Virus record (IMG/VR): IMGVR_UViG_3300023174_004058
Span: 1-41,258 of that record
Length of the DNA stretch: 41,258 bases
Strand: one strand, 5' to 3'
Source of the DNA: a virus
The translations under genes were made by a program, and so were the position numbers. This document shows positions 1-41,258 of the stretch, in pieces (positions within the stretch are counted from its first letter, which is position 1; each line of letters opens with the position of its first letter). Below the pieces are notes generated by a model. The model ran no database searches and was not told the DNA's origin. It saw only the letters and a program-made list of their open reading frames with translations.

Positions 1-2
1 TG

Positions 3-218
3 CAGCCCGACTCGATACCCAGGATGGCTGCTTTTATATCAATTATTAGACCGGGCAAAGCACACTTGCAAAGGAAGCCCTGGTCAGAAGTGTTTGCTAG
101 TGTATGGGATGGGGATGAATCGCGTGGGTATACGTTCAAGAAGAGTCACGCAATTTCCTATGCAGCCTTGGTGGCCTTACATATGAACTTGCTCAATCAA
201 GTCGACGAACAAGTGTGA
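3..218 (+). CDS. C-terminal end of a possible family-C (DNA polymerase III alpha-like) polymerase, partial
   Basis: The reading frame is open from the left edge, so only the last 71 residues are visible and the gene starts outside the window. Two stretches recall bacterial DnaE: a segment ending in A-F-I-S-I-I-R-P-G, like the DnaE 'AL-RPG' palm segment, and G-Y-T-F-K-K-S-H-A-I-S-Y-A, like DnaE 'GYGFNKSHAxxYA'. In bacterial DnaE these lie more than 100 residues apart; here about 27 residues separate them, so this would be a compact or degenerate form. The protein stops shortly after the second motif, without the tau-binding tail of bacterial DnaE. An ATG at 24 could start a 64-residue protein, but the motif similarity continues upstream of it. 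The end overlaps the convergent gene at 193-570 by 26 bases. The call rests on motif memory only. Confidence 0.5.
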   Translation, partial: QPDSIPRMAAFISIIRPGKAHLQRKPWSEVFASVWDGDESRGYTFKKSHAISYAALVALHMNLLNQVDEQV

Positions 219-570
219 TTGATTTGCGCTTGCTCTTTTTGCGAGCAATATCTATTAGACTGCAAACAGGACCGTGCAAGATTTCAAGATCTTTGTTGGA
301 AAATGTGCGCAGTGTAAATTTAAACTGATCCCACTCCCCACGCAAGAATATGTTGATGGGTATGCTACGATTGCTTTCCCACCACCAGGTATTGGCCAGT
401 TCCAAGAACTCCAGTTTATCTTGTTGTGAGAGCACAGCACCAAAGTCGTAGATGGTTGTGACAGCATCGTCCCGGTTTTGTACCACGCCCACATACTCTT
501 GACTGGCGTACACGCACAGAGTTATAAAGGGATATTTTTCCGCCAGTTTTTCAAAGATGTTATTACCCAT
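193..570 (-). CDS. Hypothetical protein, 125 aa
   Basis: I do not recognise this protein. It is a soluble-looking 125-residue chain with a W-W-W-E segment near residue 62 and a basic C-terminal tail rich in Lys, Arg and Ser. There is no signal peptide or membrane segment. It is transcribed toward the polymerase-like gene and overlaps its end by 26 bases. Its start codon at 568-570 abuts the divergent gene at 591 and overlaps a late-promoter-like CATAAATA on the other strand. The long open frame, amino-acid make-up and compact packing favour a real gene. Confidence 0.6.
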   Translation of the reverse strand: MGNNIFEKLAEKYPFITLCVYASQEYVGVVQNRDDAVTTIYDFGAVLSQQDKLEFLELANTWWWESNRSIPINIFLRGEWDQFKFTLRTFSNKDLEILHGPVCSLIDIARKKSKRKSITLVRRLD

Positions 571-575
571 AAATA
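568..575 (+). promoter_or_regulatory. T4-late-promoter-like element CATAAATA
   Basis: CATAAATA matches the T4 late -10 consensus TATAAATA at seven of eight positions. It lies 15 bases before the ATG at 591 with a GAGG ribosome-binding site between. The same type of element recurs before other virion-like genes in the window. Confidence 0.5.
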
Positions 576-590
576 CGTTTTGAGGATCCT

Positions 591-1670
591 ATGTATTCAA
601 CCACCATTTACTTATATCAACAAATCATTCGGGTATTATTGATTGACACCAGTGGTGGATACTTTACTGCGAGGTATGACCCAGTGTATGCAAAAACTTT
701 AACTGTTAACAAAGGCGTGGACAACGTGCTGTTGTTTGAGTTCATCAACCAAGATGAAAAACCTGTGAATATTACAGGCAGCAACTTTAAATTTAGACTG
801 CTAAACCAAGCAGGTGACAGATTGTTGATCGAAAAAGACATGATTGTACTTAGCGCCGCTTTGGGCCGAGTCAAAGTTGTGCTGGACACAGCTGATACCA
901 TCAATATTCTTGCACAACCCGGCAGCTACAGCATACAACGCACAGCCGGCAACTATGTGCAGGCAGCATTTACAGATGCCAACTCAGGTGCCAGAGCTGA
1001 CTGCAACATTGTGGACAGCATATTGCCCGAATTCATGGCCAGTCAGCCTGTGACAATTCCCACAATTTATGGTAAAAACTCCTGGCCACAACCCGGTCCG
1101 CAATCATGGCCTGACTGGGCACTGCAACCACAACCACAGTCTCGCAACTACTTGACCGAATACTATTCCAGCGAAATCAACACCACTGGTTCTAGTCTTA
1201 CCACCATCAAGTATGACCTAGTGCATTACACAGGCACAGTCAAAGTACAGGCTGCACAAGACTATGAAAGCATTTGGATGGATGTTACAGAAAGCCGCGA
1301 ATACTTTGATGAAACCAGCACTCAGTATATCAATGTGGTAGGGTTTCATCCTCTGCTGAGATTGGGATTGAACAACAGTCAAGGCTATGGTGCCAGTGCA
1401 ACTGCCACTGTAGTTGACGGGGTAGTCACCGGCGTGTCAATTACCAATGCAGGCCTAGGATACATGGCTGCACCTTGTGTGCAATTGTTGGGCAATGGCG
1501 CCGGAGCCACAGCCATTGCCGCACCATTTGTAGGCCCCAGTGGCATTGGTGCAATAACAGTGACCAATGGTGGATCCGGATACTTGCCTTTGAATTTTGG
1601 CGGCACCGAAGCACAAGCTGTGACAGTGCTGATCACAACTGGCTACGTTACCAATATCTTTTATCGTTAA
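591..1670 (+). CDS. Putative virion protein, baseplate or fibre type, 359 aa
   Basis: The N-terminal 110 residues (after about 25) have the pattern of a beta-sandwich domain seen in phage baseplate upper proteins (BppU-like): 'LTVNKGVDNVLLFEF', then 'KPVNITGSNFKFRL', then a hydrophobic strand ladder. The C-terminal part (about 260-350) has two copies of a glycine-rich motif, V-S-I-T-N-A-G-L-G-Y and I-T-V-T-N-G-G-S-G-Y, common in appended phage structural domains. A Pro/Trp-rich linker lies near residues 160-180. The start is supported by a GAGG ribosome-binding site and an upstream CATAAATA late-promoter-like element. It probably sits on the tail or baseplate; the exact role is unknown. A second ATG a few codons downstream is not excluded. 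Confidence 0.65.
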   Translation: MYSTTIYLYQQIIRVLLIDTSGGYFTARYDPVYAKTLTVNKGVDNVLLFEFINQDEKPVNITGSNFKFRLLNQAGDRLLIEKDMIVLSAALGRVKVVLDTADTINILAQPGSYSIQRTAGNYVQAAFTDANSGARADCNIVDSILPEFMASQPVTIPTIYGKNSWPQPGPQSWPDWALQPQPQSRNYLTEYYSSEINTTGSSLTTIKYDLVHYTGTVKVQAAQDYESIWMDVTESREYFDETSTQYINVVGFHPLLRLGLNNSQGYGASATATVVDGVVTGVSITNAGLGYMAAPCVQLLGNGAGATAIAAPFVGPSGIGAITVTNGGSGYLPLNFGGTEAQAVTVLITTGYVTNIFYR

Positions 1671-1708
1671 GCATTGCATTTGCATGACAAATCTGTTAAA
1701 CTGTACAG

Positions 1709-2695
1709 ATGCTTAACATCCTTGCTTACTTACCTGTAAAAAAGAAACCCACACCCTCAGGTTGGTTGAGTTTCAATGCAGTGTGCTGTCAGCACACAGG
1801 TGGCACACAGGATCGACGTGGACGTGGCGGACTCAAAGCCACTGATCAGGGCTGGAGTTATCATTGTTTCAATTGCTCATACACAGCCAGTTTTATTCTG
1901 GGCCGTACCGTAAGTTATAAAGCCCGAAAGCTTTTGGGATGGTTGGGGGTGCCAGAAACAGAAATAGAGATGCTGAATTTGGAAAGTCTGCGGCATCGAA
2001 GCATACATGGAATCATACAAGATCGACAACAAACATGGAATACCCTAGCAGGCATCACATTTGAAGAAAGAGACTTGCCACCATATGCTGAATTACTAAC
2101 ACCTGAGCATGAACCATATTGGGAATATATGCGTGGCAGACATGTGCCCAAAGACTTTCCTGCCATGGTACAGATAGAAAATGACGGCGTTCATTGGATT
2201 CGGCCACATGTGGTCATACCTTTCACACACGATGACAAGATTGTGGGATACACCTGTAGATTCTTAGACAACCGCCAGCCCAAGTTCATCAGCGACAGTC
2301 AGCCAGGCTATGTGTTTGGTGTAGATTTACAGCCAGCAGATTGGCAACATGTGATTGTGACAGAAGGCATATTCGATGCGCTCAGCATAGGTGGTGTGGC
2401 AGTGATGCACAACACCATAAGTGATGCACAAGCAAGACTGATACGCAGTTTAGGAAAAGAGATCACAGTGGTGCCGGACCAAGACCGTGCAGGCGTTGAA
2501 CTCGTTGACCGTGCTGTGGAACTGGGATGGGCAGTGAGCGTACCAGAATGGCCTGCAGGCTGCAAAGACGTCAACGATGCAGTGATTAAGTTGGGACGAC
2601 TGGGTGCCTTGCTAACTATAATGCAATCAAGAGAGACCAGTAGAATCAAAATTGAGTTAAGGAAGAAAGCACTTGTTAAAAGATTACAGCACTGA
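1709..2695 (+). CDS. DNA primase, T4 gp61-like
   Basis: This makes RNA primers for lagging-strand synthesis together with the helicase encoded next. A zinc-ribbon is visible at the N-terminus (C26/C27, H29, then C53-x2-C56). A TOPRIM domain follows, with V-T-E-G-I-F-D-A-L-S (metal-binding E219) and P-D-Q-D-R-A-G (D257 and D259). The length of 328 residues is close to T4 gp61 (342). The stop codon lies inside the start region of the helicase gene (23-base overlap), which suggests translational coupling and fits the known primase-helicase complex. No good ribosome-binding site precedes the ATG; a weak TTGCAT/TAAACT promoter-like pair ends only a few bases upstream, so the start is less certain than the product. 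Confidence 0.9.
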   Translation: MLNILAYLPVKKKPTPSGWLSFNAVCCQHTGGTQDRRGRGGLKATDQGWSYHCFNCSYTASFILGRTVSYKARKLLGWLGVPETEIEMLNLESLRHRSIHGIIQDRQQTWNTLAGITFEERDLPPYAELLTPEHEPYWEYMRGRHVPKDFPAMVQIENDGVHWIRPHVVIPFTHDDKIVGYTCRFLDNRQPKFISDSQPGYVFGVDLQPADWQHVIVTEGIFDALSIGGVAVMHNTISDAQARLIRSLGKEITVVPDQDRAGVELVDRAVELGWAVSVPEWPAGCKDVNDAVIKLGRLGALLTIMQSRETSRIKIELRKKALVKRLQH

Positions 2696-4094
2696 CGTGC
2701 AACGATTATTTTTAGAAATGATGTTGGAAGATGCACAGAGCTATGTGCGTGTGCAGAACATCTACAATCCTCAAAACTTTGACAAGAGTCTACGACCCGC
2801 GGCCGAGTTTATCAAAGAACATTCAGACAAACACAAAACCTTGCCTGACCGCACACAGATTAGTGCCACCACAGGCATCAAATTACAAGCAGTACCTGAT
2901 CTAAATGAAGGTCACTTTGACTGGTTCATGGGTGAGTTTGAAAGTTTTACCAAGCGCCAAGAACTGGAACGTGCTATTCTCAAAGCCGCAGACATGCTGG
3001 AAAAGGGTGACTTTGAGCCAGTGGAGAAGCTGATCAAAGACGCAGTACAGATAAGTTTGACCAAGGACATGGGCACAGACTACTTCAGTGATCCCAAGGC
3101 ACGTATTGAAAAGTATTTCAACTCAGGCGGGCAAGTGTCAACAGGTTGGCCGCAACTGGACAGATTATTGTATGGTGGTTTCAGTCGTGGTGAACTCAAC
3201 ATCTTTGCCGGTGGATCGGGTTCAGGCAAGTCACTAGTAATGATGAACATTGCCTTGAACTGGTTACAACAAGGACTCAGTGGTGTGTACATCACCCTGG
3301 AACTGAGTGAAGAACTAACGTCATTGCGAACAGATGCCATGCTGACCAACATGAGCACCAAGGACATTCGCAAAGACATAGACACAACAGAACTCAAGGT
3401 CAAACTGGTGGCCAAAAAGTCCGGCAACTATCAGGTCAAAGGCTTGCCAGCACAGAGCAATATCAACGACATACGTGCATACTTGAAAGAGTATCAGATA
3501 CAAACAGGCAAGCGTGTGGACTTTGTGATGATTGACTATCTGGACTTGCTGATGCCGGTGAGTGCAAAAGTATCACCCAATGACTTGTTTGTGAAGGACA
3601 AGTATGTGAGTGAAGAACTGCGTAACTTGGCCAAAGAATTGGGATTTTTGATGGTAACTGCGTCACAGTTGAATCGATCAGCTGTGGAAGAGATTGAATT
3701 TGATCACAGTCATATATCAGGTGGTATATCTAAAATCAACACAGCGGATAATGTGTTTGGTATCTTCACAAGTCGCGCCATGAAAGAGCGTGGCAAGTAT
3801 CAGATACAGTGTATGAAGTCTCGAAGCTCGACCGGCGTTGGTCAAAAAATTGATTTGGAGTACAACATTGAAACAATGCGCATTACTGATGAAGGCGGAG
3901 AAGATGGAGACACATATTCAAAGAAACCATCTTCTTCAATCATGGACTCAATCAAGGCCCGCAGTCAAGTTAGCTCGGCTGGAGATGAAAAAGACACACC
4001 TCCATGGGACAGTGCGGAACCAGCCGCAAAAGTCACAGCAGACGTTCAAAGTGCAAAACTAAAGCAGCTATTAGGAAAGATCAAAACTGGATGA
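2673..4094 (+). CDS. Replicative DNA helicase, DnaB/T4 gp41-like
   Basis: This is the hexameric 5'-3' helicase that opens the fork. The 473-residue length matches T4 gp41 (475). An N-terminal helical domain is followed by a RecA-type core with Walker A A-G-G-S-G-S-G-K-S (residues 179-187), Walker B V-M-I-D-Y-L-D (D288), a DnaB-like T-A-S-Q-L-N-R sensor segment, and an arginine-rich S-R-S-S-T-G-V-G-Q segment near the end. The last 60 residues are acidic and low-complexity. Translation probably starts at TTG 2673, since GGAAG lies seven bases upstream; no ATG fits as well. The gene overlaps the primase before it and shares ATGA with the oxygenase after it. Confidence 0.92.
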   Translation: MLKDYSTDVQRLFLEMMLEDAQSYVRVQNIYNPQNFDKSLRPAAEFIKEHSDKHKTLPDRTQISATTGIKLQAVPDLNEGHFDWFMGEFESFTKRQELERAILKAADMLEKGDFEPVEKLIKDAVQISLTKDMGTDYFSDPKARIEKYFNSGGQVSTGWPQLDRLLYGGFSRGELNIFAGGSGSGKSLVMMNIALNWLQQGLSGVYITLELSEELTSLRTDAMLTNMSTKDIRKDIDTTELKVKLVAKKSGNYQVKGLPAQSNINDIRAYLKEYQIQTGKRVDFVMIDYLDLLMPVSAKVSPNDLFVKDKYVSEELRNLAKELGFLMVTASQLNRSAVEEIEFDHSHISGGISKINTADNVFGIFTSRAMKERGKYQIQCMKSRSSTGVGQKIDLEYNIETMRITDEGGEDGDTYSKKPSSSIMDSIKARSQVSSAGDEKDTPPWDSAEPAAKVTADVQSAKLKQLLGKIKTG

Positions 4095-4603
4095 TGAAAC
4101 AAAGTGCAATAGACCATGCGGTAATGCTACGACCAGATTTGTATAGCATTAAAAATTTGTTTGAACCAGATGCATTAAGCGAATTGTTAAACAAATTAAA
4201 CGTAGAAACCAATTGGCAACTTCAAGAAAATCAAGAATTCCTTCCTCGACGAACTTTGTCCTGGCTTACTGACGGAGTATTAGACGAAGTATGGTGCATG
4301 CTAAACACACTTGATTTTTCAAGATTTAAATTGAAATTTCTCAATGTCTCTATATGGAAAGACCTTCCAGGGTATTGTATTAGTCCACACACAGATAATG
4401 ACAGAATAAAAGCAGCCATGCAAATATATCTAAACGATTTGCCCAAAGAACTTGGTACGTGGTTTGAAGAAACAGAAATACCATATGGTCAGAATTCTGG
4501 GTATATCATGAACAATCAATATCGGCCAAAACATGGAATGAAACATCCAGTTCCTGATGGGGTTGTTCGATATAGTCTCTATGCAAAATTTGATTATGTA
4601 TAA
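4091..4603 (+). CDS. 2-oxoglutarate/Fe(II)-dependent oxygenase
   Basis: This is a 170-residue protein of the 2OG-Fe(II) dioxygenase (cupin) superfamily, which hydroxylates proteins, nucleic acids or small molecules. The iron ligands appear as H100-T-D102 and H148, and the 2-oxoglutarate-binding arginine as R160 in V-V-R-Y-S-L-Y. An open frame extends back to 4004, but the start is placed at ATG 4091 (or 4094) because it forms an ATGA overlap with the helicase stop. Its end overlaps the next gene by 8 bases, so oxygenase and radical SAM enzyme are probably made together. It is clearly more AT-rich than the helicase. The substrate is unknown. Confidence 0.8.
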   Translation: MMKQSAIDHAVMLRPDLYSIKNLFEPDALSELLNKLNVETNWQLQENQEFLPRRTLSWLTDGVLDEVWCMLNTLDFSRFKLKFLNVSIWKDLPGYCISPHTDNDRIKAAMQIYLNDLPKELGTWFEETEIPYGQNSGYIMNNQYRPKHGMKHPVPDGVVRYSLYAKFDYV

Positions 4604-5594
4604 TATACAAGATATTGTCCACCTACATTTAGAAATTTCCAGCAAATGCAATGCTGAATGCCCGTTGTGTCCACGAAATTTTTACGGATATCCCTACAAT
4701 GATGGATACATTGAGCACAACATGAGTTTATCAGAAGCTCAACATATTTTTCAACCAAAATTTTTAAAACAGTTAACCGAGATAGATATTAATGGCAATT
4801 TTGGTGATTCTGTAATGAATCCCGACACTGTTGAGATCATTAAGTATTTTAGTGAATATTCATCTGCAACAATTTTCATGAGTACTAATGCTGGTGCCAG
4901 AGATAAAGAATACTGGCAAAGTCTAGCACAATTAGATGTGCAGGTAACTTTTTGTATTGATGGTCTTGAGGATACTCATCATCTATACAGAAAAAACACC
5001 CAGTACTCTACGGTGATAAAAAATGCAAAAACTTTTATTGCCGCTGGCGGTCATGCTACATGGAAAATGATCAAGTTTGATCATAATCAACATGAATTTG
5101 AATCAGCTGAAAAATTAAGTCAACAGCTAGGGTTTCAAGCATTTGGAATTGCTGATAATGGACGCAATCAAGCGCCAGTATTTGACAAACAACAAAAATT
5201 AACACACGTGATTGGTCAACCGGTCAATGTGAATTTTGATAGGTTGTGGCGCTCACGCACCACAGATGAAGTTTTATTGGAAGACATTGTACAGCATCGT
5301 AATCCAAAACCAATACAATGTCAAGTAAAAAACGATCGATCGTTGTATGTATGCAGTACTGGGGATGTTTATCCTTGTTGTTTTTTAGGATTTAATCCTA
5401 AGTCCTACGGCCACGGAAACTATCATGCTGCCGCTAATGCACAATTTAAACATATGGTTCAAGAAAACAATGCATTGAAGCACAGCTTAGAACATTGTAT
5501 CAATTGGTTTGATGGTATTGTGCAATCATGGAATCAGCCCACATTTGAACAAGGTAGGCTGGTAATCTGTAATGACAATTGTGGATGTGATTAA
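4596..5594 (+). CDS. Radical SAM enzyme with SPASM/twitch-like C-terminus, copy 1
   Basis: This 332-residue protein has the radical SAM cluster motif C18-x3-C22-x2-C25 at its N-terminus, directly followed by C-P-R-N-F-Y-G-Y-P-Y-N. The C-terminal part carries more cysteines (a lone C, then G-D-V-Y-P-C-C, then a Cys-rich tail C-x4-C-x-C), as in SPASM/twitch domains that hold an auxiliary Fe-S cluster. It is a clear paralogue of the protein at 15087-16043, with the radical SAM cysteines at identical positions. ATG 4596 is preferred because alignment with that paralogue begins there; the frame is open to 4557. Substrate unknown. It overlaps the oxygenase upstream by 8 bases and the convergent fibre gene by 4. 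Confidence 0.85.
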   Translation: MYNIQDIVHLHLEISSKCNAECPLCPRNFYGYPYNDGYIEHNMSLSEAQHIFQPKFLKQLTEIDINGNFGDSVMNPDTVEIIKYFSEYSSATIFMSTNAGARDKEYWQSLAQLDVQVTFCIDGLEDTHHLYRKNTQYSTVIKNAKTFIAAGGHATWKMIKFDHNQHEFESAEKLSQQLGFQAFGIADNGRNQAPVFDKQQKLTHVIGQPVNVNFDRLWRSRTTDEVLLEDIVQHRNPKPIQCQVKNDRSLYVCSTGDVYPCCFLGFNPKSYGHGNYHAAANAQFKHMVQENNALKHSLEHCINWFDGIVQSWNQPTFEQGRLVICNDNCGCD

Positions 5595-6772
5595 GACGCT
5601 GTGGTCACAGCAGCCCAACCGGTGGTACCATTGGTGTTGACATACATGCGATTGTTAGTTGTGGTTCCATCTGTACGCAGATACAAACTTCCTTGTGCTG
5701 CACTCAATGTTGGCGCACCAGATCCAAAGAACACGCCAAGATTGGCAACACTGGAAAATTTGTAGCCAGCACCAGCAGTTCCGCCAGCAGGTACAGCAGT
5801 TCCAGATAGTATTGTGGCCGCACCTACAGCAGATACCACCGCACCAGATAACACGTTGCCACCGGTGATGTTGCCCGACACTGATACTGTGGTACCTGTG
5901 TGTGTGACGGCATTAACGTTGGCTCCACCTAGTACGTTGCCACCCGTGATGTTGCCTGTGGCAGATATCACACCTGGTGTACGTAGATTGCCACCGTTGA
6001 TATTACCGGTTACATTAAAAACAGACACCACATTTGAACTCAGACTCAGTCCAGCAGCATTCAAGTTACCAGCAACAACATTTCCTGTGGCAGTGACATT
6101 GCCCACAGAAATATCAGTCAGTGTGACATTGCCAAAAATGTCTCCACTAACAGATAAATTTCCCAACATGGTCACATCATTGGTGTAATAACTTAGCGGA
6201 CGATTCAAATCAAATATGGTGATATTACTACCGCCAGTGGTGGTCAAAAACCCAAATTCGTATGTGCCAGCTTGGGCAAATGTAATTACATTGCTGGAAA
6301 AACCTTGAATGCCAGTGACACCGTTGCTGACCGCCAAGGGCAGGGCCATGGTGCGCCCAGCTTGATCCACTGTGATTTGAGTGCGTACCATGCCTGCTGT
6401 GCCTGCTGTGGGCCATGTGTTGGAATCAAATCCCAGGCTGATGTTGCCGGCCATGTAGATGCTTTGATAATGTCCTGCATTGCAATCTATGTTGATGGTG
6501 CCTGAAGTGTTGGCAATGGCCACTGTGGTGCCAGAAAACCCGCGTATTTGCGCATTGTACATCACATTGTTGGCCAAGTTGTTGTCCAGGGTAGTACCAG
6601 TCAGCGCGGCTTTCAACAGCACTTTGCTCTGCAGGTCGGTAATTTCTTCGGCTGCGTATTGAAAATTTGTTCGGGTGTTGGTAAAATTATCACGCATGCC
6701 TTGAGTGTTGTTGCTCACGCCTGCAATGGGGTAATTTCCGTCGATGTCAGTGGGGTTGATCTGGCTGGTCAT
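5591..6772 (-). CDS. Repeat-rich tail fibre or virion surface protein, 393 aa
   Basis: The N-terminal 60 residues look like a fibre attachment or trimerisation segment (N-P-T-D-I-D-G-N-Y-P-I-A-G-V-S-N-N-T-Q-G-M-R-D-N-F). The middle and end are built of short beta-type repeats around 'GNITGGNV', e.g. T-G-N-I-T-G-G-N-V-L-G-G-A-N and S-G-N-I-T-G-G-N-V-L-S-G-A, typical of elongated phage fibres. The end, R-M-Y-V-N-T-N-G-T-T-G-W, resembles the last segment of many phage tail proteins. It is on the minus strand with an AATAAATA late-type element 20 bases before its start. Its stop overlaps the convergent radical SAM gene. It probably contacts the host or decorates the tail. Confidence 0.75.
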   Translation of the reverse strand: MTSQINPTDIDGNYPIAGVSNNTQGMRDNFTNTRTNFQYAAEEITDLQSKVLLKAALTGTTLDNNLANNVMYNAQIRGFSGTTVAIANTSGTINIDCNAGHYQSIYMAGNISLGFDSNTWPTAGTAGMVRTQITVDQAGRTMALPLAVSNGVTGIQGFSSNVITFAQAGTYEFGFLTTTGGSNITIFDLNRPLSYYTNDVTMLGNLSVSGDIFGNVTLTDISVGNVTATGNVVAGNLNAAGLSLSSNVVSVFNVTGNINGGNLRTPGVISATGNITGGNVLGGANVNAVTHTGTTVSVSGNITGGNVLSGAVVSAVGAATILSGTAVPAGGTAGAGYKFSSVANLGVFFGSGAPTLSAAQGSLYLRTDGTTTNNRMYVNTNGTTGWAAVTTAS

Positions 6773-6791
6773 ACTGGTTCCTTGTGTTAGA

Positions 6792-6799
6792 TATTTATT
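6792..6799 (-). promoter_or_regulatory. Late-promoter-like AATAAATA for the fibre gene
   Basis: On the minus strand AATAAATA (7 of 8 matches to TATAAATA) lies 20 bases upstream of the fibre start. A second element of the same type faces the other way 15 bases on, making a divergent late promoter pair. Confidence 0.5.
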
Positions 6800-6813
6800 G
6801 TAACTGCGTTTCC

Positions 6814-6821
6814 ACTAAATA
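6814..6821 (+). promoter_or_regulatory. Late-promoter-like ACTAAATA
   Basis: ACTAAATA lies 20 bases before the ATG at 6842. The same octamer recurs exactly at 9910-9917, and GCTAAATA at 11560 and 17865. Confidence 0.45.
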
Positions 6822-6841
6822 ATCCAAAGGCCCTTGAGCAA

Positions 6842-7090
6842 ATGCAAAAGAAGACTAAAAGTATATTGGAAGAACTGGACAGCTTGTACATCGAGCGTGA
6901 TCGTCAATCGGTGATCGAAACTCGTGCCAGTAATTTGATTGAAACAGCCATTCGTTTGATGGAACAAATCGACGCCGAATACAGCCCTGAGCAAGCAGAA
7001 AATCTGCAACGCAAATTGCTCAATGCAATCCGTCATCGTGACACTGGCAAGTTCTCAAGGTCTGTCAGGAGAACACATGCAGATCTTTGA
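6842..7090 (+). CDS. Small helical hypothetical protein, 82 aa
   Basis: I do not recognise the family. The first 65 residues are charged and predicted helical or coiled-coil by composition (many Glu, Lys, Arg, Leu), ending in a basic tail. It stands first in a tight run with the genes at 7077 and 7973 and overlaps the next one by 14 bases. A TAAATA late-type element 20 bases upstream suggests late expression and a possible role in the virion or its assembly. Confidence 0.6.
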   Translation: MQKKTKSILEELDSLYIERDRQSVIETRASNLIETAIRLMEQIDAEYSPEQAENLQRKLLNAIRHRDTGKFSRSVRRTHADL

Positions 7091-7976
7091 AATTACCACA
7101 CACCAGCCCGTAACTGAAATCTCTTTTAAAGACATCGGCCGCTCAGTGGGCAAAGCACTTATACAAGCACCAGTCAAAGCACTGGGCAACAAGGTTGGTG
7201 CTGATCTAATAGGAGATGAAAAAACCAAATCTGCCACTGAACTGATGTACGACATGCAAAAATATTTTGGCATTGCAACGCAACAGTTGTATCGAGGCAT
7301 GCCTGAACATATTATCATGTCAGAATTAATAGGCAAGCACGGTGCCAGTCAGGAACAAGCAAAAAAAGCACTAGAAGCCGCACAACAACAACTTCAGCCA
7401 GGTTCCCAAGCAATTTCTCAACCTGATTCTCAAGCAGGGTCTCAAGCATTTGGAACAATGGCAAATCAGTTGAGTCAAGCAGGTGCAACACCTGCGGCCA
7501 CTACTACACCACCAGCACCAGCGCCTGCACCAGCATCCACAACACCATCAGCACCACAAAGTCCTGAAGAAATTAGAAAAGCCAAGCAGGCAGTTGCTAC
7601 CCAGGCTGCACAAAAAAATATGACGGCTAATTCTACACCTGTTCCTGTTGCACCAACATCAACATCTGTAGCAACAACCCCAAATTATAGCGCAGCCACC
7701 GGACCCGGAGTGCGACCGCAAACAAGTGTATCTCCATCTTCAATCACTGGAACTTCTGCAGTACCTGGTCAACAAAAATCTGTGCCCGTACCAAACTATG
7801 CGTTAGGTGTGGGACCTGGAGTAAAGCCACAAATGACCGCAACTCCTAAAATTAAAGCACCTACTGCTACTACGGTTCCTGCAAAACAAAAATCAGTGGC
7901 CGTAGCAGAATCTCTGGTTTGGAGCCAAACCTTTGACCCCAGTAGAACATTATTGAAAAAAATTAAACAACTATGA
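7077..7976 (+). CDS. Pro/Ala/Thr-rich hypothetical protein, 299 aa
   Basis: The N-terminal 110 residues look folded and end in a helical segment (about 90-105) that contains a Glu/Ala/Lys-rich stretch before a Gln/Ala repeat. From about residue 125 the chain is low-complexity (Pro, Ala, Thr, Ser), with two related segments, 'PNYSAATGPGVRPQTS' and 'PNYALGVGPGVKPQMT'. ATG 7077 is preferred over 7023 because CAGGAGAA lies just upstream. It overlaps the preceding gene by 14 bases and shares ATGA with the next. The composition fits a disordered structural or internal virion protein; function unknown. Confidence 0.65.
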   Translation: MQIFEITTHQPVTEISFKDIGRSVGKALIQAPVKALGNKVGADLIGDEKTKSATELMYDMQKYFGIATQQLYRGMPEHIIMSELIGKHGASQEQAKKALEAAQQQLQPGSQAISQPDSQAGSQAFGTMANQLSQAGATPAATTTPPAPAPAPASTTPSAPQSPEEIRKAKQAVATQAAQKNMTANSTPVPVAPTSTSVATTPNYSAATGPGVRPQTSVSPSSITGTSAVPGQQKSVPVPNYALGVGPGVKPQMTATPKIKAPTATTVPAKQKSVAVAESLVWSQTFDPSRTLLKKIKQL

Positions 7977-9895
7977 AAAGCCTACGCACACTCTTAGAAG
8001 GCGGCAATGTATTCAAAGATGCAGATGGGCAGCCACTCACAGTCCGTATCAATCAAAGCGATGTGCCTGCCACTGTGGCCTGGATTGAACAGCTCACAGG
8101 CTTGCAATTTCCACGTGATCGTTGGCTGGGTTCAACTGGCAAAGCGGCCACATCAGGCGACATGGACCTTGCTGTGGACACCAGTGAAATGACCAAGGAC
8201 CAACTGGCGGCCAAGCTCATGCAGTGGATTGCCAGTCACAAACTGCCGCCGGCAGAGTGGATCAAAAAAGGCGGCGAAGTTCACTTGCGCACACCCATAC
8301 AAGGACGCCCTGAACTGGGCTATGTGCAAACAGACTTTATGTTTTTTCCCAATTTGGATTGGGGCACATTTTTCTACTCCGGCGGCGAAGGTTCAGCATA
8401 CAAAGGCATGAACCGAAATGTGTTAATGAGCAGCATTGCCAAACAACTGGGACTCAAAGTGGGAGCCAATGGCATGTTTAGCCGTGCCACAAATCAGCTG
8501 GTGGATGGAGGCATGGATCCTGACCATGTGGCACAGGTGTTGCTGGGCCGTGGGCGCACAAAGAATGATCTCAAAAATGTAGAAAGCATTTTTGCTGCCC
8601 TGGCCCGAGATCAAGACAAAGAAGCCAAAGTCAAAGACTTTCGTGACTACCTGAACAAAGAAGGCCTGCAACAACCTGATGCTGTGACAGAAGACACAGA
8701 CACCTACTTCCTGGCACGTCTGCGTGATAGAATTGTCAACCAAGGCATGCAGCCCTTGGTCGAACGTGAAAGCGCCAATCCCTATGTGATCTACGAAGCT
8801 GAAGAAGCTGGTGTGGGTGGCCGTGCCAAGGGTATTGAACACCTGGAAGACTATGTGTTCCGTAATGGGTTGCCGGGTGTGACCCAGGCCTTGCAAATTG
8901 TGGCAGCGGCCGCTGATGCTCCGGCCAAGACCACCACTGTGAAATGGGACGGTAAGCCTGCTGTGATATTTGGACGCAAACCTGAAACTGGCGAATTTGT
9001 ACTCACAGACGGATCAGGCTTTGAAGCCAAGGGTTACGATGGTCTAGCCACAAGTCCACGCATGATGGCCGACATACAAGGCACACGCTCGGGTTCTCGA
9101 GGTGAACTTATTCAATTGTATGCCACACTGTGGCCCAAGCTGGAAGCAGCCTTGCCCACAAACTTCCGTGGTTATGTCAAAGGCGACTTGTTGTACATGT
9201 CAACACCACCTCTAGAAGCTGGCAACTATGTGTTCAAGCCCAATACTGTGCAGTACAGAATTCCAGCCAAGACTACTTTGGGCCAAAGAATAGGTGCCAG
9301 TGACACAGGCATTGCCATGCACTCCATGTATGCAGATGCAGGTGATGCACGACAACCACTCAGTGGTGTGCGCTTCAATGACGTGCCTGGCCTGTTGTTG
9401 ATTGAACCCATTGGCGGCAAAGAAATTGTGCCTGACGCTGCCTTGATCAAGCAGATTAAATCTGTGGCCAACAGTGGGGATGGCCGTGCTATTGCCACCT
9501 TGTTCAACCCTGCAGAACTTCGAGCACAGCAGATCACAGATCTTGCAAAACTGTGCGTGGACTACATCAACTATAGAATCAAAACCAGTGGCGACTTTGA
9601 CAACTTGTTGCCTGGTTTTGGCGACTGGCTGCAGACCAAGGTTACCCCCAAGAAATTTGGCAACATTGTGGAATATCTAAACAGCCCGGCCAGCAACGCA
9701 GGTGCATTGGCAGCGGCATTTACCTTGTTCTTGTTGTTGCACGATTTAAAGCTGGACGTTCTGCGCCAGCTGGATCTGAAGGATCCTGGGCACGAAGGCT
9801 GGGTCATGGCCACTGATGCAGGCTACGCCAAAGCTGTCAATAGATTTGATTTTACCGCTAGAAATGCGGCCCAAAACAATCCGCCAGCCGGCTGA
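7973..9895 (+). CDS. Pol-beta-type nucleotidyltransferase fused to a ligase-like domain, 640 aa
   Basis: Two catalytic-looking domains lie in one chain. Residues about 25-140 carry the Pol-beta nucleotidyltransferase signature: G53-S54, then D63-M-D65, then a third acidic residue at D121 in V-Q-T-D-F-M. Residues about 300-500 resemble the covalent nucleotidyltransferase (DNA/RNA ligase and capping) fold: K324-W-D-G-K-P (motif I, the adenylated lysine), a motif-III-like V-K-G-D405-L-L-Y, and a motif-IV-like G-L-L-L-I-E478. I recall related phage proteins with a K-W-D-G segment classed as unknown function (DUF6267-like). RNA or DNA end repair is possible. It follows the Pro-rich gene by an ATGA overlap. 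The domain reading is from motifs by eye. Confidence 0.7.
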   Translation: MKSLRTLLEGGNVFKDADGQPLTVRINQSDVPATVAWIEQLTGLQFPRDRWLGSTGKAATSGDMDLAVDTSEMTKDQLAAKLMQWIASHKLPPAEWIKKGGEVHLRTPIQGRPELGYVQTDFMFFPNLDWGTFFYSGGEGSAYKGMNRNVLMSSIAKQLGLKVGANGMFSRATNQLVDGGMDPDHVAQVLLGRGRTKNDLKNVESIFAALARDQDKEAKVKDFRDYLNKEGLQQPDAVTEDTDTYFLARLRDRIVNQGMQPLVERESANPYVIYEAEEAGVGGRAKGIEHLEDYVFRNGLPGVTQALQIVAAAADAPAKTTTVKWDGKPAVIFGRKPETGEFVLTDGSGFEAKGYDGLATSPRMMADIQGTRSGSRGELIQLYATLWPKLEAALPTNFRGYVKGDLLYMSTPPLEAGNYVFKPNTVQYRIPAKTTLGQRIGASDTGIAMHSMYADAGDARQPLSGVRFNDVPGLLLIEPIGGKEIVPDAALIKQIKSVANSGDGRAIATLFNPAELRAQQITDLAKLCVDYINYRIKTSGDFDNLLPGFGDWLQTKVTPKKFGNIVEYLNSPASNAGALAAAFTLFLLLHDLKLDVLRQLDLKDPGHEGWVMATDAGYAKAVNRFDFTARNAAQNNPPAG

Positions 9896-9909
9896 TTTTT
9901 TCCCAAAAG

Positions 9910-9917
9910 ACTAAATA
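9910..9917 (+). promoter_or_regulatory. Late-promoter-like ACTAAATA
   Basis: ACTAAATA sits 42 bases upstream of the ATG at 9960 in a 64-base gap. A strong AAAGGA ribosome-binding site follows. Together with the terminator at 10391 it delimits a single-gene late unit. Confidence 0.55.
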
Positions 9918-9959
9918 AAAGCAGGTCCAACAAGACCACTTAACCTAAAGGAAAAAATC

Positions 9960-10370
9960 ATGGCACAGTTTACAAAAGTAAATGGAACTACACAACCAGT
10001 ATTTGCACTGGACGTGGCAAACGGTAGTATCGTAGGAACAGCAAACGTCGCGGCCCAAGGCCCAGTGATGTTGTCTGGTCCACAATTGCAATTCTTCTCA
10101 TTGACAGCAAACGCTGCACTTACCAATGCTGGTAACGTCAACGGTTACTTGAACAATGTGTTGCAAGCAATTCAACAAAATGGCACAATTGCTTTTTATC
10201 AAGCAGGTGCAACAGCTGGCACAATCAACTTGGCTATCTATCCAAGTGGTGCTTACACCACAGCTACCTTGGTTGCCGCTGCTCAAACAGCCAATGCTAC
10301 AGGTGGCTTGAACATTGGTATCCCAACTGGCAACGTCAGCGCAACAGCCAGTTTCACTAATTTGGCCTAA
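9960..10370 (+). CDS. Small abundant-type virion protein, 136 aa
   Basis: The protein is Ala/Thr/Asn-rich with no Cys and few charges, a composition typical of highly expressed phage decoration or tail components. The ribosome-binding site AAAGGA is strong. The gene stands alone between a TAAATA late-type promoter and a rho-independent terminator, an arrangement often used for abundant structural proteins. No enzyme motif or membrane segment is visible. I cannot name the exact role. Confidence 0.65.
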   Translation: MAQFTKVNGTTQPVFALDVANGSIVGTANVAAQGPVMLSGPQLQFFSLTANAALTNAGNVNGYLNNVLQAIQQNGTIAFYQAGATAGTINLAIYPSGAYTTATLVAAAQTANATGGLNIGIPTGNVSATASFTNLA

Positions 10371-10390
10371 TAACTAGAGAGTGAAAATTC

Positions 10391-10424
10391 AACCCTGGAC
10401 GTAAAAAATCCAGGGTTTCTTTTT
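10391..10424 (+). terminator. Rho-independent terminator after the 136-aa virion gene
   Basis: A perfect 9-bp stem (AACCCTGGA at 10391-10399 with TCCAGGGTT at 10409-10417) closes a 9-base loop and is followed by TCTTTTT. It lies 20 bases after the stop codon at 10370. This is the clearest intrinsic terminator in the window. Confidence 0.88.
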
Positions 10425-10427
10425 GGC

Positions 10428-10435
10428 CGTAAATA
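10428..10435 (+). promoter_or_regulatory. Late-promoter-like CGTAAATA
   Basis: CGTAAATA starts just after the terminator and 9-16 bases before the ATG at 10444. It would restart transcription for the next operon, though the very short leader leaves little room for a ribosome-binding site. Confidence 0.35.
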
Positions 10436-10443
10436 TGCACATA

Positions 10444-10887
10444 ATGAAAGTCATGTGCCGCACTCTTTTTGATTGTACCCACACCGGTGTCACAGGACAT
10501 TTCCGTCCCCAACAACTGCCTTATACCACCAAGTCGGGCATGAGACTCGAAACTCCTGAACACTGGAATCTGGCCAGAAATCAACAACGCAACTGGGAAA
10601 GCATCCTACAAATCATCAGTTTGCGCACACAACCCATGAATGTGGTGTTGCCCAAAAAACAACCAGACGGCTGGCATTTTGAATTTGAAGTAGAAGCCGA
10701 AGGTGTACTCAGCAGCAGCATTGACAGTGACGACCTGGCAGGACTTGTGGCCGACTGTGAAGGTGTGCCCATGGTCACAGGACTGGCTGAACACACTCTT
10801 GACACTGCCACACTGCATGCTCAAGGTGCTAATCAAAACATTTGGTTTACTGCCATAAATAAGCCATTGGAGCCTGACCATGGTTGA
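10444..10887 (+). CDS. Hypothetical protein, 147 aa
   Basis: I do not recognise it with confidence. It begins M-K-V-M-C-R-T-L-F-D-C-T-H-T-G-V and holds a central acidic, Ser/Asp-rich segment. There is no signal peptide or membrane helix. TTG 10423 and ATG 10435 are in frame upstream, but 10423 lies in the terminator's T-run and 10435 in the late-promoter element, so 10444 is preferred. No good ribosome-binding site is seen. It overlaps the XhlA-like gene by 8 bases, and its position among late genes suggests a virion or assembly role. Confidence 0.6.
   Translation: MKVMCRTLFDCTHTGVTGHFRPQQLPYTTKSGMRLETPEHWNLARNQQRNWESILQIISLRTQPMNVVLPKKQPDGWHFEFEVEAEGVLSSSIDSDDLAGLVADCEGVPMVTGLAEHTLDTATLHAQGANQNIWFTAINKPLEPDHG
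10854..10861 (+). promoter_or_regulatory. Late-promoter-like CATAAATA
   Basis: CATAAATA (7 of 8 to TATAAATA) lies within the end of the preceding gene, 18 bases before the ATG at 10880. It could give the holin-like gene separate late expression. Confidence 0.45.
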
Positions 10888-11146
10888 TACTACTGATATT
10901 GAAAAGAAAAGCCTTGAAGCCCACGTTGAGTTGTGTGCTGAACGTTACCGCATGCTGGAACTCAAGATAGAAACAGTGGAACAAGAAGTTGGCCACGTCA
11001 AACAAATGGTCACTGAAGTACATGGCATTGTGCGCAAAATGGGCGAAAAACGCAACGATCAAATCATTGCCTGGGGTATAGGTATTATTGGTGCGCTGTT
11101 GGGTGTTGTGGGGTGGTTGGCCACTCACTATGTTAAAACACTATGA
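10880..11146 (+). CDS. XhlA/holin-like small membrane protein, 88 aa
   Basis: Residues 5-60 form a charged coiled-coil. They are followed by one hydrophobic helix (about 66-84, I-I-A-W-G-I-G-I-I-G-A-L-L-G-V-V-G-W-L) and a short basic tail. This matches the layout of the haemolysin XhlA family, whose members are small tail-anchored membrane proteins often found with phage lysis genes. A role in lysis timing or membrane anchoring is therefore likely, but no endolysin is visible nearby. It shares ATGA with the next gene and has its own CATAAATA element upstream. Confidence 0.65.
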   Translation: MVDTTDIEKKSLEAHVELCAERYRMLELKIETVEQEVGHVKQMVTEVHGIVRKMGEKRNDQIIAWGIGIIGALLGVVGWLATHYVKTL

Positions 11147-11595
11147 CCCGTGATCAAAAATTAGAACGCTTTGCTGAACGTGAACTCAAACGTGTGTACA
11201 CTGAACTGATCATTGACGATGAACAAGGTGGATACGTGGCGTTTGGGCGTTATCATGTAAAACCTGAACCAGCAGGATTTGCTGTGTATCACAGTGATGA
11301 TCTTGTGAGCACATTCAGCAGTAAACGAACTGCCATGTCATGGTGTGTGGCAGATCACTTGCAACAGTACCGCCTGGCACAAAACATCCGCATACTAGAC
11401 AACAAAAAACAAACACTCACAGCTGATATCCATTGCCGTCGCGGGCAAGCAGATACTAGCAACAGACCTGAATTCCGTGAAATGGTGCGTACCAAACTTG
11501 CACCCAAAATTGAGAACCTTACACTGCTGAATCAAGAACTTGAAAAATGTTTAAATTCGGCTAAATATCTACAACTAAGAGGATTTGCCAAATGA
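11143..11595 (+). CDS. Hypothetical protein, 150 aa
   Basis: I do not recognise the family. The N-terminal 70 residues look like a small mixed alpha/beta domain with Y-V-A-F-G-R-Y-H-V and S-T-F-S-S-K-R-T-A-M-S-W-C segments. The last 80 residues are helical and charged. It overlaps both neighbours by ATGA, so it belongs to the same translation unit as the XhlA-like gene and the gene at 11592. I recall similar small proteins beside structural genes of T4-like marine phages, but cannot name it. Confidence 0.6.
   Translation: MTRDQKLERFAERELKRVYTELIIDDEQGGYVAFGRYHVKPEPAGFAVYHSDDLVSTFSSKRTAMSWCVADHLQQYRLAQNIRILDNKKQTLTADIHCRRGQADTSNRPEFREMVRTKLAPKIENLTLLNQELEKCLNSAKYLQLRGFAK
11560..11567 (+). promoter_or_regulatory. 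Late-promoter-like GCTAAATA
   Basis: GCTAAATA lies 24 bases before the ATG at 11592, inside the end of the preceding gene, with TAAGAGGA as ribosome-binding site between. The same octamer precedes the tailspike gene at 17897. Confidence 0.5.
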
Positions 11596-12512
11596 AATTA
11601 ACCGAACTGGCCACACCAAAAAAGAGCCGTCAAGTGACCCGAGTATTTGAAAGCTACTTTGGCACCAAGATGCCTGTGAACAAGCTCACAGTGCGCGAAG
11701 CACAGGTCATGCTGAAACGTGTGCGTGGTGTGATAGCTGAACATCAACGTAGCACAAGCCGTCACACCAGTGAACGCAACCCTGCTTACTTGAAATTGGT
11801 CATGATGGAACAGGCACTGGCTCATCGTGTGAGTGAAGACATGGTGCCGCCAGCAGGTGCTGCAATGAAACCCGGCACACAGCCAACAGGCCAAGTGGCA
11901 GCTGATCCAGCAGCCGCTGCCAAGCTCAAGGCAGCAAAAGACAAACTGGCAAAAGGCCAACAACCTTCGCCTGAAGAACAAGAACTAATCAATGCGCAGG
12001 CTACGTTGACTGCCGAAAGCCGTTTGCGTAGAGCATACCAATTGTTGAAAGAATCAGAAGTTCAACAAGCACAAGTGGTGTTGGCTGCACAAGACATGGT
12101 AGACAAAATGCAATCAATGCTGGAAGACACTACAGAGATGCAATTCAAAGAACTGCCTGCTCTAGTAGATTCGATCCGCAATCAAATTGGCATGGAACAA
12201 GCCACACAATTCAACACTGATGTCACTGGGGCATTGCAAGGTCTTGTGCAAAATTTACAAGGTGCCAAGCAACAACTGGAAACAGCACTGGGTGTGGTCA
12301 CCGGTCAACCTGCCGCACTCGACACCAGCATGGCTGCCAGTGGCATGCCGGGTGCTGCTCCAGCCCCTATGCCAGGTGCCGAAGCTGGCGCTGAATTAGG
12401 CGCTGAATTAGGCGCAGAAGTCGGTGCTGATGTTGGTGCAGACATGGGTGCTGAAATGGGTGCTGAAGAACCTGCACCAGCCGGAGCCGCACTGGGCCGA
12501 GCACGTAGATAA
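11592..12512 (+). CDS. Putative internal, scaffold or structural protein with a Gly-Ala-Glu repeat tail, 306 aa
   Basis: The N-terminal 75 residues are basic and helical (T-P-K-K-S-R-Q-V-T-R-V-F-E-S-Y-F), the middle is a long helical or coiled-coil region with an Ala/Pro/Lys linker near 90-130, and the end (about 255-300) is a Gly-Ala-Glu/Asp repeat of the form G-A-E-L-G-A-E-V-G-A-D. Such composition fits a virion assembly or internal head protein but is not proof. It has a late-type GCTAAATA element and a TAAGAGGA ribosome-binding site. It overlaps the gene before (ATGA) and the gene after (TAATG). Confidence 0.65.
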   Translation: MKLTELATPKKSRQVTRVFESYFGTKMPVNKLTVREAQVMLKRVRGVIAEHQRSTSRHTSERNPAYLKLVMMEQALAHRVSEDMVPPAGAAMKPGTQPTGQVAADPAAAAKLKAAKDKLAKGQQPSPEEQELINAQATLTAESRLRRAYQLLKESEVQQAQVVLAAQDMVDKMQSMLEDTTEMQFKELPALVDSIRNQIGMEQATQFNTDVTGALQGLVQNLQGAKQQLETALGVVTGQPAALDTSMAASGMPGAAPAPMPGAEAGAELGAELGAEVGADVGADMGAEMGAEEPAPAGAALGRARR

Positions 12513-12865
12513 TGAGAATCGACGAAGTCGAATCCGCCAATTCACTAGATCCAAACAAACTCATGGGTCTGGTGAATTTTCTTTCAGGCAGAGCCGAAAA
12601 CGAAAATGCACAAAAACAAATCAGCACTGACGCATTCATATCAGCTGCTCAAAGTTTAGGGTTCCCAGTCAATCAGAGAAATGTGATCAGTGTAATAAGT
12701 ACACCCCCATTGGATTCAGTTTTGGAACCAATTGATCCCAACAACCCTAGTGTGATCATGTACAAAGGTGCCAATACTGGTGCAACCCAAATGCCTGTGG
12801 ACAAGGCGCAAGACATTGTGGCTGCCTCAGCCAAATCAGCCGCTGGCAAAGACCGCGGCGTATAA
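12512..12865 (+). CDS. Hypothetical protein, 117 aa
   Basis: This soluble, Ser/Asn/Asp-rich protein shows no motif I recognise. Its start shares one base with the stop of the repeat-tail protein upstream, so it is very likely translated with it. It ends ten bases before the strong sigma70 promoter of iscU and is therefore the last gene of this late block. A helical N-terminal half (S-L-D-P-N-K-L-M-G-L-V-N-F-L-S) and an extended second half can be seen. Confidence 0.6.
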   Translation: MRIDEVESANSLDPNKLMGLVNFLSGRAENENAQKQISTDAFISAAQSLGFPVNQRNVISVISTPPLDSVLEPIDPNNPSVIMYKGANTGATQMPVDKAQDIVAASAKSAAGKDRGV

Positions 12866-12874
12866 TCATTCCAA

Positions 12875-12903
12875 TTGACATCTATCAGTAAATACGCTAT
12901 AAT
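12875..12903 (+). promoter_or_regulatory. Perfect-consensus sigma70 promoter for iscU
   Basis: TTGACA at 12875-12880 and TATAAT at 12898-12903 are separated by exactly 17 bp: 12 of 12 consensus positions with the optimal spacer. The ATG of iscU follows 17 bases later with a GAAGGA ribosome-binding site. The spacer also contains AGTAAATA (12887-12894), like the late elements elsewhere. Host RNA polymerase should read this strongly at infection onset. Confidence 0.9.
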
Positions 12904-12919
12904 CAGCGAAGGAAATCAC

Positions 12920-13291
12920 ATGGCTTATTCAGAAAAAGTAATTGATCATTATGAAAACCCACGCAACGTGGGCAAGTTTGAAATTGACGACACTGTGGGC
13001 ACCGGCATGGTAGGAGCACCGGCCTGCGGCGACGTGATGAAATTGCAAATCAAAGTTGAAAACGGAATTATTGTAGATGCCAGATTCAAAACATACGGGT
13101 GCGGAAGTGCCATTGCCTCATCCTCTCTTGTTACCGAGTGGGTTAAAGGACGAACGCTTGACGAGGCCTCAGCTCTTAAAAATTCAGAGATTGCTCAAGA
13201 ACTCGCACTGCCACCAGTCAAGATTCATTGTTCTATTCTTGCTGAAGATGCTATAAAAGCCGCAGTGGAAGATTATCGAAAGAAACACTAG
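12920..13291 (+). CDS. iscU: Fe-S cluster scaffold protein IscU
   Basis: IscU is the scaffold on which the cysteine desulfurase IscS builds [2Fe-2S] clusters. All three cluster cysteines are present: C36 in P-A-C-G-D (with D38), C61 in Y-G-C-G-S, and C104 in K-I-H-C-S. The L-P-P-V-K motif (97-101), recognised by the chaperone HscA, directly precedes the last cysteine. At 123 residues it matches bacterial IscU (about 128). ATG 12920 is chosen over 12875 because it has GAAGGA upstream, matches family N-termini (M-A-Y-S-E-K-V-I-D-H-Y), and the longer version would lie within the promoter. No iscS, hscA, hscB or ferredoxin gene is visible, so it probably works with the host's system. It opens a run ending with iscA. 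Confidence 0.95.
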   Translation: MAYSEKVIDHYENPRNVGKFEIDDTVGTGMVGAPACGDVMKLQIKVENGIIVDARFKTYGCGSAIASSSLVTEWVKGRTLDEASALKNSEIAQELALPPVKIHCSILAEDAIKAAVEDYRKKH

Positions 13292-13295
13292 ACAC

Positions 13296-15059
13296 ATGCT
13301 AATGTCCTCTCAGTATCATGACGTCAACAATGTTGACAATGACGGTACATTATTGGTAAAAAAAACTAAAATTTTATTTTATCATGCTGGTGGCAATAGC
13401 CCAGCAGCTGAACTTGACAAGACGGCTTGGCTGTACCCTGCAGCTCTACAATTAAAAACGTATATTGATTTATTGTATCCAGAACTTGTTGAACAACTAG
13501 AATGGATAGTTCCTATACAGCAAGAAATAACCGATCAGGAACTGATAGACTATGTTAATCTATTGGATGTTGATATATTGTGTACCAGCCACTATCTTTG
13601 GAATCATGCTTTTTTAATCAAACAGTTGTCCAACGTAAGAAATCAATTGAAACCCGGTCTTAAAGTGATAGCCGGCGGCCCTAGCATTGATGCAAATAAT
13701 AATAAAAGTTTTTTTGAATCACATCCATATATCAACTATGCAGTGTATGGCGCTGGTGAACAAGCATTTGCTGATATTCTTAATCACTTGGTTTGCAATA
13801 AACCGTTGATTGCGTTCAACACATCAAACTGTGCGTGGAAAAACGACAAAACTGGTCAAACCATTGTGGCTGATTATAAATTTGTCAAAATGATAGAAAC
13901 TAGTCCGTTTGTTTACAATAAAAAATTTTTTACGGAAATGATTTCTGAATTGAAAAAAACCAATTCTAAAATTTGGTTACCATACACTCTCACAAGAGGT
14001 TGCCCTTATTCATGTACATTTTGTGACTGGAATAGCGGATTTGGTAACAAGGTATCTAGAAGGAAAAATACTTTTCAACAGGAAATTGATTTATTTCAAG
14101 AATTAGAAATAACAGACATCTATCTGTCAGACGCCAACGTTGGGCAGTACGAAGAGGATGTCGAAATGATTGAATATTTTGCGCAAAAAAATCTGCAAGA
14201 AAACGCCAACTTTCATATAGGCGGCAATTTTAGCAAGTTGAAGAAAGAAAACAATCTTAAAATTTTCCATATAATGTCTCAGAGCAAACTGGTCAAAAAA
14301 ACTTTAAATTTTTCAATTCAGGATACCAATCAAGATGTGCTCAACAACATTAATCGTCCCGATGTGGGGTGGGAGGTGCATTGTGCCATGGCCGACGAAC
14401 TAAGAGCCAAATATCCGCACTTGATTATAAAAGCTCAACTTATCTATGGATTGCCAGGTCAGACTCCAGAATCATGGCAACAAACACTGGATCAAGTGAC
14501 AAACAAAAATATTCTACCTATTATTTTTTTAAATGAACCATTACCGGCCAGTCCAGCAATATATGATCCAGAATATCAGCGTAAATTTCAATATGAATAC
14601 ATTGTAAGCAATAGGATAATGGGACGCCCATACTCTAGTTTGATCCCAAAAAAAAGTATCTTTTTTGATCAACATGATCTTGTGACAATGAATTTGTTGT
14701 CAGCAGTCTACTTTACCTTCACAGCAATTAATATTGCGTTAATAGAAAAAAACCTACAACCACTAGAGACATCTGCCCTTGTCAACGAATTTTTAAACAG
14801 TACAAATTATCAAAATCTTCATGACAATTTGTACCACAACTGGACTGTGGATAATCATTTTTATTACACAATAGATTTTGACGGCACACCAATGGTGCTA
14901 CCTGATTTGTATTTGGGAATGCATTTGCTAAAAAGCAAATCTTTTATGCAATATGTTTCTTCTATATTACCAACTGCCCGTAAAAAAGAATTTTCAAAAT
15001 TAGCTGTTAGTTCTGGATTTTTGCATACATTGAATGAAATCAGTAGAGATGTTGATTAA
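13296..15059 (+). CDS. Radical SAM enzyme with B12-binding-like N-terminal domain
   Basis: This 587-residue protein has the layout of class B-like radical SAM enzymes. An N-terminal Rossmann-type domain (about 25-165) contains V-I-A-G-G-P-S-I-D, as in cobalamin-binding-domain proteins, but I do not see the D-x-H-x-x-G motif that ligates B12, so cobalamin binding is doubtful. The radical SAM core carries T-R-G-C236-P-Y-S-C240-T-F-C243-D-W and a later G-L-P-G-Q-T-P-E-S-W segment. The C-terminal 150 residues match nothing I know. The gene is AT-rich relative to its phage neighbours and sits four bases after iscU and 27 before a second radical SAM gene. Substrate unknown. Confidence 0.85.
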   Translation: MLMSSQYHDVNNVDNDGTLLVKKTKILFYHAGGNSPAAELDKTAWLYPAALQLKTYIDLLYPELVEQLEWIVPIQQEITDQELIDYVNLLDVDILCTSHYLWNHAFLIKQLSNVRNQLKPGLKVIAGGPSIDANNNKSFFESHPYINYAVYGAGEQAFADILNHLVCNKPLIAFNTSNCAWKNDKTGQTIVADYKFVKMIETSPFVYNKKFFTEMISELKKTNSKIWLPYTLTRGCPYSCTFCDWNSGFGNKVSRRKNTFQQEIDLFQELEITDIYLSDANVGQYEEDVEMIEYFAQKNLQENANFHIGGNFSKLKKENNLKIFHIMSQSKLVKKTLNFSIQDTNQDVLNNINRPDVGWEVHCAMADELRAKYPHLIIKAQLIYGLPGQTPESWQQTLDQVTNKNILPIIFLNEPLPASPAIYDPEYQRKFQYEYIVSNRIMGRPYSSLIPKKSIFFDQHDLVTMNLLSAVYFTFTAINIALIEKNLQPLETSALVNEFLNSTNYQNLHDNLYHNWTVDNHFYYTIDFDGTPMVLPDLYLGMHLLKSKSFMQYVSSILPTARKKEFSKLAVSSGFLHTLNEISRDVD

Positions 15060-15086
15060 ATATTCACAAGGATTATAGAAAGCAGT

Positions 15087-16043
15087 ATGTTTGAAGTCAG
15101 TGAAATTAGACATATCCATCTGGAATTAAGTTCTCTGTGCAATGCCAGATGTCCACAATGTCCTAGAAACTTTTATGGGTATCCCTACAACGCTGGATAC
15201 AAAGAAGTCAATTTGTCTTTGTCTCATTTGCAGACCATACTGCCAGTTCAAGTTGTTGCTCAATTGGATGAAGTTGAAATCAATGGCAATTATGGTGATT
15301 TTGTAATGAATCCTGAAAGCATTGATATTATATCATGGTTTAGAACAATCAACAAAAAAATGAAAATAATTATCAGTACCAATGGAGGTGCTCGAGATAG
15401 GAATTTTTGGCAACAGTTGGCAAAATTAGATGCAAGGGTTTGTTTTTGCATTGATGGGTTAGAAGACACACATCACCTGTATCGCCAAGACACCACGTAC
15501 CAACAAGTGATTAAAAATGCAAAAATATACATTGATGCTGGCGGGCAAGCAGTGTGGCACATGATTGAGTTTGATCACAATTGCCATCAAATTGATGAAG
15601 CAAAACAACGATCAAAAAAATTAAATTTTATGCATTTTGCGCTTAGGTCAACTGGTAGAAACAGCGGTCCAGTATATGATCGGCAAGGGCAACAAGTGTT
15701 CGCACTGGGAAATACAAATTACAACATGCCTGACACAATAGATGATGCATTTATTGAAAACATATACCGGCCGCGTAGATTAAAAACGTATCTGTCAGAC
15801 ACACCTAAAAATATCATGTGTGAAGCCAAGGAAAATAAATCAATTTTTATCTCATCAGAAGGAATAGTAAAACCCTGTTGCTATCTTGCACTTGACAACA
15901 CCGTGCCGTATTTTTATTCTGGTACAAAAGAGTTGGATTATTTTGAATCCGTCGAGAAGTCAGTTGCTCTGTTTAAAAACATCAATGAAACTTTTGACAC
16001 TGACAAACAGTTGGTTGCCTGTCAACAGTTTTGCAGTAAATAA
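15087..16043 (+). CDS. Radical SAM enzyme with SPASM/twitch-like C-terminus, copy 2
   Basis: This is a paralogue of the protein at 4596-5594. The radical SAM cysteines are again C18, C22 and C25, followed by C-P-R-N-F-Y-G-Y-P-Y-N, and similarity continues through 'EINGNYGDFVMNPES' and 'CFCIDGLEDTHHLYR'. The C-terminal domain has I-M-C, then G-I-V-K-P-C-C-Y-L-A, then C-x3-C, consistent with an auxiliary Fe-S cluster. The second Cys after the first lone C in copy 1 is replaced by Ser here. An ATTAAATA element lies 25 bases upstream at 15055. It belongs to the iscU-iscA run and, like its neighbours, is AT-rich. Confidence 0.87.
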   Translation: MFEVSEIRHIHLELSSLCNARCPQCPRNFYGYPYNAGYKEVNLSLSHLQTILPVQVVAQLDEVEINGNYGDFVMNPESIDIISWFRTINKKMKIIISTNGGARDRNFWQQLAKLDARVCFCIDGLEDTHHLYRQDTTYQQVIKNAKIYIDAGGQAVWHMIEFDHNCHQIDEAKQRSKKLNFMHFALRSTGRNSGPVYDRQGQQVFALGNTNYNMPDTIDDAFIENIYRPRRLKTYLSDTPKNIMCEAKENKSIFISSEGIVKPCCYLALDNTVPYFYSGTKELDYFESVEKSVALFKNINETFDTDKQLVACQQFCSK

Positions 16044-16088
16044 TCCAGGATTTCACCAAGCAAAATTTAAAAGACTAACGTAAAAAAC

Positions 16089-16838
16089 ATGCCTAAAATA
16101 TTATTATGCGCAGATAGTTTTGGTACAACTGATCCTCAGTATCCAGGGGTACATTTTTCTGAAAAGATACAACAAAAAGTCAAGGACTGTGAGATTATTA
16201 ATCTATCGCAGGCTGGAGGCAGTAACTTTTTAATAGAACTTCAAATGCATCAGGGTCTCCAATTAAAGCCTGATGCAGTAATATTATTATTTACTAGTCC
16301 AAATCGACTAACTTTCCAATCTCATCAGAGTAATTTTTATAAAAAAAAGTTGTTTGAACATTCCAAACACGACAAACGATTCAATAACCAGTATTCCTGG
16401 AGCAAGATAAAAAATTACAATACACGAACATATCTAACCAGTACTCAAATTAATACACCTAGCATGTTCAACGAGGATGACTTTGCACAAAGAGCAAAAA
16501 AATGGTATAAAGATTATTGGCTGCTGAAACAGAATTACATAAATGATCTTAAAGATTATTTTACTGTGATAAATCTGTTAAATTTATGTAAACTTAACAG
16601 TATACCTTTTTGCTTTAGTCTTGGGGGGATAATTTATAACCGGCAATGGCACACGGACTTTAGAACACATGTTCTGACAGACAATCATCTCACAGACGAA
16701 CTCAATGATCACATGACTCAATCAATAAGTCTTAACTTATGGGATCATTATCAAAATGAAGGACCATGCTTTCATGTCGACGACCATGACATTCAATCAA
16801 GATTTGCAGATGAGTGCATAGAAAAATTAAAATTATGA
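16089..16838 (+). CDS. SGNH/GDSL-type hydrolase-like protein, 249 aa
   Basis: The four conserved blocks of SGNH hydrolases can be traced: block I C-A-D-S-F-G with the nucleophile Ser at about residue 10, block II S-Q-A-G-G-S-N, block III S-P-N-R, and block V V-D-D-H-D-I-Q-S with the D-x-x-H-type pair near residue 232. Such enzymes remove acyl or acetyl groups from lipids, sugars or proteins. Two long Lys/Asn-rich insertions make it divergent, so activity is not certain. It is AT-rich and shares ATGA with iscA. It may act on the same product as the radical SAM enzymes; that is inference from position. Confidence 0.7.
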   Translation: MPKILLCADSFGTTDPQYPGVHFSEKIQQKVKDCEIINLSQAGGSNFLIELQMHQGLQLKPDAVILLFTSPNRLTFQSHQSNFYKKKLFEHSKHDKRFNNQYSWSKIKNYNTRTYLTSTQINTPSMFNEDDFAQRAKKWYKDYWLLKQNYINDLKDYFTVINLLNLCKLNSIPFCFSLGGIIYNRQWHTDFRTHVLTDNHLTDELNDHMTQSISLNLWDHYQNEGPCFHVDDHDIQSRFADECIEKLKL

Positions 16839-17158
16839 TAACCATAACTGATCACGCCCAACGTAAAATTCAAAAACTGGTTGAAACCAAAGGATATGCT
16901 GGCATACGACTGGCGGTAAAAACCACAGGTTGCTCAGGACTGGCTTATGTGTTAGAATATGTTAAAGAATACTGTGCTGATGACAGTACTATAAATTATG
17001 CTCAACCAAATTTTTGTGTGATAGTGGACAAAAAACACGATGTGTACTTGCGTGGCACACAAGTAGACTATGTACGCCAAGGTCTCAACGAAGGTTTTGA
17101 ATTTACCAACCCCAATGAACGCGACCGCTGCGGTTGCGGAGAAAGTTTTAGAGTTTAA
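16835..17158 (+). CDS. iscA: A-type Fe-S carrier protein (IscA/SufA/ErpA family)
   Basis: A-type carriers receive Fe-S clusters from IscU and pass them to target enzymes. The three invariant cysteines are present as C33 in T-G-C-S-G and C99-x-C101 in R-C-G-C-G-E-S-F, and the 107-residue length equals that of E. coli IscA. ATG 16835 is chosen because it shares ATGA with the SGNH gene and matches the family start (I-T-I-T-D-H-A). Together with iscU at the other end it brackets two radical SAM genes, which need [4Fe-4S] clusters. Whether it is closest to IscA, SufA or ErpA cannot be told by eye. Confidence 0.92.
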   Translation: MITITDHAQRKIQKLVETKGYAGIRLAVKTTGCSGLAYVLEYVKEYCADDSTINYAQPNFCVIVDKKHDVYLRGTQVDYVRQGLNEGFEFTNPNERDRCGCGESFRV

Positions 17159-17160
17159 TA

Positions 17161-17877
17161 TTGTACAATCCTAAATTTAACTATCAACCCATCCCCCGGG
17201 AAAATGTCAACGGCCGCAGACTGTATGCCACTCCTGATGGCAACCGATTGCCGTCAGTGACCACAATACTTGAAGCCACCAAGAGTGAGGAAAAGAAAGC
17301 AGCCTTACAAAACTGGCGCAATCGAGTAGGACATGAACAAGCACAAGCCATTACCACAGAAGCAGCCAACCGTGGCACACGCATGCACACATATCTTGAA
17401 CAGTATGTTCGAGATGGTGAAATCAAAGAACGTGGCACGAATCCATTCTCATGGGCCAGTCATGCCATGGCGCACACTGTGGTAAAACATGGCCTAAAAA
17501 ATGTTTCAGAGTTCTGGGGTATTGAAGTGCCGTTGTATTTTCCACGAGTATATGCGGGCACAACAGACGGTGCAGGCATACACATGAATGAAGAATCCAT
17601 CCTGGACTACAAGCAAACCAACCGGCCTAAAAAACGCGAGTGGATTGATGATTATTTCATGCAGTTGTGCGCCTATGCAGAAGCACACAACGAATTGCAC
17701 GGCACACACATCAAAAAAGGCGTAGTTTTGATGTGTGTAAAACCCACCCTAGACGAACAAATGAACATGATCACACCACCAGAATATCAAGAATTTGTGC
17801 TGGAAGGTGCAGAGTTTGAGAAATATCGTGACCTATGGTGGAAAAAGGTCGAACAGTATTACTTGCTAAATATGTGA
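17161..17877 (+). CDS. PD-(D/E)XK exonuclease-like protein, 238 aa
   Basis: The core of a RecB/Cas4-type nuclease is visible: an N-terminal helix with R-G-T-R-M-H-T-Y-L-E (like the 'GthvH' helix of this superfamily), then A-G-T-T-D-G-A-G with the metal-binding Asp near residue 140, then I-L-D-Y-K-Q-T-N (the D-x-K pair), and Q-L-C-A-Y-A (the trailing Q-x3-Y motif). It probably trims or recombines phage DNA or degrades host DNA. The start is a TTG at 17161, two bases after iscA; no in-frame ATG gives a full N-terminus. A late-type GCTAAATA element lies in its last codons. Confidence 0.78.
   Translation: MYNPKFNYQPIPRENVNGRRLYATPDGNRLPSVTTILEATKSEEKKAALQNWRNRVGHEQAQAITTEAANRGTRMHTYLEQYVRDGEIKERGTNPFSWASHAMAHTVVKHGLKNVSEFWGIEVPLYFPRVYAGTTDGAGIHMNEESILDYKQTNRPKKREWIDDYFMQLCAYAEAHNELHGTHIKKGVVLMCVKPTLDEQMNMITPPEYQEFVLEGAEFEKYRDLWWKKVEQYYLLNM
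17865..17872 (+). promoter_or_regulatory. Late-promoter-like GCTAAATA before the tailspike gene
   Basis: GCTAAATA lies 24 bases before the GTG at 17897, the same spacing and octamer as at 11560. CGAAGGA serves as ribosome-binding site in between. Confidence 0.5.
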
Positions 17878-17896
17878 TACCCGAAGGAATCACACT

Positions 17897-19636
17897 GTGG
17901 CAATCGTACAAATATCAAGAATTACCAACCGCAAAGGTCTAGCAGTAGACCTACCGCAACCCTTGGCCGGCGCTGAACTGGGATGGGTCATCGACGAGCG
18001 TAGATTGTTCATTGGCAACGGCACACTGGAAGAAGGTGCCCCTGTAGTAGGCAACACCGAAGTGCTTACAGAATTTTCAGATATTTTGAGCTTTGCTGAT
18101 CAGTACACCTACAAAGGTACATCAGCAGGTTATGTTGTGCAGACTGGGCCCACACCGGGATCTCCCGTAACTCAAAGCCTTCAAAACAGATTGGACAGTT
18201 TTGTTGTGGTCACAGACTTTGGGGCCACAGGTGATGGCGTCACAGATGACACTGCTGCTATAAATCGTGCATTGTACCAGTTGTATTGTGTGCAGAACAA
18301 CACACAAACACGCCGTGGATTGTTTTTCCCTGCTGGAACTTATATTATAACTGACACCATCAATGTTCCGAGTTTTGCAAAACTGTACGGTGAAGGATTG
18401 GAAAGTTCCATCATCAGTTTCAACATACAAAATTGGGCTGCCAATGTTGCTTATGCGTCTGGAGTGTTGGTATACAACACATCCAACAGCACATACTATA
18501 GAAGTGTTGCCTCAGTGCCGGCCACAGGAGTTTCTGTGACCAACACTGCATATTGGACAGCTACCACTTTGCCCAGTTATGTCATGCGCACAGCAGACAG
18601 TATGCAACAAACTGGCGCCAACATTGCTACCAATGGTGCTACCCCGCCACAAAATATTGATGTGTCTGAAATGGGCCTTGTGACCAATAAAAGCAATCAT
18701 GGCCTGTTGGTAGAAAAAGCCAGTCAATGCTATTTCAATGTGAATATTGCTGGTCCATTGACCACTGCTGATCTTACCACTTCTGTTGCTGGCATAGTTG
18801 CAGTTGAGTTTAGTAGTACACCAAGTTTGCCATGTTCCCAGATTGAATTCAACGGTTTTGCATTTTCTGGATTTACATATGGGGTAAACACTGCGCAACA
18901 AATTCAAAGCGCATTTTTTATTGGTGGGTCGTTTGATACCTTGTATCAAGGTATATTGTTGGGCGGCGCCAGTCTTAGCAATGGTGGCGCACAAGGTGTT
19001 CGCATCACCAACAACATATTTGACAACATCTACGAAGAAGGTGTGTATTTTTATGGTGTGGGATTGAATGCCACTGGCTACAATATTTTTTATGACGTAG
19101 GCAATCACTTCAATGGCGCAGGCAATCCAGCATCGCCAGTGATGACCATTGACTCGGCCAGCAATGTCAGCATGGGCGACATGTTTGAACGCAGCCTAGC
19201 TCAGGCCGCAACATATCCTAGAATAAAATTATACAACACAACTTCCAGTGCCATTCCTGCGGCCATTGCTATTGATAACTCCGCGCAAATACAAATGGGC
19301 AGTTTCATTAGAGAAACTGGTCAGCAGGCCACAATAACTGCTGGTGCTACCAACACCACATTGTTCACAGTGAACACTGTGTTTATCAAAGCATTCCGAA
19401 TGGACTATACTATTGTGGTAGATACATCAGTACGCACAGGCACCATGACCATTGTGAACGATCCAGACGATTCAGCAGGAGACACACTACAGTCGGTGGA
19501 TGATTATGTAGAAAATTCTACAACAGATGTTACACTGGCGGTCACTGACGTTGCTGGTACCATCACAGTGTCTTATGCCGCCGGACGAGCTGGATTGATA
19601 TATTACAGTTTGACACACTTAGGACGTAGCACTTAA
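17897..19636 (+). CDS. Tailspike or tail fibre with pectate-lyase-type beta-helix, 579 aa
   Basis: The N-terminus (1-50) resembles the short virion-attachment domain of many phage fibres, including G-A-E-L-G-W-V-I-D and R-L-F-I-G-N-G. Residues 107-122 contain the pectate-lyase-superfamily signature D-F-G-A-T-G-D-G-V-T-D-D-T-A-A-I, the first turn of a right-handed beta-helix. The rest is Asn/Gly/Thr-rich beta-helix sequence followed by a beta-rich C-terminal domain. Such proteins bind or cleave surface polysaccharides of the host. A GTG start is used, with CGAAGGA at good spacing. Which sugar is targeted cannot be read from sequence. Confidence 0.85.
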   Translation: MAIVQISRITNRKGLAVDLPQPLAGAELGWVIDERRLFIGNGTLEEGAPVVGNTEVLTEFSDILSFADQYTYKGTSAGYVVQTGPTPGSPVTQSLQNRLDSFVVVTDFGATGDGVTDDTAAINRALYQLYCVQNNTQTRRGLFFPAGTYIITDTINVPSFAKLYGEGLESSIISFNIQNWAANVAYASGVLVYNTSNSTYYRSVASVPATGVSVTNTAYWTATTLPSYVMRTADSMQQTGANIATNGATPPQNIDVSEMGLVTNKSNHGLLVEKASQCYFNVNIAGPLTTADLTTSVAGIVAVEFSSTPSLPCSQIEFNGFAFSGFTYGVNTAQQIQSAFFIGGSFDTLYQGILLGGASLSNGGAQGVRITNNIFDNIYEEGVYFYGVGLNATGYNIFYDVGNHFNGAGNPASPVMTIDSASNVSMGDMFERSLAQAATYPRIKLYNTTSSAIPAAIAIDNSAQIQMGSFIRETGQQATITAGATNTTLFTVNTVFIKAFRMDYTIVVDTSVRTGTMTIVNDPDDSAGDTLQSVDDYVENSTTDVTLAVTDVAGTITVSYAAGRAGLIYYSLTHLGRST

Positions 19637-19642
19637 CAATCA

Positions 19643-20068
19643 ATGTGGCCTCACAATTTCAGTGAGCGGCTGGAGAGTTGGTCCAAGTTGAGACAGCAAT
19701 GTTTTACACTGGATCCAGAGTCTGCTTTAATCAAAATCAATCAATGGTGGTTCCACGCTCCTTGGACTGCTTACCATTTGCATTGGGACGACCAAGAGGA
19801 TTGGCCTGATCCTTGGCAGTTATTGAGTGATGATCAGTATTGTCCGGTTGCAAGAGGGCTGGGAATCATGTATACTATTGCTATGCTAGACCGTGAAGAC
19901 CTGCAGGATGCCTGCATGATTGAGTATCAAAGTGACAATTTAGTCCTGGTGAGCCAAGAGAAATATATACTGAATTGGGATCCTGATCAAGTGTTAAATA
20001 TCAGTCTGGGAAAGTTAAAACCTCGGCGACGTGTCAGTCAAGAACAAATAAAACAAAAAATTCGTTAG
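19643..20068 (+). CDS. Conserved phage hypothetical protein, 141 aa
   Basis: The protein is rich in Trp, Asp and His, with the segment F-H-A-P-W-T-A-Y-H-L-H-W-D-D-Q-E-D-W-P-D near residues 37-56. I recall closely similar proteins of unknown function in T4-like cyanophages and marine myoviruses. There is no membrane segment or known catalytic motif, and the C-terminus is basic. It lies six bases after the tailspike and six before nrdA. The strong family resemblance makes the gene secure while the role stays unknown. Confidence 0.75.
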   Translation: MWPHNFSERLESWSKLRQQCFTLDPESALIKINQWWFHAPWTAYHLHWDDQEDWPDPWQLLSDDQYCPVARGLGIMYTIAMLDREDLQDACMIEYQSDNLVLVSQEKYILNWDPDQVLNISLGKLKPRRRVSQEQIKQKIR

Positions 20069-20074
20069 GAAGAG

Positions 20075-22396
20075 ATGAAAAGCATTACAGTTGTAAAGCG
20101 CAGTGGCCTTCGTGAGCCTCTGCAGATTGAAAAATGGCAAGCACAAGTGGCCAAAGTGTGTGCCGGGACAGCTGACGTAAGTCAGAGCATGATAGAAATC
20201 AAAGCACAGTTGCATTTTTATGATGGTATCACCACCAAAGAAATTGACGGTATTACCTTACGTGCCATTGTGGATCTAATTGACGTGGAATCCAACCCTG
20301 ATGTTGGACACACCAACTATCAGTTTGTGGCAGGCAAGCAACGACTCAGCATGCTACGCAAAGATGTGTACGGCTCATACGATCCTCCACACTTGTATGA
20401 AATCGTAAAAACTAATGTGAATACTGGCCTGTACACTCCTGAACTCTTGGAATGGTACTCAGAAGACGACTGGAACCGCATGAATGACATGATTGATCAT
20501 GCCAAGGATGAAAGCTACAGTTATGCCGCAGTGGAACAACTGATTGAAAAATACCTAGTAAAAAATCGCAGCACAGGACAAACATATGAAACTCCGCAAG
20601 TTAGATACATGGTGGCCGCGGCTACAGTGTTTCACAAAGAAGAACCTAACACGGCTAGAATGCGTTATATCAAAGAATATTATCAAGCCGCCAGTGATGG
20701 TTTGTTTACTCTTGCCACACCTGTGCTTGCAGGGCTCGGCACTCCTACTAAACAGTTTAGTTCCTGTGTGCTTATCAGGAGTGACGACGATCTTGATAGT
20801 ATATTCGCTTCGGGTGAGATGATGGCCAAGTATGCCAGCAAACGTGCAGGCATTGGATTAGAGATTGGACGCTTACGCCCGCTAGGATCACCCATTCGCG
20901 GTGGTGAAATCATGCACACTGGTATGATTCCTTTCCTCAAGAAGTGGTTTGGCGACCTGCGTAGTTGCAGCCAAGGCGGCATTCGCAATGCATCGGCCAC
21001 TGTGTTCTATCCCATATGGCATCTGCAGTTCGATGATCTCATTGTGCTGAAAAACAATCAAGGCACAGAAGAAACTCGAGTACGACACATGGACTATGGT
21101 GTGGTGCTGAGTGCGTTCTTTTGGCGTCGTTTCAAGAACAAAGAGCACATCACATTCTTTGATCCCAATCAAGTACCTGATCTGTACGAAGCCTTTTATA
21201 GCAACACCAAGTTGTTTGAGGAATTGTATGTCAAGTACGAAAAAGACAGCACCTTGCGTAAGAAAACAATGAGTGCTGAAGAAGTGTTCAAGTCAGGCAT
21301 CTTGAAAGAACGCACTGACACTGGACGCATTTATCTTGTGTTCATTGACAATGTGATGAACCAAGGCCCATTCAATCCTGAATATCATACCATTTACCAG
21401 AGTAACCTTTGCTGTGAAATACTTCTTCCTACTAAACCCTTTAAACGTCTGGATGACTGTGATGGTCGTATCGCTCTTTGCACACTGGGCTCAATCAACT
21501 GGGGTGCGTTCCGTAATCCAGAAGACATGCGTCGTGCTTGCCGCATACTTCAGCGTAGCCTGTGTAACATTCTTGACTATCAAGACTTTCTCTCCATCCA
21601 GTCTCAACTCTCCAACGACGAGATCCAGCCCTTGGGCATTGGAATTACAAACCTCGCCTACTGGCACGCCAAACGCAGCCTCCGGTACGGAGAACGAGAC
21701 GCCTTGGCTGAAGTCAAGACGTGGATGGAACATCAAGCCTACTACCTGACCGAAGCCACAGTGGAACTGGCTCGGGAACGTGGTCGTTGCAAGGACAGTG
21801 ATAAGACACGCTATGGACAAGGTGTATTCCCTTGGGAACTACGTGCCAACGGTGTCGACGAACTCACAGACTTCTCACCTGATCCAGGGCTGGATTGGAA
21901 TACCTTGCGTGGCAACATGCGAGCCTATGGTGTACGCAATGCCACACTAATGGCAGTGGCACCTGTGGAGTCAAGTTCAGTTGTTATTAATTCAACCAAT
22001 GGCATTGAAATGCCCATGAGTTTGATCTCAGTCAAGGAAAGCAAAGCCGGTAGCCTTACGCAAGTTGTACCCGAGTATCACAGACTCAAAAACAAGTATC
22101 AACTAATGTGGGCGCAACAAGATTGCATCGGTTATTTGAAAACAGCCGCTGTGTTGGCAGCATACATTGATCAGTCAATCTCAACCAACACGTTTTATAA
22201 TCCCGCACACTGGGCAGATCGCAAGGTGCCTACCACCCTGATTGCCAAGAACTTGATGCAGGCACATCACTGGGGTATCAAGACATTCTATTACAGCCTG
22301 ATCAACAAACAAGGCGCCAAAGCAGCCAAAGAAGATGCACCCTTGGAAGTGATCGACTTTGACGATGCGGAAGATTGCGAATCTTGTAAACTATAA
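20075..22396 (+). CDS. nrdA: Ribonucleoside-diphosphate reductase, class Ia alpha subunit
   Basis: NrdA reduces ribonucleoside diphosphates to deoxy forms, feeding phage DNA synthesis. At 773 residues it is near E. coli NrdA (761). The N-terminal ATP-cone-like segment begins V-V-K-R-S-G. The active-site set is present: C231 in S-S-C-V-L, N444-L-C446-C-E448 (the thiyl-radical site), and the C-terminal redox pair C-E-S-C-K-L, which is recycled by glutaredoxin. A ribosome-binding site (AGGAAGAG) precedes the ATG. It heads an operon with a methyltransferase-like gene, nrdB, a small unknown and a glutaredoxin. Confidence 0.97.
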   Translation: MKSITVVKRSGLREPLQIEKWQAQVAKVCAGTADVSQSMIEIKAQLHFYDGITTKEIDGITLRAIVDLIDVESNPDVGHTNYQFVAGKQRLSMLRKDVYGSYDPPHLYEIVKTNVNTGLYTPELLEWYSEDDWNRMNDMIDHAKDESYSYAAVEQLIEKYLVKNRSTGQTYETPQVRYMVAAATVFHKEEPNTARMRYIKEYYQAASDGLFTLATPVLAGLGTPTKQFSSCVLIRSDDDLDSIFASGEMMAKYASKRAGIGLEIGRLRPLGSPIRGGEIMHTGMIPFLKKWFGDLRSCSQGGIRNASATVFYPIWHLQFDDLIVLKNNQGTEETRVRHMDYGVVLSAFFWRRFKNKEHITFFDPNQVPDLYEAFYSNTKLFEELYVKYEKDSTLRKKTMSAEEVFKSGILKERTDTGRIYLVFIDNVMNQGPFNPEYHTIYQSNLCCEILLPTKPFKRLDDCDGRIALCTLGSINWGAFRNPEDMRRACRILQRSLCNILDYQDFLSIQSQLSNDEIQPLGIGITNLAYWHAKRSLRYGERDALAEVKTWMEHQAYYLTEATVELARERGRCKDSDKTRYGQGVFPWELRANGVDELTDFSPDPGLDWNTLRGNMRAYGVRNATLMAVAPVESSSVVINSTNGIEMPMSLISVKESKAGSLTQVVPEYHRLKNKYQLMWAQQDCIGYLKTAAVLAAYIDQSISTNTFYNPAHWADRKVPTTLIAKNLMQAHHWGIKTFYYSLINKQGAKAAKEDAPLEVIDFDDAEDCESCKL

Positions 22397-22398
22397 TC

Positions 22399-23313
22399 AT
22401 GGACTTTTTAGATCGCGTTGATTTTGAAAATCACGATGGGGTATATCTCTCCATGCTAAATGATGTGTCACGGAATCATTTCTACGATCATGTATTAACC
22501 GAAGTGCGTGATCAGCATTGTGTGGAGATTGGGTTTGGCACAGGCTTGTTGAGCATGCTGGCCTTGAAGCATGGTGCCCGTAGCATTGTGGCCTACGAGT
22601 CAGATCCTGATCGTTATCGTTTGGGCTGTGAAGTAATCAACGTACTCAAACTGCAAGATCGCATCACTTTGATCAATCAACGTTATGATCACTCCTGCAA
22701 GCATGACCACTCAGTGGTGTTCACCGAAACTGTAGATGACAACATCTGGGGCGAAGGGCTCTACAACAGCCTACCTAGACAGCCTGGTAAAAGATTTTTG
22801 CCAGGTGAGTATTTCTTGGAAATATATGCTGTGCCAATATCCACAGACATTGCCAGCAGTTTGATTCAAGCACATGAACAACATCAGTTTTCTCCAGGTG
22901 TGGATGTTGATTCTCACTTTGTGTCATACATCAACTTGTTGTTGTCAAAGAAATACAAAAAACCCATCAAGTCAAGAGTGGGCTTGCCTGCGGGTGCAAC
23001 AGAACTAACACCCATGCCAAACTATATAGACTGGGCTACCAACAACACCTATGCTGGTCGATATGTGGTTGATGCCAACGCACAGTTTGTGAATGAGTCT
23101 GTTCGTCAACTGCAAGTTGACACAGACAAACTGCCTGTATTGATTGTGCCCAGAGCAGGCATGCAACACGGCAGTAATAGACTTTACTTGGATACAGGAC
23201 ATTGGAAACCGACAGCACACCCTGCTGTGGTCAATGCACCCAACAGCCGAGTAATGGTGGAACACGATTTCCACACAGGAAAAATAACATATAAAATAGA
23301 GGAACTAAAATGA
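22399..23313 (+). CDS. SAM-dependent methyltransferase, protein-arginine-methyltransferase-like
   Basis: A Rossmann methyltransferase motif I is visible as V-E-I-G-F-G-T-G-L-L-S-M (residues 42-53), with the acidic end of strand 2 in V-A-Y-E-S-D. The later F-T-E-T-V-D-D-N-I-W-G-E-G segment has two Glu residues like the double-E loop of arginine methyltransferases. The remaining 180 residues are beta-rich. The substrate is unknown and could be protein. It lies two bases after nrdA and shares ATGA with nrdB, so it is made with both reductase subunits. Confidence 0.75.
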   Translation: MDFLDRVDFENHDGVYLSMLNDVSRNHFYDHVLTEVRDQHCVEIGFGTGLLSMLALKHGARSIVAYESDPDRYRLGCEVINVLKLQDRITLINQRYDHSCKHDHSVVFTETVDDNIWGEGLYNSLPRQPGKRFLPGEYFLEIYAVPISTDIASSLIQAHEQHQFSPGVDVDSHFVSYINLLLSKKYKKPIKSRVGLPAGATELTPMPNYIDWATNNTYAGRYVVDANAQFVNESVRQLQVDTDKLPVLIVPRAGMQHGSNRLYLDTGHWKPTAHPAVVNAPNSRVMVEHDFHTGKITYKIEELK

Positions 23314-24413
23314 GCCAAGCACAATACAACCTAGCCACCAAAACAGATTACTTACATCGCAAGATGTTCTTGGACCCAGCAGGTCCTGTAACAATTCAAC
23401 GCTTTGAAGAAGTCAAGTACAACAAACTTGTGAAATTTGAACAAGAGGCACGTGGCTTCTTTTGGATTCCAGAAGAAGTGTCTTTGACCAAAGATGCCAA
23501 TGACTTCAAAGAAGCGTCAGACACTGTGCGGCACATTTTCACATCGAACTTGTTGCGTCAAACAGCCTTGGATAGTTTGCAAGGTCGTGGACCAGCACAG
23601 GTGTTTACTCCTGTGGTGGGCATACCTGAACTGGAAGCACTAATGTACAACTGGAGTTTCTTTGAAACCAACATCCACAGTCGTTCATACAGTCACATCA
23701 TTCGCAACATCTACAATGTGCCCAAGGATGTGTTCAACACTATTCATGACACACAAGAAATCATTGACATGGCATCAAGTGTGGGCCGCTACTATGATGA
23801 CTTGCATAACATGAATTGCAAGAAAGAATTGGGATTTGAATTGGTTTCTGATCATGCTCATATCAAATCAATTTGGTTGGCACTCAACGCCAGTTATGCT
23901 CTTGAAGCATTCCGCTTCATGGTTAGCTTTGCTACAAGTTTAGCCATGGTAGAGAACCGCATCTTTATTGGCAACGGCAACATCATTAGTTTGATCCTGC
24001 AAGACGAAATCCTGCACCGGGACTGGACTGCTTGGATGATCAATCAAGTTGTGAAAGAAGATCCGCGATTTGCTGCCGCCAAGCAGGAATGTGAAGCAGA
24101 AGTATACCAGTTGTATCTGGATGTGATCCGTGAAGAAAAGGCCTGGGCCGACTACCTGTTCCAGAAAGGTCCTGTGATTGGACTCAATGCCAACATTCTC
24201 AAAGACTTTGTGGACTACACAGCAGTGGGCGCACTCAAAGAAATTGGCATCAAGTATCTGGAGCCTGCACCGCGTAGCACCCCCATTCCTTGGTTCATGA
24301 AGCATGTGGACACATCAAAGAAACAAACTGCACTGCAAGAGAATGAATCAACTAACTATGTTATCGGCGTCATGAGCGACAGCCTTGACTACGATGAATT
24401 ACCTGAACTATAA
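23310..24413 (+). CDS. nrdB: Ribonucleoside-diphosphate reductase, class Ia beta subunit
   Basis: NrdB carries the di-iron/tyrosyl radical used by NrdA. The first iron-binding helix shows E119-x3-H123 followed by the radical site Tyr127 in H-S-R-S-Y-S-H-I-I-R; the second shows D-E-I-L-H-R-D with Glu and His ligands. The length of 367 residues matches the family (E. coli 376). It overlaps the methyltransferase-like gene by four bases and is followed, ten bases on, by a small unknown gene and then glutaredoxin. The C-terminal tail Y-D-E-L-P-E-L is the type that docks into NrdA. Confidence 0.97.
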   Translation: MSQAQYNLATKTDYLHRKMFLDPAGPVTIQRFEEVKYNKLVKFEQEARGFFWIPEEVSLTKDANDFKEASDTVRHIFTSNLLRQTALDSLQGRGPAQVFTPVVGIPELEALMYNWSFFETNIHSRSYSHIIRNIYNVPKDVFNTIHDTQEIIDMASSVGRYYDDLHNMNCKKELGFELVSDHAHIKSIWLALNASYALEAFRFMVSFATSLAMVENRIFIGNGNIISLILQDEILHRDWTAWMINQVVKEDPRFAAAKQECEAEVYQLYLDVIREEKAWADYLFQKGPVIGLNANILKDFVDYTAVGALKEIGIKYLEPAPRSTPIPWFMKHVDTSKKQTALQENESTNYVIGVMSDSLDYDELPEL

Positions 24414-24423
24414 AAGGAAAAAT

Positions 24424-24651
24424 ATGTACAAACCCAATCCTGCAATAAGAGAATCTGAAGACTTTCAGAATATTCGCAACGTGATGAGCAAGTTTGAAAA
24501 GATTCAAGAAAAGAATCGCTGCCTTAGAGTGCAATTTTTAGACTGGTTGTCAGTTAAAATGCATTCATGGGCAGATGGTGTCAAAGCCATGTCAGATCGC
24601 ATTGATTCACCATGCATTATCAAAGTAGAACCCAAAAGGAAAACAAAATGA
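24424..24651 (+). CDS. Small basic hypothetical protein, 75 aa
   Basis: This helical, Lys/Arg-rich protein lies between nrdB and glutaredoxin and is not recognised. ATG 24424 is chosen because AAAAGGAAA sits just upstream; the frame is open back to 24385 within nrdB. It overlaps the glutaredoxin start by four bases (ATGA). Its conserved place in a nucleotide-reduction operon hints at a link with reductase activity, but no motif shows it. Confidence 0.6.
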   Translation: MYKPNPAIRESEDFQNIRNVMSKFEKIQEKNRCLRVQFLDWLSVKMHSWADGVKAMSDRIDSPCIIKVEPKRKTK

Positions 24652-24869
24652 AAGCAATTGTCTGGTCGAAAGACCAATGCGCCTTCTGCGAACAGGCCAA
24701 GGGCCTGTTGGAAAGTCGAGGCATAGAATATGAAGTCCGCAACATCAGTCACGATTGGACTCGCGAACAATTATTAGAAGCAGTGCCAACTGCCAGATCA
24801 GTGCCGCAAATCTTTTTGGATGAAGAGTATGTGGGCGGATTCCAAGAACTACGCCAAAGGTTGCTGTAA
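24648..24869 (+). CDS. Glutaredoxin
   Basis: This 73-residue protein has the dithiol active site C11-A-F-C14, the cis-proline segment S-V-P-Q-I-F, and the glutathione-binding G-G-F near the end, so it is a full, minimal glutaredoxin. It would re-reduce the C-terminal cysteines of NrdA, which fits its place in the nrd operon. The start at 24648 is set by AAAGGAAAA upstream and the ATGA overlap; the frame is open to 24612. Its last base is the first base of the next gene's ATG. Confidence 0.93.
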   Translation: MKAIVWSKDQCAFCEQAKGLLESRGIEYEVRNISHDWTREQLLEAVPTARSVPQIFLDEEYVGGFQELRQRLL

Positions 24870-25471
24870 TGCCACAATTCTCATCTGACTGGTTCAGCAA
24901 TGCACTGGTCAACTTTGATTACATCACCAACTACTTACAAAAACAAAAAACAGTTGACAGCATATTAGAAATAGGCAGCCACGAAGGCCGCAGTACCTGC
25001 TGGATGTTGGAGAACATGTTAGCAGACACAGGTACCATTACCTGCATTGACCCATTTGCTGACCGCGTGGTAACAGCATTCAGTAGTGACTCCATCCCCG
25101 AAGACCGCAGTATAGAACAACGTTTCAGATCCAACACTGCTGAAGTCAAGAAGCCTGGCCAAACACTAGAAGTGCTGGCCAACATGAGTTTCCCTGCATT
25201 GGCACAACTGATTGTGGATCAAAGACAATATGATTTTATCTATGTGGATGGCAGTCACAACGCAGATGATGCCTTGGCAGATGCTGTGATGTGCTTTGGA
25301 TTGTTGCGCCCCGGCGGTGTCATGCTGTTTGATGACTACTTGTGGGAAGATAATCAGCACTATTTGGGTCGTTGCAAACAAAGCATAGATGCCTTTGTGA
25401 ACATGTTTTATCACAGGCTCAAGTTAGGACTGGTAAATTATCAGTTGGCAATAGTTAAAAAGGAAATATAA
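24869..25471 (+). CDS. Class I SAM-dependent methyltransferase (Methyltransf_24-like)
   Basis: Motif I reads I-L-E-I-G-S-H-E-G-R-S-T, the form found in the Methyltransf_24 family. Strand 2 ends in C-I-D-P-F, and motif IV is F-I-Y-V-D-G-S-H-N-A-D-D-A-L-A-D, followed by L-R-P-G-G-V-M-L-F-D-D-Y. Such enzymes methylate sugars or small molecules; the target here is unknown. It shares single-base overlaps (TAATG, then A/ATG) with the glutaredoxin and the next gene, so it lies in the same translation chain. Confidence 0.85.
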   Translation: MPQFSSDWFSNALVNFDYITNYLQKQKTVDSILEIGSHEGRSTCWMLENMLADTGTITCIDPFADRVVTAFSSDSIPEDRSIEQRFRSNTAEVKKPGQTLEVLANMSFPALAQLIVDQRQYDFIYVDGSHNADDALADAVMCFGLLRPGGVMLFDDYLWEDNQHYLGRCKQSIDAFVNMFYHRLKLGLVNYQLAIVKKEI

Positions 25472-25767
25472 TGATTGAAGTAGGAAAAACATACACCATG
25501 CGCATGTGTTACGGTGAAGAAATTGTGGCAAAAATTGTCAGCATTGGCGCGGCCACTTACACCATCAGCAAGCCTGTGGCAGTGGTGCCAGGACAGCAAG
25601 GCATACAACTGATGAACAGTTTGTTCACTGCAGATCCTGAGTCAGATGTCACGGTAAATATATCTAGCGTGGCCATGATCGCCCCTGTGCGTGAAGACGT
25701 CGGGGACAGTTATTTGGAAGCCACAACAGGTATCAAACCTGTGCGTAGTAAAATTTTAATGGGATAA
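25471..25767 (+). CDS. Small beta-rich protein, possibly Sm-like, 98 aa
   Basis: The N-terminal 70 residues have the strand pattern of an Sm/LSm-type barrel: V-G-K-T-Y-T-M-R-M-C-Y-G-E-E-I-V-A-K-I-V, then an I-S-K-P strand, then V-T-V-N-I-S-S-V-A-M-I-A-P-V. I recall similar small proteins of marine T4-like phages with this fold, but the match is by pattern only and RNA binding is not shown. It begins one base after the methyltransferase and ends two bases before the PAAR gene. Confidence 0.6.
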   Translation: MIEVGKTYTMRMCYGEEIVAKIVSIGAATYTISKPVAVVPGQQGIQLMNSLFTADPESDVTVNISSVAMIAPVREDVGDSYLEATTGIKPVRSKILMG

Positions 25768-25768
25768 T

Positions 25769-26053
25769 ATGCCAGCAGTGCAACGACGAGGAGATCCAAA
25801 CTCATCAGGTGGTGTCAACTCCGCAGGTGTGGCTTCTGTGCGAGTAAATGGTCGTCCCATTGTTGTGCCTGGCATTTCAGTGTCACCACATCCCTGTTGT
25901 GGACAAAACGGCTGTGGCATCCATTGTTCAGCAGTGACTTCGGGTGGGTCAGGCACAGTACGTGTGGGAGGGAAACCTGTCATACGTGACGGCGACGCTG
26001 ACACCTGCGGACATCCTAGGGTAGCTGGCAGTCCCACGGTGAGGGCAGCATAA
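25769..26053 (+). CDS. PAAR-domain spike-tip protein
   Basis: PAAR proteins cap the central tail spike and sharpen it for membrane puncture. The chain is Gly/Pro/Val-rich with repeated short beta hairpins: G-V-N-S-A-G-V-A-S-V-R-V-N-G-R-P, then V-S-P-H-P-C-C-G, then a second set, G-G-S-G-T-V-R-V-G-G-K-P-V-I-R-D-G-D. The His and Cys residues (H41, C43, C44, C49, H52, C53, C80, H82) are of the type that bind the zinc or iron ion at the tip. It is followed without a gap by two large structural proteins, fitting a baseplate hub cluster. Confidence 0.9.
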   Translation: MPAVQRRGDPNSSGGVNSAGVASVRVNGRPIVVPGISVSPHPCCGQNGCGIHCSAVTSGGSGTVRVGGKPVIRDGDADTCGHPRVAGSPTVRAA

Positions 26054-27207
26054 TGGCAGAATCTGTAGCAACACCACTGCAACTCACAGCAGGTGTGGGC
26101 TTTTACGCAGGCAATGCCATTGCGGCCAACACCAACTTGTCCAACAACATTGCCAGTTACAATGCCCTGGCACCCATTGCCAATTTGTTGTACACTATCA
26201 ATGCGGCTGTGAGCAATGTGAGTTTGAACATCAGTGACAATACCATAGCCAATCTCAAAACATTGGGCGCCAATGTGTCAGGCAACTATTGTCCTGCCTT
26301 GGGAGACTCAGTGCCCAGCAACATAGCATGGACTGTGGGCAACACTGGATACACCGGTACCATTGCCAGCAGTGCCAGCACATATCTAGGTTCGGGCGAT
26401 TTTGGAAAATTTGCACAGGCATTTGGAGCCGCGCAAGGTTATCTGACTCTGACCAACGGAATCATTCTCAGTGCAGTCAATGCCAACAGCACTGATTATC
26501 TTGGTCCAACATTTGAAAACATGACAGATTTAATCACTGGAGGTCTCACACTGGTTAATCCAGCATTGGCCTCGTTTGGTGCTGATTTGGCATTGGATGG
26601 TGATTTGTTTGCATTGGACAATATTGAACAATTTGGAACTCCAGCGGCGTTGTTACAGCAACTGGCAATCAAAGGCAACATGTTGAATGGTACCACACCA
26701 TGTGTGACCACGGCACTAAAAGCTCAAGGTCTAACCGATGGGGCCATTGCGGCCTTGGTCAACAACGATGTTCAGAGTTTGTACAACCCCAATGGGTTGA
26801 CTCCAAACCAATTTGATACTTTGCAAAAAGCCGCTTATCCTGCATTGACTAATGTCACTGGTGATTGTTTGCAAAATGTATTGGATATCTTGGATTGCAC
26901 CTTGCCCAACATTGAGACCATGGCTGACTTGTTGGATCCTGTAAAAATATTTCCCACCAGTTATGCCAGTTTGACCTTGCCCACACCTGACGGGCCTGTG
27001 CTGATCTACGATGTGGATGGCAACGTCAACAGCGCAGTTGAACCCATATTGAACTCAGGCTCATTGACTCCAGTGGGTTGTGACCAGTTGGCAAAAATCA
27101 TACCTGCGGCCAATGCTGCGGCCAATCGCGCACTGCAACTTGCATTCCAACAGGTCAAGGGTATTTCGAATACCACAGTACCAAAATTAGCGGCCATACT
27201 ACAATGA
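26053..27207 (+). CDS. Putative baseplate or virion structural protein, 384 aa
   Basis: The protein is rich in Ala, Asn, Thr and Leu with almost no charge clusters, like many phage virion proteins. It starts on the last base of the PAAR stop codon and overlaps the next gene by ATGA. No signal peptide, membrane helix or enzyme motif is visible. Position next to the spike tip suggests a baseplate component. I cannot assign it to a named T4 protein. Confidence 0.65.
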   Translation: MAESVATPLQLTAGVGFYAGNAIAANTNLSNNIASYNALAPIANLLYTINAAVSNVSLNISDNTIANLKTLGANVSGNYCPALGDSVPSNIAWTVGNTGYTGTIASSASTYLGSGDFGKFAQAFGAAQGYLTLTNGIILSAVNANSTDYLGPTFENMTDLITGGLTLVNPALASFGADLALDGDLFALDNIEQFGTPAALLQQLAIKGNMLNGTTPCVTTALKAQGLTDGAIAALVNNDVQSLYNPNGLTPNQFDTLQKAAYPALTNVTGDCLQNVLDILDCTLPNIETMADLLDPVKIFPTSYASLTLPTPDGPVLIYDVDGNVNSAVEPILNSGSLTPVGCDQLAKIIPAANAAANRALQLAFQQVKGISNTTVPKLAAILQ

Positions 27208-28058
27208 GCACCATAACACAAACCGCGGCAGCGTCAAAAACAGCACAGGAAAAAGTAACCACACTCAATGGATTACCATTGGCGGCCAACACTCCCACAC
27301 CTATACCTGCTGAGGTGGCCACATATTATCAGAACACCTTGGCCAAAGGCTCCGGACCCAGTGGCACATACTTGACCACAGACTTTTTTGGATCAGCTGC
27401 TGGCATCCCTTACAACGATTATTTGACTTCTGTGACTTCCACCATCTCAGCACAACTCACAGCCGGCACATTGACCACACTCAATCTCATTTATTCTTAC
27501 ATGAAGACTCTGGTGAGTACTGCCACCTACGGTGTGCCACCCACAATTACTCTTCCTGCTCCTTACAACACGCCAACCTATGCCACATATGATGCGGCAT
27601 TGGCTAGATTGATCACTGAGGCCAACAAGGCCATTGGCACAGCCATCACTGCCATGGGCACTGCAACCACCACCTTGAACACTGCCTGGACTGCAATGGT
27701 ACAACACAGTGCCAACGAAAGCATCTTTCAAACTCAAGCCAGCATTGACTATGCCACACTCACTGCCGGCGCACAGTTGCCTATCACTTCTTTCATTCCT
27801 GCCTTGGCCGGTTACGGACAAGATCGGCAAGTGGGCATGGCGTTTGATTTCTTGAGTAGTATTGCTGATACCTCCAATCAGTATGGTCAAGCCATGGTGG
27901 CTGCCTTGATCGAAGGTGGTAACAAAGCAGGACTCGAATCTGCTGGAATAACTCCAGACACAGCGGTGCCCAGCCAACCCAATGCAGTGCCACCCTTGGT
28001 GTCAACCAGTCAATACGGGTACACAGTGGCCCAAGCCCGGGCAGACGTGCAAACCTAA
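27204..28058 (+). CDS. Putative baseplate or virion structural protein, 284 aa
   Basis: This Thr/Ala-rich protein has a composition like its upstream neighbour and shares ATGA with it. Long stretches are predicted helical by composition (e.g. A-L-A-R-L-I-T-E-A-N-K-A-I-G-T-A-I-T-A-M-G), with a Pro-rich tail. It is the last gene of the PAAR cluster; the next bases hold an operator-like palindrome and a sigma70 promoter. The role is unknown beyond likely virion or assembly function. Confidence 0.62.
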   Translation: MSTITQTAAASKTAQEKVTTLNGLPLAANTPTPIPAEVATYYQNTLAKGSGPSGTYLTTDFFGSAAGIPYNDYLTSVTSTISAQLTAGTLTTLNLIYSYMKTLVSTATYGVPPTITLPAPYNTPTYATYDAALARLITEANKAIGTAITAMGTATTTLNTAWTAMVQHSANESIFQTQASIDYATLTAGAQLPITSFIPALAGYGQDRQVGMAFDFLSSIADTSNQYGQAMVAALIEGGNKAGLESAGITPDTAVPSQPNAVPPLVSTSQYGYTVAQARADVQT

Positions 28059-28072
28059 AAAGTAGTACTTTT
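28058..28072. promoter_or_regulatory. Palindrome AAAAGTA-G-TACTTTT before a sigma70 promoter
   Basis: A perfect 7-bp inverted repeat around one central base lies just upstream of the -35 box at 28080. It contains AGTACT (28064-28069), which recurs at 28144-28149 and 28163-28168 downstream of the promoter. The gap is too short for an RNA hairpin, so a protein-binding site is more likely. Confidence 0.4.
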
Positions 28073-28079
28073 GTAATAC

Positions 28080-28108
28080 TTGACCAATAATTGCCCAAAT
28101 GCTATAAT
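28080..28108 (+). promoter_or_regulatory. Sigma70 promoter (TTGACC, 17 bp, TATAAT)
   Basis: TTGACC at 28080-28085 and TATAAT at 28103-28108 have a 17-bp spacer, matching 11 of 12 consensus positions. The small membrane-protein gene at 28115 starts only seven bases after the -10 box, so its message from this promoter would be nearly leaderless. Confidence 0.82.
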
Positions 28109-28114
28109 AACAGC

Positions 28115-28258
28115 ATGAACCGGGTCGACCAACTTAAACGCAAAGTACTACGGGCGTACTATAGTACTAAATTCACTGTGGCAGAACTGCTGGTGATTGC
28201 AGTGATCACATTTTGGTTGACCAAAAATTCCGTTTTGTATATAATAGAGTTATTGTAG
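28115..28258 (+). CDS. Small single-pass membrane protein, 47 aa
   Basis: The reading frame encodes a basic N-terminal segment (R-V-D-Q-L-K-R-K-V-L-R) followed by a hydrophobic helix (about 22-35, V-A-E-L-L-V-I-A-V-I-T-F-W-L) and a short hydrophobic end. Positive residues before the helix suggest an inward N-terminus. It lies directly downstream of a strong sigma70 promoter, and the promoter of the next gene is embedded in its 3' half. There is no good ribosome-binding site, and the start is very near the transcription start, so expression is uncertain. It could be a small early membrane-acting protein. Confidence 0.45.
   Translation: MNRVDQLKRKVLRAYYSTKFTVAELLVIAVITFWLTKNSVLYIIELL
28217..28245 (+). 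promoter_or_regulatory. Sigma70 promoter (TTGACC, 17 bp, TATAAT)
   Basis: TTGACC at 28217-28222 and TATAAT at 28240-28245 are separated by 17 bp, again 11 of 12 consensus positions. It drives the gene at 28275, which has an AAAGGAG ribosome-binding site. The promoter lies inside the small upstream reading frame. Confidence 0.82.
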
Positions 28259-28274
28259 TAAAAAAGGAGCCAAG

Positions 28275-28550
28275 ATGTATTACATTGTTTCTAGAGGTAC
28301 TGGACTTATTGTAACAGATGGTCCCATGAAAACCCGTGCATACAAAACGTTCGGTGCCGCACGTGCCACCCGCACTCGTCTTTGCCGCAAAGCAGGCTGG
28401 GGTGTGGACCAACTCAGCATTGTGGACACAAAACACTACAAGCCTAAAATGGTGACCCGTACCAATCTCATGACTGGACAAGAATACCAAGAGGATGTCA
28501 ACACCCCCAACTTTTGTTCACCCGCCAGCGAATCTTTTTGGAGCATGTAA
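28275..28550 (+). CDS. Hypothetical early protein, 91 aa
   Basis: The protein is basic, with M-Y-Y-I-V-S-R-G-T-G at the start and a cluster R-A-T-R-T-R-L-C-R-K near residues 30-40. It has no membrane helix. The AAAGGAG ribosome-binding site and the strong sigma70 promoter upstream support early, high expression. Basic charge and early expression would fit a nucleic-acid-binding or host-takeover protein, but no family is recognised. Confidence 0.65.
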   Translation: MYYIVSRGTGLIVTDGPMKTRAYKTFGAARATRTRLCRKAGWGVDQLSIVDTKHYKPKMVTRTNLMTGQEYQEDVNTPNFCSPASESFWSM

Positions 28551-28552
28551 TC

Positions 28553-28837
28553 ATGGAACAACTCACTCAAATTCAACAAATCAATTCTGCAATCATGTTT
28601 GGCAGTTTTACTGACACCGAACTCAGTAGCATACTCAGTGCTGTGCAGTATGCCAAGGCCCAACTTCGCAAAGAAAAAATTCGTAGTTTCACCAAAGGTG
28701 ACACAGTGAAGTTTCACAGCACCAAACGTGGTGTCACTGTGACAGGTACTGTGACCAAGGTTGCTATCAAGTATGTCACAGTCAAGGACGGTGTCGTGTT
28801 GTGGCGTGTGCCAGCCAACATGTTGGAGGCAGCATAA
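28553..28837 (+). CDS. Conserved phage protein with SH3/KOW-like C-terminal half, 94 aa
   Basis: The N-terminal half is helical (Q-L-T-Q-I-Q-Q-I-N-S-A-I-M-F-G, then L-S-S-I-L-S-A-V-Q-Y-A-K-A-Q-L). The second half has the pattern of a small beta-barrel: F-T-K-G-D-T-V-K-F-H-S-T-K-R-G, then V-T-G-T-V-T-K-V, then a final V-L-W-R-V-P strand. I recall related unknown proteins in T4-like cyanophages. ATG 28553 is two bases after the previous stop; the upstream in-frame ATG 28514 lies inside the previous gene. It ends with TAATG shared with the next small gene. Confidence 0.7.
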   Translation: MEQLTQIQQINSAIMFGSFTDTELSSILSAVQYAKAQLRKEKIRSFTKGDTVKFHSTKRGVTVTGTVTKVAIKYVTVKDGVVLWRVPANMLEAA

Positions 28838-28974
28838 TGAAAGTGATTTACAATGCTGTGTTGGGTGGCTGGTATATTGTGCGTGGCGCACATCAAACAC
28901 CAATCTCGGGTAGATTTGACAGCCGGAAGTCTGCCTTGGCACACTTGCGCAGACGCAATCCTTTACATTTTTAA
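28837..28974 (+). CDS. Small basic protein, DUF2188-like, 45 aa
   Basis: The 45-residue frame begins on the last base of the previous stop codon. It reads as one beta-beta-alpha unit: a strand ending G-G-W-Y-I-V-R-G, a turn, then F-D-S-R-K-S-A-L-A-H-L-R-R-R. This resembles short DUF2188-type phage proteins. It ends nine bases before the next gene, so it fills an otherwise empty slot in a tightly packed operon. No ribosome-binding site is needed given the TAATG overlap. Confidence 0.6.
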   Translation: MKVIYNAVLGGWYIVRGAHQTPISGRFDSRKSALAHLRRRNPLHF

Positions 28975-28983
28975 GAGGTAAAC

Positions 28984-29409
28984 ATGGGACTTGATATGTA
29001 CGCATACGTGGCTGCCCGAGCAGGCCAGCAAGCAGAATTTTACGAAGGCTCAGAGTGGGATCCAGATCATAAAGAGCACCGCAACCCCAACGTCAACAAG
29101 CCAAGAGACATTGCATACTGGCGCAAACATCCCAACCTGCATGGCTGGATGGCACAACGGTGGCTCGAGCGTGAAGGCAATGAACTGCGTGAAACAGACA
29201 ACTTCAACGGCATTGAATTCGAGCTCACTGCTGAGGATTTGGATGACCTGGAGTATGTGGTAAAAAAACGTCGACTGCCTGCCACATCAGGATTTTTCTT
29301 TGGCGACAATGCAGACCAGCACTACTACAACGAAGACTTGAAGTTCATCCAGGCAGCCCGTGCAGAAATGTTCTTGGGTTTGAAAGTATTCTATAACTCA
29401 TCATGGTAG
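28984..29409 (+). CDS. Conserved phage hypothetical protein (MGLDMYAY family), 141 aa
   Basis: The protein starts M-G-L-D-M-Y-A-Y, a start shared, from memory, by a family of uncharacterised phage and bacterial proteins. It is rich in Trp, His and acidic residues (W-R-K-H-P-N-L-H-G-W-M near residue 45, an acidic stretch near 80-90). No catalytic motif is evident. AAGAGG lies seven bases upstream of the ATG. Its function is unknown. Confidence 0.75.
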   Translation: MGLDMYAYVAARAGQQAEFYEGSEWDPDHKEHRNPNVNKPRDIAYWRKHPNLHGWMAQRWLEREGNELRETDNFNGIEFELTAEDLDDLEYVVKKRRLPATSGFFFGDNADQHYYNEDLKFIQAARAEMFLGLKVFYNSSW

Positions 29410-29412
29410 CCC

Positions 29413-29420
29413 TGTAAATA
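29413..29420 (+). promoter_or_regulatory. Weak late-promoter-like TGTAAATA before DNA ligase
   Basis: TGTAAATA sits one base before the ATG at 29422. It resembles the late elements elsewhere but is too close to the start codon to be convincing for this gene. Confidence 0.2.
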
Positions 29421-29421
29421 T

Positions 29422-30795
29422 ATGAATGACATTGACTTTGCACACACTCAATTCAACGGTATCACTGTGGCAGCTGATTGGATAAGGGACCTTGAAAGTT
29501 CCGACAGTCGCTTGCACAAAGAGCGAGTGATTGAAAAAGCCTTGATGGCCTCAAAATTGGGCAGTGCCAACGCACAGTGTTTTTTGTTCAATTGCTATCA
29601 AGCATACAATCCTTTCTATACATTCCACGTGAAACAGGTGCCTGAGAGTTCGGGCATTGAACATGCAGAAAATCCTTGGCCTGTGTTCTGGGGTCTGCTG
29701 GAAAGCCTCCGCACACGATCAATCACCGGTCATCGTGCCAGAGATGCTATCTTGGAAACAATGAAACGCTTTGATAGTTTGGAATGGAACAATCTCTGCA
29801 GGCGTGTAATCACCAAAGATCTGCGATGCGGCATTAGTGAAAAAACCTTGAACAAAGTTCTGGGTCGGACGGAATGGCGGATTCCTGTGTTCTCATGCCA
29901 ACTGGCACAAGACTCAACCGATCAGCCCAAGAAGTTAAAAGGCATCAAACGCTTAGAATGCAAACTGGATGGTGTGCGTGTGTTGGCAGTAGTGCAAGGC
30001 ACCAGCGTCACACTGTACAGTCGCAATGGCAAAGAGTTTGAAAACTTTCCGCAGATCGCTCAAGCCATAGAAGACAATCGCAAGGCATTTTTTAATATTC
30101 CACATGGCGGTCGTTTTGTATTGGACGGTGAGATTGTGGGCGAAAGTTTCCAGAAGTTGATGAAACAAGCACACCGCAAATCGGATGCTGTTACAGACGG
30201 CATGGTATATCATGTGTTTGACATCATACCGTTTGACAGTTTCTTAGAAGGTCATTACAACGCACAACAATACAAACGCATTGAGATGTTGGAACGTTTG
30301 CGTCCCTTGTTGCCCGCAGACGGTCCCATCCAAATCATGAACGGTTTGGAAGTGGACCTGGACACAGCCGAAGGGCATGACATCATGCAACGCTATGCCG
30401 AAGCTGCCGTGGAAGGTGGCTTTGAAGGCATTATGATCAAGAGCATGGACGCCCCGTACTTGTGCAAACGCACCGATTCATGGATGAAATGGAAGCCCAC
30501 AATCACAGTTGACCTCAACATTGTGGGCTTTGAAGAAGGCACAGGTCGCAATCTAGGTCGAGTGGGTGCTATAATCTGTGAAGGAGACGACAATGGAAGA
30601 CACATACGAGTTAATGTTGGCAGTGGCTTGTCTGATAGCGATCGTGATGAGTATTGGCTCAGCCGGGCAAGCCTGGTTGGCCACTTGGTGGAAGTGCAAG
30701 CTGACGCAGTTACGCAAAACCAAGACGGATCATACAGTTTGAGATTCCCAAGATTCTTGCGTTTCAGAGATTTTGATGCAGGCGAAAAAGTATGA
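29422..30795 (+). CDS. ATP-dependent DNA ligase, T4 gp30-like
   Basis: The enzyme seals nicks between Okazaki fragments and during recombination. At 457 residues it is close to T4 DNA ligase (487). The ligase motifs appear in order: motif I C-K181-L-D-G-V-R (K181 is adenylated), the nearby L-Y-S-R-N-G-K-E-F, motif III F-V-L-D-G-E-I-V, motif IV E-G-I-M-I-K-S, and motif V W-M-K-W-K-P. An N-terminal helical domain and a C-terminal OB-fold segment flank the core. It shares ATGA with the next gene. Confidence 0.95.
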   Translation: MNDIDFAHTQFNGITVAADWIRDLESSDSRLHKERVIEKALMASKLGSANAQCFLFNCYQAYNPFYTFHVKQVPESSGIEHAENPWPVFWGLLESLRTRSITGHRARDAILETMKRFDSLEWNNLCRRVITKDLRCGISEKTLNKVLGRTEWRIPVFSCQLAQDSTDQPKKLKGIKRLECKLDGVRVLAVVQGTSVTLYSRNGKEFENFPQIAQAIEDNRKAFFNIPHGGRFVLDGEIVGESFQKLMKQAHRKSDAVTDGMVYHVFDIIPFDSFLEGHYNAQQYKRIEMLERLRPLLPADGPIQIMNGLEVDLDTAEGHDIMQRYAEAAVEGGFEGIMIKSMDAPYLCKRTDSWMKWKPTITVDLNIVGFEEGTGRNLGRVGAIICEGDDNGRHIRVNVGSGLSDSDRDEYWLSRASLVGHLVEVQADAVTQNQDGSYSLRFPRFLRFRDFDAGEKV

Positions 30796-31064
30796 TTCAT
30801 ATTAGTTTTGGATTAAGCAATCCTTGGGGCCGGCCCTTTGACAATCTGTGGAATCGTTCTGGTTTAATTACCAATCACATGGCCTGGGAAGCAGAACTAC
30901 TGCAAACACGCTCACTGATTGGAGTTGAGTTCAGCTACACCCGACGCCAAAGCCATGCTGGGCTTACATTAGAACTGGCATTGTTGGGTCGTAGTTTGTC
31001 CTTTATGATCTACGACACACGCCACTGGAATCAAGAAACCAACACATGGGAAGTACATCTATGA
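30792..31064 (+). CDS. Conserved phage hypothetical protein, 90 aa
   Basis: Begins M-I-H-I-S-F-G-L-S-N-P-W-G and has F-S-Y-T-R-R-Q-S-H-A-G-L-T-L-E-L-A-L-L-G in the middle and Y-D-T-R-H-W-N near the end. I recall this pattern as a widespread unknown protein of T4-like cyanophages and related marine phages. Hydrophobic strands alternate with Arg and Trp; no membrane helix is clear. It overlaps ligase before it and a small membrane gene after it by ATGA each. Confidence 0.75.
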   Translation: MIHISFGLSNPWGRPFDNLWNRSGLITNHMAWEAELLQTRSLIGVEFSYTRRQSHAGLTLELALLGRSLSFMIYDTRHWNQETNTWEVHL

Positions 31065-31222
31065 TGGACACTGATATGAAATGGTATGCGATTGTTATGA
31101 TTGTTATTATTGGCACGCCAATGGCAGGACTTGCTCTTAAAGAGTACCAAAACAGCCAATGCCGTATTGAGGCCATTCGTGCCAACATGGATGCAGACAA
31201 AATAGCCAAGGTCTGCCAATGA
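31061..31222 (+). CDS. Small single-pass membrane protein, 53 aa
   Basis: The frame shares ATGA with both neighbours, so it sits exactly between them with no spare bases. It has a short polar start (M-M-D-T-D-M-K-W), a hydrophobic helix (Y-A-I-V-M-I-V-I-I-G-T-P-M-A-G-L-A), and a soluble tail with two cysteines (Q-C-R-I-E-A-I, K-V-C-Q at the end). This matches short conserved cyanophage proteins I recall with a Cys-containing tail. Function unknown; membrane location is likely. Confidence 0.7.
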   Translation: MMDTDMKWYAIVMIVIIGTPMAGLALKEYQNSQCRIEAIRANMDADKIAKVCQ

Positions 31223-31686
31223 CCAAGAAAATCTATTACGAAAAGATAGGACGCCGGTATGTTCCTGTTAGCGAGTACGATAGTGACTACCTAGATAGTT
31301 TTGGTAAGGGTACACACCTTGTGATGGTGTACCCAGGAGGCCAAAGTCGTAGATACAACATTGATCCCAACTACGCCGCAATGATTGCGGCAGGCCGTGT
31401 AGCAGAAGATGCTATCTGTCGAGCCATATCCAAAGCCAGCGAAATGCGGCCACAGCGTACTCCTATTACAGAAGCACAACAAAAAGCATGGAAAAAGTTA
31501 GCCAAAGAAATGGGTGATGAACTATGTACTTTAAATGGTCTTAGTGTGCATGACTGTGCCGAAGCTGGCGTACGAGCCATGCAGGCGGAAGCTGACAAGT
31601 TGTTGACCAATCCTGCTGTGCGACTTGCCTACGAGCAGTTTCTCCTGGTGTGCGAATTAACTAAAAAACAAGTTGACAACGCCTAG
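31219..31686 (+). CDS. Conserved phage hypothetical protein, 155 aa
   Basis: The first 50 residues contain Y-Y-E-K-I-G-R-R-Y-V-P-V-S-E-Y, then P-G-G-Q-S-R-R-Y-N-I-D-P, a beta-rich start; the rest is helical and Ala/Glu/Lys-rich. It has no recognised motif. It follows the small membrane gene by ATGA, and the last codons contain the -35 box of the promoter at 31673. It ends the ligase operon, with the 213-base structured gap after it. Confidence 0.65.
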   Translation: MTKKIYYEKIGRRYVPVSEYDSDYLDSFGKGTHLVMVYPGGQSRRYNIDPNYAAMIAAGRVAEDAICRAISKASEMRPQRTPITEAQQKAWKKLAKEMGDELCTLNGLSVHDCAEAGVRAMQAEADKLLTNPAVRLAYEQFLLVCELTKKQVDNA

Positions 31687-31701
31687 CAGTCGCAGTATAA
31701 T
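31673..31701 (+). promoter_or_regulatory. Perfect-consensus sigma70 promoter before the structured leader
   Basis: TTGACA at 31673-31678 and TATAAT at 31696-31701 with a 17-bp spacer: 12 of 12 consensus positions. The -35 lies inside the end of the preceding gene. It points into a 200-base segment with no clear protein gene but several RNA hairpins. Confidence 0.9.
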
Positions 31702-31707
31702 CACTGT

Positions 31708-31880
31708 GCATGATCAGGGAGGTGGGTTGTTTAATGGGCATTGTAGGAATAGATCTGTAACCGGTCCTGCCGTGCGCCGTGGCATCAGAAACGTAAATCC
31801 CGTAGGATGAGACACTGGCTAGACCTGGCAACAGGTCAAAACACTGGCTGGTACCCAGTGGAGTATGCCTTGTAGATAAA
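31708..31880 (+). ncRNA. Structured leader RNA or free small RNA
   Basis: This is the longest segment without a convincing gene. Hairpins visible: TGCCGTG-CGC-CGTGGCA (31768-31784, 7 bp with two G-T pairs), GACCTG-GCAA-CAGGTC (31822-31837, with a GNRA tetraloop), and CACTGG/CCAGTG (31842-31860, 7-base loop). ACACTGGCT occurs twice (31812-31820 and 31841-31849), so CCAGTG could pair with either copy, and CAGTG at 31883-31887 beside the next gene's ribosome-binding site offers another partner. That alternation is like an RNA switch. GGCAT (31738) and ATGCC (31865) could close the whole fold. No tRNA, tmRNA or known riboswitch family is recognised. No T-run follows, so read-through into 31900 is likely. 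Confidence 0.5.
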
Positions 31881-31899
31881 AACAGTGAGAAGGATAGCA

Positions 31900-32217
31900 A
31901 TGTCTGTTGAAATTGAAACCTCTGCGTTGAGCACGTTTGAATCCCTTGACTCTCTTAGATCAACGCCCTTGGTCATGCACCGTATTCAGGTTGAGTTGCG
32001 TGATATCAAAGTCTGGTATGCAGTGATCCGTGAACTCAATCAGGCCTTTGGTGTCAACAACTGGAAGGGCCAAAATCATGTTCGACGTCGACTGGAAAAT
32101 CTGATCTGGGACGACAGCAAGACTCTCTGGGTCTGGTTTGATGTACCAGACGAGAAGATTGCCACATGGTTGGCAGTTAAACTAGCCGTCACAGTTCGCA
32201 TAACACCCAATAAATAA
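31900..32217 (+). CDS. Hypothetical protein, 105 aa
   Basis: The protein is rich in Trp and charged residues (L-R-D-I-K-V-W-Y-A-V-I-R-E-L-N, then L-W-V-W-F-D-V-P-D) and looks like a compact alpha/beta domain. It is unrecognised. ATG 31900 has GAGAAGGA just upstream; an in-frame GTG at 31885 has no such site. It is the first gene after the strong sigma70 promoter at 31673 and its structured leader, so early expression and RNA-level control are likely. Confidence 0.65.
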   Translation: MSVEIETSALSTFESLDSLRSTPLVMHRIQVELRDIKVWYAVIRELNQAFGVNNWKGQNHVRRRLENLIWDDSKTLWVWFDVPDEKIATWLAVKLAVTVRITPNK

Positions 32218-32221
32218 ATCT

Positions 32222-33739
32222 ATGTTCCTCAGTTATTTTACACTATTAACCGCTCTGTCATTGAGCGTGGTGGCGGCCTGGTACAGTATCCTGGGCCTTA
32301 CTGCTATTTTTGCCAGTGCAGTCATACCCATCATTATCATGGGCAGTATCCTAGAAGTGGCCAAGGTCACTGTCACAGTGTGGTTGCACGAATACTGGCA
32401 TCGTTGCCGACTGCTGATGAGAATATACCTGGTGCCGGCAGTGGGCATGCTCATGGTCATAACATCAATGGGCATATTTGGTTTCTTGAGCAAAGCACAC
32501 AGTGACCAAAGTTTAGTATCAGGTGATGTGCTCAGCAAGATTGCAATATATGATGAAAAAATCAAAACCCAAAAGGACAATATTGAGGCGAACCGCAAGG
32601 CACTTAAACAAATGGATGAGGGCGTGGACTCAGTACTGGGCCGCTCAGCAGATGAAAAAGGTGCCGACAAGGCTGTGGCTCTCAGAAAAGCCCAGCAGAA
32701 AGAGCGTGTTAGACTTCAAAATGAAATATCACAGTCGCAGAAGTCCATTGCGGAACTTAACGATGCCCGTGCGCCTATTGCCGCCGAGGTACGCAAGGTC
32801 GAAGCAGAAGTTGGGCCAATCAAGTATATCGCGGCGTTCATATACGGGGACAACCCGGACTCGAATCTACTAGAACGTGCTGTGCGTTGGGTCATCATCA
32901 TATTGGTTGTGGTGTTTGATCCACTTGCTATCATGATGGTGTTGGCTGCCACAGAGAGTTTAAAGTGGGAACGTGAACGGCGACGCCAACTGGCCTACGA
33001 GCCTGATGATGGTCCACTGACAGATGAGCAAATTGCACAACTGCGTGAGACGGCAGAACCAGAACTGCCCACAGGAGAGGTGGTTGAAACAAGTCGACTG
33101 TTTGATGATCCGCCCAAGGACCCACATCCGCCAGGATGGATGTATGACGAACCACAATCGAGTACACTGACCGAAGAGGAAGTAGAACAAGTCATTGCCG
33201 AGTTTGATCAAGCACGTCACCTTGAACCCGTGGAGTTTGATCAGGATTATGTTAAAGAGCTTGACAAGCCCACGGTTGAATATCAAATCCTTGAAGATGT
33301 TGATGAAGACCTTGACGATGATGATCCATTGAAAGCCGCAATTAAACAATGGAAAGATGAGAATCCCCACAGCACTCTCAAAGAAGAGAGATACAAACTT
33401 GCTCGTGGAAAAATTGACGAACTGCCTTGGATGCGTTTGTTGGCAGACAATGATGACTTGGGCAGAGCACCATTAACAGGATTTGGTATTGCGTTCCCAG
33501 AAACTGCCATCAAAGGCGACACATTCATGCGTGTGGATCGCATGCCAAATGTGCTGTACAAATACAATGGCCAGAACTGGATTATTGTGGACAAAACTTT
33601 AACAGATAACTACACATACGATGATGCATATATTGAGCATTTGATCGCACAACTGTCGTCTGGGGAATACGATCCAGACCTGCTGAGTGATGCAGAAGCT
33701 GATGCCATTGCCCGTCGTGTAAAACCAATTCAAATATGA
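32222..33739 (+). CDS. Large membrane protein with coiled coil and acidic tail, 505 aa
   Basis: Residues 1-90 hold about three hydrophobic helices (e.g. F-A-S-A-V-I-P-I-I-I-M-G-S-I-L-E), then a charged coiled coil (about 100-190, rich in Lys, Glu, Gln), then another helix (W-V-I-I-I-L-V-V-V-F-D-P-L-A-I-M, about 225-242). A long acidic, soluble tail with many Asp/Glu/Pro follows (about 255-505). I recall similar proteins in T4-like marine phages, without known function. The layout suggests an inner-membrane protein with a cytoplasmic scaffold tail. It is separated by four bases from the gene before and shares ATGA with clpX. Confidence 0.75.
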   Translation: MFLSYFTLLTALSLSVVAAWYSILGLTAIFASAVIPIIIMGSILEVAKVTVTVWLHEYWHRCRLLMRIYLVPAVGMLMVITSMGIFGFLSKAHSDQSLVSGDVLSKIAIYDEKIKTQKDNIEANRKALKQMDEGVDSVLGRSADEKGADKAVALRKAQQKERVRLQNEISQSQKSIAELNDARAPIAAEVRKVEAEVGPIKYIAAFIYGDNPDSNLLERAVRWVIIILVVVFDPLAIMMVLAATESLKWERERRRQLAYEPDDGPLTDEQIAQLRETAEPELPTGEVVETSRLFDDPPKDPHPPGWMYDEPQSSTLTEEEVEQVIAEFDQARHLEPVEFDQDYVKELDKPTVEYQILEDVDEDLDDDDPLKAAIKQWKDENPHSTLKEERYKLARGKIDELPWMRLLADNDDLGRAPLTGFGIAFPETAIKGDTFMRVDRMPNVLYKYNGQNWIIVDKTLTDNYTYDDAYIEHLIAQLSSGEYDPDLLSDAEADAIARRVKPIQI

Positions 33740-34944
33740 AATCACCTGACACCCTAGACAACTGTAGTTTTTGCGGCAAACACAAAGACTCGGTGGCCAA
33801 ACTCATAGTAGGCAACGAAGTCTCAATCTGCAACGAGTGTGTGGATCTGTGTCAGACCTTGCTGGTGGAAGAACTGCCAGAGAAATCAAAAGAAATAACA
33901 GATGACACTCTGGATCCCAGAGCCATCAAAGATCATCTAGATCAGTATGTGATTGGTCAAACCCATGCCAAAATGGTATTGAGTGTGGCCATTGCCAATC
34001 ATTACAAACGCATAGCCAATGCTGATGCCAACGTAGAAATTGAAAAAGCCAACATACTCATGCTTGGCCCAACAGGTTCAGGTAAAACGCTGTTGGCACG
34101 TACTGTGGCACGTTACTTGGATGTGCCATTTGTGATTGCAGATGCCACCAGCTTGACCGAAGCAGGTTATGTAGGCGATGATGTAGAAAGCCTGATCACC
34201 AGACTGTACACAGCCGCAGGCAGTGATGTGGCCAAGACACAACGCGGCATTGTGTTCATAGACGAAATTGACAAAATCAGCCGACGTAGCGAGAGTGCCA
34301 GTATCACCCGAGATGTGTCAGGAGAGGGTGTTCAACAGGCCTTGCTGAAATTGGTGGAAGGTACCCGGTGCAGAATCACTCCGCAAGGAGGCCGCAAGCA
34401 CCCATCGGGCGAAACTGTGGAAATTGACACAGCCAATATCTTGTTCATTGCTGGCGGTGCATTTGTGGGCTTGGACAACATTGTCAAAAGCCGCATAAAA
34501 GGTACCAGCATAGGATTCAATGCCAAAGTGGGCAATGACAAGAACGCACACCTGGATCAAACCACACCCGAAGACTTGATCAAGTTTGGTATGATACCTG
34601 AGTTTGTGGGACGTTTCCCCAGCTGGGTTGCCCTGGAAGAACTTACAAAAGCTGACTTGATCAAGATCTTGCAAGAAGTCAAACACAGCTATGTGAGTCA
34701 ATACAAATGGCTGTTTCAGAAAGATCAAGTGGAACTCAAGTTCAGCACCGACAGTCTAGAGTTGATTGCAGAACGCACCATTGCCAACAAAACTGGCGCA
34801 CGTGGTCTACATTCAGAATTGGAACGTGTGCTGTTGCCACATATGTATAACCTGGCTCGTTATCGCAATCACGGAATCCGCACAGTTGATATTGATATCC
34901 AGCAGGTAAATATTCCCAGGGAGCTCAAAGAAATAAATGAATAA
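33736..34944 (+). CDS. clpX: ClpX ATPase, unfoldase and specificity subunit of ClpXP
   Basis: ClpX unfolds tagged proteins and feeds them to the ClpP protease. This 402-residue version is nearly full length (E. coli 424) and looks intact: N-terminal zinc domain (C10, C13, C32, C35), Walker A G-P-T-G-S-G-K-T (111-118), the pore loop G-Y-V-G-D, Walker B V-F-I-D-E-I-D, the R-K-H loop (G-G-R-K-H-P), and sensor-2 G-A-R-G-L. The I259-G-F261 tripeptide that docks ClpX onto ClpP is present, so it could use host ClpP. No clpP gene is in the window. It shares ATGA with the membrane gene and overlaps the bS21 gene by eight bases. Confidence 0.97.
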
Positions 34945-35161
34945 GAAGCATGCTAGATCAGTGTTGGTACAAGACAACAACATAGAAAAAGCTCTTCGCA
35001 AATTCAAGAAAAAAGTGCAAAATAGTGGTGTGCTGAATGATCTCCGTGAACGTGAATTTTACATCAAGCCCACCACAGCTCGTAAACTCAAACGCAGTGC
35101 TGCCAAAAATCGCTGGCGCAAACAGCTTGAGAGTCAACAACTACCTCCCCGAACATATTAA
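34937..35161 (+). CDS. rpsU: Ribosomal protein bS21
   Basis: bS21 sits on the small ribosomal subunit near the anti-Shine-Dalgarno end of 16S rRNA and affects initiation. The family pattern is clear: V-Q-D-N-N-I-E-K-A-L-R-K-F-K-K-K, then G-V-L-N-D-L-R-E-R-E-F-Y-I-K-P-T-T-A-R-K, then a basic tail. E. coli bS21 has R-R-R-E-F-Y-E-K-P-T-T-E-R-K at the same place. The 74-residue length matches. ATG 34937 overlaps the clpX stop, with AGGGAG 13 bases upstream. A phage copy could replace host bS21 and bias ribosomes toward phage messages; that is known as a hypothesis for other phages and is inference here. Confidence 0.93.
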   Translation: MNKKHARSVLVQDNNIEKALRKFKKKVQNSGVLNDLREREFYIKPTTARKLKRSAAKNRWRKQLESQQLPPRTY

Positions 35162-35175
35162 TTTTTTCAAATATT

Positions 35176-35204
35176 TTGACACAAAATGAAATTTGTGTTA
35201 TAAA
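35176..35204 (+). promoter_or_regulatory. Sigma70 promoter (TTGACA, 17 bp, TATAAA) for hsp20, with TATAAATA
   Basis: TTGACA at 35176-35181 and TATAAA at 35199-35204 have a 17-bp spacer (11 of 12 consensus positions). The -10 overlaps TATAAATA (35199-35206), an exact match to the T4 late -10, so the site could serve both early and late transcription. Confidence 0.8.
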
Positions 35205-35210
35205 TATACA

Positions 35211-35234
35211 TGTAGTGCCCATAGTGGGGCTACA
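35211..35234 (+). other. Hairpin at the predicted 5' end of the hsp20 leader
   Basis: TGTAG at 35211 pairs with CTACA ending at 35234, and inner CCC with GGG across a two-base bulge, with loop ATAGT. Transcription from the 35176 promoter should begin at about this position, so the hairpin would cap the message and may protect it. A control role is possible. Confidence 0.45.
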
Positions 35235-35271
35235 ATTCAAAAGTCATCTTGCTTAATAAAGGAGAAAACAA

Positions 35272-35733
35272 ATGACAAAAACTCTCACCCTTCGCACATT
35301 CGATCTTCCCGCAATTCACAAATTTGGTATCGGTTTCGATAACTTGTTTGATGATCTCATGCGTGTGAATGCTCAACAAAGCAACAACAACTATCCACCT
35401 TACAACATTGTGCAAATCAATGATGATGAGTACATGATCAGTTTGGCTGTGGCTGGATTCGGGCATAACAATCTTTCGGTTACTAAAGACAAAAACTTCT
35501 TGATAATTGAAGGCACACACAGTGTAACAAAGCTGGCAGATGAAGATGATGCCAACTACACATATCTACACAAAGGCATCAGCGAAAGAAGTTTCCGCAG
35601 GGAATTTCAATTGGCTGACCATGTGGAAATCGGCAATGCACATCTTGAACTGGGTATCTTGAATGTTCACTTGAAACGTGAAGTTCCAGAAGAAGCCAAA
35701 CCAAAGACCATTGCTATTACCTACAAAGAGTAA
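35272..35733 (+). CDS. Small heat-shock protein (Hsp20/IbpA-like)
   Basis: This 153-residue chaperone of the alpha-crystallin family binds unfolding proteins. The alpha-crystallin domain spans about 40-130: Y-P-P-Y-N-I-V-Q-I-N-D-D-E-Y, then L-A-V-A-G-F-G, then I-S-E-R-S-F-R-R-E-F-Q-L, then L-E-L-G-I-L-N-V-H-L. The F-R-R-E-F-x-L signature is typical of the bacterial IbpA group, and phage copies are common in T4-like marine phages. A strong promoter and GGAGA ribosome-binding site precede it. The C-terminus ends K-T-I-A-I-T, like the I-x-I tail motif of this family. Confidence 0.94.
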   Translation: MTKTLTLRTFDLPAIHKFGIGFDNLFDDLMRVNAQQSNNNYPPYNIVQINDDEYMISLAVAGFGHNNLSVTKDKNFLIIEGTHSVTKLADEDDANYTYLHKGISERSFRREFQLADHVEIGNAHLELGILNVHLKREVPEEAKPKTIAITYKE

Positions 35734-35746
35734 TATAATGTAAATA

Positions 35747-35772
35747 CAGTGACAGCAATCCTGCTGTCACTG
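35747..35772 (+). terminator. 11-bp perfect hairpin between hsp20 and clpS
   Basis: CAGTGACAGCA (35747-35757) pairs perfectly with TGCTGTCACTG (35762-35772) across a four-base loop. There is no T-run after it, so it may be a weak terminator, a processing site or a message-stabilising structure. A late-like TGTAAATA (35739-35746) lies directly before it. Confidence 0.5.
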
Positions 35773-35798
35773 ATTGAGTAACCAAGCAAGGAATAGAA

Positions 35799-36110
35799 AT
35801 GGCACAGAGCGATACACGCACACGAATCAAACCATCAGAGGCCGTACAAGAGCCGCCCATGTTTAAAGTTATCTATCTAAACGATAACCAAACCACAATG
35901 GAATTTGTTGTGGACAGTTTGATTGAATATTTTGATTACACACCAGCCACAGCTGAACAGATTACTGTGGACATTCATCAAGCTGGGCAAGCCACAGTGG
36001 CAGTGTTGCCTTATGAAGTGGCTGAACAAAAAGGCATCGAAGTCACACTCAGCGCAAGATCACAGAGCTTTCCATTACAAATCAAGTTGGAACCTGAAAC
36101 TGTAAATTAA
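35799..36110 (+). CDS. clpS: ClpS adaptor for N-end-rule proteolysis
   Basis: ClpS delivers proteins with N-terminal Leu, Phe, Tyr or Trp to the ClpAP protease. This 103-residue protein matches ClpS (E. coli 106): P-P-M-F-K-V-I-Y-L-N-D-N-Q-T-T-M-E-F-V-V-D-S-L aligns with the E. coli [20 protein letters not shown] segment that binds the N-terminal residue, and V-D-I-H-Q-A-G carries the conserved His. The second Asp of N-D-D is Asn here, which might alter binding. No clpA is present, so host ClpAP would be the partner. It overlaps the convergent phosphoesterase by four bases. Confidence 0.9.
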   Translation: MAQSDTRTRIKPSEAVQEPPMFKVIYLNDNQTTMEFVVDSLIEYFDYTPATAEQITVDIHQAGQATVAVLPYEVAEQKGIEVTLSARSQSFPLQIKLEPETVN

Positions 36111-36895
36111 TTGTCTACCACAATGCGCAAGGGATGATATACATGTTGACGCCATATGGTATCACCCCGACCTCTGCAGTTGTTGACAAAACGCACACCG
36201 TGACGTATTTGATCTACTGATCCATGATAGTGACCAAAACACCAGGTGTGCAATTTCTTTTCTGTGTCTGCGCTCAAGGCCTGCATCATGAAACTGTTGC
36301 CCAGGGTATTGAATCTTAAACTGTCTGCCAATCCAATGTCATGCGCAACCAAACTTGCGCTAGGTACAGTGTGCGTGACACACACAATCTTGTTGACATC
36401 ACGATGAGTTTGCAGACGTTTTACACTGTTGATCATGTAAGTGCTGTCAGTCCGGGCCATGCGTCCCACAGTTTTGGCCACAGTACCATTGACCTTGGCA
36501 TAATCTTGAAACCAAAGCGATGACTGCTCTGCATCAATGCTGGGGTCAAGATCATAAGTCCACCAACCATTTGTGCCCACGATTGCCACCCCATCAACCA
36601 CCGCAACATTGTCCTGCAGGTATACCACATTGGGTATTCTTCTTATTTTTTTAGCAAGGTCTGCATAACTGCTGTTCAAATCGTCAAGATGATATCTGTG
36701 TTCGTCATTGCCGTCTACATAAAACACCGCTTGATAACATTGTCCAAGATGCCGCAAACTATCAACCACGACTGTACGATCACGTGCAACATCACCGGCC
36801 ACAACGCAATAAGGACTGGTGGCCAGGCCTGACCAGTCAAATCCAGGCCAGGTTTCGGTGTGTAAATCAGAAATTAAATCAAACGCAAAACTCAT
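36107..36895 (-). CDS. Calcineurin-like metallophosphoesterase, 262 aa
   Basis: Metal-binding motifs of this superfamily are present in order: S-D10-L-H12, V-A-G-D-V, a modified third motif Y-V-D-G-N-D-E-H, C-V-T-H-T, and G-H-Y-H-G. The third motif differs from the usual G-N-H-D/E because the His falls later (G-N-D-E-H), so activity or metal geometry may vary. The substrate could be a nucleotide, nucleic acid or phospho-ester and cannot be read from sequence. It is convergent with clpS and divergent from the gene at 36920, with just 24 bases between starts. Confidence 0.82.
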   Translation of the reverse strand: MSFAFDLISDLHTETWPGFDWSGLATSPYCVVAGDVARDRTVVVDSLRHLGQCYQAVFYVDGNDEHRYHLDDLNSSYADLAKKIRRIPNVVYLQDNVAVVDGVAIVGTNGWWTYDLDPSIDAEQSSLWFQDYAKVNGTVAKTVGRMARTDSTYMINSVKRLQTHRDVNKIVCVTHTVPSASLVAHDIGLADSLRFNTLGNSFMMQALSADTEKKLHTWCFGHYHGSVDQIRHGVRFVNNCRGRGDTIWRQHVYHPLRIVVDN

Positions 36896-36919
36896 GATAC
36901 ATATTTAAAAGGAAAACAC

Positions 36920-37273
36920 ATGAACATTATATTTGGAGACGCATTAGATAAACTGCCAGACAACTATACAGTGTTGGAATTGGACACGTTTATATTACCC
37001 CCGGACAATGCAAAAGTAACTTCGTACTGTGTGATTGACAAGGTTCCGTTGACGGATTTTCCATTGATGGAGGCCTATATCAAAGTTCATACTGACATGA
37101 TGACTGCGTATAGGGAACAAAATTGGGAGTATTGTTTGCATGCCATCAAGGGCCTTGTGGGACGATGGAATGGCGAATTAGATAGTTTTTACAGCAATTT
37201 GCTAGAACGTGTGCAACAACACCAGGCCACACCACCTGGCGACTATTTCACTGGTTACCTGGTCAAACGTTGA
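36920..37273 (+). CDS. Conserved phage hypothetical protein, 117 aa
   Basis: The protein begins M-N-I-I-F-G-D-A-L-D-K-L-P-D-N-Y-T-V-L-E-L-D-T-F, which I recall from a family of unknown proteins in T4-like cyanophages. A helical region rich in Trp, Tyr and Arg follows (H-T-D-M-M-T-A-Y-R-E-Q-N-W-E-Y). An AAAAGGAAAA ribosome-binding site lies before the ATG. Its end overlaps the convergent aminotransferase gene by 19 bases. No function is known. Confidence 0.72.
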   Translation: MNIIFGDALDKLPDNYTVLELDTFILPPDNAKVTSYCVIDKVPLTDFPLMEAYIKVHTDMMTAYREQNWEYCLHAIKGLVGRWNGELDSFYSNLLERVQQHQATPPGDYFTGYLVKR

Positions 37274-38412
37274 AGTCCCGCCTTAAGGCGATCAAAGTAT
37301 TGATCGTCAGCAGTGAGTGGTGCAAACACTTTCACACTGTTGTATCCAGGCAAAGAGGCTGCAAACCCAACGTTGTTGATGTCTGACAAAGAGATCTCTC
37401 TATCAAAGTCATATGTGCGGTAAGTGTTTGCACCGCGTGAATTCAAATCTAGCTCGTCAGCAATGCTTTGCAATCTTTGTTCAATTTCAGGCACCCGCGG
37501 CAACAATGATTGTATTTGTTGAGTAGCACTCAAAGCCGCTGCCACACCAGACATGTTGGGTTGCCAGGTATGACCATGATTCCAACTCTGTATGTTCAAA
37601 GTTTGTCTCACTGTTTCTGTACACACAGCCGCACCCAATGGACTGTATCCGCCCGTTAAAGATTTACCAATGGCACAAATGTCAGGTTGTATGCCATAAG
37701 GCGCATAGCCAAACATGGTGCCATTTGTGCCCCAACAAAACGCCACGTCATCCACAACCATCAGCACATTGTGCTCATCGCAAATCAATCGTAATTGCTG
37801 CCAGAACTTGATGCTGTAAGGAGCCATGGTCACGGCCCAGCTCACGGTTTCTAATATCACACATCCAATGTCAGGGTGGCGTTTTAATTGTTCTTGTATT
37901 TTGTTTAGCGCAAGTTGTTCTTGTCCATGTTGCTGATATGCATATTGCCAATTGGGACTGTTGACCAGCACAGAACGACCCAATCCAGGGTATTCGCCAC
38001 GTAGATGTTTGGCCAGCATAGTGGTGCCATGATAACTCATGGAGAAGCTCAAGATCTTGTCTCGTGATTGACCACGGGCAGCCCAGTAACTGTCGTTCAT
38101 GGCAATGGCTGCTTCCACTGCATCTGATCCACTCACAGCCCAGGTAACTGCTGCCCAGTTGCCTAACTCACAAATTTCTTTGACCAGTGCGTTATTTTGT
38201 TCAGCAGTTTCGCCTGTGTTGCCACGAATGAAGTTGATTTCATTTGATGACACAGCATCAGCAATGGGTTGATTGCCATAGCCCAAGATATAGGCCATGT
38301 TGCCACACTGGATGTCCATGTGTGTTTCACCGTTGGAGTATTCTACCATATACCCGTGAGTACGGGTGACTGTTTTTTCCTGTTCGCCAGGTGACCAATA
38401 TTTTATTTCCAT
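37255..38412 (-). CDS. Class III PLP-dependent aminotransferase, 385 aa
   Basis: The fold of the glutamate-1-semialdehyde/ornithine aminotransferase group is visible: V-S-G-S-D-A-V-E-A-A-I (cofactor phosphate binding), S-Y-H-G-T-T (the family's Y-H-G), V-V-D-D-V-A-F-C-W (Asp contacting the pyridine nitrogen), and A-I-G-K-S-L-T-G-G-Y (the PLP lysine). The length of 385 is somewhat below the usual 420-450. ATG 38412 is chosen; an in-frame TTG at 38427 has no ribosome-binding site either. The substrate cannot be told, but the location beside lipid and glycan genes may matter. Confidence 0.87.
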   Translation of the reverse strand: MEIKYWSPGEQEKTVTRTHGYMVEYSNGETHMDIQCGNMAYILGYGNQPIADAVSSNEINFIRGNTGETAEQNNALVKEICELGNWAAVTWAVSGSDAVEAAIAMNDSYWAARGQSRDKILSFSMSYHGTTMLAKHLRGEYPGLGRSVLVNSPNWQYAYQQHGQEQLALNKIQEQLKRHPDIGCVILETVSWAVTMAPYSIKFWQQLRLICDEHNVLMVVDDVAFCWGTNGTMFGYAPYGIQPDICAIGKSLTGGYSPLGAAVCTETVRQTLNIQSWNHGHTWQPNMSGVAAALSATQQIQSLLPRVPEIEQRLQSIADELDLNSRGANTYRTYDFDREISLSDINNVGFAASLPGYNSVKVFAPLTADDQYFDRLKAGLQRLTR

Positions 38413-38442
38413 GCAGATATATAGCAAGGAAAACTGGGCAGT

Positions 38443-38739
38443 TTAAATTTCGGGACTGCTGCCGGACCGGTCCTCACCAGCACCCAACACACACGCCAGT
38501 TTAGCGTCGTATTCTATCATGGTCCATGAACGAGTTTCTCGATTCATCAACAATGTTATATGGGTATTGTGTACTGATTTCCCAACCCAGACTGGTGTTT
38601 CTTTGTGTATGTCTACAAAATAGTTCATGACTACTTGTGCGTCTGAACATTTCAAGGGCTTTTGTAAATCTATAATTTCCTGGGCGTGGGCTATAGAGCT
38701 GATTAGGCAGAATAACAACGCCATTGCTGTATTACGCAT
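38443..38739 (-). CDS. Small secreted (periplasmic) protein, 98 aa
   Basis: A classical signal peptide is visible: basic start M-R-N, hydrophobic core A-M-A-L-L-F-C-L-I-S-S, and an A-H-A cleavage motif before Q-E (cut after about residue 19). The mature part of about 79 residues contains two cysteines (in L-K-C-S-D and L-A-C-V-L), which could form a disulfide in the periplasm. AGGAGA precedes the ATG and a CATAAATA late-type element lies about 20 bases upstream. I recall short secreted proteins of similar layout in marine T4-like phages, but not their function. Confidence 0.78.
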   Translation of the reverse strand: MRNTAMALLFCLISSIAHAQEIIDLQKPLKCSDAQVVMNYFVDIHKETPVWVGKSVHNTHITLLMNRETRSWTMIEYDAKLACVLGAGEDRSGSSPEI

Positions 38740-38758
38740 AATGGCTTCTCCTGTGAAA

Positions 38759-38766
38759 TATTTATG
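38759..38766 (-). promoter_or_regulatory. Late-promoter-like CATAAATA for the secreted protein
   Basis: CATAAATA on the minus strand matches the T4 late -10 at seven of eight positions and lies 20 bases before the ATG at 38739. A GTTAAATA on the plus strand (38790-38797) faces the other way toward the gene at 38818. Confidence 0.5.
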
Positions 38767-38772
38767 TTATAT

Positions 38773-38809
38773 TTTTGTAATATTTGAATGTTAAATAACT
38801 ATTACAAAA
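38773..38809. repeat. 10-bp inverted repeat TTTTGTAATA / TATTACAAAA
   Basis: The two perfect arms lie at 38773-38782 and 38800-38809 with a 17-base spacer. They flank the GTTAAATA element in the gap between divergent genes. The same 10-mer TTTTGTAATA also occurs at 28069-28078, in front of a sigma70 promoter. A protein-binding site is more likely than an RNA hairpin given the AT-rich arms and long loop. Confidence 0.4.
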
Positions 38810-38817
38810 GGCTCACA

Positions 38818-39426
38818 ATGAAAGAAATTTTACAAACACTCAAAGAACAACGTTGGGATGATCATCGTTATTATCATCACAGTCGTATCAACCAATTTTT
38901 ACATTTGATATCAGCCACAAGTTTTTTGGTTGCATATGTGTATCTGTTTATTGATCCAGTGGTGAGTGCTTATGTTGCATGGTTGATCGCCATGACCACC
39001 AGACAAGCAGGTCATTTCTTCTTTGAACCGCACGGTTACGATGAATACAACAATGCCACATTTGAATACAAAGAAAAAATCAAAATTGGATTCAACTTAA
39101 AACGCAAACGTGTGTTGATGGCCTGTTTTGTAGCCGTGCCATTGTTGGCCTACTTTGATGCTGAGTTGATGAATGTGTTGATACCTGACAACGATCCAAT
39201 GACATTTGTAAATCGTGTGGGCATGGGCTGGTTATGGCTGGGCGCAGCCGGTGTTGTGTTTAGAATGATTCAACTCACAGCACTACAAAGTAGACGAGTT
39301 GCACTAGTTTGGTGTCTCAAGATTGTGACTGATCCATTCCACGATGTATGGATCTATCGTAAGAGCCCTATATACTTGATGCGTGGTCAACTGATTGATC
39401 CTGACCTGCGTCAAGATTACACATAG
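38818..39426 (+). CDS. Membrane protein with Mpo1/DUF962-like motifs, 202 aa
   Basis: The chain has a His-rich start (R-Y-Y-H-H-S-R-I-N-Q-F-L-H-L-I-S-A) followed by two hydrophobic helices, then R-Q-A-G-H-F-F-F-E-P-H-G-Y, and two further hydrophobic stretches. The H-x3-N-x3-H and Q-x-G-H-x2-x-E pattern recalls the Mpo1/DUF962 family, whose yeast member is an iron-dependent dioxygenase acting on 2-hydroxy fatty acids. The match is by eye. ATG 38818 is chosen over 38788, which lies within the inverted-repeat and late-promoter region. The gene is convergent with the glycosyltransferase and may belong to the same lipid-related set. Confidence 0.65.
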   Translation: MKEILQTLKEQRWDDHRYYHHSRINQFLHLISATSFLVAYVYLFIDPVVSAYVAWLIAMTTRQAGHFFFEPHGYDEYNNATFEYKEKIKIGFNLKRKRVLMACFVAVPLLAYFDAELMNVLIPDNDPMTFVNRVGMGWLWLGAAGVVFRMIQLTALQSRRVALVWCLKIVTDPFHDVWIYRKSPIYLMRGQLIDPDLRQDYT

Positions 39427-40448
39427 CCATCCTCATCAGTCCATTTGCCGTTGGGAGTGAGATTGTCTCGGAATATATGCCAGGCCCTCTCCCAACTCCA
39501 ACGATGACTGCCTTGCTCAACTTTGTCACGTGCCAATGCCAAACATCGATATGTTGCTGTGGCTAGATCATTTTCCATGTAACCTGTGACGCCTTGATCA
39601 ATCACATCCTTAGGACCTTGTACAGGGTATGCCGCAACTGGTGTACCACAGGCCATGGCTTCGATCATGACCAGACCAAATGTTTCCCATTTACTGGGGA
39701 ATACAAACACATCTGCCATGGCATAGTATCGTGCCAGGTCCACGCCAGTCTTGTAACCTGCAAAAACAATGTCAGGATAACGTTGTTCTAGTTCCGCTCG
39801 GTATGGACCATCGCCCACAATGATTTTGTTGGCGCCCGGATATTGCATGTTGCAAAAATCATCCAAGTTCTTTTCTCGACTCACACGACCCACATACAAC
39901 AAAATGGGACCATTGACCACAGTTTCAGTTCTGTGGTCAGGATTGAACACAGTCCTATCTACTCCGCGTGTCCAGGAAATTACATCACCGTCAAAGCCAT
40001 GTTCGTGCAATTCTGTGACCATTGAATCTGTTGTGGTCAACACTTTGCCTGAGTGCTTGTGAAACCAACGCACATAGCGCCAGGTCATGCTTTCAGGAAT
40101 ACCTGCTATTTTTTTTAAACCTTCAGGAAACTTAGTATGGTAAGCAGTATTATACCGACGATTCCGCTGGTCAAGATAAAATCTAGCGTACAAACCAAGA
40201 GGACCCTCCGTGGCGATGTGTATATAATCCGGAGCCACAGCCCTAATCTTCTTCCCAATCTTCCAGGGAATTGAAATTTTAATTTCGCGGTAGCCTGGGC
40301 TACTAACATGTAAGAACTCCAAGGGAGTAATGTATACAACACGATAGCCGTCCAAAACTGCCAGCGCCTCAATGTTCTTGTACGTAGTGACCACACCATT
40401 TATCTGCTCCGGTAAATTGTCAGTTATGATTAAGATAGTTTTTGACAT
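39417..40448 (-). CDS. agt: Family 4-type glycosyltransferase, Agt-like (glycolipid synthesis)
   Basis: The 343-residue protein has a GT-B fold: N-terminal D-N-L-P-E-Q-I-N-G-V-V-T-T-Y and H-I-A-T-E-G-P-L-G-L-Y-A-R, then L-Y-V-G-R-V-S-R-E-K-N at the hinge, and E-T-F-G-L-V-M-I-E-A-M-A-C-G-T-P-V (the donor-binding E-x7-E motif) in the second half. The H-I-A-T-E-G-P and T-A-Y-H-T-K-F-P-E segments match, from memory, the glycosyltransferases next to plcP in proteobacteria, which add sugar to diacylglycerol. Its start lies 33 bases after the plcP-like stop on the same strand, with AAGGAT as ribosome-binding site. The sugar donor cannot be read from sequence. Confidence 0.82.
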   Translation of the reverse strand: MSKTILIITDNLPEQINGVVTTYKNIEALAVLDGYRVVYITPLEFLHVSSPGYREIKISIPWKIGKKIRAVAPDYIHIATEGPLGLYARFYLDQRNRRYNTAYHTKFPEGLKKIAGIPESMTWRYVRWFHKHSGKVLTTTDSMVTELHEHGFDGDVISWTRGVDRTVFNPDHRTETVVNGPILLYVGRVSREKNLDDFCNMQYPGANKIIVGDGPYRAELEQRYPDIVFAGYKTGVDLARYYAMADVFVFPSKWETFGLVMIEAMACGTPVAAYPVQGPKDVIDQGVTGYMENDLATATYRCLALARDKVEQGSHRWSWERAWHIFRDNLTPNGKWTDEDGYV

Positions 40449-40481
40449 GATCCTTCTACCTTGAATGTTTTGAATTTTAAA

Positions 40482-41258
40482 TTATACCGCATGGTCAACA
40501 GTGTCTGTTCGCAGGTCTTCTGGTCCAGAAACTGTAGTTCTATTCTTCCGGCTTGATCTTGCGGGTTCGTTATGTGTACTGCTATCAATATCATCAACCA
40601 CATTGTCGCTCTCCTGTGTCCAAGTTATGATTTCCCACTCACCGTTATGGTGTTCTACCAGGGCTGTGCAACTCTCTACCCAGTCTCCGTCATTCATGTA
40701 GGTGACACCATCTATCTCTTTGATTTCGGCATGATGAATGTGTCCGCAGATAACTCCGTCAAAGCCACGTTTCTTGCAATAGGCAGCAAGATTGTGTTCA
40801 AAGTGGAATATAAAGTCTACTGCTTTTTTGACCCGATGCTTAAGGAACAGGCTAAGGCTAAAGTACCCAAAACCAAAACGATGACGAATCCAATTGATCC
40901 GAGTATTGAGTCCAAGAATGAAATCATATGCTTTGTCTCCTAATATAGCCAACCACGGCGCCAGGCGTGTGATGCCGTCAAACATGTCACCGTGTACCAC
41001 AAGATAATGCCGACCGTCAGCACCTATGTGTTCAGTTTGATTTACCAATTCAATTATGCCAAACCCAATGCCATACTGCATGAAGGGTCTTAGAAACTCG
41101 TCGTGATTACCAGCCACATATACAACCCTAGTACCGCGCTTGCTATGACCCAGCACACGGCGAATAACATTGGTGTGACTTTGTTTCCAGCGCCACTTGT
41201 TTTGTTTGATTTTCCAAGCGTCAATGATATCTCCCACTAGATATAATGTTTCGCAGGT
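40482..41258 (-). CDS. plcP: PlcP-like phospholipase C of the calcineurin/LpxH-like family, 5' part missing
   Basis: The frame runs off the right edge, so the N-terminal metal motif (D-x-H) is not seen. Visible are T-L-Y-L-V-G-D-I-I-D-A-W, V-A-G-N-H-D-E, V-H-G-D-M-F-D, and G-H-I-H-H-A-E with a final N-D-G-D-W-V-E-S-C-T-A-L. These match, from memory, proteobacterial PlcP proteins, often annotated as UDP-2,3-diacylglucosamine diphosphatase. PlcP removes the head group of phospholipids to leave diacylglycerol. It precedes the Agt-like gene, as in bacterial plcP-agt pairs. A true LpxH role in lipid A is the main alternative. The last 45 residues are polar, Ser/Asp/Arg-rich and look phage-specific. 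Confidence 0.83.
   Translation of the reverse strand, partial: TCETLYLVGDIIDAWKIKQNKWRWKQSHTNVIRRVLGHSKRGTRVVYVAGNHDEFLRPFMQYGIGFGIIELVNQTEHIGADGRHYLVVHGDMFDGITRLAPWLAILGDKAYDFILGLNTRINWIRHRFGFGYFSLSLFLKHRVKKAVDFIFHFEHNLAAYCKKRGFDGVICGHIHHAEIKEIDGVTYMNDGDWVESCTALVEHHNGEWEIITWTQESDNVVDDIDSSTHNEPARSSRKNRTTVSGPEDLRTDTVDHAV

What the first reader, a model, noticed from the sequence alone, without database searches (positions are those of the whole stretch)
7973..9895. One protein joins a Pol-beta nucleotidyltransferase with a ligase-like domain
G-S...D-M-D...D (residues 53-121) and K-W-D-G...V-K-G-D...L-L-I-E (324-478) are complete-looking active sites of two different nucleotidyl-transfer folds in one 640-residue chain. 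That suits a repair enzyme that adds nucleotides and seals an end, for example on tRNA or phage RNA cut by host defences. It lies in a virion-type gene block, which is unexpected for such an enzyme and may mean it is packaged.
Basis: partly seen in the sequence, partly recalled or inferred. Interest (0 to 1): 0.68.

Follow-up and report, generated by a model that had tools for sequence, protein, structure and literature searches.

The report
Phage nucleotidyltransferase fused to ligase-like DUF6267
A phage protein joins two kinds of nucleic-acid enzyme, one that probably adds nucleotides and one that probably seals broken ends; hundreds of other phages encode the same pair fused or as neighbouring genes, and the sealing half is the previously unassigned family DUF6267.

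Summary
The 640-residue ORF is real and under strong purifying selection. Its C-terminal half (288-631) is Pfam DUF6267, function unknown. Its N-terminal half matches no described family. In 77 diverse relatives the N-half keeps an invariant Pol-beta-type signature (G53, D63, D65, D121). In 91 relatives the C-half keeps ligase motifs I (K324-x-D-G), IV (E608-G-x-V) and V (K620-x-V-x-R). DUF6267 is linked by profile comparison to a second phage ligase family that hits Pfam RNA_ligase. The halves form a conserved phage module: of 80 loci found with the N-half alone, 53 have a DUF6267 gene just downstream and 15 are fused; of 15 loci found with the second ligase family, 14 have the N-half gene downstream. 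One fusion has the reverse order; two include a third (HIGH-type) nucleotidyltransferase. Relatives of the window also carry an ordinary DNA ligase, so this ligase is an extra one, most likely for RNA end repair (inferred). Several T4-like cyanophages have DUF6267 as their only detected ligase-like protein. Virion packaging is plausible for some relatives, not shown here.

The parts
7973..9895 (+). The fused gene, 640 aa: Pol-beta-like nucleotidyltransferase + DUF6267 ligase-like domain
   Evidence: dN/dS
7973..7999 (+). Short N-terminal leader MKSLRTLLE before the conserved GGNVFK; ends in L-x-E, like a prohead-protease site; function unproven
   Evidence: alignments
8000..8662 (+). Nucleotidyltransferase domain, residues 10-230
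   Evidence: 77 relatives; no Pfam family
8129..8134 (+). G53-S54 (hG[ST] motif)
8159..8167 (+). D63-x-D65 metal-binding motif
   Evidence: 77/77
8333..8335 (+). D121, third acidic residue (VQxDxM)
   Evidence: 77/77
8663..8830 (+). Linker, residues 231-286, variable in length between relatives
8831..9892 (+). DUF6267 (PF19782) domain, residues 287-640, ligase-like
   Evidence: E 2.3e-26; link to RNA ligases
8840..8851 (+). H290-L-E-D293, invariant family signature (also in the second ligase family as PHFED)
8942..8953 (+). Motif I, K324-W-D-G327, predicted nucleotide-accepting lysine
   Evidence: 91/91
9185..9187 (+). D405, probable motif III position
   Evidence: 91/91
9233..9256 (+). F421-x-P-N-x-x-x-Y428, invariant F, P and Y; PN-x-[IV]-x-Y also in the second ligase family
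9320..9322 (+). H450, invariant, possible motif IIIa position
   Evidence: 91/91
9395..9406 (+).
   Evidence: E in 18 of 91
9794..9805 (+). Motif IV, E608-G-W-V611
   Evidence: E and G 91/91
9830..9844 (+). Motif V, K620-A-V-N-R624
   Evidence: K and R 91/91
7023..7976 (+). Upstream Ala/Pro/Thr-rich ORF overlapping the gene start by 4 bases; no family except a weak baseplate-hub match
1709..2695 (+). DNA primase (context)
   Evidence: phrog_47, E 1.6e-31
2673..4094 (+). DnaB-like replicative helicase (context)
   Evidence: phrog_19, E 5e-71

Best explanation
The protein is a two-headed nucleotidyl-transfer enzyme. The N-terminal domain is a Pol-beta-type nucleotidyltransferase (three invariant Asp for metal-ion catalysis) that adds one or a few nucleotides to an end. 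The C-terminal DUF6267 domain is a ligase-superfamily enzyme that takes a nucleotide on K324 and passes it to a 5'-phosphate before sealing. Together they restore and reseal broken strands, most likely host or phage RNA cut by host defences. Supported by sequence data: the invariant motifs, the homology of DUF6267 to a second ligase-like phage family and of that family to RNA ligases, and the conserved pairing of the two genes. Inferred: both catalytic activities, the order of steps, and RNA rather than DNA as substrate. I put about 0.85 on the two-enzyme assignment and about 0.5 on RNA end repair as its use.
For: Invariant motifs in 77 N-half and 91 C-half relatives. Purifying selection in both halves. 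An N-half query finds 80 loci: 53 with a DUF6267 gene downstream, 15 fused. A query with the neighbouring ligases of Phosso, Atu_ph07 and phi30-2 finds 15 loci, 14 with the NTase gene downstream. Reverse-order fusion L282; the tree needs at least 4 fused/split changes. HMM of 90 DUF6267 sequences hits the second ligase family as top hits, best E 2.5e-6. hhalign: DUF6267 to that family P 8.4e-6, best of 40 column shuffles 0.098; that family to RNA_ligase P 4.4e-5, best shuffle 0.15; to DNA ligase P 0.14. 6 of 15 members of that family hit RNA_ligase PF09414 (best 1.1e-3) and 6 hit DUF6267. Nine records with the nucleotidyltransferase (fused or stand-alone) carry a separate ATP DNA ligase, E 1e-19 to 1e-23. 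The RlaP-ligase concept in jumbo phages is published (PMC7824862).
Against: No direct profile match of DUF6267 to known ligases (P 0.08 for RNA ligases); the link runs through an intermediate family. The N-half has no significant match to any known nucleotidyltransferase family (best P 0.005 against NTP_transf_2 sequences, best of 40 shuffles 0.007). No kinase or phosphatase needed to prepare RNA ends was looked for. The gene lies next to replication genes. T4-like cyanophages keep DUF6267 without this nucleotidyltransferase.
Confidence: 0.55

Rival explanations
1. A DNA-end repair or genome-maintenance enzyme: the nucleotidyltransferase fills or tails DNA ends and the ligase seals DNA, as bacterial LigD does by joining a polymerase and a ligase.
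For: The gene and its relatives sit near primase and helicase genes (contexts). Cyanophages P-TIM40, syn9, P-SSM2 and Melnitz lack known DNA ligases, and g30 is reported missing in cyanomyoviruses (PMC2984593), so DUF6267 could be their ligase.
Against: Relatives of the window, other split-gene phages, phi30-2 and S-CRM01 have a separate ATP DNA ligase; Phosso and Atu_ph07 have an NAD ligase. The linking family is closer to RNA ligase than DNA ligase.
Confidence: 0.2
2. A nucleotide-tagging or cofactor pathway: the domains transfer nucleotides to a protein, a small molecule or an RNA 5' end rather than repairing breaks, with the HIGH-type nucleotidyltransferase as third step.
For: Two fusions contain a HIGH-type domain and 65 of 80 cyanophage-type DUF6267 loci have such a gene beside DUF6267. 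Ligase-fold enzymes include capping enzymes (general knowledge).
Against: No HIGH-type gene near the module in 149 loci of the window's clade or in the window. The linking family resembles RNA ligases.
Confidence: 0.15
3. The domains are degenerate and the protein is structural or regulatory.
For: A virion-structural-like gene lies downstream (11592-12512).
Against: Predicted catalytic residues are invariant across all sequences examined; dN/dS about 0.05-0.1.
Confidence: 0.03

Closest known systems
[quoted passage not shown]
   Same: A Pol-beta-type nucleotidyltransferase working beside an RNA ligase; predicted to restore lost nucleotides before sealing
   Different: No detectable sequence kinship of this nucleotidyltransferase to RlaP; here the partner is DUF6267, often fused
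RNA ligase family PF09414 (includes T4 RNA ligase 2)
   Same: KxDG, EGxV and motif V lysine; the intermediate family hits PF09414
   Different: DUF6267 itself has no direct significant match; motif V is K-x-V-(D/N)-R and the probable motif III has Asp
Pfam DUF6267 (PF19782), T4-GC 71 of T4-like cyanophages, PHROG 455
   Same: The C-terminal half is a member
   Different: Cyanophage versions stand alone, without this nucleotidyltransferase, usually next to a HIGH-type nucleotidyltransferase
LigD and similar polymerase-ligase fusions (from memory)
   Same: Nucleotide-adding and sealing domains in one chain
   Different: Different polymerase family and ligase family; no nuclease domain

Membership tests
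DUF6267 (PF19782) | Match over the curated Pfam cut-off | tested here: met
   93.5 bits against cut-off 27, residues 288-631
Ligase superfamily (covalent nucleotidyltransferases) | Motif I KxDG with nucleophilic lysine | tested here: met
   K324, D326, G327 in 91/91; nucleophile role inferred
Ligase superfamily (covalent nucleotidyltransferases) | Motif IV EGxV and motif V lysine near the C-terminus of the catalytic core | tested here: met
   E608, G609, K620 in 91/91
Ligase superfamily (covalent nucleotidyltransferases) | Sequence-profile or structural match to known members | tested here: inconclusive
Ligase superfamily (covalent nucleotidyltransferases) | Covalent lysyl-NMP formation | not testable with these tools
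   Needs biochemistry
Pol-beta nucleotidyltransferase superfamily | hG[GS] motif followed by DxD and a third acidic residue | tested here: met
   G53, D63, D65, D121 in 77/77; position 54 S in 53 and T in 24 of 78
Pol-beta nucleotidyltransferase superfamily | Profile or fold match to known members | tested here: inconclusive
   Aligned at the right motif but P 0.005, shuffles reach 0.007
RlaP (PF10127) | Match to the RlaP model | tested here: not met
   No match in 33 members scanned; hhalign P 0.42 and 0.23
RlaP (PF10127) | Genomic association with RNA ligases | tested here: met
   As an analogy only: neighbour or fusion with ligase-like genes
ATP-dependent DNA ligase (PF01068) | Match to the catalytic-domain model | tested here: not met
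   No PF01068 match in the protein; second ligase family to DNA ligase P 0.14
T4-type internal head protein | Capsid-targeting leader of about 10 residues cleaved after L/I-x-E | tested here: inconclusive
   Window leader MKSLRTLLE ends in L-x-E but many close relatives have only about 5 leader residues; leader pattern 2 of 370 genes in its clade

The most novel reading that the evidence does not exclude
A phage-specific, modular end-repair machine of up to three nucleotidyl-transfer enzymes (Pol-beta-type, DUF6267 ligase, HIGH-type), split or fused in several orders and in some lineages loaded into the capsid so that it acts on entry; and DUF6267 is the missing ligase of T4-like cyanophages.
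Probability: 0.2. Interest if true: 0.82.

Novelty: new variant of a known kind. Interest (0 to 1): 0.6.

Why it matters
It proposes a function for DUF6267, found in hundreds of phage records including most sampled T4-like cyanophages, where it is the only ligase-like protein detected in several complete genomes reported to lack a DNA ligase. It also defines a nucleotidyltransferase family absent from Pfam that travels with ligases across freshwater, marine and huge phages. Lysine-adenylation and ligation assays on one small protein would test it directly.

Tried and rejected
LLIE as motif IV: rejected by conservation. DUF6267 as the only DNA ligase in the window's lineage: rejected, as relatives carry PF01068. 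RlaP membership: not met. PDB sequence searches gave no meaningful hit. Papers: DUF6267 is not mentioned in the library. A first hhalign run was spoiled by a reverse-order fusion left in the DUF6267 alignment, then redone. NTase in cellular genomes: one MAG contig in 84,980 species genomes, from a single-pattern scan. PF01467 across whole records was uninformative because it is common.

Full report
WHAT IS THERE. The ORF at 7973-9895 (+) encodes 640 residues. Residues 288-631 match Pfam DUF6267, a family of unknown function (E 2.3e-26) and PHROG 455, also unknown. The N-terminal 230 residues match nothing in Pfam even at E 10. The window is a 41-kb virus record. Close relatives (75-95% identical over the full length) are common in IMG/VR, on contigs up to 225 kb. 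Substitutions between the window and relatives are strongly synonymous in both halves: dN/dS about 0.05-0.1.

ACTIVE-SITE MOTIFS. In an alignment of 124 sequences (77 covering the N-half, 91 the C-half) G53, D63, D65, D121, G145 and R148 are invariant in the N-half, position 54 is Ser or Thr, and H290, E292, D293, K324, D326, G327, G334, D405, F421, P423, Y428, H450, E608, G609, K620 and R624 are invariant in the C-half. The first set is the Pol-beta-type hG[ST]...DxD...D signature. The second contains ligase motif I (KxDG), motif IV (EGxV) and motif V (KxVxR). Motif names beyond I, IV and V are my assignment by position.

IS DUF6267 A LIGASE? Direct comparison to known ligases is not significant (P 0.08), but an intermediate family closes the gap. 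In Sinorhizobium phage Phosso, Agrobacterium phage Atu_ph07 and Pseudomonas phage phi30-2 the stand-alone nucleotidyltransferase is next to, or within three genes of, a protein with EKxDG, EGxV and K(I/V)V(D) motifs. Fifteen members of this second family were collected. Six of them hit Pfam RNA_ligase (best 1.1e-3) and six hit DUF6267 (best 2.4e-3). An HMM of 90 DUF6267 sequences finds them as its top hits (best 2.5e-6). hhalign gives P 8.4e-6 for DUF6267 against this family and 4.4e-5 for this family against RNA ligases; the best of 40 column-shuffled controls were 0.098 and 0.15; the positive control RNA ligase against DNA ligase gave 3.7e-3; this family against DNA ligase gave 0.14. The homology is therefore well supported; catalytic activity is inferred.

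THE N-HALF. The motif evidence is strong but no known family is recognised. Against NTP_transf_2 sequences the alignment falls on the right motif with P 0.005, which one of 40 shuffles nearly reaches (0.007); against RlaP it is 0.23 while the control NTP_transf_2 against RlaP is 1e-4. I treat 'Pol-beta-like' as likely, not proven.

DO THE TWO ALWAYS OCCUR TOGETHER? A scan with the nucleotidyltransferase alone returned 80 diverse loci: 15 fused to DUF6267, 53 with a separate DUF6267 gene close downstream on the same strand, 12 with none in the locus. Of those 12 records, mostly short fragments, one has DUF6267 elsewhere. A scan with the second ligase family returned 15 loci, 14 with the nucleotidyltransferase downstream; one of the 14 is Atu_ph07 itself. 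L282 is fused in reverse order, DUF6267 first. On a tree of 76 nucleotidyltransferase domains, fused against split needs at least four changes and the switch of ligase partner one. The reverse does not hold: five complete phage records (cyanophages and Melnitz) with DUF6267 have no recognisable copy of this nucleotidyltransferase (that search had no positive control in it). Loci counts include near-duplicates and the scans are capped and pattern-based.

A THIRD PARTNER. L297 joins a HIGH/cytidylyltransferase-like domain, the nucleotidyltransferase and DUF6267; L267 (cut by the contig end) joins nucleotidyltransferase, DUF6267 and a HIGH-type domain (Pfam CTP_transf_like E 0.037 and 0.0024, weak, but the GxFxPxHxxH-type motif is clear). 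In 65 of 80 cyanophage-type loci a HIGH-type gene lies beside or near DUF6267. None was seen in 149 loci of the window's clade.

DNA OR RNA? All five records of the window's clade searched, and four with stand-alone nucleotidyltransferase genes, carry a separate ATP DNA ligase, so the fused protein is an additional ligase. Together with the closer link to RNA ligases this favours RNA ends. In contrast P-TIM40, syn9, P-SSM2, Melnitz and two marine contigs have no PF01068, PF01653 or PF09414 match. Published reviews state that T4 g30 homologues are not found in cyanomyoviruses (PMC2984593) and that the related jumbo subgroup lacks any known DNA ligase (PMC7824862). DUF6267 is a candidate for that gap; S-CRM01 has both.

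PACKAGING. T4 internal proteins are targeted to the head by about ten N-terminal residues, cleaved after L/I-x-E (PMC9026906). In the split-gene loci 47 of 409 genes begin with a similar leader (3 after shuffling), including DUF6267 genes (MRAFEFLTE-A...), and 34 of 461 in cyanophage-type loci (5), including the HIGH-type neighbour (MKFIEFLKE-A...). That cyanophage enzyme is reported in virions (PMC3037559; PMC10665884). In the window's clade only 2 of 370 genes match (1), and the leader before GGNVFK is often only five residues, so packaging of this protein remains open.

COMPARISON WITH THE KNOWN. Functionally the nearest idea is RlaP plus ATP-grasp RNA ligase, predicted to restore nucleotides lost to host RNases before sealing (PMC7824862). 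The window protein works like that pair but its nucleotidyltransferase fails the RlaP membership test, and DUF6267 had no assigned function in Pfam or in the papers searched.

LIMITS. All enzymatic statements are inferences from sequence.

Noticed in passing
L153:7983-9173, L156:5944-6906, L157:6076-6888, L151:7956-9212: Cyanophage and Melnitz DUF6267 (T4-GC 71 in P-SSM2) keeps the ligase motifs in phages with no recognised DNA or RNA ligase; candidate for their missing ligase.
   Followed up: partly
L297:3344-5788 and L267:3814-6006: Three-domain fusions of HIGH-type nucleotidyltransferase, Pol-beta-like nucleotidyltransferase and DUF6267 in two different orders.
   Followed up: partly
L242-L279 neighbours, e.g. 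L255, L259, L248: Many neighbouring genes start with a T4-like capsid-targeting leader (MRAKEFILE, MRAFEFLTE): 47 of 409 genes against 3 after shuffling.
   Followed up: partly
L289:4723-5658, L249:4717-5901: Further nucleotidyltransferase-like genes (EGGW...GSTTYY...GDIDV; RGSLANYNYTPYSDFDLH) next to the main one, without a convincing Pfam match.
   Followed up: no
L376:5962-6945 and 8458-9927: The only hit in cellular genomes, a Methylophilaceae MAG contig, has a divergent copy and a second gene with weak Pol-beta palm and LAGLIDADG matches; possibly phage DNA in the bin.
   Followed up: no
L448:3767-6238: The second ligase family embedded in an 824-residue ORF without the nucleotidyltransferase nearby.
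   Followed up: no
window 12875-13291: Phage gene for a NifU-like Fe-S assembly protein (PHROG 8429, E 2.4e-43).
   Followed up: no
window 4557-5594 and 15087-16043: Two radical SAM genes of the same PHROG (21308) in one window.
   Followed up: no
L159:4857-5825: A divergent copy of the nucleotidyltransferase in the Prevotella Lak megaphage; no ligase gene recognised within 5 kb.
   Followed up: partly

Follow-up and report, generated by a model that had tools for sequence, protein, structure and literature searches.

A plcP-agt gene pair in T4-like phages and its probable role in lipid remodelling for phosphorus supply

Genes at the right end of the contig

The window analysed here is the whole of IMG/VR virus record IMGVR_UViG_3300023174_004058, 41,258 bp (41.3 kb) in length. 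It encodes a T4-type primase, a DnaB-like helicase, an exonuclease, RNR subunits and an ATP-dependent DNA ligase, together with a tail-spike-like protein and virion structural proteins, and from its gene content it is identified as a fragment of a T4-like phage. Homologues of ClpX, Hsp20 and ClpS are likewise encoded on it.

Two genes lie next to each other on the minus strand at the right end. The first, plcP (40482..41258), has no stop codon before the contig edge, and the 258 residues that are visible form the C-terminal part of the protein. An intact relative (locus L003), which is 91% identical and has the N-terminus MQKTYRSIFISDVHLG / MQKTYRSIFISDVHLGTRDC, is about 32 residues longer, and this is the length of PlcP that is cut off by the edge. 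The product matches the Pfam family Metallophos (PF00149) with 30.6 bits, against a cut-off of 21.5, and contains the motifs NDGDWVESCTAL and FDGVICGHIHHAE. It is annotated as a metallophosphoesterase of the PlcP (phospholipase C) group on the basis of Pfam, motifs, a phylogenetic tree and the intact relative. The second gene, agt (39417..40448, minus strand), begins 33 bp past the plcP stop codon and encodes a 343-residue GT4 glycosyltransferase of the Agt/GTcp group, as judged from Pfam (Glycos_transf_1 / Glyco_trans_1_4, 89–91 bits; cut-offs 26–27), active-site residues, a tree and a GT-B fold. It contains the segment HIATEGPLGL. An earlier note, made from the sequence alone, had described a same-strand plcP-agt pair at 39417–41258 and had quoted characteristic segments of both proteins. 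The interval is exact, both genes are on the minus strand, and all of the quoted segments are present in the two reading frames.

The same gene order is found in the plcP-agt1 pair of P. aeruginosa, whose products are 57% (PlcP) and 43% (Agt) identical to those of the contig. On the plus strand, convergent with agt and overlapping its 3' end by 10 bp, is a gene for an Mpo1-like membrane protein (38788..39426), for which the match to PF06127 (20.7 bits) is below the 24-bit cut-off. A homologue occurs in 17 of the 159 viral loci described below, and P. aeruginosa also has a Mpo1-like gene near plcP-agt. This neighbour is a candidate lipid-metabolism partner, and its membership in the plcP-agt system is putative.

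Family placement and active sites of PlcP and Agt

The visible part of the phosphoesterase has metal-site motifs of the calcineurin type (GD-x2-D, GNHD, HGD-x2-D and GHIHHA) as well as the GDWVE signature. The first metal motif, SDxHL, falls beyond the contig edge and is intact in L003. A tree was calculated with PA3219 of P. aeruginosa (locus L163), a S. meliloti protein encoded beside sinR/sinI-type genes, which we take for the PlcP that has been studied, 29 PlcP-like proteins from named genomes, five proteins from plasmid records, two LpxH proteins and the phage proteins. It was a quick search with SH-aLRT support only and some long rows, in which the split from LpxH is strong and the finer order is not. 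The earlier note had proposed that the enzyme is PlcP, and the tree bears this out: it falls inside PlcP, with PA3219 and the S. meliloti protein, while LpxH is a far outgroup (100% SH-aLRT, branch length 5). By these sequence comparisons it is a member of the PlcP group. GDWVE and GNHD are both found in 50 of 50 phage PlcP representatives, whereas E. coli LpxH has GNRD at the latter position.

The pair might instead act on lipopolysaccharide, with an LpxH-like phosphoesterase (lipid A) and a glycosyltransferase of the LPS core or O-antigen. LpxH shares with phage PlcP a calcineurin-like phosphoesterase domain and metal motifs, and also a name, since annotation pipelines call PlcP proteins ‘UDP-2,3-diacylglucosamine diphosphatase’; viral ‘lpxH’ is listed in surveys of auxiliary metabolic genes (PMC9611531, PMC10653327). 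The NCBIfam LpxH models do match the contig PlcP, with 25.9 and 29.6 bits, but their curated cut-offs (190 and 134 bits) are far above this. Given also the great distance of LpxH in the tree and the replacement of its GNRD by GNHD in all 50 representatives, the LpxH/LPS identity is rejected, and we regard action on lipopolysaccharide as very improbable.

Within the tree most phage PlcPs form one clade (support 97). The proteins of Pelagibacter phage Mosig and of loci L159 and L153 fall elsewhere, so either PlcP has been acquired by phages on more than one occasion or it has been exchanged. Among cellular PlcPs, the nearest (62% identity or less) come from Alphaproteobacteria, namely Hyphomonadaceae and relatives, which implies no host assignment. 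A search of the PDB found no close solved relative of PlcP, and the AlphaFold model was poor (mean pLDDT 53) and was left out of the evidence.

The glycosyltransferase had been proposed to be the Agt partner of PlcP, and a second tree agrees. All 36 phage Agts included form one clade (100% SH-aLRT) within the Agt group, while the LPS and colanic acid GT4 enzymes WaaG, WaaB, WcaI and WcaC of E. coli, and an Acinetobacter glycosyltransferase, lie outside it on long branches; the position of the four E. coli enzymes counts further against the lipopolysaccharide reading. The closest named bacterial relatives are about 43% identical, and include P. aeruginosa Agt1 and a Sphingomonas protein encoded just after its own plcP. 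The contig enzyme is thus placed by sequence in the Agt clade, and diacylglycerol (DAG) glycosyltransferase activity, with Glc, GlcA or Gal transferred from a UDP-sugar, is predicted for it. The earlier note had named a phosphoesterase firmly within LpxH, or a glycosyltransferase among LPS-core or O-antigen enzymes, as placements that would refute its reading, and the two trees gave neither. Its AlphaFold model was moderate (mean pLDDT 67) and was used for the fold only. The model matches GT-B enzymes of family GT4, the top TM-score among the 50 matches listed being 0.72, for PimA, a phosphatidylinositol mannosyltransferase.

The SAR11 enzyme GTcp has been mutated at many positions (PMC8231724), which allows the active site to be compared residue by residue. 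The GTcp residues G16, G82, G85, H104, R190, K195, T257, F258, G259, E264 and W320 are identical in 42 of 42 phage Agt representatives, and the contig Agt keeps all of the tested essential residues other than D256, including R163. In GTcp, T162 and R163 contact DAG (PMC8231724). The corresponding site in the contig protein is WTRGVD, and the motif W-T-R/K-G occurs in 40 of the 42 phage Agts (WTRGVD in 38, WTRGID in one and WTKGVD in one; two are unmatched by the pattern).

It is the catalytic Asp256 of GTcp, in the motif FPSxTDTFG, that is not kept: the contig protein has FPSKWETFG. This position is Glu in 34 of the 42 phage Agts, the contig's included, and Asp in the other eight, whose branches lie close to the base of the phage clade. 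As Asp is also the residue in each of the 20 cellular Agts examined, Glu looks derived within the phages. In GTcp, the D256E mutation removes more than 90% of the activity (PMC8231724), and this is the main doubt about the exact reaction of the phage Agt. It could be that the phage PlcP is a phospholipase while the glycosyltransferase has come to use a different acceptor or donor, as the prevalence of Glu, with Asp only near the clade base, and the replacement of agt by another glycosyltransferase in 29 loci (see below) might indicate. Against this, the other tested catalytic and DAG-contacting residues are conserved, other GT4 enzymes normally have Glu here, MshA being a natural example (PMC8231724), and bacterial plcP is also paired with varied lipid enzymes (PMC4796936). 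We consider such a change improbable.

Viral relatives, phosphorus genes and the plcP promoter

Relatives are encoded on 568 viral stretches for PlcP and 467 for Agt. A set of 159 viral loci was compiled from the best 80 of each, and in 111 of these plcP and agt are adjacent, separated by -68 to 126 bp and in many cases overlapping; the 111 correspond to about 100 distinct contigs (around ten are in both sets) and, being best matches, do not give population rates. With this many relatives and this degree of adjacency, the pairing is not due to chance. Both genes evolve under purifying selection, with dN/dS relative to the contig genes (YN00, where a value was given) of 0.07–0.18 for plcP and about 0.11 for agt.

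The composition of the locus varies. In 29 viral loci plcP is followed directly by a GT2 glycosyltransferase in place of agt, and no relatives of this GT2 were seen in the bacterial plcP loci compared. Five others have the gene for a RimK-type ATP-grasp ligase between plcP and agt. Bacterial plcP is similarly coupled to differing lipid genes (PMC4796936). Of 11 contigs that encode a helicase closely related to that of our contig, two have plcP, which is therefore an accessory gene in these phages, a point against the role proposed below.

A homologue is also found in an isolated phage, Pelagibacter phage Mosig EXVC030M, which infects SAR11. Its protein QOI69083.1, annotated as ‘putative UDP-2,3-diacylglucosamine hydrolase’, is 46% identical to PlcP, and its gene is divergent from a pstS-like gene (‘putative phosphate ABC transporter’). 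Unlike the contig pair, it has no adjoining agt, and the protein is in another branch of the tree. Lipids and phosphate are both absent from the Mosig genome announcement.

The location of plcP and agt at the extreme end of the contig is what might be seen if bacterial DNA had been misassembled or misbinned into a viral sequence. However, relatives are present on hundreds of viral contigs, the phage forms of both proteins make clades of their own, gp23 or terminase is found on 12 of 33 plcP contigs tested (the larger ones), and Mosig, an isolate, has its PlcP homologue beside a pstS-like gene. Contamination is therefore rejected as extremely unlikely.

The neighbours of phage plcP are suggestive of phosphorus metabolism. 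A frequent one is pstS, with 32 ORFs in the viral loci, a representative of which scores 405 bits against a cut-off of 339 (NF008171). Porins are also present: phosphate-selective porin O/P (PF07396, Porin_O_P; OprO/P-type) in 10 ORFs and Porin_4 in 12. Of the 33 plcP contigs, 16 have pstS; on these, which are 40–320 kb long, it is within about 5 kb of plcP in 15 cases and about 11 kb away in one. One of the two helicase-related contigs with plcP, IMGVR_UViG_3300023184_004198 (212 kb), has pstS about 2 kb from it. On the other side, no recognised pstS is present on our own contig and none was seen on about half of the plcP contigs, though all of these may be fragments; both observations count against a role in phosphorus supply. 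Among the 11 helicase-related contigs, most of which are without plcP, pstS is found on three.

A direct repeat with a period of 11 bp, TGTMA-N6-TGTMA, which resembles two Pho-box half sites, is frequent within the 100 bp before plcP. The exact repeat is found in 40 of 105 unique plcP upstream regions, in every case 38–55 bp before the ATG, and the typical layout is the repeat, about 11 bp, TAAATA and then the plcP start. By comparison, it occurs in 0.17% of dinucleotide shuffles, before 14 of 467 other same-strand genes and before none of 95 agt genes. If one mismatch is allowed, it is found in 64 of the 105 regions compared with 2.0% of random 100-bp windows, and its positions peak at -38 and -49, a spacing of one repeat unit. 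The TGTMA form was read off hits of a first scan that shared a position, and shuffles, random windows and other genes then served as controls. Since the pattern came from the same promoters, in phages that are relatives of one another, its plcP enrichment is in part built in and is no independent test. Better, independent support comes from pstS, where the exact repeat precedes 16 of 23 genes. The classical E. coli Pho-box consensus CTGTCAT-N4-CTGTCAT is only modestly enriched. The plcP promoter of the contig itself lies off the contig; in its closest relatives, L002 and L003, the repeat has one mismatch (CGTAACAAAACTGTAAT). Pho boxes have been reported at bacterial plcP clusters (PMC4796936; PMC8528852), and in cyanophages pstS is among the genes under the control of the host PhoBR system (PMC10976474). 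At the hairpin element, a search of six loci against Rfam (E ≤ 1) gave no match, the single hit listed lying elsewhere and far below its gathering score.

A proposed role in infection

The synthesis of phage DNA demands much phosphorus, aquatic hosts are often starved of it, and phages are already known to raise phosphate uptake through pstS. We hypothesise that plcP-agt is a phage-borne lipid-remodelling operon that supplies phosphorus, probably under the control of host PhoB, and consider this the likely explanation of the locus. Computation supports it through family placement, operon structure, active-site conservation, purifying selection, clustering with pstS and the repeat in relatives; catalysis, substrates, PhoB binding, the benefit in phosphate and the host are what we infer.

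The setting would be a Gram-negative host that is starved of phosphorus when infected. From its phospholipids (PE, PG), PlcP would remove the phosphorylated head groups in a Mn-dependent reaction, leaving DAG, which Agt, or the GT2 enzyme, would cap with a hexose from a UDP-sugar. The bilayer would thus be kept intact as glycolipid, and the freed phosphate would enter the pool for phage nucleotides. Given the pstS and phosphate-porin neighbours and the Pho-box-like element of the relatives, it is probably host PhoB that would turn the operon on at phosphate limitation, as for cyanophage pstS. In P. aeruginosa the plcP-agt1 pair has been shown experimentally to make glycolipids, and the role of PA3219 as PlcP is supported (PMC8528852). 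A wider proposal is that many large T4-like phages have a PhoB-controlled module of PstS, phosphate porins and PlcP with Agt or GT2, which would swap host phospholipids for glycolipids and use the membrane as a phosphate store for phage DNA; here we find the case evenly balanced.

The same enzymes could serve another purpose, in which a glycolipid surface blocks superinfection or resists membrane-active compounds and the release of phosphate is incidental. Changes in membrane lipids can have such effects: phage adsorption to a Ruegeria aminolipid mutant is about 4-fold lower (PMC9938194), and glycolipids protect against polymyxin (PMC8528852). The absence of pstS from some plcP loci would also fit. 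However, the co-location with pstS and OprO/P-type porin genes and the Pho-box-like repeats that plcP and pstS share favour phosphorus supply, and a lytic infection may leave too little time for remodelling to protect the surface. In our view a protective role of this kind is unlikely.

The phage pair matches the PlcP-Agt systems of proteobacteria (SAR11 HTCC7211, P. aeruginosa PA3219-PA3218, S. meliloti and A. tumefaciens) in protein families and gene order, in genes that are adjacent or overlapping, and in conserved active sites; Pho-box control is reported for the bacterial systems, and a Pho-box-like repeat precedes plcP in many of the phage relatives. It differs in being found in T4-like phages, in having Glu in place of the Agt Asp in most cases, in its linkage to phage pstS and porins, and in the GT2 or RimK-type ligase of some loci. 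With the pstS/Pho auxiliary genes of cyanophages it has in common a probable role in phosphorus acquisition by a phage, Pho-box-like promoters (in its relatives) and likely control by host PhoB. Cyanophage pstS takes up phosphate, whereas plcP-agt would recycle the phosphorus of membrane phospholipids, and the repeat, TGTMA with an 11-bp period, differs from the cyanobacterial Pho-box consensus.

The bacterial PlcP-Agt system is already known; what is probably new is bacterial lipid remodelling as a phosphorus-acquisition module of phages. The earlier note knew of no described phage system of this kind, and none was found in open-access PMC. The main text of a survey of terrestrial phages for phosphorus-acquisition genes is silent on plcP and lipids (PMC10987575). 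If our proposal is correct, drawing phosphorus out of the host's membrane lipids would be a new type of phage auxiliary metabolism, and infection would alter the lipids of cells in lakes and seas. It would also offer a possible reason for the ‘lpxH’ of viral gene surveys: as annotated PlcP proteins bear an LpxH-type name, some of the viral ‘lpxH’ entries in the tables of auxiliary metabolic genes (PMC9611531, PMC10653327) may be misnamed plcP.

A double-hairpin element in the viral loci

The viral loci read around relatives of plcP and agt (L002 to L160) contain an RNA-like double hairpin of approximately 48 nt, of which there are 58 unique copies, for example at L028:1254, L033:4044, L119:5058, L006:5135 and L160:8081. 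Its consensus is AAAYCGRYCRCAACGATAGAGYGRYG-CTGGAACTCGTAACCAGY, and it is absent from the window. In many copies the upstream ORF stops at most 10 nt from the start of the element, and in many a terminator-like hairpin lies 3′ of it; in about 12 loci the element directly precedes plcP. The covariation is strong, with both sides changed in 52 cells as against 16 in shuffles, and the covarying positions include a loop-loop pair (A-U/G-C). Six loci were searched against Rfam, and the element had no match there. When an exact pattern was scanned for, a subset form of the element turned up in 55 viral stretches.

Genes and a Pho-box-like sequence in the plcP loci of phage relatives

The gene directly 3′ of plcP is not the same in all the relatives. 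A GT2 glycosyltransferase gene occupies the position of agt in 29 phage loci (L022:6811-7530 and 28 others), and possibly encodes an alternative DAG glycosyltransferase. Five phage loci have a gene for a RimK-type ATP-grasp ligase between plcP and agt, namely L131 (5111-6004), L097, L105, L136 and L151.

Upstream of plcP, short ORFs resembling the translation initiation factor IF-1 are present in L021, L024 and L079 (cluster 23 of the neighbouring genes), a likeness judged by eye only. In L127 a Pho-box-like sequence, TGTCATAAAACTGTCA, precedes by about 41 bp a gene whose function is unknown (4568-5233; cluster 1).

Other genes of the window and lipid-related neighbours

Consecutive plus-strand genes at 33736-36110 encode ClpX, an Hsp20/IbpA-like protein and ClpS, with the ClpX score exceeding its curated threshold; it is possible that together they form a phage proteolysis and chaperone set. 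They are followed on the minus strand by a second metallophosphoesterase, which is not PlcP (36107-36895; phrog_1649, 87 bits), and by a class-III aminotransferase (37255-38427; PF00202, 158.6 bits). Several relatives have a gene similar to that of the aminotransferase on the 3′ side of plcP-agt.

An Mpo1-like membrane protein is encoded at 38788-39426 on the plus strand, convergent with agt. It has homologues in 17 of the 159 viral loci, and P. aeruginosa also has an Mpo1-like gene near plcP-agt. A gene for a DesA-family fatty acid desaturase is found near plcP in 17 phage loci, including L095, L096, L097, L118 and L127, and may contribute to additional remodelling of the membrane lipids.
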